64,000 bases of DNA from Exiguobacterium marinum DSM 16307 (GTDB taxonomy: Bacteria > Bacillota > Bacilli > Exiguobacteriales > Exiguobacteriaceae): NCBI RefSeq assembly GCF_000620845.1, contig NZ_KK211189.1, forward strand, positions 1,441,662-1,505,661. Direction: 5' to 3'. Each line of letters opens with the position of its first letter. The first letter of the stretch is position 1. Below are positions 1-64,000 of this stretch, piece after piece. Position numbers and translations under genes: made by a program. A model generated the notes under the pieces. The model made no database searches. It was not told the origin of the DNA and saw only the letters and a program-made list of their open reading frames with translations.

Positions 1-28
1 ATTCATTTTACATTTTTTTATGTTTTTT

Positions 29-57
29 TGAAACCGAAGATGAAGTTTTATCGTATA
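29..57 (+). promoter_or_regulatory. Sigma-W (ECF) type promoter of the floT operon
   Basis: TGAAAC at 29-34 and CGTATA at 52-57 are separated by 17 nt, close to the ECF sigma-W consensus (TGAAAC, 16-17 nt, CGTA). It lies about 35 nt upstream of the first gene. In B. subtilis the yuaF-floT operon belongs to the sigma-W envelope-stress regulon, so location and sequence agree. A matching promoter with identical spacing precedes the second flotillin operon at 34046. Confidence 0.8.
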
Positions 58-92
58 TGAAAGTGATTAGAGAAAAGTGAGGTGAGGTGGAC

Positions 93-491
93 GTGTGGTG
101 GCGCGATGACACGCATCAAGATGAGGTAGAGGAATTATACAAGCACATTCTCGAACTCGAGGCGAGGATTGCTAAATTAGTGGCTCATCAAGTGAGAGTG
201 CGTCGGCTACTGATGCAAGATTCTTCTGAGGACGTGACGGAACAAGTTATTCAAGTTCAAAAAGAAGTTGAATATTTTTTAAACATGATGCGACTTGAAC
301 GTCAAGAACTTGTCGACCTTTACAATCGACGACGTATTGAACGGTCCATCGGTCGGGCTCGGGAAGCGAACGACTTATCCACGTCACCGCTTTCAGAATG
401 GGATGCGATTGAAGATAAGCTCGCACTAGAAGTCGAACAACTTCGGCGTGTGTTGATGATGGAACGAAGACGTCGACAGGAGGAGTGGTAA
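93..491 (+). CDS. Hypothetical coiled-coil protein, first gene of the floT operon
   Basis: A 132-residue, highly charged soluble protein with no membrane segment or signal peptide. Heptad-like Leu/Glu/Arg-rich helices (about residues 10-80 and 105-130) predict a coiled coil. I do not recognise the family. The GTG at 93 has an AGGTG ribosome-binding site 8 nt upstream; an in-frame GTG at 87 abuts that site and is less likely. Its stop overlaps the next start (TAATG), so it is translationally coupled to the NfeD-type protein and flotillin. A role as a cytoplasmic partner of the flotillin assembly is inference from position only. Confidence 0.7.
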   Translation: MWWRDDTHQDEVEELYKHILELEARIAKLVAHQVRVRRLLMQDSSEDVTEQVIQVQKEVEYFLNMMRLERQELVDLYNRRRIERSIGRAREANDLSTSPLSEWDAIEDKLALEVEQLRRVLMMERRRRQEEW

Positions 492-1012
492 TGGAAGCAA
501 TCGATCAACTGTATTGGTGGGTGTTGATCATCGCTGGTTTTGGAACCTTTATTTACATGTTGTTCTCCGATGCGTTCGATATGTTTGAGGGATGGTTTAA
601 CCCTGCGGTTATCTTATCTTTCTTGGCGCTTGGAGCAGGAATCGGACTTATTTTAAATGCTTTGGCGCATGTCTCTCCGATGATTGGACTCGCTGTCGCG
701 TTAGTTGGATCTTTCGCATTGACAACGCTGCTTTACTTGTTTGTCCTGTTACCACTATCAAATGCTGAAGAATCAATCGGTTTGACGGATGAGGCATTAA
801 TTGGACGAGTCGGTCGACTGACTGTCCCTATTCCTGAAGGGGGATACGGCGAAGTCATGATTGAGACGGTGACCGGATCTCTTTTGAAGACAGCCCAAAG
901 TATGGACGGGACAACGATTTCGACTGATCATCGAGTAGTCATCATTGAAGTGAAAGGCAATATTGCAATCGTCATGATATATGACGAACCTACGATTCGA
1001 GAGGAGAAATAA
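491..1012 (+). CDS. yuaF: NfeD-family membrane protein, YuaF-like
   Basis: A 173-residue membrane protein with three hydrophobic segments (about residues 8-27, 39-60, 65-88), then a C-terminal beta-rich domain (about 98-170) of the NfeD OB-fold type. YuaF of B. subtilis has the same size and also sits directly before floT; it acts with flotillin at membrane microdomains. The ATG at 491 is preferred because AGGAGG lies 7 nt upstream; a GTG six bases earlier has no room for that site. It overlaps the upstream stop by one base and is followed 3 nt later by floT. It lacks the ClpP-like protease domain of long NfeD proteins. Confidence 0.85.
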   Translation: MEAIDQLYWWVLIIAGFGTFIYMLFSDAFDMFEGWFNPAVILSFLALGAGIGLILNALAHVSPMIGLAVALVGSFALTTLLYLFVLLPLSNAEESIGLTDEALIGRVGRLTVPIPEGGYGEVMIETVTGSLLKTAQSMDGTTISTDHRVVIIEVKGNIAIVMIYDEPTIREEK

Positions 1013-1015
1013 CAC

Positions 1016-2536
1016 ATGAATACGGCTATTTTAGTCAGCATCATCGTCGGGGTCATCATCCTCGCACTCGTGTTTGTATTCGTATTGAAATATCGCACAG
1101 TCGGACCTGATGAAGCTTTGATTGTAACAGGTAGTTATTTAGGCAAAAAAAATGTACATAGTGACGCATCCGGAAATCGTGTCAAAATTATTCGCGGTGG
1201 CGGTACTTTCGTCCTTCCCGTATTCCAACAAGCAGAACCACTCAGCTTGCTCTCGAGCAAATTAGAAGTCACGACACCTGAAGTATACACAGAACAAGGT
1301 GTACCGGTCATGGCGGATGGGACAGCCATCATTAAAATCGGCGGTTCAATCAGTGAAATTGCGACAGCGGCTGAACAGTTCCTCGGTAAACCTAAAATTG
1401 AACGTGAGAACGAAGCACGAGAAGTACTTGAAGGACATTTACGTTCGATTTTAGGGTCAATGACGGTCGAAGAGATTTATAAAAATCGTGACAAGTTCTC
1501 TCAAGAAGTGCAACGCGTTGCATCACAAGATTTGGCGAAGATGGGATTGATCATCGTATCGTTTACCATCAAAGATGTTCGAGATAAGAACGGTTATTTA
1601 GAATCACTCGGAAAGCCTCGTATTGCACAAGTAAAGCGTGATGCCGATATCGCGACAGCGGAAGCGGACAAAGAGACGCGTATCAAACAGGCGGAAGCCA
1701 TGAAAGATGCGAAGAAGGCAGAGCTCGAGCGCGCGTCTGAAATTGCTGAGGCAGAAAAAGAAAACCAGCTCCGGATTGCGGCTTACCGTCGTGAACAAGA
1801 CGTCGCCAAAGCTCGGGCCGACCAGGCGTATGAGCTTGAAGAAGCACGTGCGAAACAAGAAGTTACTGAACAACAGATGCAAGTTCAAATCATCGAGCGT
1901 CAAAAACAAATCGAGCTCGAAGAGAAGGAAATTATGCGTCGTGAGAAGCAATACGATTCAGAAGTGAAGAAAAAAGCCGATGCGGACCGTTACTCGATCG
2001 AACAATCAGCAGCTGCGGATAAAGCGCGTCAAATCGCAGGCGCAGATGCAGAAAAATATCGCATTGAAGCCCAAGCGAAAGCGGACGCTGAACGTGTTCG
2101 GTTGGCCGGTCTTGCTGAAGCCGATTCGGAACGTGCGAAAGGTGAAGCGGAAGCTGAAATTATTCGCTTGACCGGTCTTGCTGAAGCGGAAGCGAAAGAG
2201 AAAATTGCAGAAGCCTTCTCTCAATACGGACAAGCTGCAATCCTCGATATGGTCGTCAAGATGCTTCCTGACTATGCGAAGGAGATTGCTGCGCCACTTG
2301 GTAACATCGATCAAATCACAGTCGTCGATACAGGCGGTGGTCAGAATGGTGGTGCTGGGAAAGTGACAGGATATGCTACCGATCTTATGGCATCGCTACA
2401 ACAAACATTAAAAGCATCATCGGGCATCGATATGAAAGACTTGCTCGAAAACTTTGCCGGAAAAGGGAACGTTGCGAAGACACCAGTATCTGAGCAAGGG
2501 TTAGTCGATTCAACAGTCGCTGCATCAAAAGAATAA
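1016..2536 (+). CDS. floT: Flotillin FloT (YuaG), membrane microdomain scaffold
   Basis: A 506-residue flotillin, close to the 509 residues of B. subtilis FloT. An N-terminal membrane hairpin (about residues 4-24) is followed by an SPFH/PHB domain (about 30-200), then a long Ala/Glu/Lys coiled coil (about 200-390) with repeated EAE-type motifs, and a Gly-rich C-terminal region. Flotillins oligomerise at the inner membrane face and organise lipid microdomains and protein complexes. It is the last gene of the sigma-W-type operon, with a GAGAGGAG ribosome-binding site and a terminator just downstream. A second, shorter flotillin (FloA) is encoded at 34632. Confidence 0.95.
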   Translation: MNTAILVSIIVGVIILALVFVFVLKYRTVGPDEALIVTGSYLGKKNVHSDASGNRVKIIRGGGTFVLPVFQQAEPLSLLSSKLEVTTPEVYTEQGVPVMADGTAIIKIGGSISEIATAAEQFLGKPKIERENEAREVLEGHLRSILGSMTVEEIYKNRDKFSQEVQRVASQDLAKMGLIIVSFTIKDVRDKNGYLESLGKPRIAQVKRDADIATAEADKETRIKQAEAMKDAKKAELERASEIAEAEKENQLRIAAYRREQDVAKARADQAYELEEARAKQEVTEQQMQVQIIERQKQIELEEKEIMRREKQYDSEVKKKADADRYSIEQSAAADKARQIAGADAEKYRIEAQAKADAERVRLAGLAEADSERAKGEAEAEIIRLTGLAEAEAKEKIAEAFSQYGQAAILDMVVKMLPDYAKEIAAPLGNIDQITVVDTGGGQNGGAGKVTGYATDLMASLQQTLKASSGIDMKDLLENFAGKGNVAKTPVSEQGLVDSTVAASKE

Positions 2537-2541
2537 ACAAC

Positions 2542-2574
2542 ATGAGTCATGGACAATGTCTATGGCTCATTTTT
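2542..2574 (+). terminator. Intrinsic terminator after floT
   Basis: An 11-bp stem with two wobble pairs (arm ATGAGTCATGG and arm CTATGGCTCAT) is followed by TTTTATT. It lies 6 nt after the floT stop. Confidence 0.8.
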
Positions 2575-2666
2575 ATTCCCACAACTTTTAAAAAAAAGCA
2601 TGGAGAACAAAGCCCTCTCGGTCGATATAAGAGTTGTCAGACCAATAGAGAGGGAGAATTGAATAC

Positions 2667-3635
2667 ATGAAGAAAAACATAATGTTTAGTACGATCATGG
2701 CGAGTGCACTGTGGTTATCCGGCTGTCAGTCGGTAATTGACGACCCGAATGCCACTGTAGAGGAACGTCAGTCGATGGGTGTCGTCTTATCTGATGTGGG
2801 TCTCGGGGACCAATCATTCAGTGATGCTGCGATGCGTGGTATGGGCGAGTTACGTGAAACGGGCGGTTGGTTCGTTGATTATCGTGAATTATCAGAGACA
2901 GAGACGTATCAAGTCGGGTTCGAAGAGCTGGTAAAAGAAGGACATGATGTGATCGTCGGTCTTGGCTTTGCTTGTCAGGAAGAGCTAGAAACGGTAGCGG
3001 CAGAGCATCCGAATCAACAATTTGCTCTCATCGATGGCGTGTCAGCACTTCCGAACGTCTTGAACATCACATTTGAAGAAGGTGAAGGCAGTACGCTTGC
3101 CGGCGCAGTTGCTGGTCTTGAGACAGAGTCTGAGACAATTGGTTTTATCGGTGGGATGGATATTGAACTCATTCAGAAATTTGAAGCAGGATTTGAACGT
3201 GGGGCGAAATCTGTGAACGAGGACGTTGAGATACTCGTTGATTTCTCAAATGATTTTGCTTCACCAGAACTCGGTCGTGAACTTGCCGAGAAACAGATTG
3301 AAGAAGGAGCAGACGTGCTCTATGCTGCGGCCGGGTTGACAGGTGTTGGCGTACTCGAGACAGCTGAAAAATATGGGGTTAAAGCAATCGGGGTCGATAG
3401 TGACCAATCCATGATTGCCCCCGATGCGGTCGTCACTTCGATGTTAAAGCAAGTCGATTTGGCGATTGTAGAAATCGCTGGTCGTGTTACCGAAAAACCA
3501 TTTAATGACCATATCATTCTTGGGATTGAAGAAGGCGGCGTCGGATTAGCCCCACTTCGCCGCATTCAGTGGGATGAGAAAGAGGCATCCGAGTATGAAT
3601 CGATAGAACGTCAGTTGAAGGAGGGGACACTGTAA
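2667..3635 (+). CDS. BMP-family (PnrA/Med-like) substrate-binding lipoprotein
   Basis: A 322-residue exported lipoprotein: signal peptide with lipobox LSGC, lipidated Cys20. The mature part is a periplasmic-binding-protein fold of the BMP family (Med, PnrA, TmpC), whose members bind nucleosides. Typical elements are [14 protein letters not shown] near residue 37, VIVGLGF near 97 and AIGVDSDQ near 241. No permease or ATPase gene follows. Instead the stop overlaps the start of a chemoreceptor (TAATG), so the likely job is ligand presentation to that receptor rather than uptake (inference). The ATG has an AGAGGGAGA site about 9 nt upstream. A Med-like regulatory lipoprotein is an alternative. 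Confidence 0.85.
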
Positions 3636-5278
3636 TGAGTTTGCGTAAACGATTTATCTTTTCAACCGTGTTCACTGTCGTCTTGATCATACTTATGATG
3701 ACTTATGTCTTGTCGACCTTGAACCGTTTACAGACTTACAATGAACAGTATGGAAGTCAAATGATTGAATTGTCCCAGCTAGAGACGTCGCTCTTACAGG
3801 AACAGTCGCTCTGGACGTCACTCGGCGAGCAATCGAATCAATCTACACTTACACAACTTGAACGCATCCGTGTGACGAACGCGGAGACGTTTGAAGACTT
3901 GAAACAATCTTACTTGATTCCGGCATTTTCGAATCATTTAGACCGTGCAACCATGAAGTATGAGAAAGCGAACGAAGATGTCGAATCTGCCCTTGAAGGG
4001 GGCATCGCTGCCCGAATTCAGGCAGCAAAATTGGAAGGCTTATTAAATGATGTGAATACGTTGATCGCGAAGAACGGTTCATTTTATGAAGCACTTCAAG
4101 TTGAAGCAGCAGATGAGACTGAACGTCTATTGTTGATTTCTGTTCTCCTGACAATCCTTGTCATCTTAACGCTCGGGATTTACAACTTCTTCTTTGCTCG
4201 TTCGATCACTCGACCGCTCAAGCGTAACGTGAAAGTGGCGGAAGCCATCGCAGCGGGACGTCTCGTCACGTTGCCGGAGTCTACTCGCAATGATGAAATT
4301 GGACGTCTAGAGCGTGCGATGCGCGACATGACGGCGTCACTTCAAACGGTAATCGGCTCAATTCGTGTCACGTCTATGAAAGTGAATGGCATGACAGAAA
4401 CAGCAGCTTCTGAAAATGAAGCGGTCGTCAGTACGACCTCGAACATTACAAACGCGGTTGATGAAATGGCACACGGTGCGCAATCCATCGCCAATGAATT
4501 GCAGGAAACGCTCAGTTCAGTTCACACGATGGCGACTTCGTTTGAGACGAGTTTGAATCAAACGAAACAGACGACTGAAGAAACGTCAGAAATGACACGT
4601 GAAGTAGCGACGGGGATTGATACATTAACCGATCAAGAACAGATCTTAGACCGTTCAAGTGAACGAAATGAAGTGCTTGTCACGCGTATGGATCACTTTG
4701 CAAGACAAACAGCAGAGATTGAAGCGATGGCGAAGCTTGTCGAAGATGTCGCGGCTCAGACGAACTTACTTGCCCTCAACGCGGCAATTGAAGCGGCCCG
4801 TGCAGGTGAAGCGGGACGAGGGTTTGCTGTTGTAGCAAGTGAAGTGAAGAAGTTGGCAGAAGAGAGTAATAAGGCGACCCGTTCGATTTTCCATGTCGTT
4901 GAGACGATTCAACAAGAAGTTGTTCGTTTGACAGAGACGGTGAATGAGTCGAAGCGTGAGCAGGAAGCGCAACTCGAAGCGTTTGGGTTGACGAAAGAAG
5001 CGTTCAATCGCATCCATGAGCGTACAGATCATGTCGCTTCATTTGTCCGTACGATTGAACAAGAGATGCTCACATCAAGTAACGAAGTAAACAATGTCTT
5101 ACGTCGTGTCGAAGAAGTATCTGGCGTGACGGAAGAATTGGCGGCTGGTAACGAAGAAGTGGCGGCCTCGATGAAAGAGCAACAAGCGAGCTTCGATCAA
5201 ATCTTTACGTTAATGCAGGAGTTAGAAGGACAAGCAGCAGCACTCGCTGACCAGGTTCAGCATTTCGAAGAAGAATAA
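3635..5278 (+). CDS. Methyl-accepting chemotaxis protein
   Basis: A 547-residue transmembrane chemoreceptor. TM1 is at about residues 8-28, a short mostly helical extracellular domain at 29-165, TM2 at about 166-190, HAMP at about 191-243 and the cytoplasmic signalling domain from about 250 to the end. The signalling hairpin tip is clear near residue 375 ([20 protein letters not shown]), the CheA/CheW contact. The sensor domain looks like a four-helix bundle rather than a Cache domain, a type that often docks binding proteins. It is coupled by a one-base overlap to the BMP lipoprotein, which suggests indirect sensing through that protein. No C-terminal CheR-tethering pentapeptide is visible. 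Confidence 0.95.
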
Positions 5279-5297
5279 TCATCCGTATGCAGAAGGA

Positions 5298-5328
5298 CCG
5301 AAGACCACTCATTGGTTTTCGGTTTTTT
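5298..5328 (+). terminator. Intrinsic terminator after the chemoreceptor gene
   Basis: Stem CCGAAGACC with GGTTTTCGG, followed by TTTTTTG. It closes the lipoprotein-chemoreceptor operon. The next 200 nt up to comEA hold no gene I can support. Confidence 0.85.
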
Positions 5329-5528
5329 GTTGTTTCGAATGTTTCGGGGCCCTTAATCTATTGTAGTAAGAAAATGGATGATTATCTTTCAGATTGTATG
5401 AAGGTCGGGTACATAGCAGGCAGTCAAACGACTTTGTTGAGAATAGATTAATATCGAGAACGGGAAAAGTGTAGTCACTCTGGATTCGGCATACTAGATT
5501 CAATAGTCGAAACAGGGGGAGAATCGTC

Positions 5529-6104
5529 TTGGAAAAGTGGAAGCAGGTCATCATCGGTGTTGTCGTCGTCCTGTTTTTAGGTGTTGGTTATTTATTTTAT
5601 AATAAAGAATCAGAAGAACGTGTCGTCGATGAATTCGTTGTAGAATCAGAAGAAGTGGTTCCGTCTGAGACAGTAGAGCGATTAGAAATCGTCGTCTATG
5701 TCACAGGCGCGGTCGAGTCTCCGAACGTCTATACCGTGCCAGAAGGCGCAAGAGTCGGGGATGTTCTCTCATTGGCAGTATTAACAGATGAAGCTGACCC
5801 GGAACAGTTAAACTTGGCGCAACTACTCGTGGACGGGGTGAAAATCATCGTACCGAAAAAAGGGGATGCCCCTGTTGCGCAAGAGGTACCAAGCACAGAG
5901 CTGGAACCAAATGGGGTACACGTGAATAGTGCCACGAAAGACGAGTTAATGTCGGTCCCTGGAATTGGTCCTGCTAAAGCAGACGCGATTCTGAACCACC
6001 TGAAAGAGAATGGTCCATTTAAATCATACGAGGACTTAGGTAATGTGAAAGGATTTGGAGAGAAGACATTAGAAAGTATGAAATCTTACTTATTGGTACC
6101 ATGA
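5529..6104 (+). CDS. comEA: Competence DNA receptor ComEA
   Basis: A 191-residue membrane-anchored DNA-binding protein of the competence pseudopilus uptake system. It has an N-terminal transmembrane helix (about residues 8-24), an acidic linker, a SLBB-type domain (about 55-105, VYVTGAVESPNVY) and a C-terminal tandem helix-hairpin-helix domain (about 130-190, with VPGIGPAKADAIL) that binds double-stranded DNA outside the membrane. The TTG start has AGGGGGAG about 7 nt upstream. comEC follows after a single base. B. subtilis has comEB between them; here it is absent. Confidence 0.95.
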   Translation: MEKWKQVIIGVVVVLFLGVGYLFYNKESEERVVDEFVVESEEVVPSETVERLEIVVYVTGAVESPNVYTVPEGARVGDVLSLAVLTDEADPEQLNLAQLLVDGVKIIVPKKGDAPVAQEVPSTELEPNGVHVNSATKDELMSVPGIGPAKADAILNHLKENGPFKSYEDLGNVKGFGEKTLESMKSYLLVP

Positions 6105-6105
6105 G

Positions 6106-8223
6106 ATGCCGTTATTTCCACTATTTGCGGTATTGATGGTGACCGGAGTGACTGAAGGAGTCTACATCGTCACAATCGTCTCCGGTGTGTTATACGTTGC
6201 GTCACGAGGCGGACAACAGCTGTACGCGAAACTCGGTGTTATTCTCTTCGTCCTGATTGCATGGCGGCACGCCGATACAGCGGAATGGACACCGACAGAC
6301 ACAGTGGCGTTTTCGATTGAGAGTCGTAAAGAGAACGGGAAAACGGCCCGATTATATGGAAACGTGGCGACTCATCAAGGTGTGTTGCGGGGGAAAGAGC
6401 TTTCTATAGGTAGACCTGGTGAGACTTGTCTTGTAGAAATTGAACACGAACCGTTTCAGCCGTTACGGAACATCGGGGGATTTGACGAACAGAAATGGGC
6501 GGCAAGCGCGAACTTATCCTTTAAAGGAAAGATCAAGCGAATCGACGAATGCCGTCCGACAGCAGGGATGGACGGTTGGATGCTGAGGTGGAAAGAAAGA
6601 CGTCTCCAACAGATTGAGCAACAATATCGCGGCGATGTCGCACTATACATAGAGGCCTTATTGTTCGGTGAGAGTCGGATGCTTGATGAACAAACCTCTT
6701 TTTCATATCGAGTGACGGGTCTCCTGCATCTTCTCGTCATATCAGGTTCACATATTGCCCTGCTGATTGTTGCCCTTCAAACAATGTTTCGACCAATCCC
6801 GATTCGACGAGAGACGAAGACGATGTTGATTCTATTGACGATTACGGCGTTCGGATGGCTAACAGGCTTCTCACCACCGGTCGCACGAGCTGTCCTCGTG
6901 GCAGATGTGTTGCTAATCCTTTCTTTATTTGGTGTATCGGTAAGGGACCCGATTCGCCTGCTAAGTTGGTGCGCGACCGCCATGCTTGCCTTTCAACCAC
7001 ACCTTCTCTCAAACTTAGGGTTTCAATTAACGGTAGGCATGACTTTTTTCTTATTAGTCACGAGAAAAATCTGGACTGGGTTGTTGGAATTGTCTGTATT
7101 CGCGCAGTTGTTTGGTTTATTGGTCCTCTGGCAAGTTCAACCGATTTTATCTATCGTTGCACCGTTATTAAATATCGTGATGGCTTTTTGTATATCATGG
7201 GTGATGATACCACTGGCTCTCGTCAGCTGGGTGGTTCCGAAGATCGCCCCTTTGTTCATGAGTGTTTTGGATGCGATAAACGGGATTTTCTCAATCCATA
7301 ATGTTGGTCGACTATGGACGCCGTTGCACGAACTCACATTCCCGTACCAAGTCGTTTTATGGGTTGGGATATGGATAAGCTTCATTATCATCGAACAAAA
7401 ACGGCGCATTGGATGGGTAGTGGCGATTATGACGTGTGGATTAGTCGCTGGATGGTCCGACTGGTCAGAGTCTCCACGGGTGACATTTTTAGATGTCGGT
7501 CAAGGCGATGCGATTGTTGTAGAATCAGGGGAAACAATCGGTGTAATTGATGTCGGTGGAGTATTCCAAGACCCGAATGAACAAAAGCGAACGGTATATG
7601 ACCCAGGGGCAGACGTTGTAGCTCCTTATATATGGAAGCGAGGAGAGCGGTCACTCGATTTCGTCATGCTTACCCATGCAGACCATGATCACATCGGTGG
7701 TTTAGAAGGGTTATTAAAGTTCGTCCATATTAAGGAAATATGGTTATCGAAAGAAGTGGTGAATACAGAGAAACGTGAAGAGATTCTTCGGTTAGCGGCA
7801 AACTATGGATCGTCCATCCGCTATCTCGAGGCAGGAGATCGACCAATGTCTTGGATGTGGATTGTTGCACCGGATAAACCTCATGAAGATGAAAACAGTC
7901 ATTCGATCAGCCTTTATATGAACGTAGGGGGCATGAAATATCTATTGACAGGTGATTTGCCGATAGAGGAAGAGGAAGCACTACCGAAACTCGACGTCGA
8001 TGTATTTAAGTTAGGGCATCATGGGTCGAATACGTCTTCAGGCGAAGCGTTGCTTGCACGCACCAATCCGGAATGGGTAATCGCGAGCGTCGGGGCAAAC
8101 AATCGCTATGGCCATCCACATGAGGAGACGTTACAAAGGCTTGCGGGACGACGTTTATTACGAACTGACACAAATGGGATGATCGTCTGTGAAAAAAAGA
8201 TGTGTCGTGGGATCATCGAGTAG
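6106..8223 (+). CDS. comEC: Competence DNA channel ComEC
   Basis: A 705-residue polytopic membrane protein that carries transforming single-stranded DNA across the membrane. N-terminal membrane segments and an OB-like DUF4131 region (about 1-150) precede the Competence domain of multiple helices (about 170-440). The C-terminal metallo-beta-lactamase domain (about 460-700) carries DVGQGDA and the metal motif THADHDHIGG, a predicted nuclease or DNA-processing module. It starts one base after the comEA stop with no clear ribosome-binding site, so translation is probably coupled. Intact and of normal family length, so DNA uptake capacity is plausible. Confidence 0.95.
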   Translation: MPLFPLFAVLMVTGVTEGVYIVTIVSGVLYVASRGGQQLYAKLGVILFVLIAWRHADTAEWTPTDTVAFSIESRKENGKTARLYGNVATHQGVLRGKELSIGRPGETCLVEIEHEPFQPLRNIGGFDEQKWAASANLSFKGKIKRIDECRPTAGMDGWMLRWKERRLQQIEQQYRGDVALYIEALLFGESRMLDEQTSFSYRVTGLLHLLVISGSHIALLIVALQTMFRPIPIRRETKTMLILLTITAFGWLTGFSPPVARAVLVADVLLILSLFGVSVRDPIRLLSWCATAMLAFQPHLLSNLGFQLTVGMTFFLLVTRKIWTGLLELSVFAQLFGLLVLWQVQPILSIVAPLLNIVMAFCISWVMIPLALVSWVVPKIAPLFMSVLDAINGIFSIHNVGRLWTPLHELTFPYQVVLWVGIWISFIIIEQKRRIGWVVAIMTCGLVAGWSDWSESPRVTFLDVGQGDAIVVESGETIGVIDVGGVFQDPNEQKRTVYDPGADVVAPYIWKRGERSLDFVMLTHADHDHIGGLEGLLKFVHIKEIWLSKEVVNTEKREEILRLAANYGSSIRYLEAGDRPMSWMWIVAPDKPHEDENSHSISLYMNVGGMKYLLTGDLPIEEEEALPKLDVDVFKLGHHGSNTSSGEALLARTNPEWVIASVGANNRYGHPHEETLQRLAGRRLLRTDTNGMIVCEKKMCRGIIE

Positions 8224-8250
8224 CATGTGATTAAATGTGATACACTAAAA

Positions 8251-8277
8251 AACGATTGCTCCCCCGGGGCAATCGTT
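8251..8277. terminator. Terminator hairpin between convergent comEC and yqzM
   Basis: Perfect 9-bp stem AACGATTGC/GCAATCGTT. On the minus strand it is followed by a T6 run, so it is strongest for yqzM; it also faces comEC. Confidence 0.8.
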
Positions 8278-8284
8278 TGAAAAC

Positions 8285-8449
8285 TTATAGGCTTAAGAAT
8301 TTGATGATGACACCGATGAAGAAAATCGTAAAGAAAAAGCCAAACGGGACGATGAAGCCGATCGCAGAGTCGATGGCGTCGTTACGTTTGCATTGAACGT
8401 CATTTTCAAACGGGTTTTCACTCGGTGGGCGAACTGAGTTAATTTGCAT
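8285..8449 (-). CDS. yqzM: Small membrane protein YqzM
   Basis: A 54-residue protein read from the complement: a polar N-terminus containing FENDVQCKRNDAIDSAIGF, then one hydrophobic helix (about residues 29-50) ending KFLSL. B. subtilis YqzM has nearly the same core and also lies between comEC and holA on the opposite strand. It is preceded by an AAGGAGGG ribosome-binding site and followed by its own terminator. The function is not known; a single-pass membrane location is predicted. A longer reading frame overlapping it in another phase (8293-8496) is spurious. Confidence 0.9.
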   Translation of the reverse strand: MQINSVRPPSENPFENDVQCKRNDAIDSAIGFIVPFGFFFTIFFIGVIIKFLSL

Positions 8450-8530
8450 ATTAGGTCCCTCCTTATCATACTTCCTTTATAAGTATAGCGAATCATGGGA
8501 AGATAATCTATGTTTAGATGAGAATAAATT

Positions 8531-9550
8531 GTGAAAGTGGTGTGTGTTTTGAATGAACCGTGGTTACATAATGGAAAACTGGCGAGCGTCTATGTTCTCC
8601 ATGGCACCGAAAAATATTTGTTAGAGACGTGGGAACGTGAAATCGTGAAGGCAGCCAATCCATCCGGTGATCAATTTGATGTCATGCAATTAGATCTTCA
8701 AGAGACGTCACTCGATACGGCACTTGATGAAGCGGAGACGGTCCCTTTCTTTAGTGAATATCGCACGGTTATCGTGAAAAATGCCCAGTTCTTGACGGGT
8801 ACGAAAGAGAAGCAAAAGCAAAATGTTGATCGGCTGGCGGAATATGTTGTGCAACCGGCGACCTACTCAGTTCTTGTCTTGATCATCGAGTCGGAAAAAC
8901 TCGATGAACGGAAGAAAATCGTGAAGCGTCTGAAAGAACGTGCCATCGTATTAGAAGCGAAAAAGCCGAGCCAAGCTGAATTGATGCGATACGTGAACGA
9001 TGCTTTGAGTCGTGAACAACAAAAAATGGAGCGCGCGACAATGGAGCGACTTTTATTTTTATGTCAGGATGACTGGGGAAAATTAGTCCGAGAATTAGAG
9101 AAGCTACAATTGTATGCAGGGCCAGGAGCCATGATTCCGATTGATATCGTGAATGATTTGGTGCCAAGAACGCTAGAGGATAACGTGTTTCAGTTATCGG
9201 AGCTTCTCGTCAAACGTCGTGCCGATGCAGCACTTCGGTTAGTACGTGACTTAGAGAAGCAAGGGCAAGAATTGATTGGACTTCTCGGTTTGTTGGCAAG
9301 ACAATATCGAAACATGTACTTGGCGAAGCAGTTGACGGAAGCGGGGTACGGAGAGAAACAGATCGCATCAAAAATCGGTGCTCACCCGTACACCATCAAA
9401 CTGGCGACACAAGCGAGCCGCGGCTTTTCTGAAGCGCAACTCGCCCAAGCCTTGACCTTGATCGCAGATGCGGACGAAGCGATGAAGACGGGTCGCGGCG
9501 ACAAGCAAATCGTGTTCGATACGCTTGTTTGTAAGTTGGCTTTATTGTGA
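8531..9550 (+). CDS. holA: DNA polymerase III delta subunit (clamp loader)
   Basis: A 339-residue HolA-family protein that opens the beta sliding clamp as part of the clamp-loader complex. The N-terminal AAA-like fold begins at VYVLHGTEKYLL (about residue 21); the helical lid and collar domain fills the C-terminal half, ending with the conserved GRGDKQIVFDTLVCKLALL. The start is uncertain: GTG at 8531, GTGs at 8537 and 8540 and TTG at 8549 are all in frame and none has a strong ribosome-binding site. The TTG would give the family's usual short N-terminus. It stands in the usual place between comEC/yqzM and rpsT. Confidence 0.93.
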   Translation: MKVVCVLNEPWLHNGKLASVYVLHGTEKYLLETWEREIVKAANPSGDQFDVMQLDLQETSLDTALDEAETVPFFSEYRTVIVKNAQFLTGTKEKQKQNVDRLAEYVVQPATYSVLVLIIESEKLDERKKIVKRLKERAIVLEAKKPSQAELMRYVNDALSREQQKMERATMERLLFLCQDDWGKLVRELEKLQLYAGPGAMIPIDIVNDLVPRTLEDNVFQLSELLVKRRADAALRLVRDLEKQGQELIGLLGLLARQYRNMYLAKQLTEAGYGEKQIASKIGAHPYTIKLATQASRGFSEAQLAQALTLIADADEAMKTGRGDKQIVFDTLVCKLALL

Positions 9551-9559
9551 GGTGAGAAG

Positions 9560-9997
9560 ATGGGATTCAAACAAGTAGCCATTGAGGATGTGATTCCGCT
9601 TCGGCATGTTGTGCTCAGACCAGGTAAAGGGATTGAGGCTTGTTATTTTGAAGGGGATGAAGCTTCGACGACTCGACATTTTGCTTGGGTGGTCGAAGGG
9701 CATGTACAGTCTGTTGCGACTGTCATGACGTCACCGAGACAAATTGATGGCGAATCGGTGCCGCTCCAGCTTCGCGGAATGGCGACAGATCCGTGTCTGG
9801 CAGGGCAAGGCATTGGCTCTCGTTTTTTACACGCTTTGCATGAAGAGTTAGATGACTCATGGTGGTGTAACGCCCGTGAAGTGGCCGTTCGTTTCTATGA
9901 GCGGAACGGTCTTGTGCGAATCGGAGAGGCGTTCGACATCCCTGGAATCGGTACACATTACGTCATGGTGTACAAAAAAACAGCCGGCTCCGGATAG
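9560..9997 (+). CDS. GNAT-family N-acetyltransferase
   Basis: A 145-residue protein with the GNAT fold. Acetyl-CoA binding motif A is visible as LRGMATDPCLAGQGIGSRFL (about residues 71-90; the core is QGIGS), and the C-terminal ARXXAVRFYERNGL-type motif B is at about 108-122. The substrate cannot be told from sequence. It is separated from holA by 9 nt with a GAGGTGAG site and is probably co-transcribed. Its stop codon lies inside the loop of the hairpin that terminates rpsT from the other strand. Not part of the B. subtilis order here. Confidence 0.85.
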   Translation: MGFKQVAIEDVIPLRHVVLRPGKGIEACYFEGDEASTTRHFAWVVEGHVQSVATVMTSPRQIDGESVPLQLRGMATDPCLAGQGIGSRFLHALHEELDDSWWCNAREVAVRFYERNGLVRIGEAFDIPGIGTHYVMVYKKTAGSG

Positions 9998-10010
9998 GAG
10001 GCGGCTGTTT
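9974..10010. terminator. Bidirectional terminator between the GNAT gene and rpsT
   Basis: Hairpin arms around AACAGCCGGCTCC and GGAGGCGGCTGTT. The minus strand has a T7 run after the stem, so it mainly serves rpsT. The acetyltransferase stop codon is in the loop. Confidence 0.8.
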
Positions 10011-10024
10011 CGTGTGGTCTCTAA

Positions 10025-10285
10025 TTAGAGAGCAGCGATACGAGCTGCGAGGCGTGATTTATCACGACCTGCTTTGTTTTTGTGGATAAGGCCTTTTGAT
10101 GCAGCCTTGTCGAGCTTCTTCGTAGCGAGGACGAAAGCTTCTTGAGCAGCTTCTTTGTTTCCTTCGAGTACGAGAGCATCAACACGTTTTACTGCTGTAC
10201 GCATTGCCGCTTTCTCATGTGAGTTTGCAACACGACGCTTTTCAGAAGTTTTTGCACGTTTGATTGCTGATTTGATGTTTGCCAT
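10025..10285 (-). CDS. rpsT: 30S ribosomal protein S20
   Basis: An 86-residue, strongly basic three-helix protein starting [18 protein letters not shown], the S20 signature; it binds 16S rRNA early in 30S assembly. The ribosome-binding site is CAGGAGGTGA, 7-8 nt before the ATG. It is transcribed alone, divergently from lepA, from the promoter at 10359-10387. In B. subtilis the sporulation genes gpr and spoIIP lie between rpsT and lepA; here there is only a 219-nt intergenic region. Confidence 0.98.
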
Positions 10286-10358
10286 TGTTTGTCACCTCCT
10301 GAAACAAGAAAGTGTATGTTCTTATTACTTCAAGTAATCATTCAACAGAACAAGCACA

Positions 10359-10387
10359 ATTGTAGCAAACGGTTATATGAAAAGCAA
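10359..10387 (-). promoter_or_regulatory. Sigma-A promoter of rpsT
   Basis: On the minus strand, TTGCTT (10387-10382) and TACAAT (10364-10359) are spaced 17 nt, with an extended -10 TGC just before the -10. About 70 nt of leader precede the start codon. The leader holds the palindrome ATTACTT-C-AAGTAAT at 10324-10338. Confidence 0.7.
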
Positions 10388-10438
10388 CCACTTGATGATT
10401 ATTCTGAAAACTATCTGTGGTATTGTTGTAGTAGGTCG

Positions 10439-10467
10439 TACACATTACTTTAGGATTTTGATATAAT
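10439..10467 (+). promoter_or_regulatory. Sigma-A promoter of lepA
   Basis: TACACA (10439-10444) and a perfect TATAAT (10462-10467) are separated by 17 nt, 38 nt upstream of the lepA ATG. Confidence 0.7.
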
Positions 10468-10504
10468 GACACGGTATGTATGAGAAGGATAGGTGAACCC
10501 ATAT

Positions 10505-12328
10505 ATGAACAAACAAGAATTAGAGAATCGTCAGAAGAAGATTCGTAACTTTTCCATCATCGCGCACATCGATCATGGAAAGTCGACACTCGCTGACCGT
10601 ATTCTTGAGAAAACTGGTGCACTCACAGCTCGTGAGATGAAAGAGCAGACACTCGACGCAATGGATTTAGAGCGCGAGCGAGGTATTACGATTAAACTGA
10701 ACGCCGTCAAATTGAACTATACCGCAAAAGATGGAGAAGAGTATATCCTTCATTTGATTGACACGCCAGGACACGTCGACTTCACGTATGAAGTGTCACG
10801 TTCGCTTGCGGCATGTGAAGGTGCGATTCTCGTCGTCGATGCTGCACAAGGTATTGAAGCACAAACACTTGCGAACGTTTACCTAGCACTCGATAACGAC
10901 CTTGAAATCATTCCGGTCATCAATAAAATCGACTTGCCATCAGCGGATGTGGAGCGCGTTCGTCAAGAAATTGAAGATGTTATCGGACTTGACGCGAGTG
11001 ATGCCGTCCCGACTTCTGCAAAAGCAGGAATCGGAATCGAAGAAATCCTTGAACAAATCGTCGAACTTGTTCCACCTCCAACGGGTGACCCGTCAGAACC
11101 GTTACAAGCATTGATCTTCGACTCATACTATGATGCCTACCGTGGTGTTGTCGCTTCGATTCGAATCGTCAATGGCTCAGTCAAAGTAGGAGATAAAGTT
11201 CAAATGATGGCGACAGGGAAAACGTTCGAAGTGACTGACCTCGGTGTGTCGACGCCTAAGCCGGTCTCGGTCAAAGAATTGAATGTCGGTGATGTTGGTA
11301 CGCTCTCAGCATCCATCAAAACGGTCGGGGATGTTCGGGTCGGAGATACGATTACACTGGCGAAGAACCCGTCAACCGAACAACTTCCTGGTTACCGTAA
11401 GATGAATCCGATGGTGTACTGCGGATTGTATCCGATCGATGCAGCCAACTACAACGACCTACGTGAGGCGCTCGAAAAGCTTCAACTTTCCGATGCGGCC
11501 CTCGAGTTTGAGCCTGAGACGTCACAAGCGCTCGGATTCGGTTTCCGTTGTGGGTTCCTCGGAATGCTCCACATGGAAATCATTCAGGAACGGATTGAGC
11601 GTGAATTTGGAATTGACTTGATTACGACGGCACCATCGGTTATCTATCACGTGACGACGACTTCAGGCGAAGTCATCCATGTCGATAACCCATCAAAAAT
11701 GCCGGAACAACAAAAAGTTGAATCGATTGAAGAACCATACGTCAAGGCAGCGGTCATGACACCGAATGACTATGTTGGTGCCATCATGGAGCTTTGTCAG
11801 AAGAAACGCGGGACGTTCATCGATATGCAATACATCGATACGACACGTGTTAAAATCACTTATGAGATTCCACTTAGTGAAATCGTTTATGACTTCTTCG
11901 ATCAGTTGAAATCTAGCACGAAAGGCTATGCGTCTCTCGATTATGAATTGATCGGCTATCGTCAATCGCGTCTCGTGAAGATGGACATCTTGCTCAATAA
12001 CGAAGTTGTCGATGCCCTCAGCTTCATCGTTCACCGCGACTTCGCTTACGAGCGTGGGAAGGTCATCGTTGAGAAGCTCAAGGCACTTATCCCGCGGATG
12101 CAGTTCGAAGTTCCGGTTCAAGCTGCCGTCGGTACAAAAATCGTGGCCCGTTCTACGATTAAAGCCCTTCGTAAAAACGTTTTGGCTAAATGTTACGGAG
12201 GAGATATCTCGCGTAAGCGGAAACTCCTCGAGAAGCAAAAAGAAGGTAAGAAACGCATGAAGATGGTCGGGTCGGTCGAAGTCCCACAAGAAGCGTTCAT
12301 GTCTGTACTTTCCATGGACGAAGAATGA
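10505..12328 (+). CDS. lepA: Elongation factor 4 (back-translocase GTPase LepA)
   Basis: A 607-residue translational GTPase that acts on stalled or mis-translocated ribosomes and aids 30S biogenesis. G1 is at AHIDHGKST near residue 17, G3 at DTPGHVDF near 83 and G4 at NKID near 138. EF-G-like domains II, III and V follow, then the LepA-specific C-terminal domain with [20 protein letters not shown] near 560-580. The ATG at 10505 is chosen because AGGTGA lies 8 nt upstream; the in-frame GTG at 10493 is too close to that site. Monocistronic, with its own promoter and terminator. Confidence 0.97.
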
Positions 12329-12340
12329 TTATAGCCAGTC

Positions 12341-12370
12341 GCCTTGATCTCCGGATCAGGGCGTTTTTTT
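12341..12370 (+). terminator. Intrinsic terminator after lepA
   Basis: Stem GCCTTGATC/GATCAGGGC (one wobble) with loop TCCG, followed by T7. Confidence 0.88.
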
Positions 12371-12442
12371 GTTTTAGGCAGGAAATAGCACTTCATTTAA
12401 GGAAGGTTACACCCTTAGACAGTCTATAGAGGAGGTAACACT

Positions 12443-13513
12443 GTGTCGACGTATACATATTCCGCGGGCCCAGGCATGCTACCAAAAGAAGTGATGCAAG
12501 AGGTGCAACAACATCTACTGACGTTTGAGCACGAAGGAATTTCGATTATTGAAACGAGTCATCGCTCCGAGTCATTTCAACAAATAGTCGACTCGCTTGA
12601 AGAGAGACTCAGAAGAGTCATGAAAATTCCTGAGAATTATGCGGTCTTATGGCTTCAAGGTGGGGCGACCCTTCAGTTTTCAATGATTCCGATGAACTTG
12701 CGGAAGCGAAATCGATTTGCCTATGTCGATACAGGCATCTGGTCTAAAAAAGCGATTAAAGATGCTCGACTCTTCGGACAGGTCGATCTCCTCTATCCAC
12801 GTATAGACGAAACGGGTGAGATGTCATTTGACCAAAGTCTGGTTCAAGAGGTGGATTATCTTCATGTGACACTCAATAATACGATTGAAGGAACCCGGTT
12901 CACCGACATTCCGGAAACGAACGTCCCGCTCATCGCAGATGCGTCATCCAATATTCTCGCCGAACAGATCGACGTCGAACGTTTTGGCATCATATATGCC
13001 GGAGCCCAGAAGAATATCGGACCTGCAGGACTGACGGTCGTTATTATACGTCGAGATTTGATTCAATCCGCTGAATTACCAAGCTATCTTCATTATGCGT
13101 CGCATGTCGATACGTTATTTAATACACCGTCGACGTTCAGTATGTATGTGGCCGAACGTGTGTTGAAGTGGATAGAGGACTGTGGAGGCGTTGAAGCGAT
13201 GGAACGGTTGAACCGTAAAAAAAGCGAGACGCTCTATACGTTCCTTGAGCAATCGAATCTGTTTTCTTCTCTTGTGTCGGGGAAGCGTCGTTCGTTGACG
13301 AACGTCCCGTTCACGACAAGTGACAGTGAAAGTGATCGACGTTTCGAGCAATTTGCACGGGAACGTGGATTGCATGAACTGGGTGGGCACCGTTCCGTCG
13401 GTGGACTGCGCGCGAGTTTATATAACGCGATGCCAATCGAAGGTGTAGATCGCCTTGTCGAAGTCATGAAAGCTTTTGAGGAGGAGACGTATGTATCACA
13501 TCAAAACATTTAA
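12443..13513 (+). CDS. serC: Phosphoserine aminotransferase
   Basis: A 356-residue PLP enzyme of aminotransferase class V that converts 3-phosphohydroxypyruvate and glutamate to O-phosphoserine. The N-terminus YTYSAGPGMLP is the SerC signature; the PLP lysine is in AGAQKNIGPAGL near residue 193, and VLWLQGGATLQF near 70-81 is conserved. GTG start with a strong GAGGAGGT site. Its 3' end overlaps serA by 23 nt. With serA and the DUF1015 gene it forms a three-gene serine operon inserted between lepA and hemW. Confidence 0.95.
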   Translation: MSTYTYSAGPGMLPKEVMQEVQQHLLTFEHEGISIIETSHRSESFQQIVDSLEERLRRVMKIPENYAVLWLQGGATLQFSMIPMNLRKRNRFAYVDTGIWSKKAIKDARLFGQVDLLYPRIDETGEMSFDQSLVQEVDYLHVTLNNTIEGTRFTDIPETNVPLIADASSNILAEQIDVERFGIIYAGAQKNIGPAGLTVVIIRRDLIQSAELPSYLHYASHVDTLFNTPSTFSMYVAERVLKWIEDCGGVEAMERLNRKKSETLYTFLEQSNLFSSLVSGKRRSLTNVPFTTSDSESDRRFEQFARERGLHELGGHRSVGGLRASLYNAMPIEGVDRLVEVMKAFEEETYVSHQNI

Positions 13514-14654
13514 CCAAATCGCTGCTGCCGGTCTGAAGCGTTTTGGGTCGAGTGAGTATGTCATCAACGCATCAGATCAAGCAGATGCCTGGGTGTTGAG
13601 AAGTCATAATGTACACGATGAAACCATTCCACCTCACTTGCTTGCCATCGCAAGGGCCGGGGCAGGTGTGAACAATCTTCCACTCGACCGACTCGCAAAA
13701 CAAGGCATCGTCGCTTTTCATACACCAGGAGCGAATGCGAATGCCGTGAAGGAACTCGTCCTTGCTAGCATGGTTCTCTCAGTACGTCCCATTCTTAAGG
13801 GATTTACTTGGGTGAACGAACAAGTATCAGAGTCGCAATCTCAATTAGAGGAAGCGATGGAACGACAAAAGCGACAGTTCCTCGGAGCAGAGTTGAGGGG
13901 GAAAAAAGTAGGCATCATCGGTCTCGGAGCTATCGGTGCGTCACTTGCCAACGATCTTCTCCAACTTGGGGTCGATGTCATCGGATATGATCCCCATCTC
14001 TCGGTCGATGCCGCTTGGAATATCTCAAAACATGTAACACGTGCCAAACATTTGAGTGAGGTGCTCGGAGCGGTCGACTTGTTATCGATTCATATGCCAT
14101 TGACAGAGGAGACGCGGTACAGCATTGATTTAAGTTGGTTTGAACGGATGAAACCAGGCATGACCGTCTTAAACTTTGCGCGTGGTGAGCTCGTGAAAGA
14201 TGATGATCTACTAAAGGCGTTTCATCACCATGTCGGATTGTATGTGACCGACTTCCCGCGTCATGCGCTCATCGGTCATCCGCAAGTGATGGCACTGCCT
14301 CATCTTGGCGCATCGACAAGGGAATCAGAAGTTAACTGTGCAATTCAAGCCGCCGAAACGCTAAAATTGTATCTTGAGACAGGGAACATTCGATCATCTG
14401 CCAATTTCCCGAACGTTGAACTTCCGTATACTGGAAAACGTCGCCTTGGAATTTTACACCGGAATGTCCCGAATATGGTCGGTCAAATCACAGGTGAGCT
14501 CGCATCACACGGAGTGAATATTGATAATATGGTCAATCGCAGCCGTGGGGAAATGGCATATACGTTAATCGATTTAGACAACTTCGAACATGAACCGTTA
14601 TCGATTCACGCACTGTACGAAATCAAGGGCGTCATTCGCGTCCGAGAATTTTAA
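13491..14654 (+). CDS. serA: D-3-phosphoglycerate dehydrogenase, short form
   Basis: A 387-residue NAD-dependent dehydrogenase catalysing the first committed serine step. The NAD site GLGAIGASLAN lies near residue 145; catalytic motifs NFARGELVKDDDLL near 226 and HLGASTRESE near 268 are present. A C-terminal ACT domain (about 320-387) follows directly, without the long ASB domain of the roughly 525-residue B. subtilis enzyme; such short SerA forms are typically serine-feedback regulated through ACT (family knowledge). The ATG at 13491 has GAGGAGGAG just upstream, lying within the serC coding region. Confidence 0.93.
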   Translation: MYHIKTFNQIAAAGLKRFGSSEYVINASDQADAWVLRSHNVHDETIPPHLLAIARAGAGVNNLPLDRLAKQGIVAFHTPGANANAVKELVLASMVLSVRPILKGFTWVNEQVSESQSQLEEAMERQKRQFLGAELRGKKVGIIGLGAIGASLANDLLQLGVDVIGYDPHLSVDAAWNISKHVTRAKHLSEVLGAVDLLSIHMPLTEETRYSIDLSWFERMKPGMTVLNFARGELVKDDDLLKAFHHHVGLYVTDFPRHALIGHPQVMALPHLGASTRESEVNCAIQAAETLKLYLETGNIRSSANFPNVELPYTGKRRLGILHRNVPNMVGQITGELASHGVNIDNMVNRSRGEMAYTLIDLDNFEHEPLSIHALYEIKGVIRVREF

Positions 14655-14664
14655 GGAGGAAACT

Positions 14665-15846
14665 ATGGTCGTATTTAAACCGTTCAGCCCATACATGCCA
14701 AAACATCCAGAAAATGTCGCCGCAGACCCGTATGATGTCGTATCGATGGAAGAGGCACAAGCAATCCTTTCAAAAAACCGTGACTCATTTTTAGCTGTCG
14801 ATAAGCCGGAAGCACTCCAGTCAGACCTTCCACTTGATGAATGGGGAAAACTTGCACGAGAAGAGTTAGAACGCTTGTATGAACACGAATTAACAGATCA
14901 CCCAAACGGATTTTATGTGTATCGGCTGACATCAGAGCAGCATCAACAGACCGGGTTGGTCGCCACGTTTTCAGTGATGGACTACGAAGCGGGTCGAATC
15001 AAGATTCATGAACATACCCGTGAGACGAAGGAGCGGGAACGAATCGAGCATGTCCAGACGACAAAAGCACACACTGGACCAATTTTACTCAGCCATCCCT
15101 CTCACGCGATCCTGAAACAGATTTTACATGGTGCGACAGAGGGTCCCCCGCTCTTTTCATTTACGGATGAGCGTGGTGTAAAACACGAAGGCTTCATGAT
15201 TCCGAACCGCGAACTTGCGCGAGTCATGATGATTGGAGCGACGATTCCGTCCGTCTATATTGCAGATGGACATCATCGTGCCAAAGCAGCGGCAGTCGTG
15301 GCGGGGATAAATAAAGACGATGCGCAAAAAAACGAGCGGTCGCATTTCTTGGGTGTGCTGTTTCCGAGCGATGAGTTGATGATTTTGCCTTATCATCGAC
15401 TGTTGTCGCATATTGCCCCAGAAGAAGTAGAGCATATGCTAGAAGGACTGTCATTTTCTTACGAGGTGAAGCCCGAGGATAGCCTTGTCCTTCCAAAGGA
15501 ACACGGAGTATTTGGAGCTGCATATCGAGGGAAATTTTACAGGATAACGAAACGAAAAGAGGATGCGGCTCTCGATGTCGCAATCTTACAGCGTGATATC
15601 CTCACTCCATATTTCAACGTCGCAGATATTCGTACTGATGCCAGAGTCGACTTCGTTGGGGGGAACCGATCGATAACAGAGCTGGAGCAATTGGTGAAGT
15701 CACCAGATCGCTTACTCCTTACGTGTCATGAAACGACGATGTCTCAGCTGATGCGTGTGGCTGATGACGGGGGACAGATGCCTCCAAAATCGACTTGGTT
15801 CGAACCGAAATTGAAGAGCGGTCTGTTCATTCACCGATTCGATTGA
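14665..15846 (+). CDS. DUF1015 family protein of the serine operon
   Basis: A 393-residue cytosolic protein of the uncharacterised DUF1015 family, often found with serA and serC. Visible motifs: FKPFSPYMPKHPE at the N-terminus, a ParB-like region with a TGPILLSHP segment, and YIADGHHRAKAA near residue 200. That DGHHR motif resembles the core of ParB/Srx-type proteins, which include the free-serine kinases SerK and SbnI. No serB is present in this window, so handling of O-phosphoserine (phosphatase or reversible kinase) is a reasonable inference but unproven. The ATG at 14665 has AAGGAGGAA 6 nt upstream and starts 10 nt after serA. Confidence 0.85.
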   Translation: MVVFKPFSPYMPKHPENVAADPYDVVSMEEAQAILSKNRDSFLAVDKPEALQSDLPLDEWGKLAREELERLYEHELTDHPNGFYVYRLTSEQHQQTGLVATFSVMDYEAGRIKIHEHTRETKERERIEHVQTTKAHTGPILLSHPSHAILKQILHGATEGPPLFSFTDERGVKHEGFMIPNRELARVMMIGATIPSVYIADGHHRAKAAAVVAGINKDDAQKNERSHFLGVLFPSDELMILPYHRLLSHIAPEEVEHMLEGLSFSYEVKPEDSLVLPKEHGVFGAAYRGKFYRITKRKEDAALDVAILQRDILTPYFNVADIRTDARVDFVGGNRSITELEQLVKSPDRLLLTCHETTMSQLMRVADDGGQMPPKSTWFEPKLKSGLFIHRFD

Positions 15847-15912
15847 TGGTGCAGGCTGGAAAGAATGAACGAAAAGCGTTATAAATGGAATGAGAAGAAA
15901 GGGGTGGCCGTA

Positions 15913-17067
15913 TTGGCTAAAGCCGTATATCTTCACATTCCATTTTGTGAACATATTTGTTATTACTGTGATTTCAACAAGGTGTTTTTGAAAAACCAAC
16001 CTGTTGAGGAATATTTAGATGCATTAGAACGAGAAATGATGTTAACACTTGAAGCGTTTCCGACAGAGCGAATCGATACGATTTTCATCGGAGGCGGGAC
16101 ACCGACCGCACTTAACGAAGCGCAGATGGTCCGGCTCATGGACATGGTCCGTCGACACCTGCTACCGCTCGCGTCGGATGACCTTGAATATTCGGTGGAA
16201 GCGAACCCGAATTTCGTAAGCGCGGAAAAACTTGATGCGATGAAAGCCGGGGGAGTCAATCGGCTTAGCTTCGGGGTGCAAACATTCGATGATGGTGGAC
16301 TAGAACGAATCGGTCGAACACATCGGGCGGAAGATGTGTTTGAAACCGTGAACGAGGCGGCGAAACGCTTTGAGAATATCTCGATTGACCTCATGTTCGG
16401 CTTACCGGAACAGACGCTCGAGCAGATTGACCGCGATTTGACGTTAGCCCTTCAACTGCCGATTCAACATGTATCCTCTTATTCTTTGATTCTCGAGCCA
16501 CATACCGTGTTTGCGATACAAGACCGAAAAGGCAAGCTCCGTTTACCGGGGGAAGACGTCGAAGTAGAGATGTATCTAAAGGTGATGGAGACGCTTGAGC
16601 GTCATGGGCTCAAGCAGTATGAGATTTCGAATTATAGTCTGCCTGATCGGGAGAGCCGTCACAACCAGGTCTATTGGCGAAACGAAGAGTACTACGGATT
16701 CGGTGCAGGCGCGCACAGCTACTTGAACGGGACGCGGCGTGCCAATATTGCCCCGATCCCTCACTATATTAAAGCAGAGGGAATCCCGGTGAAGCGGGCG
16801 AATGAGCTTGAAGAAGTGGAAAAAATGGAAGAAGAACTATTCCTTGGACTACGCATGCGCTCTGGAGTCTCGCTTCAGACGTTCGCCGAGAAATATGGTC
16901 GAACACTCGATGATGTGTTTGGTCACGTAATCGATGATTTAGTGAATAAAGCACTGATTGAGCGTACGGATTCACACATCCGTTTGACGGCGTCTGGTCT
17001 CCCGCTCGCCAATGAGGCATTCGCTGCCTTTATCGGGGAAGCGAAACTCGATCACGCCACTTCATAA
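15913..17067 (+). CDS. hemW: Radical SAM heme chaperone HemW
   Basis: A 384-residue radical SAM protein with the cluster motif HIPFCEHICYYCDF (CxxxCxxC) at about residues 8-21, GGGTPTAL near 60 and SFGVQTFDD near 120; the HemN-type C-terminal domain covers about 300-375. These proteins were once annotated as oxygen-independent coproporphyrinogen oxidase, but the HemW subgroup binds heme and inserts it into respiratory enzymes. The TTG at 15913 is preferred, with AAAGGGGTGG 6 nt upstream and the usual family N-terminus; an in-frame ATG at 15865 would add 16 residues. It precedes the heat-shock cluster as in B. subtilis. Confidence 0.93.
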   Translation: MAKAVYLHIPFCEHICYYCDFNKVFLKNQPVEEYLDALEREMMLTLEAFPTERIDTIFIGGGTPTALNEAQMVRLMDMVRRHLLPLASDDLEYSVEANPNFVSAEKLDAMKAGGVNRLSFGVQTFDDGGLERIGRTHRAEDVFETVNEAAKRFENISIDLMFGLPEQTLEQIDRDLTLALQLPIQHVSSYSLILEPHTVFAIQDRKGKLRLPGEDVEVEMYLKVMETLERHGLKQYEISNYSLPDRESRHNQVYWRNEEYYGFGAGAHSYLNGTRRANIAPIPHYIKAEGIPVKRANELEEVEKMEEELFLGLRMRSGVSLQTFAEKYGRTLDDVFGHVIDDLVNKALIERTDSHIRLTASGLPLANEAFAAFIGEAKLDHATS

Positions 17068-17112
17068 AAAATGGACAAGTCCCTTATTTAAGAGGAACTT
17101 GTCCATTTTATT
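17066..17112. terminator. Bidirectional terminator between hemW and the DUF1054 gene
   Basis: ATGGACAAGT pairs with ACTTGTCCAT across a 20-nt loop that can extend the stem (CCCTT/GAGGA with wobble). Flanking A-run and T-run make it usable from both sides. Confidence 0.8.
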
Positions 17113-17118
17113 GTAGAA

Positions 17119-17724
17119 TTATAAGACAAGGTCGCGATAGAGCGGTGTGAGTCGACCGAACGTATCTTCGACCAACGCAAGAAATGCATCCTCATTTTGA
17201 AGAATCGATGCATCGGCCGGTAGTTGTCGCCCGATTAAGAAATCAGCCTTTTTGACGTTTCCGAATCGTTCTAGTAATGCTTGAACGTCTTCATTTGACG
17301 TATCTTCAACGAGGAACGCCTCTTTTTTCATATGGTCTCCCGCGATGTGGAAATCGGGGAAAGTTGATTTAATATCAATCTGCTGTAATCGCTTCGCAAT
17401 CGCGTTTTTATTCGGCATCTCATAGATAAACGCGAGCCAGATGAACACACGATCGTCGAAGAGGCCGACTTGTAGGTGAGGATGCTTCTTGTAGCCGCGC
17501 TTATCATGGCAGATTGCCATCCATGTATCTTTTGGTGGATTCACAGTCCTGCGCGCATGTTTTGCGACATGCAAATAAAGAGGGATACCGATATCCGCCT
17601 CAAGCTCTGGCCCGACCTCGTCATAAATCCTGTGGAAAAGCGGTTGAATATCAGAACGAATTCCTGACATCCTCGAATCGAGTCCTTCACGCTTAAATAC
17701 TTCAAATTGTTTTGTTGTAAACAT
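17119..17724 (-). CDS. DUF1054 family protein (YktB-like)
   Basis: A 201-residue soluble protein matching the DUF1054/YktB family (B. subtilis YktB is about 210 residues). Recognisable features are FTTKQFEVF at the N-terminus, HVAKHARRTVNPPKDTW near residue 52 and KKHPHLQVGLFDD near 80. No catalytic motif is evident and the function is unknown. GAGGTGAT ribosome-binding site. It lies alone on the minus strand, convergent with hemW and divergent from hrcA, and is not part of the B. subtilis order at this point. Confidence 0.85.
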   Translation of the reverse strand: MFTTKQFEVFKREGLDSRMSGIRSDIQPLFHRIYDEVGPELEADIGIPLYLHVAKHARRTVNPPKDTWMAICHDKRGYKKHPHLQVGLFDDRVFIWLAFIYEMPNKNAIAKRLQQIDIKSTFPDFHIAGDHMKKEAFLVEDTSNEDVQALLERFGNVKKADFLIGRQLPADASILQNEDAFLALVEDTFGRLTPLYRDLVL

Positions 17725-17813
17725 TTTATCACCTCATATTCTATCATAACGAAACGGTTCTTCTTTTTCAGGTTTGCAGTCCAGAAAAAAGTGAAAAAAT
17801 CGGAGTGTATGAA

Positions 17814-17841
17814 TTGACAAATAGTGAGAACATGATAATAT
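17814..17841 (+). promoter_or_regulatory. Sigma-A promoter of the hrcA-dnaK operon
   Basis: Perfect TTGACA (17814-17819), then TAATAT (17836-17841) at 16 nt spacing. The CIRCE operator begins 11 nt downstream, around the transcription start. Confidence 0.8.
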
Positions 17842-17852
17842 TTGAAGTGTGA

Positions 17853-17879
17853 TTAGCACTCGTTAAATATGAGTGCTAA
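17853..17879 (+). promoter_or_regulatory. CIRCE operator (HrcA binding site)
   Basis: Perfect inverted repeat TTAGCACTC, 9-nt spacer, GAGTGCTAA, identical to the CIRCE consensus. HrcA binds it and represses the operon under non-stress conditions, with GroE needed for HrcA activity; the element therefore autoregulates hrcA and controls grpE-dnaK-dnaJ. Confidence 0.98.
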
Positions 17880-17916
17880 TAAATCGAGGTAACTTTTATC
17901 AGAGAGGAGTGATGTT

Positions 17917-18939
17917 GTGCTGACAGATCGCCAATTGCTCATTCTTCGAGCAATTATTGACGATTACATTCAGACGGCTCAACCAGTCGGTTCACGTACA
18001 TTGTCGAAACGAGACGACTTAACGTTTAGCTCAGCGACGATTCGGAACGATATGGCCGATTTGGAAGACATGGGGTTGATTGAAAAACCGCATACTTCTG
18101 CAGGTCGTATCCCGTCTGAAGTCGGATATCGATATTATGTGGACCATCTTGTTGAGAAGCGGATTATCGACGAGCGGGAGACTGGTCGTTTAGAAGAACG
18201 TTTAAAACAATCTTCAAAAGAGTCTGAGATTCTGATTCGCCAAGCTGCAGACCTCCTTTCTGATTTGACCAGTTACACAACGGTCGCCCTCGGTCCAAAT
18301 AGCCAAATGGAGAGGTTGGCACGTGTGGACTTTATGCCATTAGATGAGCGACGAGGTGTCGTTCTCATTGTCACGGACCAAGGCCATGTCGAACATCGAA
18401 CGGTCATATTTGAATCACGTGTAGCTCCTGAAGTCATCGAGGAAACGATTCGATTATTAAATGATCGTCTCGTCGGAACGTCGATTGGACAATTGAAAGT
18501 CCGAATCGGGGAAGAAGTTGCGAAATTGCAACTCGCTCAGCGACAACAATACGAAAATATGATGCAACTGATTCAATCAACCGTCGGTATTCAAACGCCG
18601 TCCTCGCTTTATCTCGGAGGCAAAAAGAATATCTTTAACCAGCCTGAATTCCAAACCATTGACACGTTACGACCGTTTCTGGAATGGATAGATGAGCAGG
18701 AACGGCTGACCCACTGGCTCGAATCGTTGCCAAATCGCGAGATTTATGTGAGCATTGGGAGCGAGAATGGAATTGTCGCCCTTCAGAATTGCAGTGTCAT
18801 CACTTCGGATTACACACTCGACGGAAAAACATTCGGAACGATTGCTATGATCGGTCCGACTCGAATGGATTATCGTCATGGGGTCCAAATGATGGGGCAA
18901 ATCATCGAAGCGTTGCGACGAACGAAACTAGATGAGTGA
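17917..18939 (+). CDS. hrcA: Heat-inducible transcription repressor HrcA
   Basis: A 340-residue repressor with an N-terminal winged helix ([10 protein letters not shown] start; [20 protein letters not shown] near residues 40-60) and a C-terminal GAF-like and dimerisation domain. It binds the CIRCE element 38 nt upstream of its own GTG start and links class I heat-shock gene expression to GroEL availability. The GTG start has AGAGGAG 8 nt upstream and gives the exact family N-terminus. First gene of hrcA-grpE-dnaK(-dnaJ-prmA-rsmE). Confidence 0.97.
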
Positions 18940-18956
18940 CGGAAAGGAGTTTTACT

Positions 18957-19544
18957 ATGACAGCAGATCATCAAAACGGGCGCGAGCAAGAAGACGTGCT
19001 TGAAGAAAAATCTGTAGACCCGACACAAACAGAAGAGAACGGGTCAACTGAATCAACGGAAGACGAGGTTTTAAATGCTGAGATTGTGGAAGAAAGTTCT
19101 GAGGGGACGGACTTACAAAAAGAAATCGAAGCGTTGAAAGCGAGCGAGCTCCGAATTCGCGCCGACTTTGACAACTTCCGTCGTCGGACGAACGAAGAGA
19201 ACGCCAAGCGCGTCAAATTTGCTTCACAGTCTGTCATTGAAAAATTGATTCCGCTTATTGATAACTTTGAGCGAGCACTTCAAGTAGAGGCAACTTCAGA
19301 AGATGCGAAGCAACTTCAAGCGGGCGTTGACATGGTTCATCGTCAATTACTCGACGTCTTGAACGTTGAGCAAGTCGAAGCAATCGAGGCGGTCGGACAG
19401 CCGTTCGACCCAAACTACCATCAAGCAGTCATGCAAGAGCCTAGTGATAAGTACGAATCAGGCATCGTGACGATGGAGCTTCAAAAAGGATACACGATGC
19501 ACGGTCGAGTTATTCGTCCGAGTATGGTAAAAGTTGCAGAATAA
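18957..19544 (+). CDS. grpE: Nucleotide exchange factor GrpE
   Basis: A 195-residue co-chaperone that releases ADP from DnaK. An acidic disordered N-terminus (about 1-60) precedes a long coiled-coil dimerisation helix and a C-terminal beta-wing containing VEAIEAVGQPFDPNYHQAV near 142-160 and GYTMHGRVIRPSMVKVA at the end. The ATG at 18957 with AAAGGAG 7 nt upstream is chosen over an in-frame start at 18936 that overlaps hrcA and lacks a site. Confidence 0.96.
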   Translation: MTADHQNGREQEDVLEEKSVDPTQTEENGSTESTEDEVLNAEIVEESSEGTDLQKEIEALKASELRIRADFDNFRRRTNEENAKRVKFASQSVIEKLIPLIDNFERALQVEATSEDAKQLQAGVDMVHRQLLDVLNVEQVEAIEAVGQPFDPNYHQAVMQEPSDKYESGIVTMELQKGYTMHGRVIRPSMVKVAE

Positions 19545-19570
19545 CATTACTTAACGAGATGGAGGAATGA

Positions 19571-21400
<1,830 letters not shown>

Positions 21401-21418
21401 CCAGCCATTGTAAAGGAG

Positions 21419-21451
21419 AGCGCCAAAGCAGGTTTCTGCTTTGGCTCTTTC
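21419..21451 (+). terminator. Hairpin between dnaK and dnaJ
   Basis: CCAAAGCAG and CTGCTTTGG form a 9-bp stem with a GTTT loop, extended by GAG/CTC after one bulge, and followed by CTTTCC. It may attenuate readthrough from dnaK into dnaJ; the T-tract is weak. Confidence 0.6.
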
Positions 21452-21510
21452 CATGTTAAGGTAGAATCGGTAAAATCGATACGAAGTTAGTGAGGATAGG
21501 AGCGAGAAAA

Positions 21511-22617
21511 GTGGCGAAACGAGATTATTATGAAGTGCTAGGGCTCGACAAGTCGGCCTCAGCACAAGAAATCAAGCGGGCATACCGTAAGTTGGCCCGT
21601 CAATATCATCCAGACATCAACCAAGAGGCAGATGCTGCTGAAAAGTTCAAAGAAATCGGTGAAGCGTATGAGGTGCTTTCTGATGAACAGAAACGGGCTC
21701 AATATGACCGATTCGGTTTTGAAGGAGCTAATCAATTCGGAGGCGGTGGCGATTTCCAAGGCGGATTCGGAGATATTTTTGATATGTTCTTCGGAGGCGG
21801 CGGACGCCGTCAAGACCCAAACGCACCTCGAAGAGGAGAAGACTATCAGTACGTGGTCGATCTTGATTTCATGGAGAGTGTGACCGGGAAGACTGAGACG
21901 ATTGAACTCGAAATCGAAGTCGAATGTGATACGTGTATGGGAAGTGGGGCAAAACCCGGAACAAAACCAGAAACGTGTAACCGATGTGGCGGCAGTGGAG
22001 TCGAAACAGTCGAACAAAATACGGTTCTTGGTCGTATGGTCAATCAACGTCCTTGTAGTCAATGTCATGGTACAGGTAAGACGATTAAAGAAAAATGTTC
22101 GACTTGCCATGGTTCAGGTCATGTGAAGAAGAAGCAATCGGTTGAAGTTAAAATTCCTGCTGGTATCGATAACGGTCAGCAGATTCGTTTATCTGGAAAA
22201 GGCGGCCCGGGTGTGAATGGTGGACCAGCGGGAGACTTATACGTTGTTATTCGTGTAAGAGCCCACGAAATTTTTGACCGTGTCGACCAACACATTTCAA
22301 TGGAAATGCCGGTCACGTTCGCCCAGGCGGCTCTCGGTGCAGAAATCGAAGTCCCGACTGTTCATGGGAACGTGAGTTTGAAAGTACCTGCGGGAACACA
22401 AACCGGTTCAAAATTCCGTTTACGTGGAAAAGGGATGCCGAGCCTACGCGGAGGCGCAAACGGCGACCAATTTGTCAGTGTCATCGTGATGACACCGAAA
22501 CATATGACAGATCGTCAAAAAGAATTGCTTCGTGAATTTGAAGAAATTAGCGGTGAGTCTGGGGTAGAAGAGGAACATGGTATGTTCCAAAAAATGAAAA
22601 AGTTCTTTAGTCACTAA
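21511..22617 (+). CDS. dnaJ: Co-chaperone DnaJ
   Basis: A 368-residue type I Hsp40. It has a J-domain (residues 1-70; HPD motif in QYHPDINQ), a Gly/Phe-rich linker, four zinc-finger repeats of CxxCxGxG type (about 138-205: [36 protein letters not shown]) and C-terminal substrate-binding domains. The GTG at 21511 has AGGATAGGAG 6 nt upstream and gives the family N-terminus [11 protein letters not shown]; an in-frame GTG at 21490 is unlikely. A hairpin separates it from dnaK. Confidence 0.98.
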
Positions 22618-22635
22618 AAAAGGAGTGTGCAATCG

Positions 22636-23574
22636 ATGAAATGGTCTGAAATTTGTGTCCACACGACACAACTTGCGGTAGAAGCCGTATCAAATTTACT
22701 ACACGAAGTGGGGGCACAAGGTGTCGTCATCGAGGACGTCGAAGATTTTGACCGAATGATGGCCGAAGACCATTTCGGAGAGATTTGGGACGTTTCAGAT
22801 CGTGAAACATATCCTACTTCTGGTGTACACGTCAAAGCATATGTGCCAGCTTCAAGTGATTTTCAAGATGTGCTTTCGAACTTGAGAAAAGAAATCGAAC
22901 GACTTCGCAGTATGCTTGATATTGGTTCAGGTGAAGTCACGGTCGCTGAAATCGACGAAGAGGACTGGGCGCACTCTTGGAAACAATACTATAAGCCAGT
23001 CAAGATTTCACAACAGTTGACGATCGTCCCTCTATGGGAAGAGTATACACCGCAACCGGAAGAGAACGTGATTCTCCTCGATCCGGGAATGGCGTTTGGA
23101 ACTGGAACACATCCGACGACAATGCTCTGCATCCAGGCAATCGAGAACTATATCCAAGAGGGTGACCATGTCATCGATGTTGGAACAGGTTCAGGAGTAT
23201 TGTCGATTGCGGCTGCTAAACTTGGAGCAACGAGTGTAAAGGCGCTCGACTTGGATTCAGTCGCAGTAGAAGCGGCTCGTCAAAATGTAGAGACGAACGG
23301 TGCCGAACAGCTCGTTCAAGTGACGACGGGAGATCTATTAAAAGGTGTAGAAGGAGAGTACGATTTGGTCGTTGCGAATATTCTCGCCGACGTCATCCTT
23401 CTCTTCATCGAAGATGCTTACGCGCGTACGAAATCTGGTGGGCACTTCATCACTTCTGGAATTATCGGAGAGAAACGAGCTGAAGTAACGAACGCCTTGG
23501 TCGCTGCAGGCTTTGAGATTGAAGAGACACGCGTGATGGAAGATTGGGTCGCGATTATCGCTAAGAAGGGGTAA
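22636..23574 (+). CDS. prmA: Ribosomal protein L11 methyltransferase
   Basis: A 312-residue SAM-dependent enzyme that methylates L11. The N-terminal L11-recognition domain opens with MKWSEICVHTTQLAVE; the C-terminal Rossmann methyltransferase has VIDVGTGSGVLSIAAAKLGA near residues 180-199 (SAM loop) and LVVANILADV near 247. The ATG at 22636 has AAAGGAG about 10 nt upstream. It lies between dnaJ and rsmE as in other Bacillales. Confidence 0.97.
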   Translation: MKWSEICVHTTQLAVEAVSNLLHEVGAQGVVIEDVEDFDRMMAEDHFGEIWDVSDRETYPTSGVHVKAYVPASSDFQDVLSNLRKEIERLRSMLDIGSGEVTVAEIDEEDWAHSWKQYYKPVKISQQLTIVPLWEEYTPQPEENVILLDPGMAFGTGTHPTTMLCIQAIENYIQEGDHVIDVGTGSGVLSIAAAKLGATSVKALDLDSVAVEAARQNVETNGAEQLVQVTTGDLLKGVEGEYDLVVANILADVILLFIEDAYARTKSGGHFITSGIIGEKRAEVTNALVAAGFEIEETRVMEDWVAIIAKKG

Positions 23575-23577
23575 ATC

Positions 23578-24327
23578 ATGCAACGTTACTTTTTGACACG
23601 AGAATCATTTGCAGGTGAAACGGTGAGGCTTCCTCCAGATGTGGTTCATCATATCGGTACCGTCCTAAGGCAAGGTCCCGGATATGAGATGGTCCTTTTG
23701 GACGGTGCGGGGAATGAATATGCGTGTGTCGTGACATCGCTTGAGGGGAAATCTGGAGAAGCGAAGGTTCTATCGACACGACAGGCGACGACTGAGTTAC
23801 CAATTGAGGTTACGCTCGCCTACGCGCTTCCTAAAGGTGATAAGGTCGAACTTGTCGCTCAAAAAGCGACCGAACTTGGCGTTCACCATCTTTTGTTGTT
23901 CGAATCGACCCGTTCTGTCGCCAAGTGGGACGGGAAAAAAGCTCCGAAAAAAGTGGAACGGATTCAAAAGATTATGCAAGAAGCGGCTGAACAATCATAT
24001 CGTGCCGTGGTACCGACTTGCGCGTACATCTCTCCTAAAGAGCTCAATCAGAAAATCGATGGCTATGATGTCGTCATCATCGCTTATGAAGAGTCGGCAA
24101 AAGAAGGTGAACAGTCTGCGTTCGCGCAATTATTAAATCAACTGAAACCGAAACAACGCCTTCTCGTCATCACGGGACCTGAAGGTGGATTCGATGTGAC
24201 AGAAATCAAGCAATTGATTGATGCGGGAGCGACAGCCTGTGCTTTCGGTCCACGCATTCTTCGGTCTGAAACGGCGCCGCTCTATGCATTGTCTGCAATC
24301 TCTTTCGCGCTTGAACTAAACAAATGA
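23578..24327 (+). CDS. rsmE: 16S rRNA (uracil1498-N3)-methyltransferase
   Basis: A 249-residue SPOUT-class enzyme that methylates U1498 of 16S rRNA. It has an N-terminal PUA-like RNA-binding domain (MQRYFLTRESF...DVVHHIGTVLR) and a C-terminal knotted SAM site with LVITGPEGGFDVTE near residue 195 and FGPRILRSETAPLYA near 222-237. Three bases after prmA. A terminator closes the heat-shock/RNA-modification cluster. In B. subtilis yqeV (mtaB) follows; here an accessory block does. Confidence 0.96.
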   Translation: MQRYFLTRESFAGETVRLPPDVVHHIGTVLRQGPGYEMVLLDGAGNEYACVVTSLEGKSGEAKVLSTRQATTELPIEVTLAYALPKGDKVELVAQKATELGVHHLLLFESTRSVAKWDGKKAPKKVERIQKIMQEAAEQSYRAVVPTCAYISPKELNQKIDGYDVVIIAYEESAKEGEQSAFAQLLNQLKPKQRLLVITGPEGGFDVTEIKQLIDAGATACAFGPRILRSETAPLYALSAISFALELNK

Positions 24328-24332
24328 CACTA

Positions 24333-24366
24333 AAACGGATGACCCGATTGAGGTCATCCGTTTTTT
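24333..24366. terminator. Bidirectional terminator between rsmE and the S8 protease gene
   Basis: Near-perfect 13-bp stem AAAACGGATGACC/GGTCATCCGTTTT, flanked by A- and T-runs so it can act from either side. Confidence 0.88.
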
Positions 24367-24374
24367 GGTGTCGC

Positions 24375-27300
24375 TTATTTTTTGTTGATCGTAATCACTT
24401 TCTTCGTGACGTTCCCACCAAGGTCGGTCACTTCAAATGTGAAGGTATTTGTTCCTTTTGTTGTCACAGGGAGTGTGATTGTTCCAGTTCGTGAGGAAGC
24501 TCTCATCGCATATGGTTCTTTCATGGATTGGCTCCATTGCAAGTCACCATTGACACGAAGTTTAATTTCATCAAAATTGTCAGTCACTTTGACTTTGACT
24601 TTTACAGAGTTCTGCTTAGCCGAAACGTTCTTCGGCACGTTTGTCACGGATAATTTTGCTTTCGTCGAATCGACAAAGATTGGACGGACGAAGTTTGTCA
24701 TGTTTCCTGCAGTATCTTCTGCGATGAAGCGAACTTTATGGAATCCATCTTTATATGTTCGAGTCGTATTGAACGTGTATTGTTCTGATGTCGCATCATA
24801 TTTGAGTGGCACTTCGACTCCGTCTACTGTAAACGAGGCGATTTCAGAGGCATCCTTGATTTGACCGATTAACGGTACAATTGATGTACCATATGGAGAC
24901 AAGGCGAGTGGTGCATCGACAAAGACTCCAGGTTTGGCCGCATCATTTTCTGTAGAAACATTTCGAGTGATCACATTTCCAGCATTATCCGATACACGAA
25001 CAGCGAGTTGGTCTGTTGATTCGATTGGAGTATCGAGTGTGAAGGTAGCTGTATCGTCCGCTTCTTTCTCAACGACTTCACCGTTAAGAAGGAATTCAAT
25101 CCCATTGATTCCCGCAAAGTCATCCGATGCTTTGACGCTTGCTACGTTATCGTCCCAACGAAGGGTGAAGCGTGGGTCTGTGTAATCCACTTTGACAGGG
25201 ATGCGCAATGTTTGAGCCTGTTTCTTCATGTAATCAATGCTTGCTTCAATCTCATAGTAATATGTGCCTTTTGGCGCCATCTTTCCATTCAATTTTCCAT
25301 CCCAAGCGTTATCCGCTGCGTAATAGTAATAATCGCCACTTCCACCGTCGAAGTAATTCTTTCTCAATTCGTCTTCCATCTTGAGGGTGCGAAGGACGTT
25401 CCCTTTCTCATCTACGACCCGATATTTGATGTCTTTCGCATTACGTAATAGCGAGAAGACTGGAGTTGCAGTGTCTTTCGATCCGTCTCCATCTGGTGAG
25501 ATGGCAACCGCTTCACCAGCCACAGATTCATCTAGCTTTTCACCTAAGTAGTTTCCTTCTGCATCGACCAATCCAGAGACGCCGTAGAATGCGCCTTCCC
25601 CATAAATCGTATCGTCAAAGATCGGTGCTTTTCCCCAGTCTCCTTCGAATCCAACGAACGGAACGACGAGTGATGGATGACCGTCTGTCCCACGTGGGTC
25701 TGTCAAACGAAGGAATCCATCAACGAAATAGCCGTTCTCAAAGACGGATTTAGCAGATACGGCTCCGTCCAATGTTTCAGGGTTGAGTACTTTTGCTTTC
25801 GATACATCGATTGAGACTGTAATCTCTTTCTTCTGTTTTGCTTTCAACGTGACTTTACTCGTGTTGGCACCGTTGATTTTAATGATCGCTTGTTGAAGAG
25901 CCTGGGCTTCCATTGCATTTTGGATGACCCCGTCTTTGTTTTTGACAGCGAGATCAGTTTGCAGAGATGCTGCCACATCATACGTCAATGATTCGTTTGA
26001 CATATTCTCAACGACGATTTTGAATGAGGCTTTACTCTTCGATAATTCTTTTAAAGCAACTTTTGCTTCTTTCGTCTTCTTCTCATACGCGACAGCTGGG
26101 GACGTGACGGCCGCATGAAGTTGCATGAGACCGGCTCCGGCACGACGTGGTGAGTACGGAAGAGACTGTTTCAATTCCTGGTTATATGGTCCGATATCCG
26201 TGACAGGCTTTGATGTGTTGAGTAACAAGTTCTTTGCCATCGTGACACGATTTTTTCCACTCAACTTGAAGTCGCGGTCCACACGCTCAAGAACGAGGGC
26301 TGCCCCTCCGGCAACGTGCGGTGCTGCCATTGATGTTCCACTCATCAACCCATATTGGTTGTCGTTGAACGTAGAGAAAATTTGACCGCCTGGTGCAGAA
26401 AGTTCTGGCTTGAAGTCAAGGTTTGGTGTGACACCCCATGAGGTGAAATCAGACATCGCACCGGCTGAACGGTTGTTGACACTGATCCGGTCACCGGCAA
26501 ACGTCACTTGAAGTGGACCTTCGGCTAATTTGTCTTTAAGTTCATTCCCATCCTGAATGCTGAGTGAAGCCATTGGGATTTGAGGTTGATCGAGTGCCAT
26601 CGATACATAATCACCATGTGAGACAGCGCCTCGAACGATGACACCTGCTGCGCCTTGTTCCTCAGCAGTTTTTTGAATCTTCGAATAGAAGTATCCGCCG
26701 TCACGCACGGCGAGGACGAGTTTTCCTTTTACGTCTTTCCCTTCATAATTTTCCGATTGTCCGTCTCCGACATATACGATGTCATATGTACCTTCCTTGA
26801 AAGCAGGACCGTCTTGCTTCTTCCATCCGATTTTTTCATTCCCGACGCGAAATGCATCCAATTGAATTTGATCGTTCTCAAGAGACGCAACCGATGTTGA
26901 CGCTTGACTGACACTTGGTGCCCCAACGACGCCCGTATCTGGGTTTGAAGCGGTTGGCAAGTCGAATCCGTGACCGAAGTATGCGGAGTTCCCTGCGGAA
27001 ATCGACATGAAGATTCCGTTGTCGACGGCGCGTTGAACGGCTTGTTGCTCTGGAGAATCAGCATTCACAAATCCAGCGGTAGAACCAAGGCTCATGTTGA
27101 TGACGTCCGCTCCGAGCTTGATTGCATCATCAATCGCTTTAATATAAATATCACCATATGTAGATGCGTAATTTGGATCGTTACTAAATACTTTCAAACC
27201 TAAGATTTGTGCTTCTGGAGCGACACCTTTGATGCCTCCATTTTCCAAGTCACCATTCGCGGCAACCGTTCCTGAGACGTGTTGACCGTGCATCGATGCG

Positions 27301-28031
27301 CCTGGAGAATCATCCTTAATATCATCGTTCTCATCGTAATAGTTATAAGCGTATGGAACTTTCTCGTTCACATAAGCTCCAGGTAAATCGAATGATGCAA
27401 TTGCCTGATTGACTTCTGATTTCGTCAATTCTGCCGTTTTTGCGTCTGTGATTCGGTAGTCACGATGCTCAGCGTCAATTCCTGAGTCGATGACAGCGAC
27501 GACTGTCCCTTCGCCTGCAAATCCATAATCGCCCCATGTTTGCTCGGCTTGGACCATCCCGTTACTCGTGATCATATCTGGCTTCACTTCTGGACGCTCA
27601 TATTCGTTGACGATGTGAACGGTCGCGACTTCAGGTAACGCTTCGACTTTAGCAATTTCACTTGTTGACAGGAACGTTGAGAAGCCGTTAAAGACAGTTG
27701 TGAACTCTTCAATCGGAGAAGCGGTCACCCCTTGTTTCTTGAGAGCAGACTTGGCCCGTTTTTGTTCGGACTCCACAGATTCTTGAGCCTTGTTTTGTTC
27801 CGATTTTGTTAATTCATTAAATTTTTTTCCTTTTTGAGCAGCTTCTGCAATCGCTGGGTCTCCTACGAGTTCAACCACGACCCTTACTTTTTTCTGCTTC
27901 TTTTCGAGCACAAGTTTTGGTTTTACGGATGCTTCTGCTGAAACAGATGATGTACCAGCTTGAATCAGTGCTGGTGATAATGCGATACATGTGGCGAGTG
28001 ATGCGTTCAGATAGATTTTTTTACGTGACAA
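24375..28031 (-). CDS. Large secreted S8 (subtilisin/Vpr-lactocepin type) serine protease
   Basis: A 1,218-residue exported protease. The signal peptide spans about residues 1-32, followed by an I9-type propeptide and then the S8 catalytic domain: Asp182 (VIDSGIDAEH), His248 (HGQHVSG), oxyanion Asn348 (SAGNS) and Ser567 (GTSMAAPHVAGG). A PA domain (about 417-517) is inserted between Asn and Ser, as in Vpr and lactocepins. An fn3-like domain and several Ig-like/FlgD-like repeats fill the C-terminal half. There is no LPXTG anchor or S-layer domain, so it is probably released. The TTG start follows a strong AGGGGGC site; the upstream in-frame ATG (28085) would disrupt the signal peptide. Probably used for extracellular protein degradation. 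Confidence 0.92.
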   Translation of the reverse strand: MSRKKIYLNASLATCIALSPALIQAGTSSVSAEASVKPKLVLEKKQKKVRVVVELVGDPAIAEAAQKGKKFNELTKSEQNKAQESVESEQKRAKSALKKQGVTASPIEEFTTVFNGFSTFLSTSEIAKVEALPEVATVHIVNEYERPEVKPDMITSNGMVQAEQTWGDYGFAGEGTVVAVIDSGIDAEHRDYRITDAKTAELTKSEVNQAIASFDLPGAYVNEKVPYAYNYYDENDDIKDDSPGASMHGQHVSGTVAANGDLENGGIKGVAPEAQILGLKVFSNDPNYASTYGDIYIKAIDDAIKLGADVINMSLGSTAGFVNADSPEQQAVQRAVDNGIFMSISAGNSAYFGHGFDLPTASNPDTGVVGAPSVSQASTSVASLENDQIQLDAFRVGNEKIGWKKQDGPAFKEGTYDIVYVGDGQSENYEGKDVKGKLVLAVRDGGYFYSKIQKTAEEQGAAGVIVRGAVSHGDYVSMALDQPQIPMASLSIQDGNELKDKLAEGPLQVTFAGDRISVNNRSAGAMSDFTSWGVTPNLDFKPELSAPGGQIFSTFNDNQYGLMSGTSMAAPHVAGGAALVLERVDRDFKLSGKNRVTMAKNLLLNTSKPVTDIGPYNQELKQSLPYSPRRAGAGLMQLHAAVTSPAVAYEKKTKEAKVALKELSKSKASFKIVVENMSNESLTYDVAASLQTDLAVKNKDGVIQNAMEAQALQQAIIKINGANTSKVTLKAKQKKEITVSIDVSKAKVLNPETLDGAVSAKSVFENGYFVDGFLRLTDPRGTDGHPSLVVPFVGFEGDWGKAPIFDDTIYGEGAFYGVSGLVDAEGNYLGEKLDESVAGEAVAISPDGDGSKDTATPVFSLLRNAKDIKYRVVDEKGNVLRTLKMEDELRKNYFDGGSGDYYYYAADNAWDGKLNGKMAPKGTYYYEIEASIDYMKKQAQTLRIPVKVDYTDPRFTLRWDDNVASVKASDDFAGINGIEFLLNGEVVEKEADDTATFTLDTPIESTDQLAVRVSDNAGNVITRNVSTENDAAKPGVFVDAPLALSPYGTSIVPLIGQIKDASEIASFTVDGVEVPLKYDATSEQYTFNTTRTYKDGFHKVRFIAEDTAGNMTNFVRPIFVDSTKAKLSVTNVPKNVSAKQNSVKVKVKVTDNFDEIKLRVNGDLQWSQSMKEPYAMRASSRTGTITLPVTTKGTNTFTFEVTDLGGNVTKKVITINKK

Positions 28032-28108
28032 CGTGTTAGCCCCCTGTAATTTGTTATTATCTGTAAAAAAAGCGATTCCTAACATTGAAGACTATCATAA
28101 CGCTATTT

Positions 28109-28137
28109 AACATAATAGCAGTGGATTTTTTTGTAAA
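28109..28137 (-). promoter_or_regulatory. Putative promoter of the S8 protease gene with overlapping inverted repeat
   Basis: On the minus strand TTTACA (28137-28132) and TATGTT (28114-28109) are 17 nt apart. The inverted repeat GCTATT-6-AATAGC (28102-28119) spans the -10 and could be an operator. About 70 nt of leader precede the TTG start. The 300-nt region 28032-28336 otherwise contains the control region for the divergent yrrT operon, where I find no certain promoter and no SAM riboswitch. Confidence 0.5.
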
Positions 28138-28336
28138 ATAGGGGAGTGTTTTTGCACAAATTTTAATGTTCTGACAATTACTAAAGACCTAACACATAAG
28201 ACCTATATCCTTTATAGATAGAATAAAAAATCTAGCTAATGACTTGAAACGAGTAAAAAAACCTGGTAATCTAGCGTTAATGTTAAATGCCGATAATACA
28301 TATCAAATTAGTAAGAATAAAGATTGGGGTGGCGCT

Positions 28337-28990
28337 ATGAACTTACCATTCATGGACATCTTTAAAGATTGGGCAAAAGATTACGATACGGCTGTCGAAG
28401 GTCATGACGAGCAATATCATGAGGTGTTTGTTGAGTATGAACAAATGTTGGATGAAGTTGCGCTACACGTTGAAGGAACGGTGCTTGAGTTCGGTGTAGG
28501 GACGGGTAACCTGAGTAGTCGCATTTTAAAAGGACATCCGTTGATCGCGATTGAACCGTCTCCGGAGATGCGGCAGATTGCGATTGACAAATTAGGTATT
28601 GAAGTTCAGGAAGGCGATTTTCTCCGATATCCAGACTTTTCACAAGTCGATACGGTCGTGTCGTCGTATGCTTTTCATCATTTGAAGGATTCTGAAAAGG
28701 AGACGGCGATTCGTCAATATGTCGGAGAATGGGGACATCCGAAGTTCGTGTTGCTCGACACGATGTTTGAATCTCCGGTATCCCGTCAGGACATCATCGA
28801 TTGGGCGAAGGCTAACAGTTACTCAGACCTAGTTGAAGACTTGAATCGTGAATACTATCCATATACGACAACGATTCGTTCTATGTTAGAAGCGAATGGT
28901 TATAACGTGATGATGACGCAAAAAAATAAGTTCGTATGGCTCGTAGTAGCCACTAAGTATCGAGGAGGAATTACACATGAAAACATATAA
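28337..28990 (+). CDS. yrrT: YrrT-like SAM-dependent methyltransferase
   Basis: A 217-residue class I methyltransferase with the SAM motif [16 protein letters not shown] near residues 51-66, [13 protein letters not shown] near 72 and [10 protein letters not shown] near 109. The N-terminus ([14 protein letters not shown]) matches YrrT, first gene of the B. subtilis yrrT-mtnN-mccA-mccB operon. Its product of methylation would be S-adenosylhomocysteine, feeding the next steps; the acceptor is unknown. The ATG at 28337 has TTGGGGTGG upstream; longer in-frame starts reaching 28244 are not supported. Overlaps luxS by 14 nt. Confidence 0.88.
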
Positions 28991-29444
28991 CGTTGAAAGT
29001 TTTAACTTAGATCATACGAAAGTTCAGGCTCCGTATGTTCGTCTGGCTGGCGTGAAAGAGGGGTCAGCTGACACGATCTATAAATATGATATTCGTTTCA
29101 TTCAACCGAACGAAGGCCTCATGCCAATGCGTGCGGTTCACTCACTCGAACATTTGATTGCGGAAAACAGTCGTAATCATTCAAATGATATCGTTGATGT
29201 TTCACCTATGGGATGCCAGACAGGATTCTATTGGACGATGTTGAATGACGGGGATTATGACCGAATGCTCGATTTGGTGGAAGCCACTTTACGCGATGCG
29301 ATGAACGCAGAGGAATTGCCGGCACAAAACCCCGTACAATGTGGAAGCGCAAACCATCATGATTTTGAAGGAGCAAAGAAGTTAGCTTCAGATATGCTCG
29401 CAAAGCGAGACGAGTGGCATATTATCTTTAAGGACGAAGCGTAA
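28977..29444 (+). CDS. luxS: S-ribosylhomocysteine lyase LuxS
   Basis: A 155-residue metalloenzyme that cleaves S-ribosylhomocysteine to homocysteine and the AI-2 precursor DPD. Metal ligands are His55 and His59 (HSLEH) and Cys122 with the CGSANHHD motif; the catalytic Cys80 sits in [10 protein letters not shown]. Full length. It overlaps yrrT and is one base from mccA, so homocysteine release is directly coupled to cysteine formation. In B. subtilis luxS lies elsewhere and mtnN occupies this place in the operon. Confidence 0.97.
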
Positions 29445-29445
29445 G

Positions 29446-30384
29446 ATGATTGTCCGTGACGTCTACGAGCTCATCGGGGATACACCGCTCATTGAACTCC
29501 ATTCACTTCCCGTACCCGCAAATGTCAAAGTGTACGGAAAGCTCGAGATGATGAATCCGGGTGGAAGTGTGAAAGACCGACTCGGCATGAATTTGATTGA
29601 ACGAGCAATTGAGCGCGGAGATGTCGCACCAGGTGGCACGGTGATCGAACCGACAGCCGGGAACACCGGGATTGGTCTCGCCCTTGCTTGCCAACGGTTC
29701 GGGATTCGTCTTTTTACCGTAACCCCTGAAAAGTTTAGTCAAGAGAAACAAGCGCTCATGCGACTCTTGGGGGCCACGGTCGTCAACACGCCGACAGAAC
29801 TTGGGATGAAAGGCGCAATCCATCACGCGGTCGAATTGGCGAAAGAGCATGACGCCTATGTCCCGGAACAGTTCTCAAACCGGGACAACCCGGACGCATA
29901 CGTTGACATTCTATCTCGTGAACTTCTAAACGACCTGCCTCGGATTGACGTGTTCATAGCCGGAGCTGGTTCGGGAGGAACGTTCACTGGTGTCGCGCAA
30001 ACGCTGAAACCTCTCGGTACGAAAACTGTCGTTGTGGAGCCGGTCGGATCGGTTTTAAACGGTGGTGAACCGGGCCCTCATAAAACGGAAGGAATCGGCG
30101 TTGAGAAATGGCCACCATTTTTGGAGCGGTCTTATGTGGATGCGATCCATACGATCACGGATGAAGAAGCGTTCTACTATGTGGCACATTTGGCGAAACA
30201 GGAAGGACTGCTCATCGGTAGTTCATCAGGTGCCGCCATCGCAGCGTGTGTAAAGGAAGCAAATCAATTGACGGAAGGCACGATTGTGACAATCTTGCCG
30301 GACAGTGCAGAGCGATATTTAAGTCAAGGAATTGTCAAGGAGGCAGAACATGCGTACAAAGACAGCACTCATTCACGGCGGTAA
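29446..30384 (+). CDS. mccA: O-acetylserine-dependent cystathionine beta-synthase
   Basis: A 312-residue PLP fold type II enzyme. The PLP lysine is in NPGGSVKDRLG near residue 43; GTVIEPTAGNTGIGLA near 64 and the phosphate-binding loop GAGSGGTFTG near 180 are intact. The cysteine synthase family also fits, but placement between luxS and a cystathionine gamma-lyase indicates MccA, which joins homocysteine to O-acetylserine to give cystathionine. No CBS domain. Its 3' end overlaps mccB by 35 nt. Confidence 0.9.
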   Translation: MIVRDVYELIGDTPLIELHSLPVPANVKVYGKLEMMNPGGSVKDRLGMNLIERAIERGDVAPGGTVIEPTAGNTGIGLALACQRFGIRLFTVTPEKFSQEKQALMRLLGATVVNTPTELGMKGAIHHAVELAKEHDAYVPEQFSNRDNPDAYVDILSRELLNDLPRIDVFIAGAGSGGTFTGVAQTLKPLGTKTVVVEPVGSVLNGGEPGPHKTEGIGVEKWPPFLERSYVDAIHTITDEEAFYYVAHLAKQEGLLIGSSSGAAIAACVKEANQLTEGTIVTILPDSAERYLSQGIVKEAEHAYKDSTHSRR

Positions 30385-31507
30385 GACGACGGATCCATTG
30401 ACAGGAGCCGTCACACCACCGATTTATCAAACGAGCACATACAAGCAAGACGGGATCGGGAACTTACGAGAAGGATACGAGTATTCTCGGTCGGCAAACC
30501 CGACGCGAACAGCGCTCGAGACACTCATTGCCGACATTGAAGGCGGTGTACAAGGCTTTGCATTTGGTTCTGGGATGGCAGCCATCTCGACGGTGCTCAT
30601 GCTACTAAAATCAGGAGACCACGTCATCGTCGGATCTGACGTGTATGGAGGAACATACCGTGTATTCAATCGAGTATTTCAGTCACGAGGCTTGGAAGCA
30701 ACTTTTGTCGATACATCCGATGAAACAGCGGTTCGGAATGCGCTTCAAACGAACACGAAAATGATTTATGTCGAAACACCGACCAACCCGCTTCTAAATG
30801 TGACGGACATTCGCGCGATGCGCACGATTGCAGATGAGGCAGACGTCCTACTCGTCGTGGATAACACGTTCATGACGCCTTATTTCCAAAATCCAATCGA
30901 TCTTGGAGCAGACTATGTCCTCCACAGTGCAACGAAGTACTTGGGTGGACATAGTGACGTCGTGGCGGGACTAGTTGTCGCTCGTACGGAAGAACAAGGC
31001 GAGGCTTTGGCCTTCCTTCAAAACTCTGTTGGGGCAGTACTCGGACCACAAGACAGCTTCCTTGTTGTTCGAGGCATCAAGACGCTGGCCGTCCGGATGG
31101 AGGAAATTGAATCAAATGCTCGTGCATTGGTCGAATTTTTACAATCTAAAAAGAGCGTGTCCCGTGTGCTCCACCCAAGTGTTTCAAGTGAAGAAGCGAA
31201 ACGTATACATTTATCTCAAGCGCGCGGGTTCGGTGGGATGATTGCATTCGATGTTGGTTCAGCGGAAGCGGCGGAAATGATGGTCGCGAAGACGAAATAC
31301 TTTACGCTTGCTGAGAGCTTAGGTGCAGTAGAGAGCTTGATCAGTGTTCCGGCCCGCATGACACATGCGTCGATTCCGGCTGAACGTCGAGCGGAACTCG
31401 GAATCACCGATGGGCTCGTCCGTATTTCGGTCGGACTCGAAGACATTGATGACTTGATGGAAGATTTGGCGCAAGCTTTGTCGGCGATCGAGCAAGTGAA
31501 GCAATAA
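30350..31507 (+). CDS. mccB: Cystathionine gamma-lyase / homocysteine lyase
   Basis: A 385-residue Cys/Met-metabolism PLP enzyme that splits cystathionine to cysteine, 2-oxobutyrate and ammonia, completing reverse transsulfuration. Motifs: YEYSRSANPTRTALE near residue 44, FGSGMAAISTVL near 72 and the PLP lysine in HSATKYLGGHSDVVAG near 196. The ATG at 30350 has AAGGAGGC 6 nt upstream, lying inside mccA, so it is chosen over the in-frame codon at 30332. Last gene of the operon; a terminator follows. Cystathionine gamma-synthase is a close relative, but context favours the lyase. Confidence 0.9.
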   Translation: MRTKTALIHGGKTTDPLTGAVTPPIYQTSTYKQDGIGNLREGYEYSRSANPTRTALETLIADIEGGVQGFAFGSGMAAISTVLMLLKSGDHVIVGSDVYGGTYRVFNRVFQSRGLEATFVDTSDETAVRNALQTNTKMIYVETPTNPLLNVTDIRAMRTIADEADVLLVVDNTFMTPYFQNPIDLGADYVLHSATKYLGGHSDVVAGLVVARTEEQGEALAFLQNSVGAVLGPQDSFLVVRGIKTLAVRMEEIESNARALVEFLQSKKSVSRVLHPSVSSEEAKRIHLSQARGFGGMIAFDVGSAEAAEMMVAKTKYFTLAESLGAVESLISVPARMTHASIPAERRAELGITDGLVRISVGLEDIDDLMEDLAQALSAIEQVKQ

Positions 31508-31513
31508 ACAGTC

Positions 31514-31538
31514 AGGGCGCGTTTTCGCGTCCTTTTTT
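31514..31538 (+). terminator. Intrinsic terminator after mccB
   Basis: Stem AGGGCGCG/CGCGTCCT with TTTT loop, followed by TTTTTT. Confidence 0.88.
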
Positions 31539-31553
31539 CATGAGAAAAAAGTC

Positions 31554-31583
31554 TTGTATCGGAAGTCTTTCATCGACTAAACT
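31554..31583 (+). promoter_or_regulatory. Possible promoter of rarD
   Basis: TTGTAT (31554-31559) and TAAACT (31578-31583) with 18 nt spacing, about 30 nt before the rarD start. Confidence 0.4.
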
Positions 31584-31614
31584 GTTTTTAACTTGAAAGA
31601 GAGCGGGTGAACGT

Positions 31615-32493
31615 GTGAATAAGGGAGTGTTGACGACAATCGGGGCCTACGTCATGTGGGGCGTCCTTCCGATTTATTGGAAATTTTTACAAGAAGTGCC
31701 GAGCGGTCAAATTTTGGCGCATCGAATCGTTTGGTCATTTTTATTTATCTTACTCGTCCTGAGATGGACAAATCAGTGGAAAGAGTTCGGTTACGCCCTT
31801 CGACATCGTGCTACGCGAAACGCATTCATGTTAAACGGATTCATCGTTAGCGCAAACTGGTTTGTGTACATATGGGCAGTCAATCACGGATATATTATCG
31901 AAGCGTCTCTTGGGTATTACATAAATCCACTTGTCAGTATGGTGTTAGGGGTGCTCGTATTTCGGGAATCATTAAACCGAGTCCAATGGATAGCTGTCGG
32001 AATTGCCTCGGTTGGGGTACTCGTATTGACGTTAGGATACGGCTCGTTCCCTTGGATCTCATTCGTTTTAGCGAGTACGTTCGGATTTTATGGGATGGTG
32101 AAAAAACGACGCCCCCTTGCCTCGACAGTCAGCCTAGGGATTGAAACGTTAGCAGTCGTCCCTGTGGCGCTGCTCTTCCTCGGGAATCAAGTCGTCACCG
32201 ACAACATCGCTTTTGATGTGTCTCCTGTGATTTGGGTTGCGCTCCTCGGGACGGGCGTAGTCACGGCGTTACCACTTCTTTTGTTCGGGTATGGGGCACA
32301 ACAGATTCCATTCACTCTCGTCGGGTTTCTTCAATTTATCGCACCGACACTTAGCTTGATTATCGGGGTCGTCATGTACCATGAACCGTTTACGTCGTAT
32401 CATATCTTTGCCTTCACCTGCATTTGGCTCGCTATTTTCTTCTTCAGTTGGAACAGTTGGGTCGTTGCCCGTAAACGTCGTCAGTTAATTTGA
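31615..32493 (+). CDS. rarD: RarD family EamA-type transporter
   Basis: A 292-residue integral membrane protein with about ten hydrophobic helices arranged as two EamA repeats. The N-terminus GAYVMWGVLPIYWKFL and the HRIVWSF motif near residue 37 are typical of RarD (named from a chloramphenicol-sensitivity locus); the natural substrate of the family is not known. GTG start preceded by GAGCGGGTG. Single gene between the mccAB operon and deoC, part of the block not found here in B. subtilis. Confidence 0.9.
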   Translation: MNKGVLTTIGAYVMWGVLPIYWKFLQEVPSGQILAHRIVWSFLFILLVLRWTNQWKEFGYALRHRATRNAFMLNGFIVSANWFVYIWAVNHGYIIEASLGYYINPLVSMVLGVLVFRESLNRVQWIAVGIASVGVLVLTLGYGSFPWISFVLASTFGFYGMVKKRRPLASTVSLGIETLAVVPVALLFLGNQVVTDNIAFDVSPVIWVALLGTGVVTALPLLLFGYGAQQIPFTLVGFLQFIAPTLSLIIGVVMYHEPFTSYHIFAFTCIWLAIFFFSWNSWVVARKRRQLI

Positions 32494-32572
32494 ATTTGAA
32501 AGCTGTTACATCTCAAAAAAACATGGTAATATGTTAGATGTCAGACTTATATGTCAGAGGAGGAAATGAATA

Positions 32573-33238
32573 ATGGAATTAGCCCGTTATATCGATCACA
32601 CAGCATTGAAAGCTGAAACAACAAAAGACCAGGTTACAAAACTATGTGCAGAGGCGCTCGAGTACAAATTCGCGAGTGTTTGTGTCAACCCGACTTGGGT
32701 CAAGTATGCTGCGCAAGAGCTCAAATCAGATGATGACGTCAAAGTATGCACGGTCATCGGTTTTCCGCTTGGAGCGAACACACCTGAGGTGAAAGCGTTC
32801 GAAACAAAAGACGCGATCGCAAATGGTGCAGATGAGGTTGACATGGTCATCAACATCGCAGCACTCAAAGACGGCGACTACGATCTCGTAGAGCGTGACA
32901 TCCGTGCGGTTGTTGAAGCGGCAAACGGTACACTTGTCAAAGTCATCTTTGAAACATGCATGCTTACTAAAGAAGAAATCAAGAAAGCTGCTGAACTTTC
33001 AGTTAAGGCTGGAGCAGATTTCGTGAAAACATCAACTGGTTTCTCAACTGGTGGAGCAACTGTCGAAGACATTCGCCTCATGCGCGAAACAGTTGGACCA
33101 GACCTCGGCGTAAAAGCTTCAGGTGGTGTTCGTGACTTCGAAGGTGCAAAGGCGATGATTGATGCTGGAGCTACACGAATCGGTGCATCAGCAGGTATTG
33201 CGATTGTCACTGGTGGACGTTCAGACAGCGACTATTAA
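32573..33238 (+). CDS. deoC: Deoxyribose-phosphate aldolase
   Basis: A 221-residue class I aldolase that splits 2-deoxyribose 5-phosphate to glyceraldehyde 3-phosphate and acetaldehyde in deoxynucleoside breakdown. The Schiff-base lysine is in [14 protein letters not shown] near residue 150; a second active-site lysine is in [10 protein letters not shown] near 180, with [10 protein letters not shown] near 125. ATG with AGAGGAGGAA upstream. It stands alone, without deoR, nupC or pdp, just before rpsU. Confidence 0.96.
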
Positions 33239-33245
33239 TAAGTGG

Positions 33246-33274
33246 TTGACCACACGACTTAATTTCACTATAAT
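33246..33274 (+). promoter_or_regulatory. Strong sigma-A promoter of rpsU-yqeY
   Basis: TTGACC (33246-33251) and perfect TATAAT (33269-33274) at 17 nt spacing. An inverted repeat ACGTGT-GAA-ACACGT (33283-33297) begins at about the transcription start and could form a leader hairpin. Confidence 0.85.
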
Positions 33275-33333
33275 ATGATATGACGTGTGAAACACGTTTC
33301 CTTAGTCGTGTAATTCGGAGGGAGGGAAAACTA

Positions 33334-33507
33334 GTGGAAACTCGTGTCCGTAAAAACGAATCGCTTGAAGACGCTCTTCGTCGTTTCAAACGCGGTGTTT
33401 CGAAAGATGGCACACTTGCCGAAGTTCGTAAACGTCGTCACTACGAAAAGCCAAGCGTAAAACGTAAATTGAAATCAGAAGCTGCGCGTAAGCGTAAGAA
33501 ATTCTGA
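33334..33507 (+). CDS. rpsU: 30S ribosomal protein S21
   Basis: A 57-residue, very basic protein with the S21 core [16 protein letters not shown] and YEKPSVKRK, ending AARKRKKF. It binds near the 16S rRNA 3' end and helps initiation. The GTG at 33334 has the very strong site GGAGGGAGGG 7 nt upstream and gives the family length; an in-frame ATG at 33280 lies at about the transcription start and is not used. Co-transcribed with yqeY. Confidence 0.97.
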
Positions 33508-33540
33508 TTCCAGTTTCATTTGTAGAGAGGGTGTTGGCTC

Positions 33541-33990
33541 ATGAGTCTTCAAGAACGCTTGACGGACGACATGAAGCAAGCCATGCGCGCTAAACAAAAA
33601 GATCGTCTTACGACGATCCGAATGGTGAAAGCGTCGCTCCAAAATGAGGCTATCAAACTAGGCCGTCAAGATCTTACCGAGGAAGAGGAACTCACGGTGC
33701 TCAACCGAGAGATGAAACAGCGCAGAGACTCCCTCCGAGAATTCGAAAGCGCTGGTCGTGAAGACCTTGCTTCCAAAGTAGCAGAAGAAATTGTCGTCCT
33801 AGAAGCCTATATGCCTGAACAACTCTCAGAAGATGAAGTGACTAAGATCGTCCAAGCAGCAATTGCTCAAACGAACGCATCTGCTCCATCGGATATGGGT
33901 AAGGTGATGGGCGTCGTCATGCCGCAAGTAAAAGGCAAGGCAGACGGTGGTCTTGTGAACCGAATCGTCAAACAACAGTTGACGAATTGA
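33541..33990 (+). CDS. yqeY: GatB/YqeY domain protein
   Basis: A 149-residue helical protein consisting only of the YqeY domain, which resembles the tRNA-binding tail of GatB. Typical are the N-terminal [18 protein letters not shown] and [12 protein letters not shown] near residue 92. A tRNA-related role is assumed for the family but not firmly established. It lies 33 nt after rpsU, as in most Bacillales, with a GAGAGGGTG site. Confidence 0.93.
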
Positions 33991-33992
33991 TG

Positions 33993-34037
33993 AAAAAGCA
34001 GAAACTTTTTGGGAAACCGAAAGTTTCTGCTTTTTTT
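33993..34037 (+). terminator. Intrinsic terminator after yqeY
   Basis: Perfect 16-bp stem AAAAAGCAGAAACTTT/AAAGTTTCTGCTTTTT with an 11-nt loop and T7. The next sigma-W-type promoter begins 9 nt downstream. Confidence 0.92.
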
Positions 34038-34045
34038 GCGTATTC

Positions 34046-34074
34046 TGAAACCACATTCAATCTTGTTTCGTATA
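34046..34074 (+). promoter_or_regulatory. Sigma-W (ECF) type promoter of the nfeD-floA operon
   Basis: TGAAAC (34046-34051), 17-nt spacer, CGTATA (34069-34074). Sequence and spacing match the promoter at 29-57. In B. subtilis the yqeZ-floA-yqfB operon is also a sigma-W target, supporting the call. Confidence 0.82.
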
Positions 34075-34122
34075 CACTAGAGATAGGAGATAGCTTTGAA
34101 TTTGGAAGGGGGTAGCAAGACG

Positions 34123-34635
34123 ATGACATTTGGTCTCGGAGTGATTCTGACAGTCTTTTTCGTCGGAGTCGTCCTTCTTGGAATTGAAGTGTTCGTAGCA
34201 GGCTTTGGATTGTTCGGTTTGCTTGGTATTGGGGCGGTTGTTGCCAGTTTGATTATGGCTGGTGCGACAATTGGTCAGCTGTGGCTTTCGGTTGGTCTGG
34301 CGGCAGCGGTGCTCACAGGACTTGGATTTTGGGCGTATCGCCGCTTGAGTACGAATCGTCCGCTCATTTATAAAGGGTTGATCTTAACCGATTCGACATC
34401 TACCGAAAAAGGTTACCTGTCCCATGAAGACCGAAAACAACTTCTCGGAAAGGTGGGTGTCACCTTGACCCCACTTCGCCCAGCAGGTACTGCTGAGATT
34501 GACGGAGAACGAATCGACGTCGTGACAGAAGGTAGCTATCTCGATCAGCAGACAAAAATTCAGGTATATAAAGTGGACTCAGGGCGAATTGTCGTTCGAA
34601 ACTTTGTAGAACCGAAGGAGGATGTAACAGAATGA
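34123..34635 (+). CDS. Short NfeD-family membrane protein
   Basis: A 170-residue protein with two or three hydrophobic helices (about residues 4-30, 34-50, 55-75) and a C-terminal NfeD OB-fold domain (about 105-160, with [20 protein letters not shown]). The B. subtilis counterpart YqeZ is about 435 residues with an N-terminal ClpP-like serine protease; that domain is absent here. It partners FloA at the membrane (inference from conserved linkage). The ATG at 34123 has GGAAGGGGGT upstream; a TTG at 34096 is in frame. It overlaps floA by 4 nt. Confidence 0.85.
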
Positions 34636-35618
34636 CACCAGAATTACTGACGACGTTACTCATTACAGGTGGAGGATTAATTGCACTTGCCATATTCTTC
34701 ACGTTCGTACCAGTTGGATTATGGATCAGTTCGTTTGCTGCAGGCGTTCATGTCTCAATCTTCACATTGATTGGGATGCGCCTTCGTCGCGTCGTTCCAT
34801 CAAAGATTGTCAACCCGTTGATTAAAGCGGTCAAGGCGGGAATCGAGTTAAACACAAATCAGCTAGAGAGTCACTTCTTGGCAGGTGGTAACGTCGACCG
34901 CGTAGTGAACGCGTTGATTGCCGCACACCGTGCAAATATCGAATTATCATTTGAGCGCGCTGCAGCCATCGATTTGGCAGGTCGGAACGTACTTGAAGCC
35001 GTACAAATGTCGGTTAACCCAAAAGTCATTGAAACACCATTTATCGCAGGTGTAGCGATGGACGGGATTGAAGTGAAGGCAAAAGCACGCATTACGGTAC
35101 GGGCCAACATCGACCGTCTCGTCGGTGGTGCAGGGGAAGAAACGATTATCGCCCGTGTCGGAGAAGGTGTCGTATCGACGATTGGTTCTCAAAACAATCA
35201 TAAACATGTATTAGAGAATCCAGATTTGATTTCGCGTACCGTTCTTACAAAAGGATTAGATTCGGGGACAGCGTTTGAAATACTATCGATTGACATTGCA
35301 GACATCGACATCGGTAAGAATATCGGTGCGGTTTTACAAACTGACCAAGCCGAAGCGGACAAAAAGATTGCGCAAGCGAAGGCGGAAGAACGCCGTGCGA
35401 TGGCGATTGCCCGCGAACAGGAAATGAAATCTTCTGTTGAAGAGATGCGCGCGAAGGTCGTCAGTGCGGAAGCAGAAGTCCCGCTCGCGATGGCCGAAGC
35501 ATTGCGTCACGGAAAGCTAGGCGTCATGGATTACGTAAATTACTTGAACGTTCAAGCGGATACAGAAATGCGAAAAGCGATTGGATCACCTGTCGATTCT
35601 GAATCAGATAGCGAGTGA
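34632..35618 (+). CDS. floA: Flotillin-like protein FloA
   Basis: A 328-residue flotillin-like scaffold, nearly the same length as B. subtilis FloA (331). An N-terminal membrane hairpin (about 8-40) precedes the SPFH-like core ([12 protein letters not shown] near 59, [10 protein letters not shown] near 114) and an Ala/Glu-rich C-terminal helix (about 235-300). FloA and FloT form separate membrane assemblies in B. subtilis. Translation is coupled to the NfeD gene through an ATGA overlap. Confidence 0.95.
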
Positions 35619-35623
35619 TTGAT

Positions 35624-36046
35624 ATGGATGGACTTTGGGTACTTTTGTTAGCCGCCTTCGGTATTGCCTCGGCAGTGATGAAGCGGCTTGAAAAGTCATC
35701 GTCCTCTGACGACCGTCCTCAAAGCAGTGAACTGAAACGCTACTTGGATTCGGTCGGGGACGTGATGAAAGAAATTGAATCGTCGTTTGATGACTCCGAA
35801 TCAGAGAAGAAGCCTGTATCACAAAAGGTGAGACGACGAGTGGCGCGAACGGAAGAGCGACAACTTCCTCGTGAACGTCAAGTCGAGATGCCGAAAGTGA
35901 GTGCTCAGTTCGAGCAAGCGGTTAAAATCCCACCGATTCCACAGGAAATAAAACCGAGAAAAACGAAAATTTCGAAAAAACGGATGCGGGAAGCTGTCAT
36001 TTGGAGTGAGGTTTTACAACCTCCAGTCTCGAAACGAAAAAAGTAA
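35624..36046 (+). CDS. Hypothetical membrane-anchored basic protein after floA
   Basis: A 140-residue protein with one N-terminal hydrophobic helix (about residues 4-18), then a charged, Lys/Arg-rich tail without recognisable domains. It occupies the position of yqfB in B. subtilis but I see no clear similarity. Start ATG at 35624 or GTG at 35615, which overlaps the floA stop. It shares the sigma-W-type operon, so a role with FloA/NfeD is possible. In B. subtilis the sporulation genes yqfC and yqfD follow; they are absent. Confidence 0.65.
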   Translation: MDGLWVLLLAAFGIASAVMKRLEKSSSSDDRPQSSELKRYLDSVGDVMKEIESSFDDSESEKKPVSQKVRRRVARTEERQLPRERQVEMPKVSAQFEQAVKIPPIPQEIKPRKTKISKKRMREAVIWSEVLQPPVSKRKK

Positions 36047-36050
36047 CAGG

Positions 36051-36079
36051 AAGGCAGTGACGTGATGTTACTGCCTTTT
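36051..36079 (+). terminator. Terminator-like hairpin before phoH
   Basis: 11-bp stem AAGGCAGTGAC/GTTACTGCCTT with loop GTGAT and only a short T-tract (TTTTG), so it is probably weak. Confidence 0.65.
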
Positions 36080-36165
36080 GCATGTGGAAATTACGCGGTC
36101 TTTCTTTCACGATAGGCGTGATAGTGCTAAAGTAAAAGAGGAATATCTGATTTTATGAGGGGGCA

Positions 36166-37137
36166 ATGCATCCATTGATTATGACTGATAAAATACCATT
36201 CGTAATGGAACAAGCGAATGAAGCGCAAGCTTTACTCGGACCAAAAGATGAAGTGTTCCAGGCGGTTGAAACAGAATTAAAAGTAGCGCTCATCCCTAGA
36301 GGTGAGGAGTTGATTATCCAAGCCGATTCGAGTGAAGCGTTAGAGGTGACGAAACAAGTTATTCTTACTTTGCAAAAATTGGTGAAAAAAGGTGCGCGTC
36401 TAAATGAAAGTGACGCCATTAGTGTCATCCAACATATCCAAGTCGGAAAAGGGGATGAACTGCTCGAACATTATGAGCGGGTCGTCTTCACGACGAACAA
36501 AGGGAAACCGATTCGTGCTAAAACTGTTGGGCAAAGTCGGTATGTTCGTGCGATTGAACGACGGGACCTTGTTTTTGGAATCGGACCTGCCGGGACAGGG
36601 AAAACGTATTTGGCGGTCGTTCTAGCCGCTCGAGCGTTAAAAGAAGGCCAAGTCAAACGAATCATCCTGACACGCCCTGCCGTTGAAGCTGGTGAAAACC
36701 TAGGTTTTTTACCAGGAGACTTAAAAGAAAAAGTAGATCCATATCTTCGTCCATTATATGATGCCTTATTTGATGTATACGGGGTTGAACAGACGAACCG
36801 TCTGTTAGAACGAGGAACGATTGAAGTGGCTCCTCTCGCTTATATGCGTGGACGGACGCTAGAAGATGCGTTCGTTATCTTAGATGAGGCTCAGAATACG
36901 ACAAAAGAACAAATGAAGATGTTTTTGACACGACTTGGTTTTGGATCAAAAATGGTGGTCACAGGGGATTTGACACAAGTCGATTTACCAAAAGGGAAGG
37001 CGTCGGGATTACAAGAAGCACTACACCTCTTAGAAGGCGTGGACGGGATTCATTTCGAACACTTCAGTGCCTCGGACGTAGTTCGCCATCCACTCGTCAA
37101 GAAAATTATCAATGCTTATAGTACAGATATCACATAA
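36166..37137 (+). CDS. phoH: PhoH family ATPase
   Basis: A 323-residue PhoH-type P-loop ATPase. Walker A is GIGPAGTGKTYLAV near residue 139, Walker B AFVILDEAQN near 236, and VVTGDLTQVDLP near 265. An N-terminal KH-like region (about 20-100) suggests RNA binding. Clustering with ybeY and era is conserved and suggests a role in rRNA processing or quality control. The start is either ATG 36166 (GAGG 5 nt upstream) or in-frame TTG 36175. It leads phoH-pgpH-ybeY-dgkA-era-recO. Confidence 0.94.
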   Translation: MHPLIMTDKIPFVMEQANEAQALLGPKDEVFQAVETELKVALIPRGEELIIQADSSEALEVTKQVILTLQKLVKKGARLNESDAISVIQHIQVGKGDELLEHYERVVFTTNKGKPIRAKTVGQSRYVRAIERRDLVFGIGPAGTGKTYLAVVLAARALKEGQVKRIILTRPAVEAGENLGFLPGDLKEKVDPYLRPLYDALFDVYGVEQTNRLLERGTIEVAPLAYMRGRTLEDAFVILDEAQNTTKEQMKMFLTRLGFGSKMVVTGDLTQVDLPKGKASGLQEALHLLEGVDGIHFEHFSASDVVRHPLVKKIINAYSTDIT

Positions 37138-37178
37138 GCAGACAAAAGAGGTCATAAATCGTGAAAGGGGGGGCACGA

Positions 37179-39266
37179 ATGCAGCAAGCTAAAAACTGGA
37201 CCGTCGCGACCATCTCGCTTATTTTCTTCCTACTATTAGGTGCCATTCTTTATTTCACAGTGCGACCATCCATCATCAGTGTGGAACCGCTAGGGATTGC
37301 CGAACAAGATATTCGGTCTCCTATCACTGTCGAGGATCGAGTGGCGACCGAACGGTTGAAGCAGGAAGTGACGAACGGTGTGGGGAGCCAGTTCTCGCTG
37401 AGACGGGAATTCGCTGATCAACAAATTGCAAAAGTCGAGCAATTGTTCGCAGCTTTTGACAAAACCGATGACGAGACGGAACTTGCAGATATTAAGAATC
37501 GTCTGAATTCTACTGAGGCAAATGGGGCTCTCGCTGATGAAGAATTAAATTCGCTTCTTGAAGCCGACAAAAATACCCGTCAAACGGTCGAGGATGTGAC
37601 GGTGACCGCACTACAGCAAGTGATGGACGATCGGATTGAAACGAGTTCCGAGGCGGTTGCCGAGGCTCGGGACCGAGCGGCTGCGATTATCGATCAATCG
37701 CCGCTCTCGTTTGAATTCCGGGCCATCTCAAAAACATTAAGCGATGAACTCATCGTGCCAAACTATGTATTCGATTCCGAGGCGACCCGTCAAAAGGAAC
37801 AGGAAGCCGTCGATGCGGTCGATCCAGTCATCATTCAGGAAGGGCAACTTCTCGTAAACCAAGGAGAAGTCGTTACGCGAGAGGTGTATCGAAAGCTTGA
37901 ACTCTCTGGAGCGATTGATCCGAACCGTTCGCTTGCACCGTTATTTGGGTCATTCTTACTCAGTGCGTTGTTGACCGGTGGATTTTTGTTTATGCTCATC
38001 CGTTCAAAGATTAAAGATCTATTGCTGAGTCCAAAAATCTTAGTAACGGTTTATGGGCTATTACTCTTACAACTCGGCATTTTCTTTGGTGTCGGATACA
38101 TCGGGGTCGACTATACGACATACGCATATATCTTGGCACCGACCGCATTCGTCGTATTATTGTTGCGGATTCTCATCGATGAACGAGTGGCGCTCGCATC
38201 GGCATTTATAACGATGATTGCCGGGAGTATCGTTGTCACTTTTGGACAAAGTACGAATTTCATGACCTTGGTGTACGTTGCGACAGGAAGTTTCTTAGCT
38301 GTCTTTTTGGTCGAACCTAAAATTCAGCGGAAGCGTTTGTTCTTGTCAGGTGTGTTGCTCGGTCTCGTGAACATCATCATGGTGATTGCCTTGCTCTTGT
38401 TGCGGAACGTGCAAATCTCATGGGAAATGGCGATGTATCTATCGGGATTTGCCGTAATCAGCGCCCTTTTATCCATTGTCTTGACGTTCGGGTTCTTACC
38501 TTTTCTAGAGCCGTGGTTTGGGGTCTTATCGTCTGGTCGACTCATCGAGTTGATGAGCCCGACGCATCCATTATTACGAAAATTATTAATGGAAGCACCG
38601 GGCACGTATCATCATAGTATGATGGTGGCGAACTTGGCGGAATCTGCCTGTGAAGCAATTGGAGCAGATGGCTTGCTCGCGAGGGTCGCAAGTTATTATC
38701 ACGACCTCGGGAAGACGGAGCGACCGCTTCACTTCATTGAAAACCAGCAAGGTGGAGGAAATCCGCATGACCGGCTGACACCTGAAGAATCTGCGGATAT
38801 CATCATGGCTCACCCTTACGATGGGGCCGATTTGTTGCGGCGCTATAAGTTACCGAAAGAAATTATCGATATTGCTGAACAGCATCATGGAACATCTTTA
38901 TTGAAATACTTCTATGTGAAGGCGAAAGAAGATCAAGAGAAGGACGTTTCGGAGTCTCGCTTCCGTTACCCTGGTCCGAAACCTCAAACTCGTGAAGCGG
39001 CAGTCGTCATGATTGTCGACTCGATTGAGGCAGCCGTCCGTTCGCAAAAACAGCCGACACCGGAGAAAATTCGGATGCTCGTCCGATCCATCATCCGTGA
39101 TAAGTTAGCGGATGGACAATTTGAAGAATGCGAGTTAACGACAAAGGAGATTTGGCTTGTCGGAGAAAGTGCGTGTGAGACATTGACCGGTTTGTTCCAT
39201 GAACGAATTGAATATCCAGAATTAAAGAAAGAGGGAGAACTACATGCAAATCATCTCGAACGATGA
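37179..39266 (+). CDS. pgpH: Cyclic-di-AMP phosphodiesterase PgpH (7TMR-HD)
   Basis: A 695-residue membrane phosphodiesterase that hydrolyses c-di-AMP. One N-terminal TM (about 10-30) precedes an extracellular 7TMR-HDED domain (about 45-270), seven TM helices (about 275-470) and a cytoplasmic HD domain with YHHSMMVANLAESA near 480 and the HD pair in ASYYHDLGKTERP near 508. The ATG at 37179 has GAAAGGGGGGGC upstream. Its end overlaps ybeY by 23 nt. Confidence 0.95.
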   Translation: MQQAKNWTVATISLIFFLLLGAILYFTVRPSIISVEPLGIAEQDIRSPITVEDRVATERLKQEVTNGVGSQFSLRREFADQQIAKVEQLFAAFDKTDDETELADIKNRLNSTEANGALADEELNSLLEADKNTRQTVEDVTVTALQQVMDDRIETSSEAVAEARDRAAAIIDQSPLSFEFRAISKTLSDELIVPNYVFDSEATRQKEQEAVDAVDPVIIQEGQLLVNQGEVVTREVYRKLELSGAIDPNRSLAPLFGSFLLSALLTGGFLFMLIRSKIKDLLLSPKILVTVYGLLLLQLGIFFGVGYIGVDYTTYAYILAPTAFVVLLLRILIDERVALASAFITMIAGSIVVTFGQSTNFMTLVYVATGSFLAVFLVEPKIQRKRLFLSGVLLGLVNIIMVIALLLLRNVQISWEMAMYLSGFAVISALLSIVLTFGFLPFLEPWFGVLSSGRLIELMSPTHPLLRKLLMEAPGTYHHSMMVANLAESACEAIGADGLLARVASYYHDLGKTERPLHFIENQQGGGNPHDRLTPEESADIIMAHPYDGADLLRRYKLPKEIIDIAEQHHGTSLLKYFYVKAKEDQEKDVSESRFRYPGPKPQTREAAVVMIVDSIEAAVRSQKQPTPEKIRMLVRSIIRDKLADGQFEECELTTKEIWLVGESACETLTGLFHERIEYPELKKEGELHANHLER

Positions 39267-39720
39267 ACATGAACTGTTAACAACATCTCAAATTGAGCTC
39301 GTTGAATCGATTTTACAACATGCCGCTCAATTAGAAGAGGTGGAAGAGCCGAGCGAATTATCGGTCACTTACTTAACAAATGCGGAAATTCATGAGGTGA
39401 ACCGGGAATGGAGAGGGAAAGATGCCCCGACCGACGTCATTAGCTTTGCCTTTGATGAGATGGGCGAAGATGAGTTGGACTTCACACTCGACGAAGACGA
39501 GCCGCACCTCCTTGGTGATTTGGTCATCTCGGTAGAACGTTGCCGGGAGCAAGCCGCTGACTATGGTCATTCGTTCGAGCGAGAGCTAGGCTTCTTGGCT
39601 ATCCATGGATTCCTTCATCTATTAGGTTACGATCATATGACACCGGAGGATGAAGCGGAGATGACTGCAAGGCAAGAGGCAGTCCTCACTCACTTCGAAT
39701 TGAAGCGGGGCAACGTGTGA
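39244..39720 (+). CDS. ybeY: Endoribonuclease YbeY
   Basis: A 158-residue single-strand endoribonuclease used in 16S rRNA 3' maturation and ribosome quality control. The zinc motif H-x3-H-x5-H is present in HGFLHLLGYDHM near residues 118-129, with DVISFAFDE near 59. ATG with GAGGGAGAA site inside pgpH; it overlaps dgkA by 4 nt. Confidence 0.96.
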   Translation: MQIISNDEHELLTTSQIELVESILQHAAQLEEVEEPSELSVTYLTNAEIHEVNREWRGKDAPTDVISFAFDEMGEDELDFTLDEDEPHLLGDLVISVERCREQAADYGHSFERELGFLAIHGFLHLLGYDHMTPEDEAEMTARQEAVLTHFELKRGNV

Positions 39721-40064
39721 GACCGTTCCGAGTGGCGTGCGAAGGAATTCTGCATGCCGTTCGCGCAGAACGGAATATGCGTCTTCATCTCATATCGGCC
39801 CTACTCGTATTCACCTTTGCGATATGGCTACAAACGTCGGTGCGTGAAAATTTGATTCTGCTCGGTTGGGTGGTCGCAGTCATTAGTTTAGAGCTGATGA
39901 ATACATCCATCGAGCGTGCGGTCGATCTCGTCACGAAAGATGTCCATCCGCTCGCGAAGCAAGCGAAAGATGTTGCCGCAGGAGCCGTACTAGTCGCCTC
40001 TATAGGTGCTGCCGTAACGGCACTCATTATATTCGGTCCAAGGCTATGGAACGTGCTATACTAA
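39717..40064 (+). CDS. dgkA: Undecaprenol/diacylglycerol kinase DgkA
   Basis: A 115-residue membrane kinase with three helices; motifs RAERNMRLHL near residue 17 and the active-site signature SLELMNTSIERAVDL near 56-70. Firmicute DgkA phosphorylates undecaprenol, recycling the cell-wall lipid carrier. GTG start overlapping ybeY (GTGA). In B. subtilis cdd (cytidine deaminase) comes next before era; here only 30 nt separate dgkA from era. Confidence 0.94.
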   Translation: MRPFRVACEGILHAVRAERNMRLHLISALLVFTFAIWLQTSVRENLILLGWVVAVISLELMNTSIERAVDLVTKDVHPLAKQAKDVAAGAVLVASIGAAVTALIIFGPRLWNVLY

Positions 40065-40094
40065 GAGTTCTGAAATTGAGAAAGCAGGTGCACT

Positions 40095-41003
40095 ATGTAT
40101 CAAGAAGATTTTAAATCTGGATTCGTGTCGATCATTGGCCGACCGAACGTTGGAAAATCCACATTCCTCAATCACGTGATTGGTCAAAAGATTGCCATCA
40201 TGTCTGATAAACCGCAAACGACACGAAATAAAGTACAAGGCGTATACACGACGGATGATTCACAAATCATATTCATCGATACTCCGGGAATCCATAAACC
40301 GAAACATCGTCTCGGTGACTTCATGATGAAAGTAGCAACGAATGCCCTTCGCGAAGTCGATGCGATTCTTTTCATGGTGAATGTGACTGAACCTCGTGGT
40401 GCCGGGGACGATTTTATCATTGAGAAGCTTAAAGGGCTCGATACACCAATCATCTTGGTTATGAACAAGATTGATTTAATTCATCCCGACGAACTACCAA
40501 AGGTGATTGAACAGTATACGAATGAACTGGATTTTGCAGCGTACGTCCCGATTTCGGCGCTACAAGGCAATAACGTCGAACCGCTCTTAGGTGAAATCAA
40601 AAAGTTATTGCCGGAAGGACCGATGTATTATCCTGCCGATCAAGTGACCGACCATCCGGAGCGTTTTATTATCTCTGAGATGATTCGTGAGAAAGTGTTG
40701 CATAAGACACGCGATGAAGTGCCACACTCAATCGCTGTGGCCATCGAATCGATTAAGAAACGTGAAAACTCCGAGATGATCGACGTCGAAGCCGTGATCA
40801 TGGTGGAACGGGATTCTCAAAAAGGGATCATTATCGGGAAAAAAGGGACGATGCTTCGCGAAATCGGAACAGATGCCCGCCACGATATCGAGGCTCTTCT
40901 CGGTACGAAAGTGTATTTGAACCTTTGGGTCAAAGTTCAGAAAGACTGGCGTAACAAGATGGGTCAGCTACGTGACCTCGGTTTCCGCGACGACGAGTAT
41001 TAA
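40095..41003 (+). CDS. era: GTPase Era
   Basis: A 302-residue GTPase that binds the 3' end of 16S rRNA and couples 30S assembly to growth. G1 GRPNVGKST near residue 17, G3 DTPGIHKP near 62, G4 NKIDL near 124; the C-terminal KH domain has [15 protein letters not shown] near 233-247. ATG with AAAGCAGGTG upstream. Confidence 0.98.
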
Positions 41004-41006
41004 GCC

Positions 41007-41756
41007 ATGTTACAAAAAGTCACGGGAGTCGTCATTCGTACCGTCAATTATGGTGAATCGAATAAAGTCGTGACATTGTTTACAGAAGAACTCGGCAAAG
41101 TTGCGATTATGGCACGAGGCGCAAAGAAACCGGGCAGCCGATTTCACGCTTCGAGTCAGCCGTTCGTAGAAGGTATATATATTTTTCCGTCTAGCCGGGG
41201 ACTGGCTCAGTTAAAATCGTCCGATGTCGTCACCTCCTACCCGGAGATTCGAAAAGATGTTGTGCGGATGTCGTACGCGATGTATTGGTTAGAGCTTGTC
41301 GACCGCTCTGTGGAAGATCGGGTGCAGAATCGTCCACTGTTTCGAATTTTACAAGATGCTCTCCAAGCGTTGAATGCGGGGATGGATGCAGACGTAATCA
41401 CCCATCATATTGAATTACGCATTTTACATCTGTTAGGTGTTTCCCCTGTATTAACGGGTTGTGTGCGATGCGGGGACGTAACGGACCCGATGTACTTCTC
41501 TGTTGCATCTGGTGGCTTTTTATGTGCAAGGCATCAAGAAGAAGGAACGATTCGGCTGTCGGAACGACTGGCGAAACTTCTCTATTTGATGAGTAAGCAC
41601 AATCTATCAGAATTTCGAAACGTACCGCTATCAGACGAGTCAAGAATTCTTTTACGTCAGCTATTTGATGCATATATGGAATCGTATAGTGGGTTGCGAT
41701 TGAAGACAAAGCGTGTACTCGACCAAATGATTCGACTTCATCTGAATGAGGATTGA
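41007..41756 (+). CDS. recO: DNA repair protein RecO
   Basis: A 249-residue recombination mediator that loads RecA with RecR on SSB-coated DNA. N-terminal OB fold (VVIRTVNYGESNKVVTLFT) then a helical C-terminal domain with a zinc site CVRCG ... CARHQ (about residues 152-177). It starts 3 nt after era. Its stop codon lies inside the -35 box of the glyQS promoter. Confidence 0.95.
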   Translation: MLQKVTGVVIRTVNYGESNKVVTLFTEELGKVAIMARGAKKPGSRFHASSQPFVEGIYIFPSSRGLAQLKSSDVVTSYPEIRKDVVRMSYAMYWLELVDRSVEDRVQNRPLFRILQDALQALNAGMDADVITHHIELRILHLLGVSPVLTGCVRCGDVTDPMYFSVASGGFLCARHQEEGTIRLSERLAKLLYLMSKHNLSEFRNVPLSDESRILLRQLFDAYMESYSGLRLKTKRVLDQMIRLHLNED

Positions 41757-41781
41757 CTTTTTATAGTGAATTCGATACGAT
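41753..41781 (+). promoter_or_regulatory. Sigma-A promoter of the T-box/glyQS transcript
   Basis: TTGACT (41753-41758) and TACGAT (41776-41781) at 17 nt spacing. The recO stop codon (TGA 41754-41756) is within the -35 hexamer. Confidence 0.75.
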
Positions 41782-41787
41782 GAGTTA

Positions 41788-42010
41788 CGATTAGACAAAT
41801 GAAATAGCGTGCGCGATGAAGGAAAAAAGTAACTCTTCCTGTCATGAGTTAAGCGAGTTCGGGATAGTGTGAGCCGAACGTCATGAGAAGGGTGAACGGC
41901 GATTCCAGAGCGCCCACATCTTTAAGAGTGGCCCCGATGTTGGGGCAAGTAGGGTGGAACCGCGGGAATCAATCCCGTCCCTATGTGCTAGGCACATAGG
42001 GGCGTTTTTT
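41788..42010 (+). ncRNA. Glycine T-box riboswitch leader
   Basis: A tRNA-sensing leader. The T-box sequence AGGGTGGAACCGCGGG (41951-41966) is perfect. Stem I spans about 41810-41905; arms ACTCTTC and GAAGGGT pair above a specifier loop containing GGC (41898-41900), the glycine codon, in the context GAACGGCGATTCC. A terminator stem CCCTATGTGC/GCACATAGGG (41979-42001) with a T6 run competes with the antiterminator. Uncharged tRNA-Gly should stabilise the antiterminator and allow glyQS transcription. The specifier assignment is my own fold by eye. Confidence 0.95.
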
Positions 42011-42040
42011 GTCGTTTCAATACTATTGGAGGTGTCATTT

Positions 42041-42943
42041 ATGAAGCATATGACTATGCAAGAAATCATTCTCACGCTACAAAACTTTTGGGCATCAAAA
42101 GGTTGTTTGACGATGCAAGCGTACGATGTTGAAAAAGGGGCAGGAACGCTGAACCCAATGACTACGTTAAGAACTCTAGGTCCAGAACCTTGGAACGTTT
42201 GTTACACAGAACCATCACGCCGTCCGGCTGATGGACGTTATGGTGAGAACCCTAACCGTCTGTATCAACACCATCAGTTCCAGGTGATCATGAAACCTTC
42301 TCCAAGCAACATTCAAGAACTTTACTTAGAAAGTCTCGAGTTGATTGGAATCAATCCGCTTGAGCACGACATTCGTTTCGTTGAAGATAATTGGGAAAAC
42401 CCGACATTCGGAGCAGCTGGTCTCGGTTGGGAAGTCTGGCTAAACGGGATGGAAATCACGCAATTCACGTATTTCCAACAAGTCGGTGGAATCGAGTGTG
42501 ACCCGATTGCCGTAGAAATCACGTACGGACTCGAACGTCTCGCCTCTTACATTCAAGAAGTGGAGAGTGTATTCGATCTCGTATGGACAGACGGCTTCAA
42601 ATACGGTGATATTTTCTACCAACCTGAATTCGAACACTCGAAATATACGTTTGAATTATCGGATGTCGACATGCTGTTCACGTTATTCGACACATATGAG
42701 AAAGAAGCGAAACGTGCTCTTGAAGAGAATCTCGTCTTCCCTGCGTACGATTACATTCTGAAATGTTCGCACACATTCAATTTGTTGGATGCAAAAGGCG
42801 CCATTTCGGTGACGGAACGTACCGGATTCATTCAACGCGTACGTAACATGTCACGTACATGTGCTGCTAAATTTATTGAAGAACGGGAACGCCTTGGTTT
42901 CCCACTTTTGAAACAAGAGAAAGCAGGTGACTTGAATGCGTGA
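42041..42943 (+). CDS. glyQ: Glycyl-tRNA synthetase alpha subunit
   Basis: A 300-residue catalytic subunit of the bacterial alpha2beta2 GlyRS. Family motifs: [13 protein letters not shown] near residue 8, [17 protein letters not shown] near 50-70 and [17 protein letters not shown] near 130. The ATG at 42041 has TTGGAGGTG 6 nt upstream; a longer frame reaching into the T-box hairpin (41954) is not real. It overlaps glyS by 8 nt and is controlled by the glycine T-box. Confidence 0.98.
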
Positions 42944-44990
42944 CCTTTTACTAGAGATTGGATTAGAAGAGCTACCGGCTCAATACGTCTTGCGTTCAGA
43001 GAAACAATTGGCAGAACGTGTTGATGCGTTTTTAAAAGAAGCTCGTGTTGAATTTGGGTCGATTGAGGTTTATTCTACACCGCGTCGCTTGTCCGTCATC
43101 GTTCGTGATGTAGCCGAAACGCAACAGGATTTGAAAGAAACACTCCGTGGACCTGCTAAGAAGATTGCTCAGGACGCGGAAGGGAACTGGTCAAAAGCGG
43201 CGCAAGGATTTGCTCGCGGTCGTGGATTGACAGTCGAGGACCTGTACTTCGCAGAAGAAAAAGGGGTCGAGTATGTCTTCGCAGAACGTCATGAAGAAGG
43301 TCAGGAAACAAGCTCATTGTTAAACGGTCTCGAAGACGTCGTTCGTAGCCTGACGTTCCCAAAAAACATGAAGTGGGGAACGAGTAGTTTACGCTACATG
43401 CGTCCGATTCGTTGGTTGATTGCTCTATTTGGTAAGGACATCATCGATTTTACAATCGAAGGCGTGAAAACCGGCAACGTGACGCGTGGTCATCGCTTCC
43501 TCAGTAAAGGAGACGTTGTCGTCGAATCACCAGCAGCGTATGTAGAGACATTAGAGTCTGCGTTTGTCATGGCAAACTACGAGACTCGTAAAGCTGAAAT
43601 CGAACGTCAAATTAAGGAACTTGCCACAAAACAAGGATGGACAGTTCCGCTTGATGCTGACTTACTCGAAGAGGTCACAAACTTAGTCGAATGGCCGACT
43701 GCCCTCTTCGGAGAATTTGAGGAGGCGTATCTCGACCTCCCTGAGGAAGTACTCATCACAACGATGAAAGAGCATCAACGTTACTTCCCAGTTTATATCG
43801 ACGAAACGTTGAAAAACTACTTTGTCACGGTCCGAAATGGAAATGCAGAGCACCTAGAAAACGTGGCGCGCGGGAATGAAAAAGTCATCCGTGCTCGTCT
43901 TGCAGATGCCGTCTTCTTCTATGAGGAGGACAAAAAGACAAAGATTGATGACCAACTCGCTCGTCTCGATCGCATCGTATTCCATGAAAAATTGGGGACG
44001 ACTGGAGCGAAAGCACGTCGCGTGACTGAAATTGCGCAGATGCTCGCACCTTTATTTGACGCAGATATCGAAAAAGTCAGCCGTGCCGGTGCAATTCATA
44101 AATTCGACCTGGTGAGTCAGATGGTATACGAGTTCACTGAGCTTCAAGGAATCATGGGTGAGAAGTACGCGCTTCAGCAAGGTGAGGATCAGGAAGTGGC
44201 GGCAGCTGTTCGTGAGCATTATATGCCACGCTTCGCAGGAGATCAGTCCCCGGAGACGGCAACAGGTGCTGTACTTGCTCTAGCGGACAAGCTTGATTCG
44301 ATTGTAGCATTCTTCGGAATCGGCATGATTCCAAGTGGTTCGCAAGACCCGTTCGCCCTACGTCGTCAAGCTCAAGGGGTCGTTCAAATTCTTGGAGATT
44401 GGAAAATTGATCTCTCACTCGACAAGCTGCTTTCAAAAATTGTCGAATTACAGCTGAAGGCAGGACTCTTTGAAGCCGATAAAGAACAAGTCAAGGATCA
44501 GCTGGTGGACTTCTTCAAACTCCGGTTGAAATACCGTCTACAAGAACAGAAGGTCCGCTACGATGTGATTGACGCGGTATTGACGACGACATTGACGATC
44601 AATCGCCTTGATGCTCGTGCACAAGCAATTCAACACTTCGTATCGACGAATGCAAAATCTTTGATTGAGCAATTGTCGCGCGTCGTCAACATTTCGAAAA
44701 AAGGTGAGCCAGGAGATGTCGACCCTTCATTGTTTGAAAATGATGAAGAGATTGCCTTACATGAAGCGATTGAACGAATAGCTCCTGAAACGAACAACGC
44801 TGTTCAGGCGGGAGATTATCAAAAAGCGTTAGAGCTCCTTCAAATGCTTGAATCACCAATTATGATGTACTTTGAACATACAATGGTCATGAGTGAGGAC
44901 GAGGCAGTACGCCAAAACCGTCTCCATGAAATGAACCGACTTGCTACGACGATTAAGAGTGTCGCAGACTTCAACGCGCTCGTACTCTAA
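42936..44990 (+). CDS. glyS: Glycyl-tRNA synthetase beta subunit
   Basis: A 684-residue tRNA-binding subunit. It opens [17 protein letters not shown], the family hallmark, and includes an HD-like domain and a C-terminal anticodon-binding DALR region (about 580-684). Length is normal for the family. Translation is coupled to glyQ via an 8-nt overlap. Confidence 0.98.
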
Positions 44991-45011
44991 ACAAACTAGA
45001 GGGGGTTGGCT

Positions 45012-45641
45012 ATGCAACTGAATGAACGCCAACAAAAGATTGCTGAGATTGTGAAGGAGAACGGACCGATTACAGGGGAACAAATCGCGCAAGAATTGTC
45101 ATTGACGCGCGCAACCCTGCGACCCGACCTCGCCATCTTGACGATGACAGGAATACTTGAAGCTAGACCTCGTGTCGGCTACACGTTCGTTGGCAAACGA
45201 AACTCGTCAATGCTCCGAGAAAAGCTAGATTCCTTGACTGTAGGGGACTTCATGTCATCTGCAAAAGTCGTTCGGGATGAAATGACAGTATATGATGCAA
45301 TTGTCACACTATTTTTGGAAGATGTTGGGTCCTTGTTCGTAGTTGGACGTGATCGAGAGTTGGTCGGTGTATTATCTCGTAAAGACCTTCTCCGTGCTGC
45401 GATTGGAAATCAGGATTTGGACCAATTACCGGTCAACGTCATCATGACGCGTATGCCGAATATTACAGTATGTGAGAAGGGTGAAACGTTAATTCGGGCA
45501 GGTATGAAATTGATTGAAAAACAAATTGATGCCATGCCTGTCGTTGAAGAGAAGGATGGAAAATTGATTGTTCTCGGTCGAATGACGAAAACTAACATGA
45601 CGAAGGTGCTCATTGCGTTAGCGAACGATGAGTCAATCTGA
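45012..45641 (+). CDS. ccpN: CcpN-family transcription regulator (HTH and CBS)
   Basis: A 209-residue repressor with an N-terminal HTH (about residues 1-60, LSLTRATLRPDLAILT) and two CBS domains (about 72-205). In B. subtilis CcpN represses gluconeogenic gapB and pckA under glycolytic conditions and binds nucleotides through CBS. The ATG at 45012 follows GAGGGGGTTGG; a TTG at 45006 is within that site. ppsR follows, a conserved pair linking carbon status to PEP metabolism. Confidence 0.92.
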   Translation: MQLNERQQKIAEIVKENGPITGEQIAQELSLTRATLRPDLAILTMTGILEARPRVGYTFVGKRNSSMLREKLDSLTVGDFMSSAKVVRDEMTVYDAIVTLFLEDVGSLFVVGRDRELVGVLSRKDLLRAAIGNQDLDQLPVNVIMTRMPNITVCEKGETLIRAGMKLIEKQIDAMPVVEEKDGKLIVLGRMTKTNMTKVLIALANDESI

Positions 45642-45654
45642 GGAGGAAATCGAT

Positions 45655-46470
45655 TTGACTATGAAACAACTCGTGTTCGTTGTAAGTGACTCGGTCGGAG
45701 AAACATGTGAACTCGTCGTCCGAGCAGCGAGTATCCAATTTCACGAGAATGCAATTGAGACACTTCGCATCCCGTTCGTTGAAGATGAACAGACAATCAT
45801 CGATGTGGTCACACAAGCGAGGGCTCAACAGGCGATTATCGCGTATACGCTCGTCAATGAGGAACACAGGGCTCTTCTCATGAGACTCGGAAAAGAGCAT
45901 CAAGTAAAGACGGTCGACTTGCTCGGTGATTTACTCGACGTATTATCAGGACAATTGAAAGAAGCCCCGCGAGAGAAACCGGGGCTCATCTATCGGTTAG
46001 ATGACGACTACTTCCGAAAAATCGAAGCGATGGAATTTGCCGTCAAGTATGATGATGGTCGGGATCCACGCGGGCTGAAAAAAGCCGATATCGTGCTTGT
46101 CGGGGTTTCCCGGACGTCAAAGACACCGTTATCTCAATATTTAGCACTCAAACGATATAAAGTCGCAAACGTGCCTCTCGTCCCGGAATCACGACCACCT
46201 GAGGAATTGTTTGATTTACCTGCAGAACGATGTATCGGATTGATCATCTCGCCAGAAAAGTTGATTTCAATTCGAATGGAACGCCTAAAGTCACTCGGGT
46301 TGAAGCCGGAAGCGGATTATGCACAACTCGAGCGAATCAATCGTGAGCTCGAGTATGCACGCGGGATTTATGAACGAGTCGGTTGTGAAGTCATCGACGT
46401 GACAAACAAGGCTGTCGAAGAGACTGCGGGAATCATTCTGCGTCACCTCGAACAATCTAAAGACGTCTGA
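45655..46470 (+). CDS. ppsR: Pyruvate, phosphate dikinase regulatory protein (DUF299)
   Basis: A 271-residue bifunctional ADP-dependent kinase/phosphorylase that inactivates and reactivates pyruvate phosphate dikinase (or PEP synthase). FVVSDSVGETCELVVRAA at the N-terminus and the P-loop-like LVGVSRTSKTPLSQYLA near residue 147 are the family signatures. The TTG at 45655 is 8 nt after AGGAGG; ATG 45661 is the alternative, and an earlier ATG lies inside ccpN. The target dikinase is not in this window. Confidence 0.93.
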   Translation: MTMKQLVFVVSDSVGETCELVVRAASIQFHENAIETLRIPFVEDEQTIIDVVTQARAQQAIIAYTLVNEEHRALLMRLGKEHQVKTVDLLGDLLDVLSGQLKEAPREKPGLIYRLDDDYFRKIEAMEFAVKYDDGRDPRGLKKADIVLVGVSRTSKTPLSQYLALKRYKVANVPLVPESRPPEELFDLPAERCIGLIISPEKLISIRMERLKSLGLKPEADYAQLERINRELEYARGIYERVGCEVIDVTNKAVEETAGIILRHLEQSKDV

Positions 46471-46512
46471 AGTAAATAAGTGTTTCAATTAGTATTCGTT
46501 GCTTCGAGAGGG

Positions 46513-46518
46513 TATAAT
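46513..46518 (+). promoter_or_regulatory. Putative -10 of the dnaG-rpoD promoter
   Basis: A perfect TATAAT 80 nt upstream of dnaG. The expected -35 position (46490-46495) reads TAGTAT, a weak match, so an activator or another sigma factor may matter. Confidence 0.45.
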
Positions 46519-46537
46519 AGAGTATTGACAGTACAGT

Positions 46538-46566
46538 GAAACGGAACGTGATGAGCGTTCCGTTTC
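46538..46566 (+). repeat. Perfect 11-bp inverted repeat in the dnaG leader
   Basis: GAAACGGAACG, 7-nt loop, CGTTCCGTTTC. No T-run follows, so it is not an intrinsic terminator. It lies between the putative -10 and the dnaG ribosome-binding site and could be an operator or an RNA hairpin. Confidence 0.7.
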
Positions 46567-46597
46567 GTTGCGAGATTGGAAACAGGGAGTGGTCAAG

Positions 46598-48409
46598 ATG
46601 CCACGGATACCAGATGAAGTTATCGCAGAAGTGAAACAGGCAACCGATATCGTGGAGTTGATTGGCGAACGTGTCGAATTAAAGAAACAGGGACATCGAT
46701 TGGTCGGATTATGTCCCTTCCATTCCGAGAACTCTCCGTCCTTCTCCGTTTCGCCCGAAAAAGGGATGTATCACTGCTTCGGTTGTGGTGCCGGAGGAAA
46801 TGTATTTACATTTGTGATGGAGACCGAAGGGTTATCCTTTCCCGAAACGGTCGAGCGCCTAGCAACGCGCGCGAGCATTTCAGTAGACGGCATCCAAGGT
46901 GACGAAGAATTGACACGTGAACAAGTATGGCGCAAACAGATGCGGGATGCGCATCGACTCGTTGCTGACTTGTATCATGAAGTATTGATGAAAACGGAAG
47001 CTGGCGAAGTGGGATTGTCATATTTGCGAAATCGCGAGTTAAACGAAGAGACGATTGCGCAATATAAGATTGGTTTTGCCCCAGACCAACGACGCTTTAC
47101 TGTCGAGTTGTTGGAGCGACGAGGGTTCGATTTAGAAGTGATGGTTGAAGCAGGTTTGATTTCGAAGTCTAAATCCGGTGAATATTTTGACCGATTTGAA
47201 GGACGGGTCGTCTTTCCGATTGCGGATCGAGACGGCACCATCGTGGGCTTCAGTGGCCGTGCGATTGATGATCGACAGCCAAAGTACGTGAATACGGCTG
47301 AAACACCGTTATTCAATAAAAGTGAACTGTTATTCGGTTTCTCCCAGGCGAGGGCATTGATGCGAAAGAAAAAACGTGTCTTCCTCGTCGAAGGAAACGT
47401 TGACGTTTTGCAAGTGGCACAAGCGGGGACAAAAGAAGTCGTGGCATCACTCGGTACCGCATTTTCTCCACAACATGCAAGAGCCCTGTCTCGTATCGTG
47501 GAAGAAGTGGTCATCTGTTATGATGGGGACCACGCGGGACAAGAAGCGACTCAAAAAGTCATTCGCCTATTAGAAACGTCTCCACTTGATGTACAAGTTT
47601 TGCCGCTACCAGAAAAGACCGATCCGGACGATTATATCCGTCAACATGGGGCAACTCACTGGCAACAGTTTGTCGAAACTGAACAATTGAGTGTTCTTGA
47701 TTTTATGAATCGGATGCTCAGGCGAGGGAAAAACTTGAATCGAGAAGGAGAACGGATTCGCTTTATTGAATCTATGCTTGAAGAGATTGGTAAGACGAAT
47801 GATTCGATTCGAAGAGATATGTATGTGAAAAAGCTGTCGGATGAGTTTGAAATTCCGCTAGAGACGCTTCGTTCGAGAATTCCTCATCCGACGTCAAGCG
47901 AATCAAATCCAACTCGCACAGTTGACGCTGTGGAACCGATACGAAAACGTTCGAGTAAAACAGGTGAGCCTCGTTGGATGAAAGCTGAAAAGAACTTGTT
48001 GCGCGCGATGTTGACGGGACCGGAGCAGGTTCGTTTCGTACGTGACCGCTTAGGGCTTCGTTATCAAGATGAAATCCATCGTATGCTTGGCTCTGCATTG
48101 TATGAAGTTGTATCCGAAACGATGACACAAGATGAATTTGATCAAGTTACGCTTCCTTTTATGGAGCGTTATTGTGATCAACGCCCCGATTATGCGATGC
48201 GCTTTGCGGAAATTCGCCTGATGGCTGGACCGGATGAACTGTCTGAAGAGGTTTTAGACGAATACATTCGGGTCATAAACAGTTATGAGGAGCAACGTCA
48301 AATCGAGCGTGCAAAAAGGGAAATCGCTCAAGACGCCGAAAGTATAGTAGACCAGGCGTCCAAGCTACAAGAATTGATTGCCCGTAGTCGTCGTCTTCGA
48401 GAACGATGA
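46598..48409 (+). CDS. dnaG: DNA primase DnaG
   Basis: A 603-residue primase. The N-terminal CHC2 zinc-binding domain has CPFHSENSPSFSV and YHCFGCGAGG (about residues 40-68). The TOPRIM catalytic core has VFLVEGNVDVLQ near 265 and the acidic motif VICYDGDHAGQEA near 306. The C-terminal part binds the DnaB helicase. The ATG at 46598 has AGGGAGTGG upstream and gives the family N-terminus PRIPDEVI; an in-frame start at 46568 is unlikely. Part of the classic dnaG-rpoD operon. Confidence 0.97.
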   Translation: MPRIPDEVIAEVKQATDIVELIGERVELKKQGHRLVGLCPFHSENSPSFSVSPEKGMYHCFGCGAGGNVFTFVMETEGLSFPETVERLATRASISVDGIQGDEELTREQVWRKQMRDAHRLVADLYHEVLMKTEAGEVGLSYLRNRELNEETIAQYKIGFAPDQRRFTVELLERRGFDLEVMVEAGLISKSKSGEYFDRFEGRVVFPIADRDGTIVGFSGRAIDDRQPKYVNTAETPLFNKSELLFGFSQARALMRKKKRVFLVEGNVDVLQVAQAGTKEVVASLGTAFSPQHARALSRIVEEVVICYDGDHAGQEATQKVIRLLETSPLDVQVLPLPEKTDPDDYIRQHGATHWQQFVETEQLSVLDFMNRMLRRGKNLNREGERIRFIESMLEEIGKTNDSIRRDMYVKKLSDEFEIPLETLRSRIPHPTSSESNPTRTVDAVEPIRKRSSKTGEPRWMKAEKNLLRAMLTGPEQVRFVRDRLGLRYQDEIHRMLGSALYEVVSETMTQDEFDQVTLPFMERYCDQRPDYAMRFAEIRLMAGPDELSEEVLDEYIRVINSYEEQRQIERAKREIAQDAESIVDQASKLQELIARSRRLRER

Positions 48410-48444
48410 TCGTGGATGAAGTTTGGAAGGAGTTGAACTGCTAG

Positions 48445-49539
48445 ATGGCAGAGAAGAAGAAAGAGGATTTATTTAACGCCATAGAAGAGCTTGAAAAGTT
48501 AGGAAAGAAAAAGGGCGTCGTCTCAATGCAAGCGATTCAAGATCGCCTCAGTCATTTTGAGGTGGATTCGGATTTCATCGATAACTTCATCGAAGATTTA
48601 GAAGCGAAAGATATCCGTGTCACAGAAGATGCAGCTGACGCAGAAGAAACCCCTGCGAAAAAAGAGGATGAGGAAGTTGATTTAAACGATTTGTCAGTAC
48701 CACCTGGGATTAAAATCAACGATCCGGTTCGCATGTATCTGAAAGAAATCGGTCGTGTCGATCTTCTGAGCGCGAAAGATGAGACAGAGCTTGCTAAGCG
48801 AATCGAACAAGGAGACGAAGAGGCGAAGAAACGTCTCGCAGAAGCAAACTTACGCCTTGTCGTATCGATTGCGAAACGCTACGTCGGTCGTGGGATGCTC
48901 TTCCTTGATTTGATTCAAGAAGGAAACATGGGACTCATTAAAGCAGTCGAAAAGTTCGACTATATGAAAGGGTTCAAGTTCTCGACGTACGCAACGTGGT
49001 GGATTCGTCAAGCCATTACCCGTGCGATTGCTGACCAAGCCCGGACGATCCGTATTCCGGTACACATGGTCGAGACAATCAACAAGTTGATTCGTGTTCA
49101 ACGTCAATTGCTTCAAGATCTCGGTCGTGAACCAGCTCCAGAAGAAATTGCCAAAGAGATGGAGCTCACACCTGAAAAAGTTCGTGAGATTTTAAAAATT
49201 GCTCAAGAACCAGTTTCACTTGAAACACCGATTGGGGAAGAGGACGATTCACATCTCGGGGACTTCATTGAAGACCAGGACGCGATGGCACCACAAGATG
49301 CAGCTGCATATGAATTGTTGAAAGAGCAATTAGAAGATGTCCTCGATACGTTGACAGACCGGGAAGAAAATGTCCTTCGCCTTCGTTTCGGGTTAGATGA
49401 TGGTCGCACACGTACACTTGAAGAAGTCGGAAAAGTATTCGGCGTCACACGTGAGCGGATTCGTCAAATCGAAGCGAAAGCTCTTCGTAAATTACGTCAC
49501 CCTAGTCGTTCCAAACGCTTGAAAGACTTCCTCGATTAA
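48445..49539 (+). CDS. rpoD: Housekeeping sigma factor SigA (RpoD)
   Basis: A 364-residue primary sigma factor (B. subtilis SigA is 371). An acidic N-terminus (region 1.1-like, about 1-100) is followed by region 1.2 ([16 protein letters not shown]), region 2 with the -10-recognition segment [18 protein letters not shown] near 180, region 3, and region 4.2 with [20 protein letters not shown] near 330 for -35 recognition. ATG with GGAAGGAGTTG about 11 nt upstream; a terminator follows. Confidence 0.99.
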
Positions 49540-49573
49540 TTTCATATTTGTATAAAGTGTGAAGTTTTAGAAG

Positions 49574-49620
49574 AAAGGAAGGAAAATGAGTGATTTTCCT
49601 TCCTTCTTTATTATTTTTTG
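49574..49620 (+). terminator. Intrinsic terminator after rpoD
   Basis: Near-perfect 14-bp stem around AAGGAAGGAAAAT/ATTTTCCTTCCTT with a GAGTG loop, followed by TTTATTATTTTTT. Confidence 0.9.
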
Positions 49621-49671
49621 AGTAAAATAGTGTTGGATAGAAATTTGGAATGAACATGAGGGGGAACTACA

Positions 49672-50010
49672 ATGCGTAATCCATTGTTACCGTTTGCGGC
49701 AATCGCAATCGTCGCAATTATTGCCATGGTATCATTATCGTATTTTGGTGTGAATCAGGCGCAACAAGCGGCTGAAGGTCCAGCAGTCACTGAAATGAAC
49801 CCAGAAGAGTTATACGCAGCGAAGGGTTGCACAGGTTGCCACGGCGGAAACCTTGAAGGTGGCGTAGGTCCAGCGCTTACTGGAGTAGGTGATCGCCTTT
49901 CACCAGAAGAAATCGCAAACATCATCGTCAATGGACAAGGATCGATGCCAGCAGGTCTTGCATCGGCTGAAGAAGCAGAAGTGCTTGCGAACTGGTTGAT
50001 TGAACAATAA
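49672..50010 (+). CDS. cccA: Membrane-anchored cytochrome c550
   Basis: A 112-residue class I cytochrome c with an N-terminal membrane anchor (about residues 6-25) and the heme motif CTGCHGG near residue 46; the axial Met is in GSMPAG near 95. It passes electrons in the respiratory chain on the outer membrane face. Same position after sigA as in B. subtilis. ATG with GAGGGGGAA upstream. Confidence 0.95.
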   Translation: MRNPLLPFAAIAIVAIIAMVSLSYFGVNQAQQAAEGPAVTEMNPEELYAAKGCTGCHGGNLEGGVGPALTGVGDRLSPEEIANIIVNGQGSMPAGLASAEEAEVLANWLIEQ

Positions 50011-50017
50011 GAGGTTG

Positions 50018-50044
50018 CGCACTCCATAATGGGGTGCGTTTTTT
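50018..50044 (+). terminator. Intrinsic terminator after cccA
   Basis: Stem CGCACTCC/GGGGTGCG with ATAAT loop and T6. Confidence 0.88.
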
Positions 50045-50045
50045 G

Positions 50046-50074
50046 TTGTCGAAGTGCGGAGAATTCGATACGCT
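50046..50074 (+). promoter_or_regulatory. Possible promoter of trmK
   Basis: TTGTCG (50046-50051) and TACGCT (50069-50074) at 17 nt spacing, directly after the cccA terminator. Confidence 0.45.
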
Positions 50075-50106
50075 AAAGAAGAAGTAGAACAAAGGAGTTG
50101 TCTTGA

Positions 50107-50823
50107 ATGCAAGAACGTATCATCTTAGACCGCCGCTTGAAGCAGGTTGTCGATTATATCCCTAAAGGAAGTGTGCTCGCCGATATCGGGTCGGATCATG
50201 CATACGTACCATGTTATGCCCTTCAACAAGGAATCATTTCAAAAGGAATCGCAGGAGAAGTGAATGTAGGTCCGATGGAGGCTGCAAGAGCACAAGTGGA
50301 CCTGATTGAATCCCTTGATGCAATCGATGTGCGACTTGGTGATGGTCTCGCAGTATTGAAAGAGGATGAGGCAACTTGTATCTCGATTTGCGGGATGGGA
50401 GGGAGTTTGATTCGTTCCATCCTTGAAGCAGGTAAAGAGAAATTGGGTGCGGTCGAACGTCTCATTCTTCAACCTAACGTCGACGGGCAGCACGTTCGAA
50501 GCTGGTTGCTTGAGAATGGCTATGTCCTCGTCGAAGAGGCGATTGTGGAAGAGAACGATAAGGTATATGAGATTCTTGTGGGCGAAAAAGGGATAGAAAC
50601 GATTTACAGTGAAGAAGTGAATGAACGGAATTGGCAATTGTTATTCGGTCCCTTTCTCATTCAGGAACGACCAGAACCATTCAAGCTCAAATGGAGTCGA
50701 GAAGCAGATAAGTTGGAGTACGTTCTCGGTCAAATGGCAGACGGGATTCAGTCAGAGGCACTGATTCAAAAACAAGTCGAATTTAAGAAAATGCGTGACA
50801 AGATGAGAGAGGTGAGTCAGTAA
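50107..50823 (+). CDS. trmK: tRNA (adenine22-N1)-methyltransferase
   Basis: A 238-residue SAM-dependent enzyme making m1A22 in tRNA. Rossmann motif VLADIGSDHAYVPCYAL near residue 21 and SICGMGGSLIRSIL near 97 are diagnostic of the TrmK family. ATG with AAAGGAGTTG upstream. Its stop overlaps the next start by one base (TAATG). Confidence 0.94.
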   Translation: MQERIILDRRLKQVVDYIPKGSVLADIGSDHAYVPCYALQQGIISKGIAGEVNVGPMEAARAQVDLIESLDAIDVRLGDGLAVLKEDEATCISICGMGGSLIRSILEAGKEKLGAVERLILQPNVDGQHVRSWLLENGYVLVEEAIVEENDKVYEILVGEKGIETIYSEEVNERNWQLLFGPFLIQERPEPFKLKWSREADKLEYVLGQMADGIQSEALIQKQVEFKKMRDKMREVSQ

Positions 50824-51935
50824 TGGCGAATGGCAATCAAGTGATTCAATTATTTGAAGAGTTTGCACCGAAACATCTGGCAGTCGAAGGTGATAAAATT
50901 GGTTTGCAAATCGGTACGCTAAATAAAGAGGTTAAGCGGGTTATGGTGACACTCGATGTTCTCGAATCGGTCGTTGACGAAGCGATTGAGAACGAAATCG
51001 ATTTGATTATTGCGCACCACCCCCCGATTTTTAGCCCGTTATCTCAAGTTAATGATCGCTCCACGGCAGGAAAAATTACGATGAAGTGCATTCAGCATAA
51101 CATTGCGGTCTACGTCGCACATACGAACTTAGACGTGTGTGTCGGTGGTGTCAATGACTGGATGAGTGAAGCAATCGGGTTGCGTGACACGAAAGTGCTC
51201 GTTCCGACGTATGAAGAGCCGGTCTATAAACTATCTGTATTCGTGCCAGAAACACACGCCCAGGACGTCTCCCGTGCCCTAGGAAAGGCAGGGGCAGGAC
51301 ATATCCGAGACTATGCGGATTGTCAGTTTCAGGTTTCGGGGACAGGACAATTTACTCCGCTTGATGAAGCGACCCCGTTCATTGGGCGTCCGCATGAAAC
51401 CGAGCAAGTGAATGAGATGAAAATTGAAACAGTCGTTCGCGAAAGTCAGAAAAAGCGTGTCTTGAAAGCGATGAAAGATGCACATCCTTATGAAGAAGTC
51501 GCGTATGACTTGGTCCGTGATGAGATTGACGGACATGTGTATGGTCTAGGACGAATCGGACGACTCGAACGAGCGCTGACACTCGAAAAGTTCGCTGATC
51601 ATGTAAAGACAAGCTTTGGCGTAGAAGGCGTGCGAGTCGTTGGTGATTTAGAGCGGTCAATTGAAAAAGTAGCCGTATTAGGTGGGGATGGGAATAAATA
51701 TGTATCAGCAGCTCATTTTAGAGGAGCGGATGCATATGTGACAGGTGACTTATACTTCCATGTGGCCCATGATGCGATGGCTTTAGGGCTTGCGGTAGTA
51801 GATCCAGGTCATCATGTCGAGAGTGTCATGAAACGAGGAGTCGTCGATATGCTTAGCGAGAAATTTTTGAAGGCAAAAATTGATGTCGACTTGATGATTT
51901 CCGAAGTAAACACGAACCCGTTTAAGTTTAGATAA
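50823..51935 (+). CDS. yqfO: Nif3-like dinuclear metal protein YqfO
   Basis: A 370-residue NIF3-family protein with metal-binding motifs IAHHPPIFSPL near residue 62, YVAHTNLDV near 98 and DPGHHVES near 325. A CutA-like insert (about 135-230, LSVFVPETHAQDV) is present, as in B. subtilis YqfO. It was once listed as GTP cyclohydrolase I type 2; the true role is unsettled. Coupled to trmK. Confidence 0.93.
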   Translation: MANGNQVIQLFEEFAPKHLAVEGDKIGLQIGTLNKEVKRVMVTLDVLESVVDEAIENEIDLIIAHHPPIFSPLSQVNDRSTAGKITMKCIQHNIAVYVAHTNLDVCVGGVNDWMSEAIGLRDTKVLVPTYEEPVYKLSVFVPETHAQDVSRALGKAGAGHIRDYADCQFQVSGTGQFTPLDEATPFIGRPHETEQVNEMKIETVVRESQKKRVLKAMKDAHPYEEVAYDLVRDEIDGHVYGLGRIGRLERALTLEKFADHVKTSFGVEGVRVVGDLERSIEKVAVLGGDGNKYVSAAHFRGADAYVTGDLYFHVAHDAMALGLAVVDPGHHVESVMKRGVVDMLSEKFLKAKIDVDLMISEVNTNPFKFR

Positions 51936-51941
51936 CCTAAA

Positions 51942-51975
51942 ATCCCCCATCCTCATATAAGAGAATGGGGGATTC
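51942..51975. terminator. Bidirectional terminator between yqfO and ispH
   Basis: Arms AATCCCCCATCCTC and GAGAATGGGGGATT; the core 8-bp stem is perfect. It lies between convergent genes. Confidence 0.78.
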
Positions 51976-51977
51976 CT

Positions 51978-52931
51978 TCACTTCCGCAATGCTTTAACTT
52001 TTGGTAAGATACTTCGAAGCTCGAGATACGGCGTTTTATCGTGCGTGCTCAAATCTTCAGGTTCGTACTGTGACAAGAAGTCGATCACTTTTTTAGTAAT
52101 TGGAGTAGGTGTAGAGGCACCGGACGTCACGGCAACGGTCTCCACACCTTCGAGCCAATCCATATCCAGTTCGCTCAAGTCACCGATGCGATACGCATTC
52201 GTACCGGCGATTTCTTTTGATACTTGTGCCAAGCGATTCGAGTTATTTGATTTAGGATCTCCGACGACAATTAGTAAATCGCAGTCACCAGCCTGTTCAG
52301 CAACGGCTTCCTGACGTACTTGTGTCGCGTTACAAATTTCGTTATGCACTTCAATATGCGGATAACGTGCCTGGATTTTTTCAATCAATGTGGAAACGTC
52401 CCATTGACTCATCGTCGTCTGGTTTGTCACAAGAATTTTTCGTTCAAACAATCGACTCGGTAACTGATCGATTTCATGTTCGTATTGAATCAAGTGAACA
52501 TGGTCAGGTGCAACCCCGATTGCGCCTTCCGGTTCTGGATGTCCATGTTTTCCGATGTAAATGACATCATATCCTTCTGCTGTTTTTTCACGAATCAAAT
52601 CGTGTGTGACAAGTACGTCTGGACACGAGGCATCAACAATCGTCAACCCTTTCTCGATGGCCCGTTTGCGAACGAGTGGTGAAATTCCGTGTGCCGTGAA
52701 GACGACCGTACCACAATCAATTGTTTCGAGTGCCTGCATCCGATCATCACCATCGACCGTTTTGACACCGAGATCCTCAAATGCCTGTGTGACGTGACGA
52801 TTATGAACAATCATTCCAAGTATATGAATCGGGCGTGGCAAATCTGGATTTGCGACCGCCTCATTTGCGAGTTTCATGGCATCGACGACACCATAGCAAT
52901 ATCCGCGTGGACTAATTTTTTTAACTTTCAT
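51978..52931 (-). CDS. ispH: 4-hydroxy-3-methylbut-2-enyl diphosphate reductase
   Basis: A 317-residue [4Fe-4S] enzyme for the last MEP-pathway step giving IPP and DMAPP. Cluster cysteines are in [12 protein letters not shown] (Cys12), DASCPDV near residue 102 and [10 protein letters not shown] near 200; SNSTRLAQV-type substrate residues appear as [10 protein letters not shown] near 230. AAAGGAG ribosome-binding site. It is transcribed opposite to its neighbours and divergently from the sensor kinase. Confidence 0.97.
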
Positions 52932-53017
52932 ATGAAGACGAAGGCTCCTTTCGAAGTGCTTTCATACGTATTAGTCTAACATTGTTTCGAAAATACGAAA
53001 AGATTTGCGTGTATTCA

Positions 53018-53026
53018 TGCTATAAT
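53018..53026 (+). promoter_or_regulatory. Extended -10 promoter of the sensor kinase gene
   Basis: TGC-TATAAT forms an extended -10; no good -35 at 17 nt. It lies 26 nt before the GTG start. Confidence 0.6.
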
Positions 53027-53051
53027 TTTTAGGTTAGAAAGGAGGGACGCC

Positions 53052-54815
53052 GTGAATCGCATGAAACAATTGCATGAGCTTAGAAAATCTTACTTTTTCC
53101 AAATCACGTTCATTATTATCATTATTTTAGCACTTGTCATTTCATCGCTTGCCTTTTCTGCTGATCGCGTCACGGTGTCTCGAGCAGAAGAACTTGCAAA
53201 AGAACAATTTGATTATGCGATTGATGACAGTATTGAAAATATTGAGTCCCGAATCGGAAAATTGTATGAAGATTTAGTTTACCTTGGTGCTTATGTAGGA
53301 AACGAACCATGGATTGAAGAACGAATCCGAACAGGTTATTTGAATCAACGGACGAGTTTTACATCAATCTTTTATTATGATGCTAGGCAAGATTCGTTTA
53401 AATGGTACTCCGAACGGCAGGTCTCTTCATCTATTATTAAACGCGATCCTAAATTCATGGAAGTGTTGACTGCTAGTGGAAGAGAATTATATATGAGTGA
53501 CCCCATCATGATCAGTGGAGATATGGGAACTTTCTTATATGTTCCTGTCATCGAAGACAATCGACCGGTCGGAATCTTTGGCGGGAGTATCAGTGTCTTG
53601 AACTCTGATTTGTATCGTCGTTCGTTAGAATCTGCTAATGATGATATGATCTTATACTTGTTAGACAATCAAGGCGAAGTATTGACTACCTCATTCAATC
53701 TGGTCACAGATGCGGAGCGTCGTGTTTCGCGTGAAGTCATTGACGAAACGTTAGGACGAAACACGCGGACCATTCTAAGTACGGATGAAGACACGTTGAT
53801 GTATGAACCAGATGCCCGTGTCAGTGGATGGAGCATGCTCGCAAAACATCAGAATGATTCGGTGTACGAGACAGTGTATGATACGCGTTGGCAATACTTG
53901 ATGATCGCACTCGTCACATTTTTCTTGAGTATTCTCGTTGGGTTGTTACTCTCCCGTACATTGACAAACCCCCTTGTCGAGCTGGTCAATCGCATCAAAA
54001 AGCAACAATCCCTCGGAACGATCTCATTGGAACGAACTGGTTCAAAAGAAGTGGAAACGTTACTCGACACATATAACGATTATGCGCAGCGGATGGAAAC
54101 ATCTCGACGTGAACAGTTGAGCCAGCAACAGCTAATCTTACATCAAGAAAAATTAGCTTCACTTGGTCAACTGGCCGCGGGGATTGCGCATGAAATTCGA
54201 AACCCTTTGACCCCAGTGCACATCACGTTACAAATGGTACGAGAAGGACAGGGCAGCAAGGATATGGTCGACGTTGCCATTAAGGAGTTAGAGCGGGCAA
54301 ACAGTTTAATTTCGACGATGTTGACGCTCGCTAAGCCAGATCAGGCGGGGAAGTATGAAGAATGGATTAATATGATAGACTTTACGAAGCGTCTCGAATT
54401 TTTAATGGATGCTGAATGTTATAAGCGCCCGACTAAATGGGAATTACTTGTACCGAACGACATGCCACCATTTTATGCGTCATTTGATATGCTCGTTCAA
54501 ATCATTTATAACCTATTCAAAAACGCTGTTGATGCCGTGGAAACGGAGGGTGCAAAGGGAAGTGTGGTTGTTACGATTCTCTTTACGGAACAGGAGTATC
54601 GTTTCTTAATTGAAGACAATGGGGTTGGCATGAGTGAGGAACAACTTAAGATGTTCGGTTCCGCTTTCCATACAACGAAAGAGAGTGGGAACGGTCTTGG
54701 CATTTACATGATTCAAGAGTACTTGAAAAGTGTGAACGGTATGATGGAGATTGATAGTTCGTTAGGCAAGGGGACGGCGATTTTAATCAAAATCCCAAGG
54801 AGACAACCATCATGA
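53052..54815 (+). CDS. Orphan membrane sensor histidine kinase with Cache-type sensor
   Basis: A 587-residue kinase. TM1 lies at about residues 15-35, an extracellular domain (about 36-275) with dCache-like features (SIFYYDARQDSFKWYS, GTFLYVPVIEDNRPVGIFGG), TM2 at about 279-300, HAMP at about 301-355, then the kinase core. The phosphoacceptor His is near 380 (AAGIAHEIRNPLTP); the N box NLFKNAVDAVE near 490, G1 DNGVGMSE near 523 and G2 GNGLGIYM near 546 are all present, so it should be active. No response regulator gene is adjacent. It overlaps a sugar-binding-type protein by ATGA, its probable ligand partner. GTG start with AAAGGAGGG 7 nt upstream. Confidence 0.92.
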   Translation: MNRMKQLHELRKSYFFQITFIIIIILALVISSLAFSADRVTVSRAEELAKEQFDYAIDDSIENIESRIGKLYEDLVYLGAYVGNEPWIEERIRTGYLNQRTSFTSIFYYDARQDSFKWYSERQVSSSIIKRDPKFMEVLTASGRELYMSDPIMISGDMGTFLYVPVIEDNRPVGIFGGSISVLNSDLYRRSLESANDDMILYLLDNQGEVLTTSFNLVTDAERRVSREVIDETLGRNTRTILSTDEDTLMYEPDARVSGWSMLAKHQNDSVYETVYDTRWQYLMIALVTFFLSILVGLLLSRTLTNPLVELVNRIKKQQSLGTISLERTGSKEVETLLDTYNDYAQRMETSRREQLSQQQLILHQEKLASLGQLAAGIAHEIRNPLTPVHITLQMVREGQGSKDMVDVAIKELERANSLISTMLTLAKPDQAGKYEEWINMIDFTKRLEFLMDAECYKRPTKWELLVPNDMPPFYASFDMLVQIIYNLFKNAVDAVETEGAKGSVVVTILFTEQEYRFLIEDNGVGMSEEQLKMFGSAFHTTKESGNGLGIYMIQEYLKSVNGMMEIDSSLGKGTAILIKIPRRQPS

Positions 54816-55750
54816 AGGGACTTAAACATTATTGGCTCTGGTTGCCGATTATTTGGGCGATGACTATTCTTCTCATTACATCGATACAGTTACCGGAGAA
54901 AAAAATAAGGGAAAAAGAAGTTGGGTTCGTGTTTGTCAGTGATAAGCATGAACATGCGAACAAATTATTAGACTCATTTGTGCATACGGCCAATCAAAAA
55001 GGGTTTACTCCGATTCCGACGACGAGTGAGGACTCACGTGTCCTTGAAAAAGAAAAGCTAGATTCTTTGATTGACCGAGGTGTCGAGGCAATCTTTTTAA
55101 CGACGCTAGATGATACGTTTATTCAACCTTCATTAGAACGCGCTAAACGTGAAAACATTCCAATTATTGCAATTGATCGTATGATTGATCATTCGAGTGT
55201 CTTGACATCGGTCGTATCTGACAATGTCGATATCGGACGAATGGCAGCAGAACAGATTGCTGCGAAGTATAGTGATCTCGAACGACCGATTCGCGTGGTA
55301 GAGGTAAGGGGAACCCCGAAAGTCCGCTCCACGATGGACCGCAGCCTCGGGATTCGCGAATATGAGAAGGCAAATGCCGATCATTTTCAAATCATCGCAT
55401 CGATCACTGGGAATTACGATACGTTTCAAGCAGAAATTGAGATGTCTCGTTGGCTAGAAGAAGATATCCCTTTTGATGCCGTCTTTTCGCACAATGACGA
55501 TAATACGTTCGGTGTCGTCCGAGCTTTAGAAAGTCACGGTTTGACGGACAAGACCATCGTATCGGTGGACGGCATCTCAGATATCTATCCCCTCATTCAA
55601 AATGGGAAAGTCAATGCGACTGTCGTGCAGTCACCGAATGAGATGATGGAAGTCGGATTCAAAGCGCTCGAACTACATTTAAATGGAAAGAAAATTGCCA
55701 AACACTATTATTCAGCAAGTTATTTATACGAAGGTGTGGCAAAAGATTGA
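54812..55750 (+). CDS. Membrane-anchored sugar-binding-type periplasmic protein
   Basis: A 312-residue protein with an uncleaved N-terminal anchor (about residues 7-25; no lipobox Cys) and a type I periplasmic-binding fold like ribose-binding proteins and LacI cores. Motifs: VGFVFVSDKHEHANKLLDSF near 38, GVEAIFLTTLDD near 91, PIIAIDRMID near 115 and SHNDDNTFGVVRAL near 226. No ABC ATPase or permease is nearby. Its ATG overlaps the kinase stop, so the likely role is to bind a sugar-like ligand and signal through the kinase (inference), as in binding-protein-assisted two-component systems. Confidence 0.85.
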   Translation: MKGLKHYWLWLPIIWAMTILLITSIQLPEKKIREKEVGFVFVSDKHEHANKLLDSFVHTANQKGFTPIPTTSEDSRVLEKEKLDSLIDRGVEAIFLTTLDDTFIQPSLERAKRENIPIIAIDRMIDHSSVLTSVVSDNVDIGRMAAEQIAAKYSDLERPIRVVEVRGTPKVRSTMDRSLGIREYEKANADHFQIIASITGNYDTFQAEIEMSRWLEEDIPFDAVFSHNDDNTFGVVRALESHGLTDKTIVSVDGISDIYPLIQNGKVNATVVQSPNEMMEVGFKALELHLNGKKIAKHYYSASYLYEGVAKD

Positions 55751-55778
55751 TTGACAAATCATTTGATTCCGCTATGCT
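55751..55778 (+). promoter_or_regulatory. Sigma-A promoter of cshB
   Basis: Perfect TTGACA (55751-55756) directly after the preceding stop codon, and TATGCT (55773-55778) at 16 nt spacing. Confidence 0.65.
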
Positions 55779-55811
55779 AGGAAAAGTGGAAAGAAACAGG
55801 AGGTGTATCGA

Positions 55812-57155
55812 TTGAACAGCTTCCAACAGTTCAAATTGCTACCGTTTATGATTGATGCCTTAACAGAAAAGCGCATCACAAAACCGACCGATATACAAGC
55901 ACGGATTATTCCGGCTGCATTAAATGGTCGAGATATTATTGGAAAATCACAGACAGGAACGGGTAAAACACTTGCGTTCTTGTTACCGATCGTCGAAGCG
56001 ATCAACCCAGAAGAAGCATCAGTTCAAGCTATCGTAGTCGCCCCGACACGTGAACTCGCTTGGCAGATTCATGAAGAATTGAAATCGATTCTTATTAAAA
56101 ATCCGGATTATATCAAATCAAGTTTGATTGTCGGAGGAACAGACCGCGAACGTCAAATCGATAAGATGAAAAATCCACCACAACTCATCGTCGGGACGCC
56201 TGGACGAATCCTTGACTTGATGAAAGTGCAGGCTTTGTTCTCGCACAAAGTTACGCATTTTGTCGTCGATGAAGCCGACCAAATGCTCGATATGGGGTTC
56301 TTACCGGAAGTTGACCGCATCGCGCAGTCACTCCCGGAAAAACTTCAAACGATGGTCTTCTCAGCGACAATCCCTGAGAAACTTGAGCCGTTCTTGAAGA
56401 AATATTTGCACGATCCGCGCTTTGCTGAAGCAAGCCCTGAAGATCGTGTCGCACCAAAAATCAAACACCATGTCATTCCGGTCCGTCACCGTGACCGCAA
56501 AGACTTGACTGTTGAAATTGCAAAAGCAATTAATCCTTTTGTTTGTCTTGTATTCACAAATACGAAACAAGAAGCGGATGAATTGGAAACATCGTTCCGT
56601 GAAGCAGGATTAAATGTAGGTACGTTACATGGAGACATGCAAGCCCGTCGCCGTAAACAAGCCATCAAAGATATTAATGATGCCAAGTATCAATATGTTA
56701 TTGCGACTGATTTGGCGGCTCGCGGAATTGATATTTCAGGAGTTTCTCACGTCATCAACCACGGCATCCCGAAAGATCTTGATTTCTACACGCACCGTGT
56801 CGGTCGTACTGGTCGTGCGGGCGCATCAGGTGAGGCATATACTCTATACGAGGACCATGAAAATGGGCCGATCAATCGTCTCGAAGAGCGTGGGTTCGAA
56901 TTCACACACGTCGATTTGCGTAACGGTTCGATTCAACCGATTAAAACACGTCGTCGTCGCCAAACAGACCGGAAAATGAAAGTTTCGCATACGGCACATA
57001 GCCGTATGGCTGGTGAAATTAAAAAGGCGAAGAAAAAAGTGAAGCCTGGCTATAAGAAGAAATTTAAGTATAAGTTAAAAGAGACCGCATCACGCGAGCA
57101 TATGCAACAACAGCGCACGGATCGTCGGGCTGCACGCAAAAAAAACAAACGTTAA
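55812..57155 (+). CDS. cshB: DEAD-box RNA helicase CshB
   Basis: A 447-residue ATP-dependent RNA helicase. The Q motif is near residue 20; Walker A SQTGTGKTLAFL near 46, Ia PTRELAW near 80, DEAD box VVDEADQMLD near 153, SAT near 186, and motif VI HRVGRTGRAGASG near 330. The very basic C-terminus (about 380-447) probably binds RNA. CshB is a cold-associated helicase in Bacillus. The TTG at 55812 has AGGAGGT 7 nt upstream; an in-frame GTG at 55803 overlaps that site. Confidence 0.95.
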   Translation: MNSFQQFKLLPFMIDALTEKRITKPTDIQARIIPAALNGRDIIGKSQTGTGKTLAFLLPIVEAINPEEASVQAIVVAPTRELAWQIHEELKSILIKNPDYIKSSLIVGGTDRERQIDKMKNPPQLIVGTPGRILDLMKVQALFSHKVTHFVVDEADQMLDMGFLPEVDRIAQSLPEKLQTMVFSATIPEKLEPFLKKYLHDPRFAEASPEDRVAPKIKHHVIPVRHRDRKDLTVEIAKAINPFVCLVFTNTKQEADELETSFREAGLNVGTLHGDMQARRRKQAIKDINDAKYQYVIATDLAARGIDISGVSHVINHGIPKDLDFYTHRVGRTGRAGASGEAYTLYEDHENGPINRLEERGFEFTHVDLRNGSIQPIKTRRRRQTDRKMKVSHTAHSRMAGEIKKAKKKVKPGYKKKFKYKLKETASREHMQQQRTDRRAARKKNKR

Positions 57156-57161
57156 TCATTT

Positions 57162-57196
57162 GAAGAATCGACTTCTTGGAGTCGGTTCTTCTTTTT
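57162..57196 (+). terminator. Intrinsic terminator after cshB
   Basis: 12-bp stem GAAGAATCGACT/AGTCGGTTCTTC (one wobble) followed by T5. Confidence 0.88.
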
Positions 57197-57236
57197 GTGT
57201 AAACTAAAGAAAGAAGCATATGAAGGGAAGATGATG

Positions 57237-58139
57237 ATGTTAAAAATAGGTTCACACGTTTCGGTATCAGGTAAAAAGATGTTACTTGCAGGTAGTGAAG
57301 AGGCCGTGTCGTACGGGGCGAATACGATGATGGTGTATACAGGTGCCCCCCAAAATACACGACGTAAACCGATTGAAGATTTGAACATCGAGGCGGCCCT
57401 GAAGCATATGTCGGCACACGACATCGAGGAGATTGTCGTACATGCCCCGTATATCATCAATCTCGGAAATACGACAAAGCCAGAGACGTTCGAGTTGGCC
57501 GTTTCCTTTTTGACACAGGAATTAAAACGGGCTGAAGCACTACAAGCAGCTCGTCACGTTGTCCTCCACCCTGGAGCACATGTCGGCGCAGGAGAAGAAG
57601 TCGGTCTCGCCCGAATCATTGAAGGACTAAATGAGGTACTGACGGGTGACGAACAAGTGAAAATCGCGCTTGAGACGATGGCAGGAAAAGGGAGCGAACT
57701 CGGAAAGACGTTTGAAGAGCTTGCGACTATCATCGACGGCGTAACACATAATGATCGTCTGTCCGTTTGCTTTGATACGTGTCACGTTCATGACGCTGGG
57801 TATGATTTAGTCGGTGATTTAGACGGTGTAATCGAAGAATTCGATCGCATCGTTGGAATCGATCGTCTCGGCGTACTTCATGTGAATGATTCGAAGAACG
57901 TTCGCGGTGCGAAAAAAGACCGTCATGAAAACATCGGATATGGCGAGATTGGATTTGATACATTAAATCGTATTGTTCATCATGAGGCATTCGCACATCT
58001 ACCAAAAATTTTAGAGACACCATATATCCCAATCAGTGAAAAAACGAAAATTGCTCCATACAAACAAGAAATTGAGATGTTCCGTGCGAATCAATTTGAT
58101 TCTGAATGGCGTGATCAATTCACGCTAGCTCATCAATAA
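57237..58139 (+). CDS. nfo: Endonuclease IV (AP endonuclease)
   Basis: A 300-residue zinc TIM-barrel enzyme that cuts 5' of abasic sites in base-excision repair. It opens [17 protein letters not shown], with metal ligands in [12 protein letters not shown] near residue 65, [12 protein letters not shown] near 108, [12 protein letters not shown] near 180 and [20 protein letters not shown] near 218-237. Three ATGs stand in tandem (57231-57239); the last gives the family N-terminus and best spacing to GAAGGGAAG. A small zinc protein gene follows after 3 nt. Confidence 0.96.
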
Positions 58140-58142
58140 GTG

Positions 58143-58712
58143 ATGAACGTCCTTCAGGTCGACCCGAATCGATACGACGTCTGGAACGCATTCCCGACTT
58201 ATTTCCTTGAGCAAAGTCCGGTTTATGTAAAAGGGAAAGTAACGACTCCGACAGCGTTTATCGAAGTGATTGGACATGGGATTGTGGCGGAAGCGGAGAT
58301 TTTGTTAGAAGAAAAGATTATGCGACCGGATGATCCATATTGGCTCGGTGATGGGGTAGAAGGCTTGGCAACGTATAGCTTGGTGGATCTGCTACAACTT
58401 CACTTTCATCATCCGCTATTAAAGATTGGCATGTATCAGGTGGATGAACCGTACGAGTCGATGCGGAAAAAGTGGAATGACGGCTATCACGTACCGTCGT
58501 CTAAATGGACGAAAGAGACTTATGAAGCGCATATATTTCGAGAAAAGCTATTCGCACCGTTGCCTCAATCGACCATGTGCTCGATTTGTCAAACTGACCT
58601 CGCAGTGCGTTACGGGAGTGATGCGATAAAATTGATGGAGTATCACCTTTCAGATGAGCATGGTATATGGATATGTCCGACCTGTCATAAAGCAATCCAT
58701 ACACTGTACTAA
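58143..58712 (+). CDS. Uncharacterised protein with C-terminal HNH-like zinc domain
   Basis: A 189-residue protein I cannot assign to a named family. The N-terminal two-thirds are mixed alpha/beta with no motif I recognise. The C-terminus has a C-x2-C pair (CSIC near residue 145), then MEYHLSDEHG, then C-x2-C-H and a further His (CPTCHKAIH near 179-187), the layout of an HNH nuclease zinc site, although the second His of the usual HH pair is Leu. It starts 3 nt after nfo with no good ribosome-binding site, so it is translationally coupled to a DNA-repair nuclease. Nuclease activity is unproven; it may be a degenerate, purely structural domain. Confidence 0.75.
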   Translation: MNVLQVDPNRYDVWNAFPTYFLEQSPVYVKGKVTTPTAFIEVIGHGIVAEAEILLEEKIMRPDDPYWLGDGVEGLATYSLVDLLQLHFHHPLLKIGMYQVDEPYESMRKKWNDGYHVPSSKWTKETYEAHIFREKLFAPLPQSTMCSICQTDLAVRYGSDAIKLMEYHLSDEHGIWICPTCHKAIHTLY

Positions 58713-58746
58713 AAAAGATGTCCCTTTTTGAGGGACATCTTTTTTA
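58711..58746. terminator. Bidirectional terminator between the HNH-like gene and the XapX gene
   Basis: Perfect 15-bp stem AAAAAAGATGTCCCT/AGGGACATCTTTTTT with TTTTG loop. The stop codons of both flanking genes overlap it. Confidence 0.92.
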
Positions 58747-58914
58747 GAATGGCCAGTTTGCCATAGCGAATTGATAGACTTTCATTCCAAGGAAGACCCC
58801 GAAGATGCCGACAACTCCTGGTAATACCGGTGGTGCCGGAAGTGGCAGTTTGAGTGCTGTAAAAATAGCACCGCAAATCAAACCAGCGAGTAATGATAGT
58901 AAAATTTCTTGCAT
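58744..58914 (-). CDS. XapX domain small membrane protein
   Basis: A 56-residue protein read from the complement, with two hydrophobic helices (about residues 3-22 and 32-50) and the signature KLPLPAPPVLPGVVGIFG between them, matching the XapX (DUF1427) family. Function unknown. GGAGGAATT ribosome-binding site. It is downstream of ppk on the same strand but has its own promoter (58971-58999) and an overlapping cre-like site. Confidence 0.85.
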   Translation of the reverse strand: MQEILLSLLAGLICGAIFTALKLPLPAPPVLPGVVGIFGVFLGMKVYQFAMANWPF

Positions 58915-58938
58915 GTATAATTCCTCCGTCTCTTTTAT

Positions 58939-58952
58939 TGAAAGCGCTTTAT
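58939..58952 (-). promoter_or_regulatory. Candidate cre site (CcpA) upstream of the XapX gene
   Basis: Read on the plus strand, TGAAAGCGCTTTAT fits the cre consensus TGWAANCGNTNWCA at 12 of 14 positions. It lies just downstream of the putative -10, a typical roadblock position for carbon catabolite repression. Confidence 0.55.
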
Positions 58953-58970
58953 AATGACGTAACCGAATTC

Positions 58971-58999
58971 ATTATACAATGACTTTCTTCTTTTGAGAA
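58971..58999 (-). promoter_or_regulatory. Putative promoter of the XapX gene
   Basis: On the minus strand TTCTCA (58999-58994) and perfect TATAAT (58976-58971) at 17 nt spacing, between the ppk stop and the XapX start. Confidence 0.55.
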
Positions 59000-59007
59000 G
59001 TCTAACA

Positions 59008-61173
59008 TCAGTCATCTGTCATTTTCTCATTTTCAGATCGCAGACGGAGGACTTCACGTTCGGCCCAATTTGAAGGTTCCCGCTCAAAGACGCTTGGAAT
59101 GTTATTCCAACGACCACCTGTATATTGATGAATGATGATTTGTGACTGGATCTCTTCTTCTTTGGCCTCTCCTTTCACATATACATATCGTCCGTCAGAA
59201 CGCTGTCTTCTTGCCTTAACGTTATCAACGAGTTGAAGAGCCATCATGTCTTTGATATACGTCTTGTGCGATGTATTCAGGATAGGGAAGAGAATCTCAA
59301 TCCGCTTCTTCATATTACGGGTCATCCAGTCAGCTGAAGAACAGTACAAGTCTTCTTTGCCATTTTGATAGAAATAAAAGATTCGTGAGTGTTCGAGATA
59401 GCGATCGATAATGGAAATGACTCGAATGTTTTCAGAGACACCTTTGATTCCTGGCCGCAAGCAACAAATTCCACGTATAATCAAATCGATTTTTACTCCT
59501 GCAGAGGAAGCATCATATAGTTTAGTGATGATAGCTCGATCTGTTATCGAATTCATCTTGGCGACAATTCGTCCATTGCCATACTTCTCATGTAATTTAA
59601 TCTCTTCTTCAATCTTATTGAGGAAAAAATCTTTCATATCATCGGGAGATGTCTCAAATTGATGCCAGGACGGTCTTTCTCCATAACCGGACAACCAGTT
59701 GAAAAAGTTTGTGGCATCCTCAGCGAGTTCCTCATTTGTCGTGAGGAGCCCAACATCGGTATACAATTTTGCTGTAGAGTCATTATAGTTACCTGTTCCG
59801 AGGTGGACGAAGCGCTGCAATACTCCTCCTTCTAAGATTCGAACGACGAGTGTGATTTTAGAATGCGTTTTGAGTTCTTTATAACCGTAAATCACGTGAG
59901 CCCCGGCTTTTTCAAGTTGCTTCGCCCATTGAATATTTTTCTCTTCATCGAAGCGCGCCTTCAATTCAACGAGAACGGTCACTTGCTTCCCGCTTTCTGC
60001 AGCATCGGTCAACGCTTTGATGATTGGGGAGTCCCCTGAGACTCGGTATAGTGTCTGTTTGATGGCTAACACATTCGGGTCTTTTGCAGCTTGAGCGATA
60101 AATCGGACGATCGGATCAAACGAGTGATACGGGTGATGAAGCAGATAATCCTGTTTGGCGATGCTTTGGAATAAATCTTTTCCGGATTCTAGACCTTCGG
60201 GGATAAAGGGAATCAATGTCTCATTGATCATATCATCGTATTCCATCCCGATTTGGCTGTATATACCGAATAAAAAGGTCAGGTCGATTGGACCATCGAC
60301 GATGAAAATGTCACGGTCGTGTAAATCGAGGACATCTTGTAGCATGAACAACAATTCTTTTCGTAATGAACGTTGTTGCACTTCGAGTCGGATGCCAACC
60401 CCGTAACGTCGTTTTTTCAGTTCTTTTTCGATTTGTTTCAAGACGTCGCGACTGTCTTCCTCATGAAACGGCATATCAGCATTACGGGTAATTCGGAATG
60501 GCATCGTTGATTCGACGACGAATCCTTTGAAGAGCGAGTCGATAAATTGAATGATTAAATCTTCTAGTAAAACCAAATCTGTATGTTCCTCATCATCGGT
60601 AGGCAGTTCCAGATAACGAGGAAGAACAGATGGAACTTGAACGAGGGCGAGTCGTTTCTTTCCTTCGCTGTTTGAAGCGATTTCGACGGCGATATTCAAC
60701 GATTTTGATAAAAGCATTGGAAACGGCCGATAGGCATCAATTGCAATCGGAGTGAGGACCGGAAAAACATGTGTGCGAAAATACTCTTTCACAAAGTCCT
60801 GCTGTGTCTTGTTCAAATGTTTCGTGCGTAAAAAGCGGACATTCTGGTTAGATAGCTGTTTCGTGATTTTTTTATAGGTCGCATATTGGGTCTCGACGAG
60901 TTCCTGTGCTCGCATCGAAATCGACTTAATTTGTTGTTTCGGAGTTAGTCCCGTCTTATCTTCTGGACGGTTAAACCCGGCGAGTACCTCATCCTTTAAT
61001 CCACCGACACGCACCATATAAAATTCGTCAAGATTTGAGCTGAAGATTGCTAAAAATTTTAAACGCTCCATTAGCGGATTTCGCTCGTCCATCGCCTCTT
61101 CTAGAACACGTTCATTGAAATCGAGCCAGCTGAGTTCACGGTTGTTGAAATGGTCATACGTATAGTCGGACAT
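59008..61173 (-). CDS. ppk: Polyphosphate kinase
   Basis: A 721-residue PPK1 that polymerises the ATP gamma-phosphate into polyphosphate (reversible). The N domain starts FNNRELSWLDFNERVLEEA; the autophosphorylated His is near residue 438 (KTHSKITLVVR), the second catalytic His near 593 (YLEHSRIFYF), and ADWMTRNMKKRIE near 618 is typical. Membrane-associated in many bacteria. It starts 2 nt after ppx, forming a ppx-ppk operon for polyphosphate turnover. Confidence 0.97.
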   Translation of the reverse strand: MSDYTYDHFNNRELSWLDFNERVLEEAMDERNPLMERLKFLAIFSSNLDEFYMVRVGGLKDEVLAGFNRPEDKTGLTPKQQIKSISMRAQELVETQYATYKKITKQLSNQNVRFLRTKHLNKTQQDFVKEYFRTHVFPVLTPIAIDAYRPFPMLLSKSLNIAVEIASNSEGKKRLALVQVPSVLPRYLELPTDDEEHTDLVLLEDLIIQFIDSLFKGFVVESTMPFRITRNADMPFHEEDSRDVLKQIEKELKKRRYGVGIRLEVQQRSLRKELLFMLQDVLDLHDRDIFIVDGPIDLTFLFGIYSQIGMEYDDMINETLIPFIPEGLESGKDLFQSIAKQDYLLHHPYHSFDPIVRFIAQAAKDPNVLAIKQTLYRVSGDSPIIKALTDAAESGKQVTVLVELKARFDEEKNIQWAKQLEKAGAHVIYGYKELKTHSKITLVVRILEGGVLQRFVHLGTGNYNDSTAKLYTDVGLLTTNEELAEDATNFFNWLSGYGERPSWHQFETSPDDMKDFFLNKIEEEIKLHEKYGNGRIVAKMNSITDRAIITKLYDASSAGVKIDLIIRGICCLRPGIKGVSENIRVISIIDRYLEHSRIFYFYQNGKEDLYCSSADWMTRNMKKRIEILFPILNTSHKTYIKDMMALQLVDNVKARRQRSDGRYVYVKGEAKEEEIQSQIIIHQYTGGRWNNIPSVFEREPSNWAEREVLRLRSENEKMTDD

Positions 61174-61175
61174 GT

Positions 61176-62705
61176 TTATTCCTCCTCACTTATAACGATC
61201 TCAATCGATTGGTCGATTGCGCGTTCTAAATGCTTTTTATGTCGTGTACTTCGTTGCAACTCAAAACGAGCAGACCCATTCGTCTCAAGAGAGAGTATAA
61301 GTCCGTCTTTTGACCTAGAAACATGTAGATCGGTGACGATTTGGCGTTCGGTCAAATCGAAGGCATCGACGAGCTTTACAATGGAACCGAGCAATTCAAG
61401 ACTCTTTAACAACTTTTGATCAAACCACTTCGGAAATGCTTCGATATGTTGTTCTAATACTCGTTTTGATTTAAATGATGTGACGAGAGCAAGGGCGAGA
61501 CGGTCTTCGTTGTTTAGCCCTTTAAAATCGTTTGTAGTGATTAAATGGAACGTGTGGTCGCTCTTGTTGTTATGATCGATATACTCTCCGACATAAGCGA
61601 GGCGACAGGCCCCTTCAAGAAGCCCTGGTTCGAACGGTTTCGGTTTAATCACTTTTTCTTCAATCAATCCGGTATACAACTGACGGGCCAAGCGAATCAA
61701 GTGTTGATGGCGGGTGGGGTTCACATCATATTGTTTTTCAAAATGTCGGAAGCTCTCTTCTTTGACGTCGGCGAAACGGACTTTGTCGTGCTCATGTAAA
61801 TAGTTTTCATAGAAGAGGCCTTCACGAAGCCCATTGTTACTCATCGTAAATTCAGGAACTTTCAAATATTTTGCTAGTTCTCCGATTGCTGTGACAGCAG
61901 GTGCGATGATGTCGACGCGGTCTTTAGAGAGTCCGTCCAAGCGTCCGAGTTGCTTACTCGACATTCCGACGAGCTCGTCTACAACTTCCTCAAGTTGATC
62001 AGCAGAGATTGTATATTGATGAATTCCTTCAAGTGGAAAGTTAGATAGGGTCTGTTCAACACGAACTAAGTTTCGAGCTGTCCCACCAACACCGACAAGT
62101 GGGACGCCATGAGGTTCCAACCATTCAATTTCTTTGAATGCTTTCTTCAAGTATGAAATCAATGCCTTACGTTCGTCTTTCGTCATTGTATCGTCTTTCA
62201 TAAACTCTTTTGTCAATGTGACGGCACCGAACGGGAAGCTGTGATAAAAGACGAGCTCTCGGTTCTGAAAATAGGTGACTTCCATTGATCCTCCGCCAAT
62301 ATCGACCGAATAGCCATCTTCAACATAGGTCGAATTGACAATGGCTGAGTATCCGTAATACGCTTCTTCATAATCACTTAACAAACGGATGGTCATGTCA
62401 GTAGATAGCTTTACTTGTTGTAAAATTTCATCCGAATTATTAGCGTTCCGAATGGCAGCCGTCGCCACAGGGAGTACATCGGTAACGGTGTGATAATCGT
62501 TTAATTCCTTAAAATGACGTAATGTATCGATGAGCGCAGCGATTCCTTCATCTGTCATTTCATTCGAATCACTAATATGGCTAGATAAACGAGCGACCTC
62601 TTTTACGTTCAAACGCTCAAAGTATTGTCCTTCCTCGTTGACTTCAAAAATGACGTTCCGGATCGAGTTGGACCCGATATCAATGACTGCAAGTTTCTTT
62701 TCCAT
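61176..62705 (-). CDS. ppx: Exopolyphosphatase (Ppx/GppA family)
   Basis: A 509-residue enzyme releasing orthophosphate from polyphosphate ends (and possibly cleaving pppGpp). The actin-like ATPase fold has AVIDIGSNSIRNVIFEV at the N-terminus, VDIGGGSMEVTYF near residue 144 and GVGGTARNL near 206; an HD-like C-terminal domain covers about 315-500. ATG with GAAGGGGAT upstream. First gene of the operon with ppk; divergent from the zinc importer. Confidence 0.94.
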   Translation of the reverse strand: MEKKLAVIDIGSNSIRNVIFEVNEEGQYFERLNVKEVARLSSHISDSNEMTDEGIAALIDTLRHFKELNDYHTVTDVLPVATAAIRNANNSDEILQQVKLSTDMTIRLLSDYEEAYYGYSAIVNSTYVEDGYSVDIGGGSMEVTYFQNRELVFYHSFPFGAVTLTKEFMKDDTMTKDERKALISYLKKAFKEIEWLEPHGVPLVGVGGTARNLVRVEQTLSNFPLEGIHQYTISADQLEEVVDELVGMSSKQLGRLDGLSKDRVDIIAPAVTAIGELAKYLKVPEFTMSNNGLREGLFYENYLHEHDKVRFADVKEESFRHFEKQYDVNPTRHQHLIRLARQLYTGLIEEKVIKPKPFEPGLLEGACRLAYVGEYIDHNNKSDHTFHLITTNDFKGLNNEDRLALALVTSFKSKRVLEQHIEAFPKWFDQKLLKSLELLGSIVKLVDAFDLTERQIVTDLHVSRSKDGLILSLETNGSARFELQRSTRHKKHLERAIDQSIEIVISEEE

Positions 62706-62807
62706 AAAACCATCCCCTTCATACTAATAGTGTAATCGACAAGCTTTTGAACGAACATATGATTTACGTGAATTTTAACATTTCGCTGAGGGGGAAACCG
62801 GTCTTGC

Positions 62808-62836
62808 TTGAAGACATGTCTAATATTTTGTATAAT
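62808..62836 (+). promoter_or_regulatory. Sigma-A promoter of znuCB
   Basis: TTGAAG (62808-62813) and perfect TATAAT (62831-62836), 17 nt apart, with the Zur box immediately downstream. Confidence 0.75.
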
Positions 62837-62849
62837 ACAAACGCCTAGG

Positions 62850-62870
62850 AAGTAGAAATGATTACGATTT
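62850..62870 (+). promoter_or_regulatory. Zur box (zinc-dependent repressor site)
   Basis: AAGTAGAAAT-G-ATTACGATTT matches the Bacillus Zur consensus (AAATCGTAAT-N-ATTACGATTT) at 17 of 20 positions, with a perfect right half-site. Located about +8 to +28 relative to the predicted transcription start, so bound Zur-Zn would block transcription of the importer. Confidence 0.82.
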
Positions 62871-62892
62871 ATCAAATGAGAGAAGGGATTAG

Positions 62893-63654
62893 ATGACAAA
62901 ATCCGTCGTCAAATTAAACGATGTGTCTTATTTCTATGATGGGACACCGGCCTTACAACACGTATCGATTGATATTCGACAAGGGGACTTTGTCGCAATC
63001 GTTGGAGAAAACGGTTCTGGGAAGTCGACCTTGATTCGAACCATTCTTGGTTTACTAAACCCACAACAAGGGTCTGTCGAACTTTTTGGCAAGCCAATCT
63101 CGCAGTTTAAAGACAAGTCTCGTATCAGTTACGTTTCCCAAAAAGCGGCCTCGTTTAACTCGGGATTCCCGGTTACGGTGGAAGAGGTCGTAGCAATGGG
63201 AAGATATGGTCGCCTTGGTTTATTCAAACGTCTCAAAATAGAAGATCAAGCAGCGATTCAAAATGCTCTTGAAACGGTAAATATGTGGCAGTTTCGCCAT
63301 CGTAAAATTGGAGAATTATCAGGTGGGCAGCAACAACGGGTCTTCATCGCACGGGCGATGGTTAACCAGCCCGATCTATTGATTCTCGATGAACCGACCG
63401 TTGGTGTCGACCAAAAGCATCTACAGGATTTTTATGAAGTATTGCATATGCTCAGAGAACATACGACGTGTACATTCGTACTCGTCACACACGATTTGAA
63501 CGTTGTGACGGACCTCGTCACGAAAGTCGTCCATCTTGATCATGGAAAATTGGCGTGCAATTGTGGTTTAAGGGAATATAGTGAGCTCGGTGAACTGGCA
63601 TCATCCATCAAACCATATCCTGTCAAAGTTCTCATTCACGAGGGTACAAGATGA
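62893..63654 (+). CDS. znuC: Zinc ABC transporter ATP-binding protein
   Basis: A 253-residue ABC ATPase. Walker A GENGSGKST near residue 39, Q-loop YVSQKAASF, signature LSGGQQQRVFIARA near 138, Walker B LLILDEPTVGVD near 158 and H-loop VLVTHD near 194. It belongs to the ZnuC/AdcC/MntB subgroup; the Zur box identifies zinc as cargo. Overlaps the permease gene by ATGA. Same location as zurA in B. subtilis. Confidence 0.93.
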   Translation: MTKSVVKLNDVSYFYDGTPALQHVSIDIRQGDFVAIVGENGSGKSTLIRTILGLLNPQQGSVELFGKPISQFKDKSRISYVSQKAASFNSGFPVTVEEVVAMGRYGRLGLFKRLKIEDQAAIQNALETVNMWQFRHRKIGELSGGQQQRVFIARAMVNQPDLLILDEPTVGVDQKHLQDFYEVLHMLREHTTCTFVLVTHDLNVVTDLVTKVVHLDHGKLACNCGLREYSELGELASSIKPYPVKVLIHEGTR

Positions 63655-64000
63655 TTGCAGATCTCTGGACATATAGTTTTTTACGTTATGCGTTCATCGC
63701 GGCACTTGTCATCGGCTTCACTGCTCCTTTAATTGGTTCATTTGTTGTGGTCAGACGAATGAGCTTGATTGCCGATGCACTGTCACACATAACCCTTGCC
63801 GGTATTTCATTTAGCTTATTTCTTGGACAATATATTGCCTTGTTTGCTGGGCTAAACCCGCTTTATATGGGTACGTTAATTTCGGTGCTAGCGGCACTTG
63901 GGCTCAATTGGTTGCGCGGGAAATATATTCACTTTCAAGAACTGTCTATTCCAATTATGATGTCTGCAGGGATGGGACTCAGTGCAATCTTCATATCGCT
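63651..64000 (+). CDS. znuB: Zinc ABC transporter permease (5' part, truncated by the window end)
   Basis: About 116 codons of an ABC-3 family permease are visible with no stop. The first residues are MIADLWTYSFLRYAFIAAL, then VVVRRMSLIADALSHITLAG near residue 37, the family motif (RRMSLIxDALSH). Three to four membrane segments are seen so far. ATGA overlap with znuC. The rest of the gene, and probably zur, lies beyond the window. Confidence 0.92.
   Translation, partial: MIADLWTYSFLRYAFIAALVIGFTAPLIGSFVVVRRMSLIADALSHITLAGISFSLFLGQYIALFAGLNPLYMGTLISVLAALGLNWLRGKYIHFQELSIPIMMSAGMGLSAIFIS

Follow-up and report, generated by a model that had tools for sequence, protein, structure and literature searches.

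The DUF1015 gene that closes the serC–serA–DUF1015 operon of Exiguobacterium marinum DSM 16307 may be read most plausibly as encoding a protein with a phosphoserine phosphatase-like role, a candidate function reached by computation to which we give slightly better than even chances. The evidence supports the protein as a candidate phosphoserine-processing enzyme rather than the reaction itself, and its computed basis comprises the fold, homology to the serine kinase SerK, a recurrent cluster with serA and aminotransferase genes, a SerB gap and five serine T-boxes. In the proposed scheme, SerA and SerC would make O-phosphoserine, and the DUF1015 protein, an enzyme with the SerK/SbnI fold acting in the phosphorylated serine pathway, would convert this compound to serine and so stand in for the absent SerB.

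Three steps lead from 3-phosphoglycerate to serine. The enzyme of the last step is a gap in very many Bacillota, and such blanks have been used to predict serine auxotrophy. For 450 gut genomes of diverse Firmicutes, PMC9026213 assigns no enzyme to the conversion of phosphoserine to serine, PMC7478625 presents widespread predicted serine auxotrophy in Firmicutes as a paradox, and PMC4751268 describes the step as missing in five Dehalobacter genomes, although D. restrictus can grow in the absence of serine. The question of the last step becomes testable with one candidate family that sits in the right operon and has the fold of a serine/phosphoserine kinase. The open-licence literature searched contains no report that connects DUF1015 with the processing of phosphoserine.

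The original prediction described a tight operon, which is confirmed at positions 12443–15846 of the window, the whole 64,000-nucleotide stretch of DNA that was analysed (Table 1). All three genes lie on the + strand, with a 23-nt overlap of serC and serA (13491–13513), a 10-nt gap between serA and DUF1015 (14655–14664), and a GGAGG-type ribosome-binding site preceding each of the three starts. SerA reaches 196.7 bits with the NCBIfam PGDH model TIGR01327, under its cut-off of 454. An intrinsic-terminator-like hairpin separates the cluster from the upstream gene, which we take to be lepA, and terminator-like sites in the region show no enrichment (2 found, 3.6 expected from shuffles).

Table 1. 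Features of the serine operon and motifs of the DUF1015 protein (positions in the window)
Feature	Coordinates	Strand	Remarks
Intrinsic-terminator-like hairpin 3' of the upstream gene	12340..12363	+	10-pair stem, then T run
serC, phosphoserine aminotransferase	12443..13513	+	GTG start; NF003764 465.7 bits, cut-off 253
serA, 3-phosphoglycerate dehydrogenase, short form	13491..14654	+	ATG start; PF02826, PF00389, weak ACT domain PF01842
DUF1015 gene, 393 aa, SerK/SbnI-like fold, candidate phosphoserine-processing enzyme	14665..15846	+	ATG start; PF06245
PYD motif, residues 22-24, extra N-terminal region	14728..14736	+	Invariant in examined sequences of both DUF1015 subfamilies
KIHEHTRETKERERIEH, residues 113-129	15001..15051	+	HE at 115-116 directly before predicted helix; proposed counterpart of SerK H29-E30
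YIADGHHRAKA, residues 198-208, ParB/SerK phosphate-binding motif	15256..15288	+	Aligned with SerK IVDGHHR
GGQMPPKSTWFEPKLKSGLFIH, residues 369-390, C-terminal motif	15769..15834	+	Aligned with SerK GEVYSPKTTR

The association of DUF1015 with serA is not due to chance. Within the order, serA is the gene immediately preceding DUF1015 in all 30 loci examined (from 30 of 38 genomes), and among the best 80 of 587 loci from a wide genome scan it is found on the same strand at a distance of at most 300 bp in 40, and together with an aminotransferase gene within 4 kb in 42. Neither serA nor serC is found within 4 kb in 32 of these best 80 of 587 loci, several of which lie near a contig end, so that a neighbour may be unseen in some of them. 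An AGXT-type aminotransferase replaces SerC in some DUF1015 loci, and in none of 120 loci is DUF1015 fused to SerA or to an aminotransferase. Clean co-occurrence with SerC was not obtained: by NF003764, a model that catches one SerC type only, 84 of 398 Bacillota genomes have both proteins, 123 DUF1015 only, 42 SerC only and 149 neither.

SerB, originally noted as absent from the window, is absent from the whole genome as well (2 contigs, 100% complete), where the best match to TIGR00338 scores 35.9 bits and the model's cut-off stands at 144.15. No SerB-family match passes the cut-off here or elsewhere in the order (TIGR00338, 0 of 38 genomes), and DUF1015 is present in all 38. Across the 398 Bacillota genomes, DUF1015 occurs in 207 and TIGR00338 exceeds its cut-off in one, which is without DUF1015; full or partial SerB-type matches at E ≤ 1e-20 are found in 15, eight of which also carry DUF1015.

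By sequence, the protein is a member of PF06245 (E 9.8e-65; 219 bits, gathering score 25.8), its sole Pfam match at E ≤ 1, with no HTH or ParB C-terminal dimerisation domain. Foldseek comparison of its predicted structure (pLDDT 90.9) with the PDB gives nine matches at E ≤ 0.001 (2.2e-7 to 2.4e-6; the next row stands at 1.5e-2), and all nine are SerK, SbnI or 1vk1, a P. furiosus SerK relative. In VIA the model aligns with SerK and SbnI at Z 11.3–12.9 over 210–225 residues, most of their length (rmsd 3.7–5.7), followed by sulfiredoxin as the next family (Z 5.3 to human Srx). The suggestion of a ParB/Srx-type core like that of SerK and SbnI is thus borne out by the modelled fold, which proved to be a related one. 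Sulfiredoxin and the ParB CTPases have this core in common with DUF1015, but the SerK/SbnI match covers far more of the protein; the literature passages that treat the shared core give DUF1015 no serine role.

Searched with HMMER against PDB sequences, neither a single DUF1015 sequence nor a 20-row profile found SerK, and chance matches alone were returned, so it took comparison of folds and of profiles to reveal the relation to SerK. In hhalign, SerK matches a 121-sequence DUF1015 alignment with probability 95, E 2.5e-8 and a score of 60.8, against at most 28.6 for 60 column-shuffled SerK controls. The DGHHR motif and the C-terminal PKST motif carry this computed homology between DUF1015 and SerK.

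SerK itself, the ADP-dependent free serine kinase of Thermococcus (TK0378; PDB 5x0b and relatives), has a fold in common with DUF1015 over about 220 residues, and both proteins carry DGHHR and a C-terminal [SP]PK[ST]T motif (DUF1015 MPPKSTW aligns with SerK YSPKTTR), as well as, presumably, an HE before a helix. DUF1015 differs in about 80 extra N-terminal residues with the invariant PYD motif, in its sequence (13–15% identity in the structural alignment), and in sitting in bacterial serine operons, in an order where no SerB-family protein exceeds the cut-off. The best match of the model is SbnI, a serine kinase of staphylococcal siderophore synthesis (5ujd, 5uje, 6nr6; E 2.2e-7, Z 12.9). Judging by the title of the SbnI study, phosphoserine is reportedly made there for the siderophore, whereas DUF1015 sits in a serine operon.

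Residues H115, E116, T118 and R126 are kept in all of 81 DUF1015 sequences and in every one of 20 from the group without the strict motif PPK[ST]T, the motif that splits the two subfamilies and misfiles loci L191 and L200, which belong to subfamily I by eye. In the 80-locus set (best 80 of 587) the YIADGHHR and MPPKSTWF columns are conserved by construction, because these patterns were used to fetch the loci. The HE at 115–116 resembles the PHE of SerK, and hhalign gives no confident alignment of that stretch to SerK E30, which we take to be catalytic in view of the PDB titles of E30A and E30Q mutants. E116 may be the equivalent of E30, and HE would then be the catalytic pair of an active site that presumably handles phosphoserine.

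We infer that the reaction proceeds from phosphoserine to serine. A plain reversed kinase would run uphill, given the hydrolysis energies, and is thermodynamically unlikely for DUF1015, so that direct hydrolysis or a nucleotide relay is proposed. Phosphoserine might be hydrolysed directly with E116 as acid/base, or its phosphate might pass to a bound nucleotide, which would then be hydrolysed as in NTP-hydrolysing ParB relatives. The retained DGHHR fits a nucleotide user, and so a kinase, no less than it fits a phosphatase.

This retained nucleotide motif and the fact that the nearest fold relatives are serine kinases also speak for a true free serine kinase of the SerK type, which would form phosphoserine from serine and a nucleotide, either with SerC and SerA reversed towards 3-phosphoglycerate in serine/glycine assimilation or for another use of phosphoserine. 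There is an archaeal parallel in some Desulfurococcales, where serK adjoins genes for 3-phosphoglycerate dehydrogenase and an aminotransferase and where Makino et al. suggest an assimilation route (a passage of PMC5120207). We nevertheless regard a kinase as unlikely, as it gives no account of the final step of biosynthesis where SerB is not found, and serine T-boxes in five relatives predict induction at low serine, the wrong condition for serine consumption. T-box leaders (RF00230) precede the cluster in three loci (L141, L158, L151) and T-box cores in two more (L181, L189), together 5 of the 46 clusters with upstream DNA, and in all five the specifier was read as UCC (serine). Such a leader is expected to raise expression under serine shortage, which favours conversion of phosphoserine to serine over serine breakdown or assimilation. 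The operon in the window itself has no T-box or other known RNA leader. COG4198 presumably corresponds to DUF1015. For metagenome fragments, PMC2211319 reports COG4198 genes preceded by a glycine riboswitch; with Rfam, none was found in the 39 scanned of 120 loci or in the window.

A separate uncharacterised phosphatase could carry out the phosphoserine step, and DUF1015 would then be a sensor of serine or phosphoserine and a nucleotide that regulates SerA or SerC, with phosphoserine dephosphorylated by a HAD or histidine phosphatase or with GlyA supplying serine from glycine, as mentioned in PMC7478625. The genome offers material for this quite improbable arrangement: its small HAD proteins include nine that could be assigned (PpaX, two beta-PGM, HAD type II, HAD-IIA, YjjG, weak PGP-like, YqeG and Cof), further HAD-type matches lie in open frames of 271–401 aa and 670–895 aa, and three histidine phosphatases are present. 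A HAD precedent is B. subtilis YsaA, with phosphoserine phosphatase activity according to a passage of PMC8002221. A query sequence only approximating YsaA has its best matches in a patchy HAD family, which may or may not be YsaA and is weak in this genome (E 1.4e-11) and strong in 6 of the other 11 genomes searched from the same taxonomic family (G008, G010, G017, G028, G029, G034). Against a purely regulatory role, DUF1015 keeps the catalytic-type residues of SerK, and no phosphoserine phosphatase model, whether of SerB, the HAD families or the histidine phosphatases, reaches its cut-off in this genome; the histidine phosphatases were rejected at best at 66 of the 350 bits required for PspA and 56 of 277 for phosphoserine phosphatase 1. 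The family NF009994, tried as the complementary enzyme, has no match over cut-off in the 398 Bacillota, 12 at E ≤ 1e-40, and none in 14 of 14 control genomes, a result that weighs neither way. DUF1015 itself resembles SerB (HAD), PspA (histidine phosphatase) and YsaA (HAD) in the proposed reaction, from phosphoserine to serine, but matches no HAD, histidine-phosphatase or TIGR00338 model of Pfam or NCBIfam at E ≤ 1.

Transfer of the phosphate from phosphoserine to another acceptor, releasing serine without phosphate loss, would avoid the energy barrier of ATP formation and has precedents in the SerK-type fold, which the titles of 5x0e and 5x0j describe in complex with phosphoserine, and in ThrH, with homoserine as acceptor by the title of a paper cited in PMC7478625, but it is very unlikely, as the analysis points to no acceptor and the neighbours studied as partners are serA and aminotransferases.

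Returning to the phosphatase-like role, a broader form of it may be put forward only tentatively, with chances clearly below even: DUF1015 subfamily I might be a new structural class of phosphoserine phosphatase from the ParB-fold serine-kinase branch, reversed by way of a bound nucleotide that is then hydrolysed, and supplying the final step towards serine across much of the Bacillota and in further phyla without a recognised SerB. Two of the control genomes, those of Bacteroides ihuae and Methanosarcina acetivorans, encode SerB alongside DUF1015, so DUF1015 need not be the sole such enzyme there, and Thermotoga maritima has DUF1015 and no SerB match at E ≤ 1e-20. The DUF1015–serA cluster recurs in other phyla.

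The product of the third gene in the serine cluster of the window, a 393-residue DUF1015 (PF06245) protein, is classed here with the free-serine-kinase fold, as a bacterial branch that is linked to serine synthesis, and we propose it as a candidate to fill the published phosphoserine phosphatase gap. An AlphaFold2 model from a 20-sequence alignment (mean pLDDT 90.9, pTM 0.89) agrees with the original prediction, which had likened the protein to the ParB/Srx-type core of SerK and SbnI: in a Foldseek search of the PDB, all nine chains at E <= 0.001 are SbnI (serine kinase of staphylococcal siderophore synthesis), Thermococcus SerK (free serine kinase) or 1vk1, the P. furiosus relative of SerK, and the tenth row falls to E 1.5e-2. 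VIA, which re-scored Foldseek's own list and so does not count as an independent search, gave Z 11.3-12.9 for these chains (210-225 aligned residues, rmsd 3.7-5.7), followed by human sulfiredoxin (Z 5.3 and 5.2) and other rows shown below 3. Given this alignment length, the match of the predicted structure spans the ParB/Srx core plus the C-terminal part of SerK; compared with SerK and SbnI, DUF1015 has ~80 additional N-terminal residues.

HMMER searches of the PDB with a single DUF1015 sequence and with a 20-row profile did not reach SerK. Profile-profile comparison from 20 rows aligned only the C-terminal stretch (E 1.1e-4, probability only 57), and an alignment from 121 DUF1015 sequences covered both DGHHR and the C-terminal motif (probability 95, E 2.5e-8, score 60.8), each E-value being that of a single comparison; column-shuffled controls (n = 60) scored at most 28.6. 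In the alignment, SerK IVDGHHR lies opposite YIADGHHR and GEVYSPKTTR opposite GGQMPPKSTW. The KPHEQ of SerK presumably precedes a helix, as in the ParB fold. It contains E30, mutated in PDB entries 5x0e, 5x0g, 5x0j and 5x0k, and KIHEHT of the DUF1015 model stands immediately before helix 120-133; we infer that the KIHEHT glutamate, in a stretch outside the confident hhalign alignment, is the counterpart of E30. H115, E116, T118, K122 and R126 are invariant in 81 DUF1015 sequences and lie outside the fetch patterns, which include YIADGHHR and MPPKSTWF. Among 20 loci without a strict PPK[ST]T motif, K122 varies, and H115, E116, T118, R126, D201, H203, H204, R205, R245, P373, K375 and T377 are invariant.

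Features of the serine cluster in the window and of DUF1015 loci in other genomes (L-numbers)
Feature	Source	Position	Strand	Remarks
terminator-like hairpin	window	12340-12363		3' of upstream lepA-like gene
serC	window	12443-13513	+	good ribosome-binding site
serA	window	13491-14654	+	overlaps serC by 23 nt; good ribosome-binding site
DUF1015 gene	window	14665-15846	+	10 nt after serA; good ribosome-binding site; PF06245 E 9.8e-65
T-box RF00230, above gathering score	Clostridium magnum L141, Clostridium sp. cel8 L158, Lutispora L151			before aminotransferase-serA-DUF1015
T-box core, below Rfam threshold	L181, L189			before serC-serA-DUF1015
second DUF1015 subfamily	L198, L201, L203-L217, L219			MPQKSTYFYPK-type C-terminus vs MPPKSTWFEPK-type

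The tight, co-directional arrangement of the three genes was found as originally described, overlap and spacing included. Because a terminator-like hairpin follows the upstream gene, presumably lepA, the cluster is probably transcribed on its own; a simple scan found no + strand promoter for it. The cluster gives the impression of having been inserted into a conserved block. The region 10493-21400 holds lepA-like (10493-12328) and hemN-like (15865-17067) flanks, then hrcA-, grpE- and dnaK-like genes, names that we assign from the translations, and a minus-strand ORF of 201 aa (17119-17724), which we take to resemble DUF1054/UPF0637.

Similar neighbourhoods recur widely. Among the best 80 of at least 587 confirmed DUF1015 relatives, the closest named being that of Exiguobacterium aestuarii (80% identity), 48 loci carry at least one of serA, serC and an AGXT-type aminotransferase on the DUF1015 strand no more than 4 kb away. 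Both serA and an aminotransferase lie within that distance in 42, and in 40 serA lies within 300 bp of DUF1015. Strong as this association is, it has exceptions: 32 of these 80 have neither serA nor serC within 4 kb, several ending close to the DUF1015 gene. The cluster is present in Exiguobacterium, Listeria ilorinensis, Vagococcus, Clostridium, a Desulfitobacterium MAG and Lachnospiraceae, and in MAGs named Elusimicrobiales and Zixiibacteriota; within Exiguobacteriales, serA is directly upstream of DUF1015 in 30/30 loci. In 40 further loci, hand-picked among the DUF1015 matches listed for Bacillota genomes so as to take one from each of 40 families, 14/20 of strict subfamily I (PPK[ST]T) and 4/20 of the remainder lie beside serine genes, or 16/22 vs 2/18 when L191 and L200 are filed by eye with subfamily I. 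The second subfamily (~430-480 aa between stops), mostly away from serine genes (2/18 beside them), shares the HE, DGHHR and PK.T residues with other DUF1015 proteins.

SerB, originally noted as absent from the window, is not recognised elsewhere in the genome either (complete, 2.81 Mb, two contigs): the best match to its model scores 35.9 bits, where the cut-off is 144.15. Individual family assignment, applied to nine small proteins among the HAD-type matches, gave as best families PpaX, two beta-phosphoglucomutases, haloacid dehalogenase type II, HAD-IIA, YjjG, YqeG, Cof and a weak phosphoglycolate-phosphatase-like protein; none of the three histidine phosphatases of the genome reaches phosphoserine phosphatase cut-offs (best 66 of 350 and 56 of 277 with two models). 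Across the 38 genomes of the order, DUF1015 is always present and no SerB match at E <= 1e-15 was found. In a sample of 398 Bacillota genomes only one, itself without DUF1015, exceeds the SerB cut-off, so that genomes of this sample generally lack SerB and E. marinum is no exception; DUF1015 occurs in 207. It is not a universal SerB substitute: of the 18 Bacilli in this sample, 14 have NF003764-type SerC and no DUF1015. Co-occurrence also counts against the role: both proteins are found in the control genomes Bacteroides ihuae and Methanosarcina acetivorans, and DUF1015 is present in 8 of the 15 Bacillota genomes that have a SerB-type match, full or partial. Thermotoga maritima, the third DUF1015-positive control, has no SerB match at E <= 1e-20. 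Other routes to serine appear in the available published text: the B. subtilis HAD enzyme YsaA is active on phosphoserine (PMC8002221), and GlyA, converting glycine to serine, is offered as a way out for Dehalobacter (PMC7478625), for which the accessible part of the original report leaves the source of serine unresolved (PMC4751268).

The direction of the reaction is suggested by leader RNAs. Of the 46 clusters for which 400 bp or more of upstream sequence was available, 5 have T-box cores, all five with the serine codon UCC as specifier (read by eye); no known RNA leader precedes the operon of the window. Because a T-box leader responds to its uncharged cognate tRNA by increasing expression, serine starvation should induce DUF1015 along with the rest of its cluster in these relatives. 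The literature, in the portions available, agrees for serC and serA, including serC of C. thermocellum. By analogy with these relatives the biosynthetic direction would be favoured, as a serine-consuming enzyme would be wasteful under serine starvation. In coordinates oriented to DUF1015, a further antiterminator resembling that of a T-box lies between a serine T-box and the first gene in L141 (7275-7700), L181 (~5280-5600), L189 (~5300-5570) and L151 (6294-6620), so that 4/5 T-box loci are apparently under tandem control.

Transfer of phosphate from phosphoserine to ADP or AMP, yielding serine and ATP or ADP, is uphill by ~20 kJ/mol from hydrolysis energies; a plain reversed kinase could therefore hardly drive net synthesis. 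The DUF1015 protein might instead hydrolyse phosphoserine directly, pass its phosphate to a bound nucleotide that is then hydrolysed, or transfer it to a low-energy acceptor. DGHHR is kept in DUF1015 together with its arginine, whose substitution in such motifs of ParB-fold proteins abolished nucleotide binding, according to the available text of PMC12704722; this conservation suggests that the site holds a nucleotide, which is compatible with kinase and phosphatase alike. The phosphate donor of SerK is described as ADP, not ATP (PMC5120207).

In the open-licence literature, most subscription journals lying outside it, we found neither the full SerK/SbnI match of DUF1015, nor its recurrent serine cluster read as function, nor its proposal as filler of the phosphoserine phosphatase gap. 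We take COG4198 to be the same family as DUF1015. In accessible portions of published work, COG4198 was found under glycine riboswitches (PMC2211319), a ParB-type fold for DUF1015, spelt 'DU1015', is mentioned in passing (PMC12704722), a serC / NAD(P)-binding protein / DUF1015 neighbourhood was recorded in two Porphyromonas species with no interpretation offered (PMC11316588), and the gap itself is described (PMC9026213, 450 genomes; PMC7478625; PMC4751268). In L182 a T-box with a specifier read as UCC (10883-11132) precedes an AGXT-type aminotransferase ~1.9 kb downstream of DUF1015, and in L140 a THF riboswitch (1979-2075) lies immediately downstream of the DUF1015 gene.
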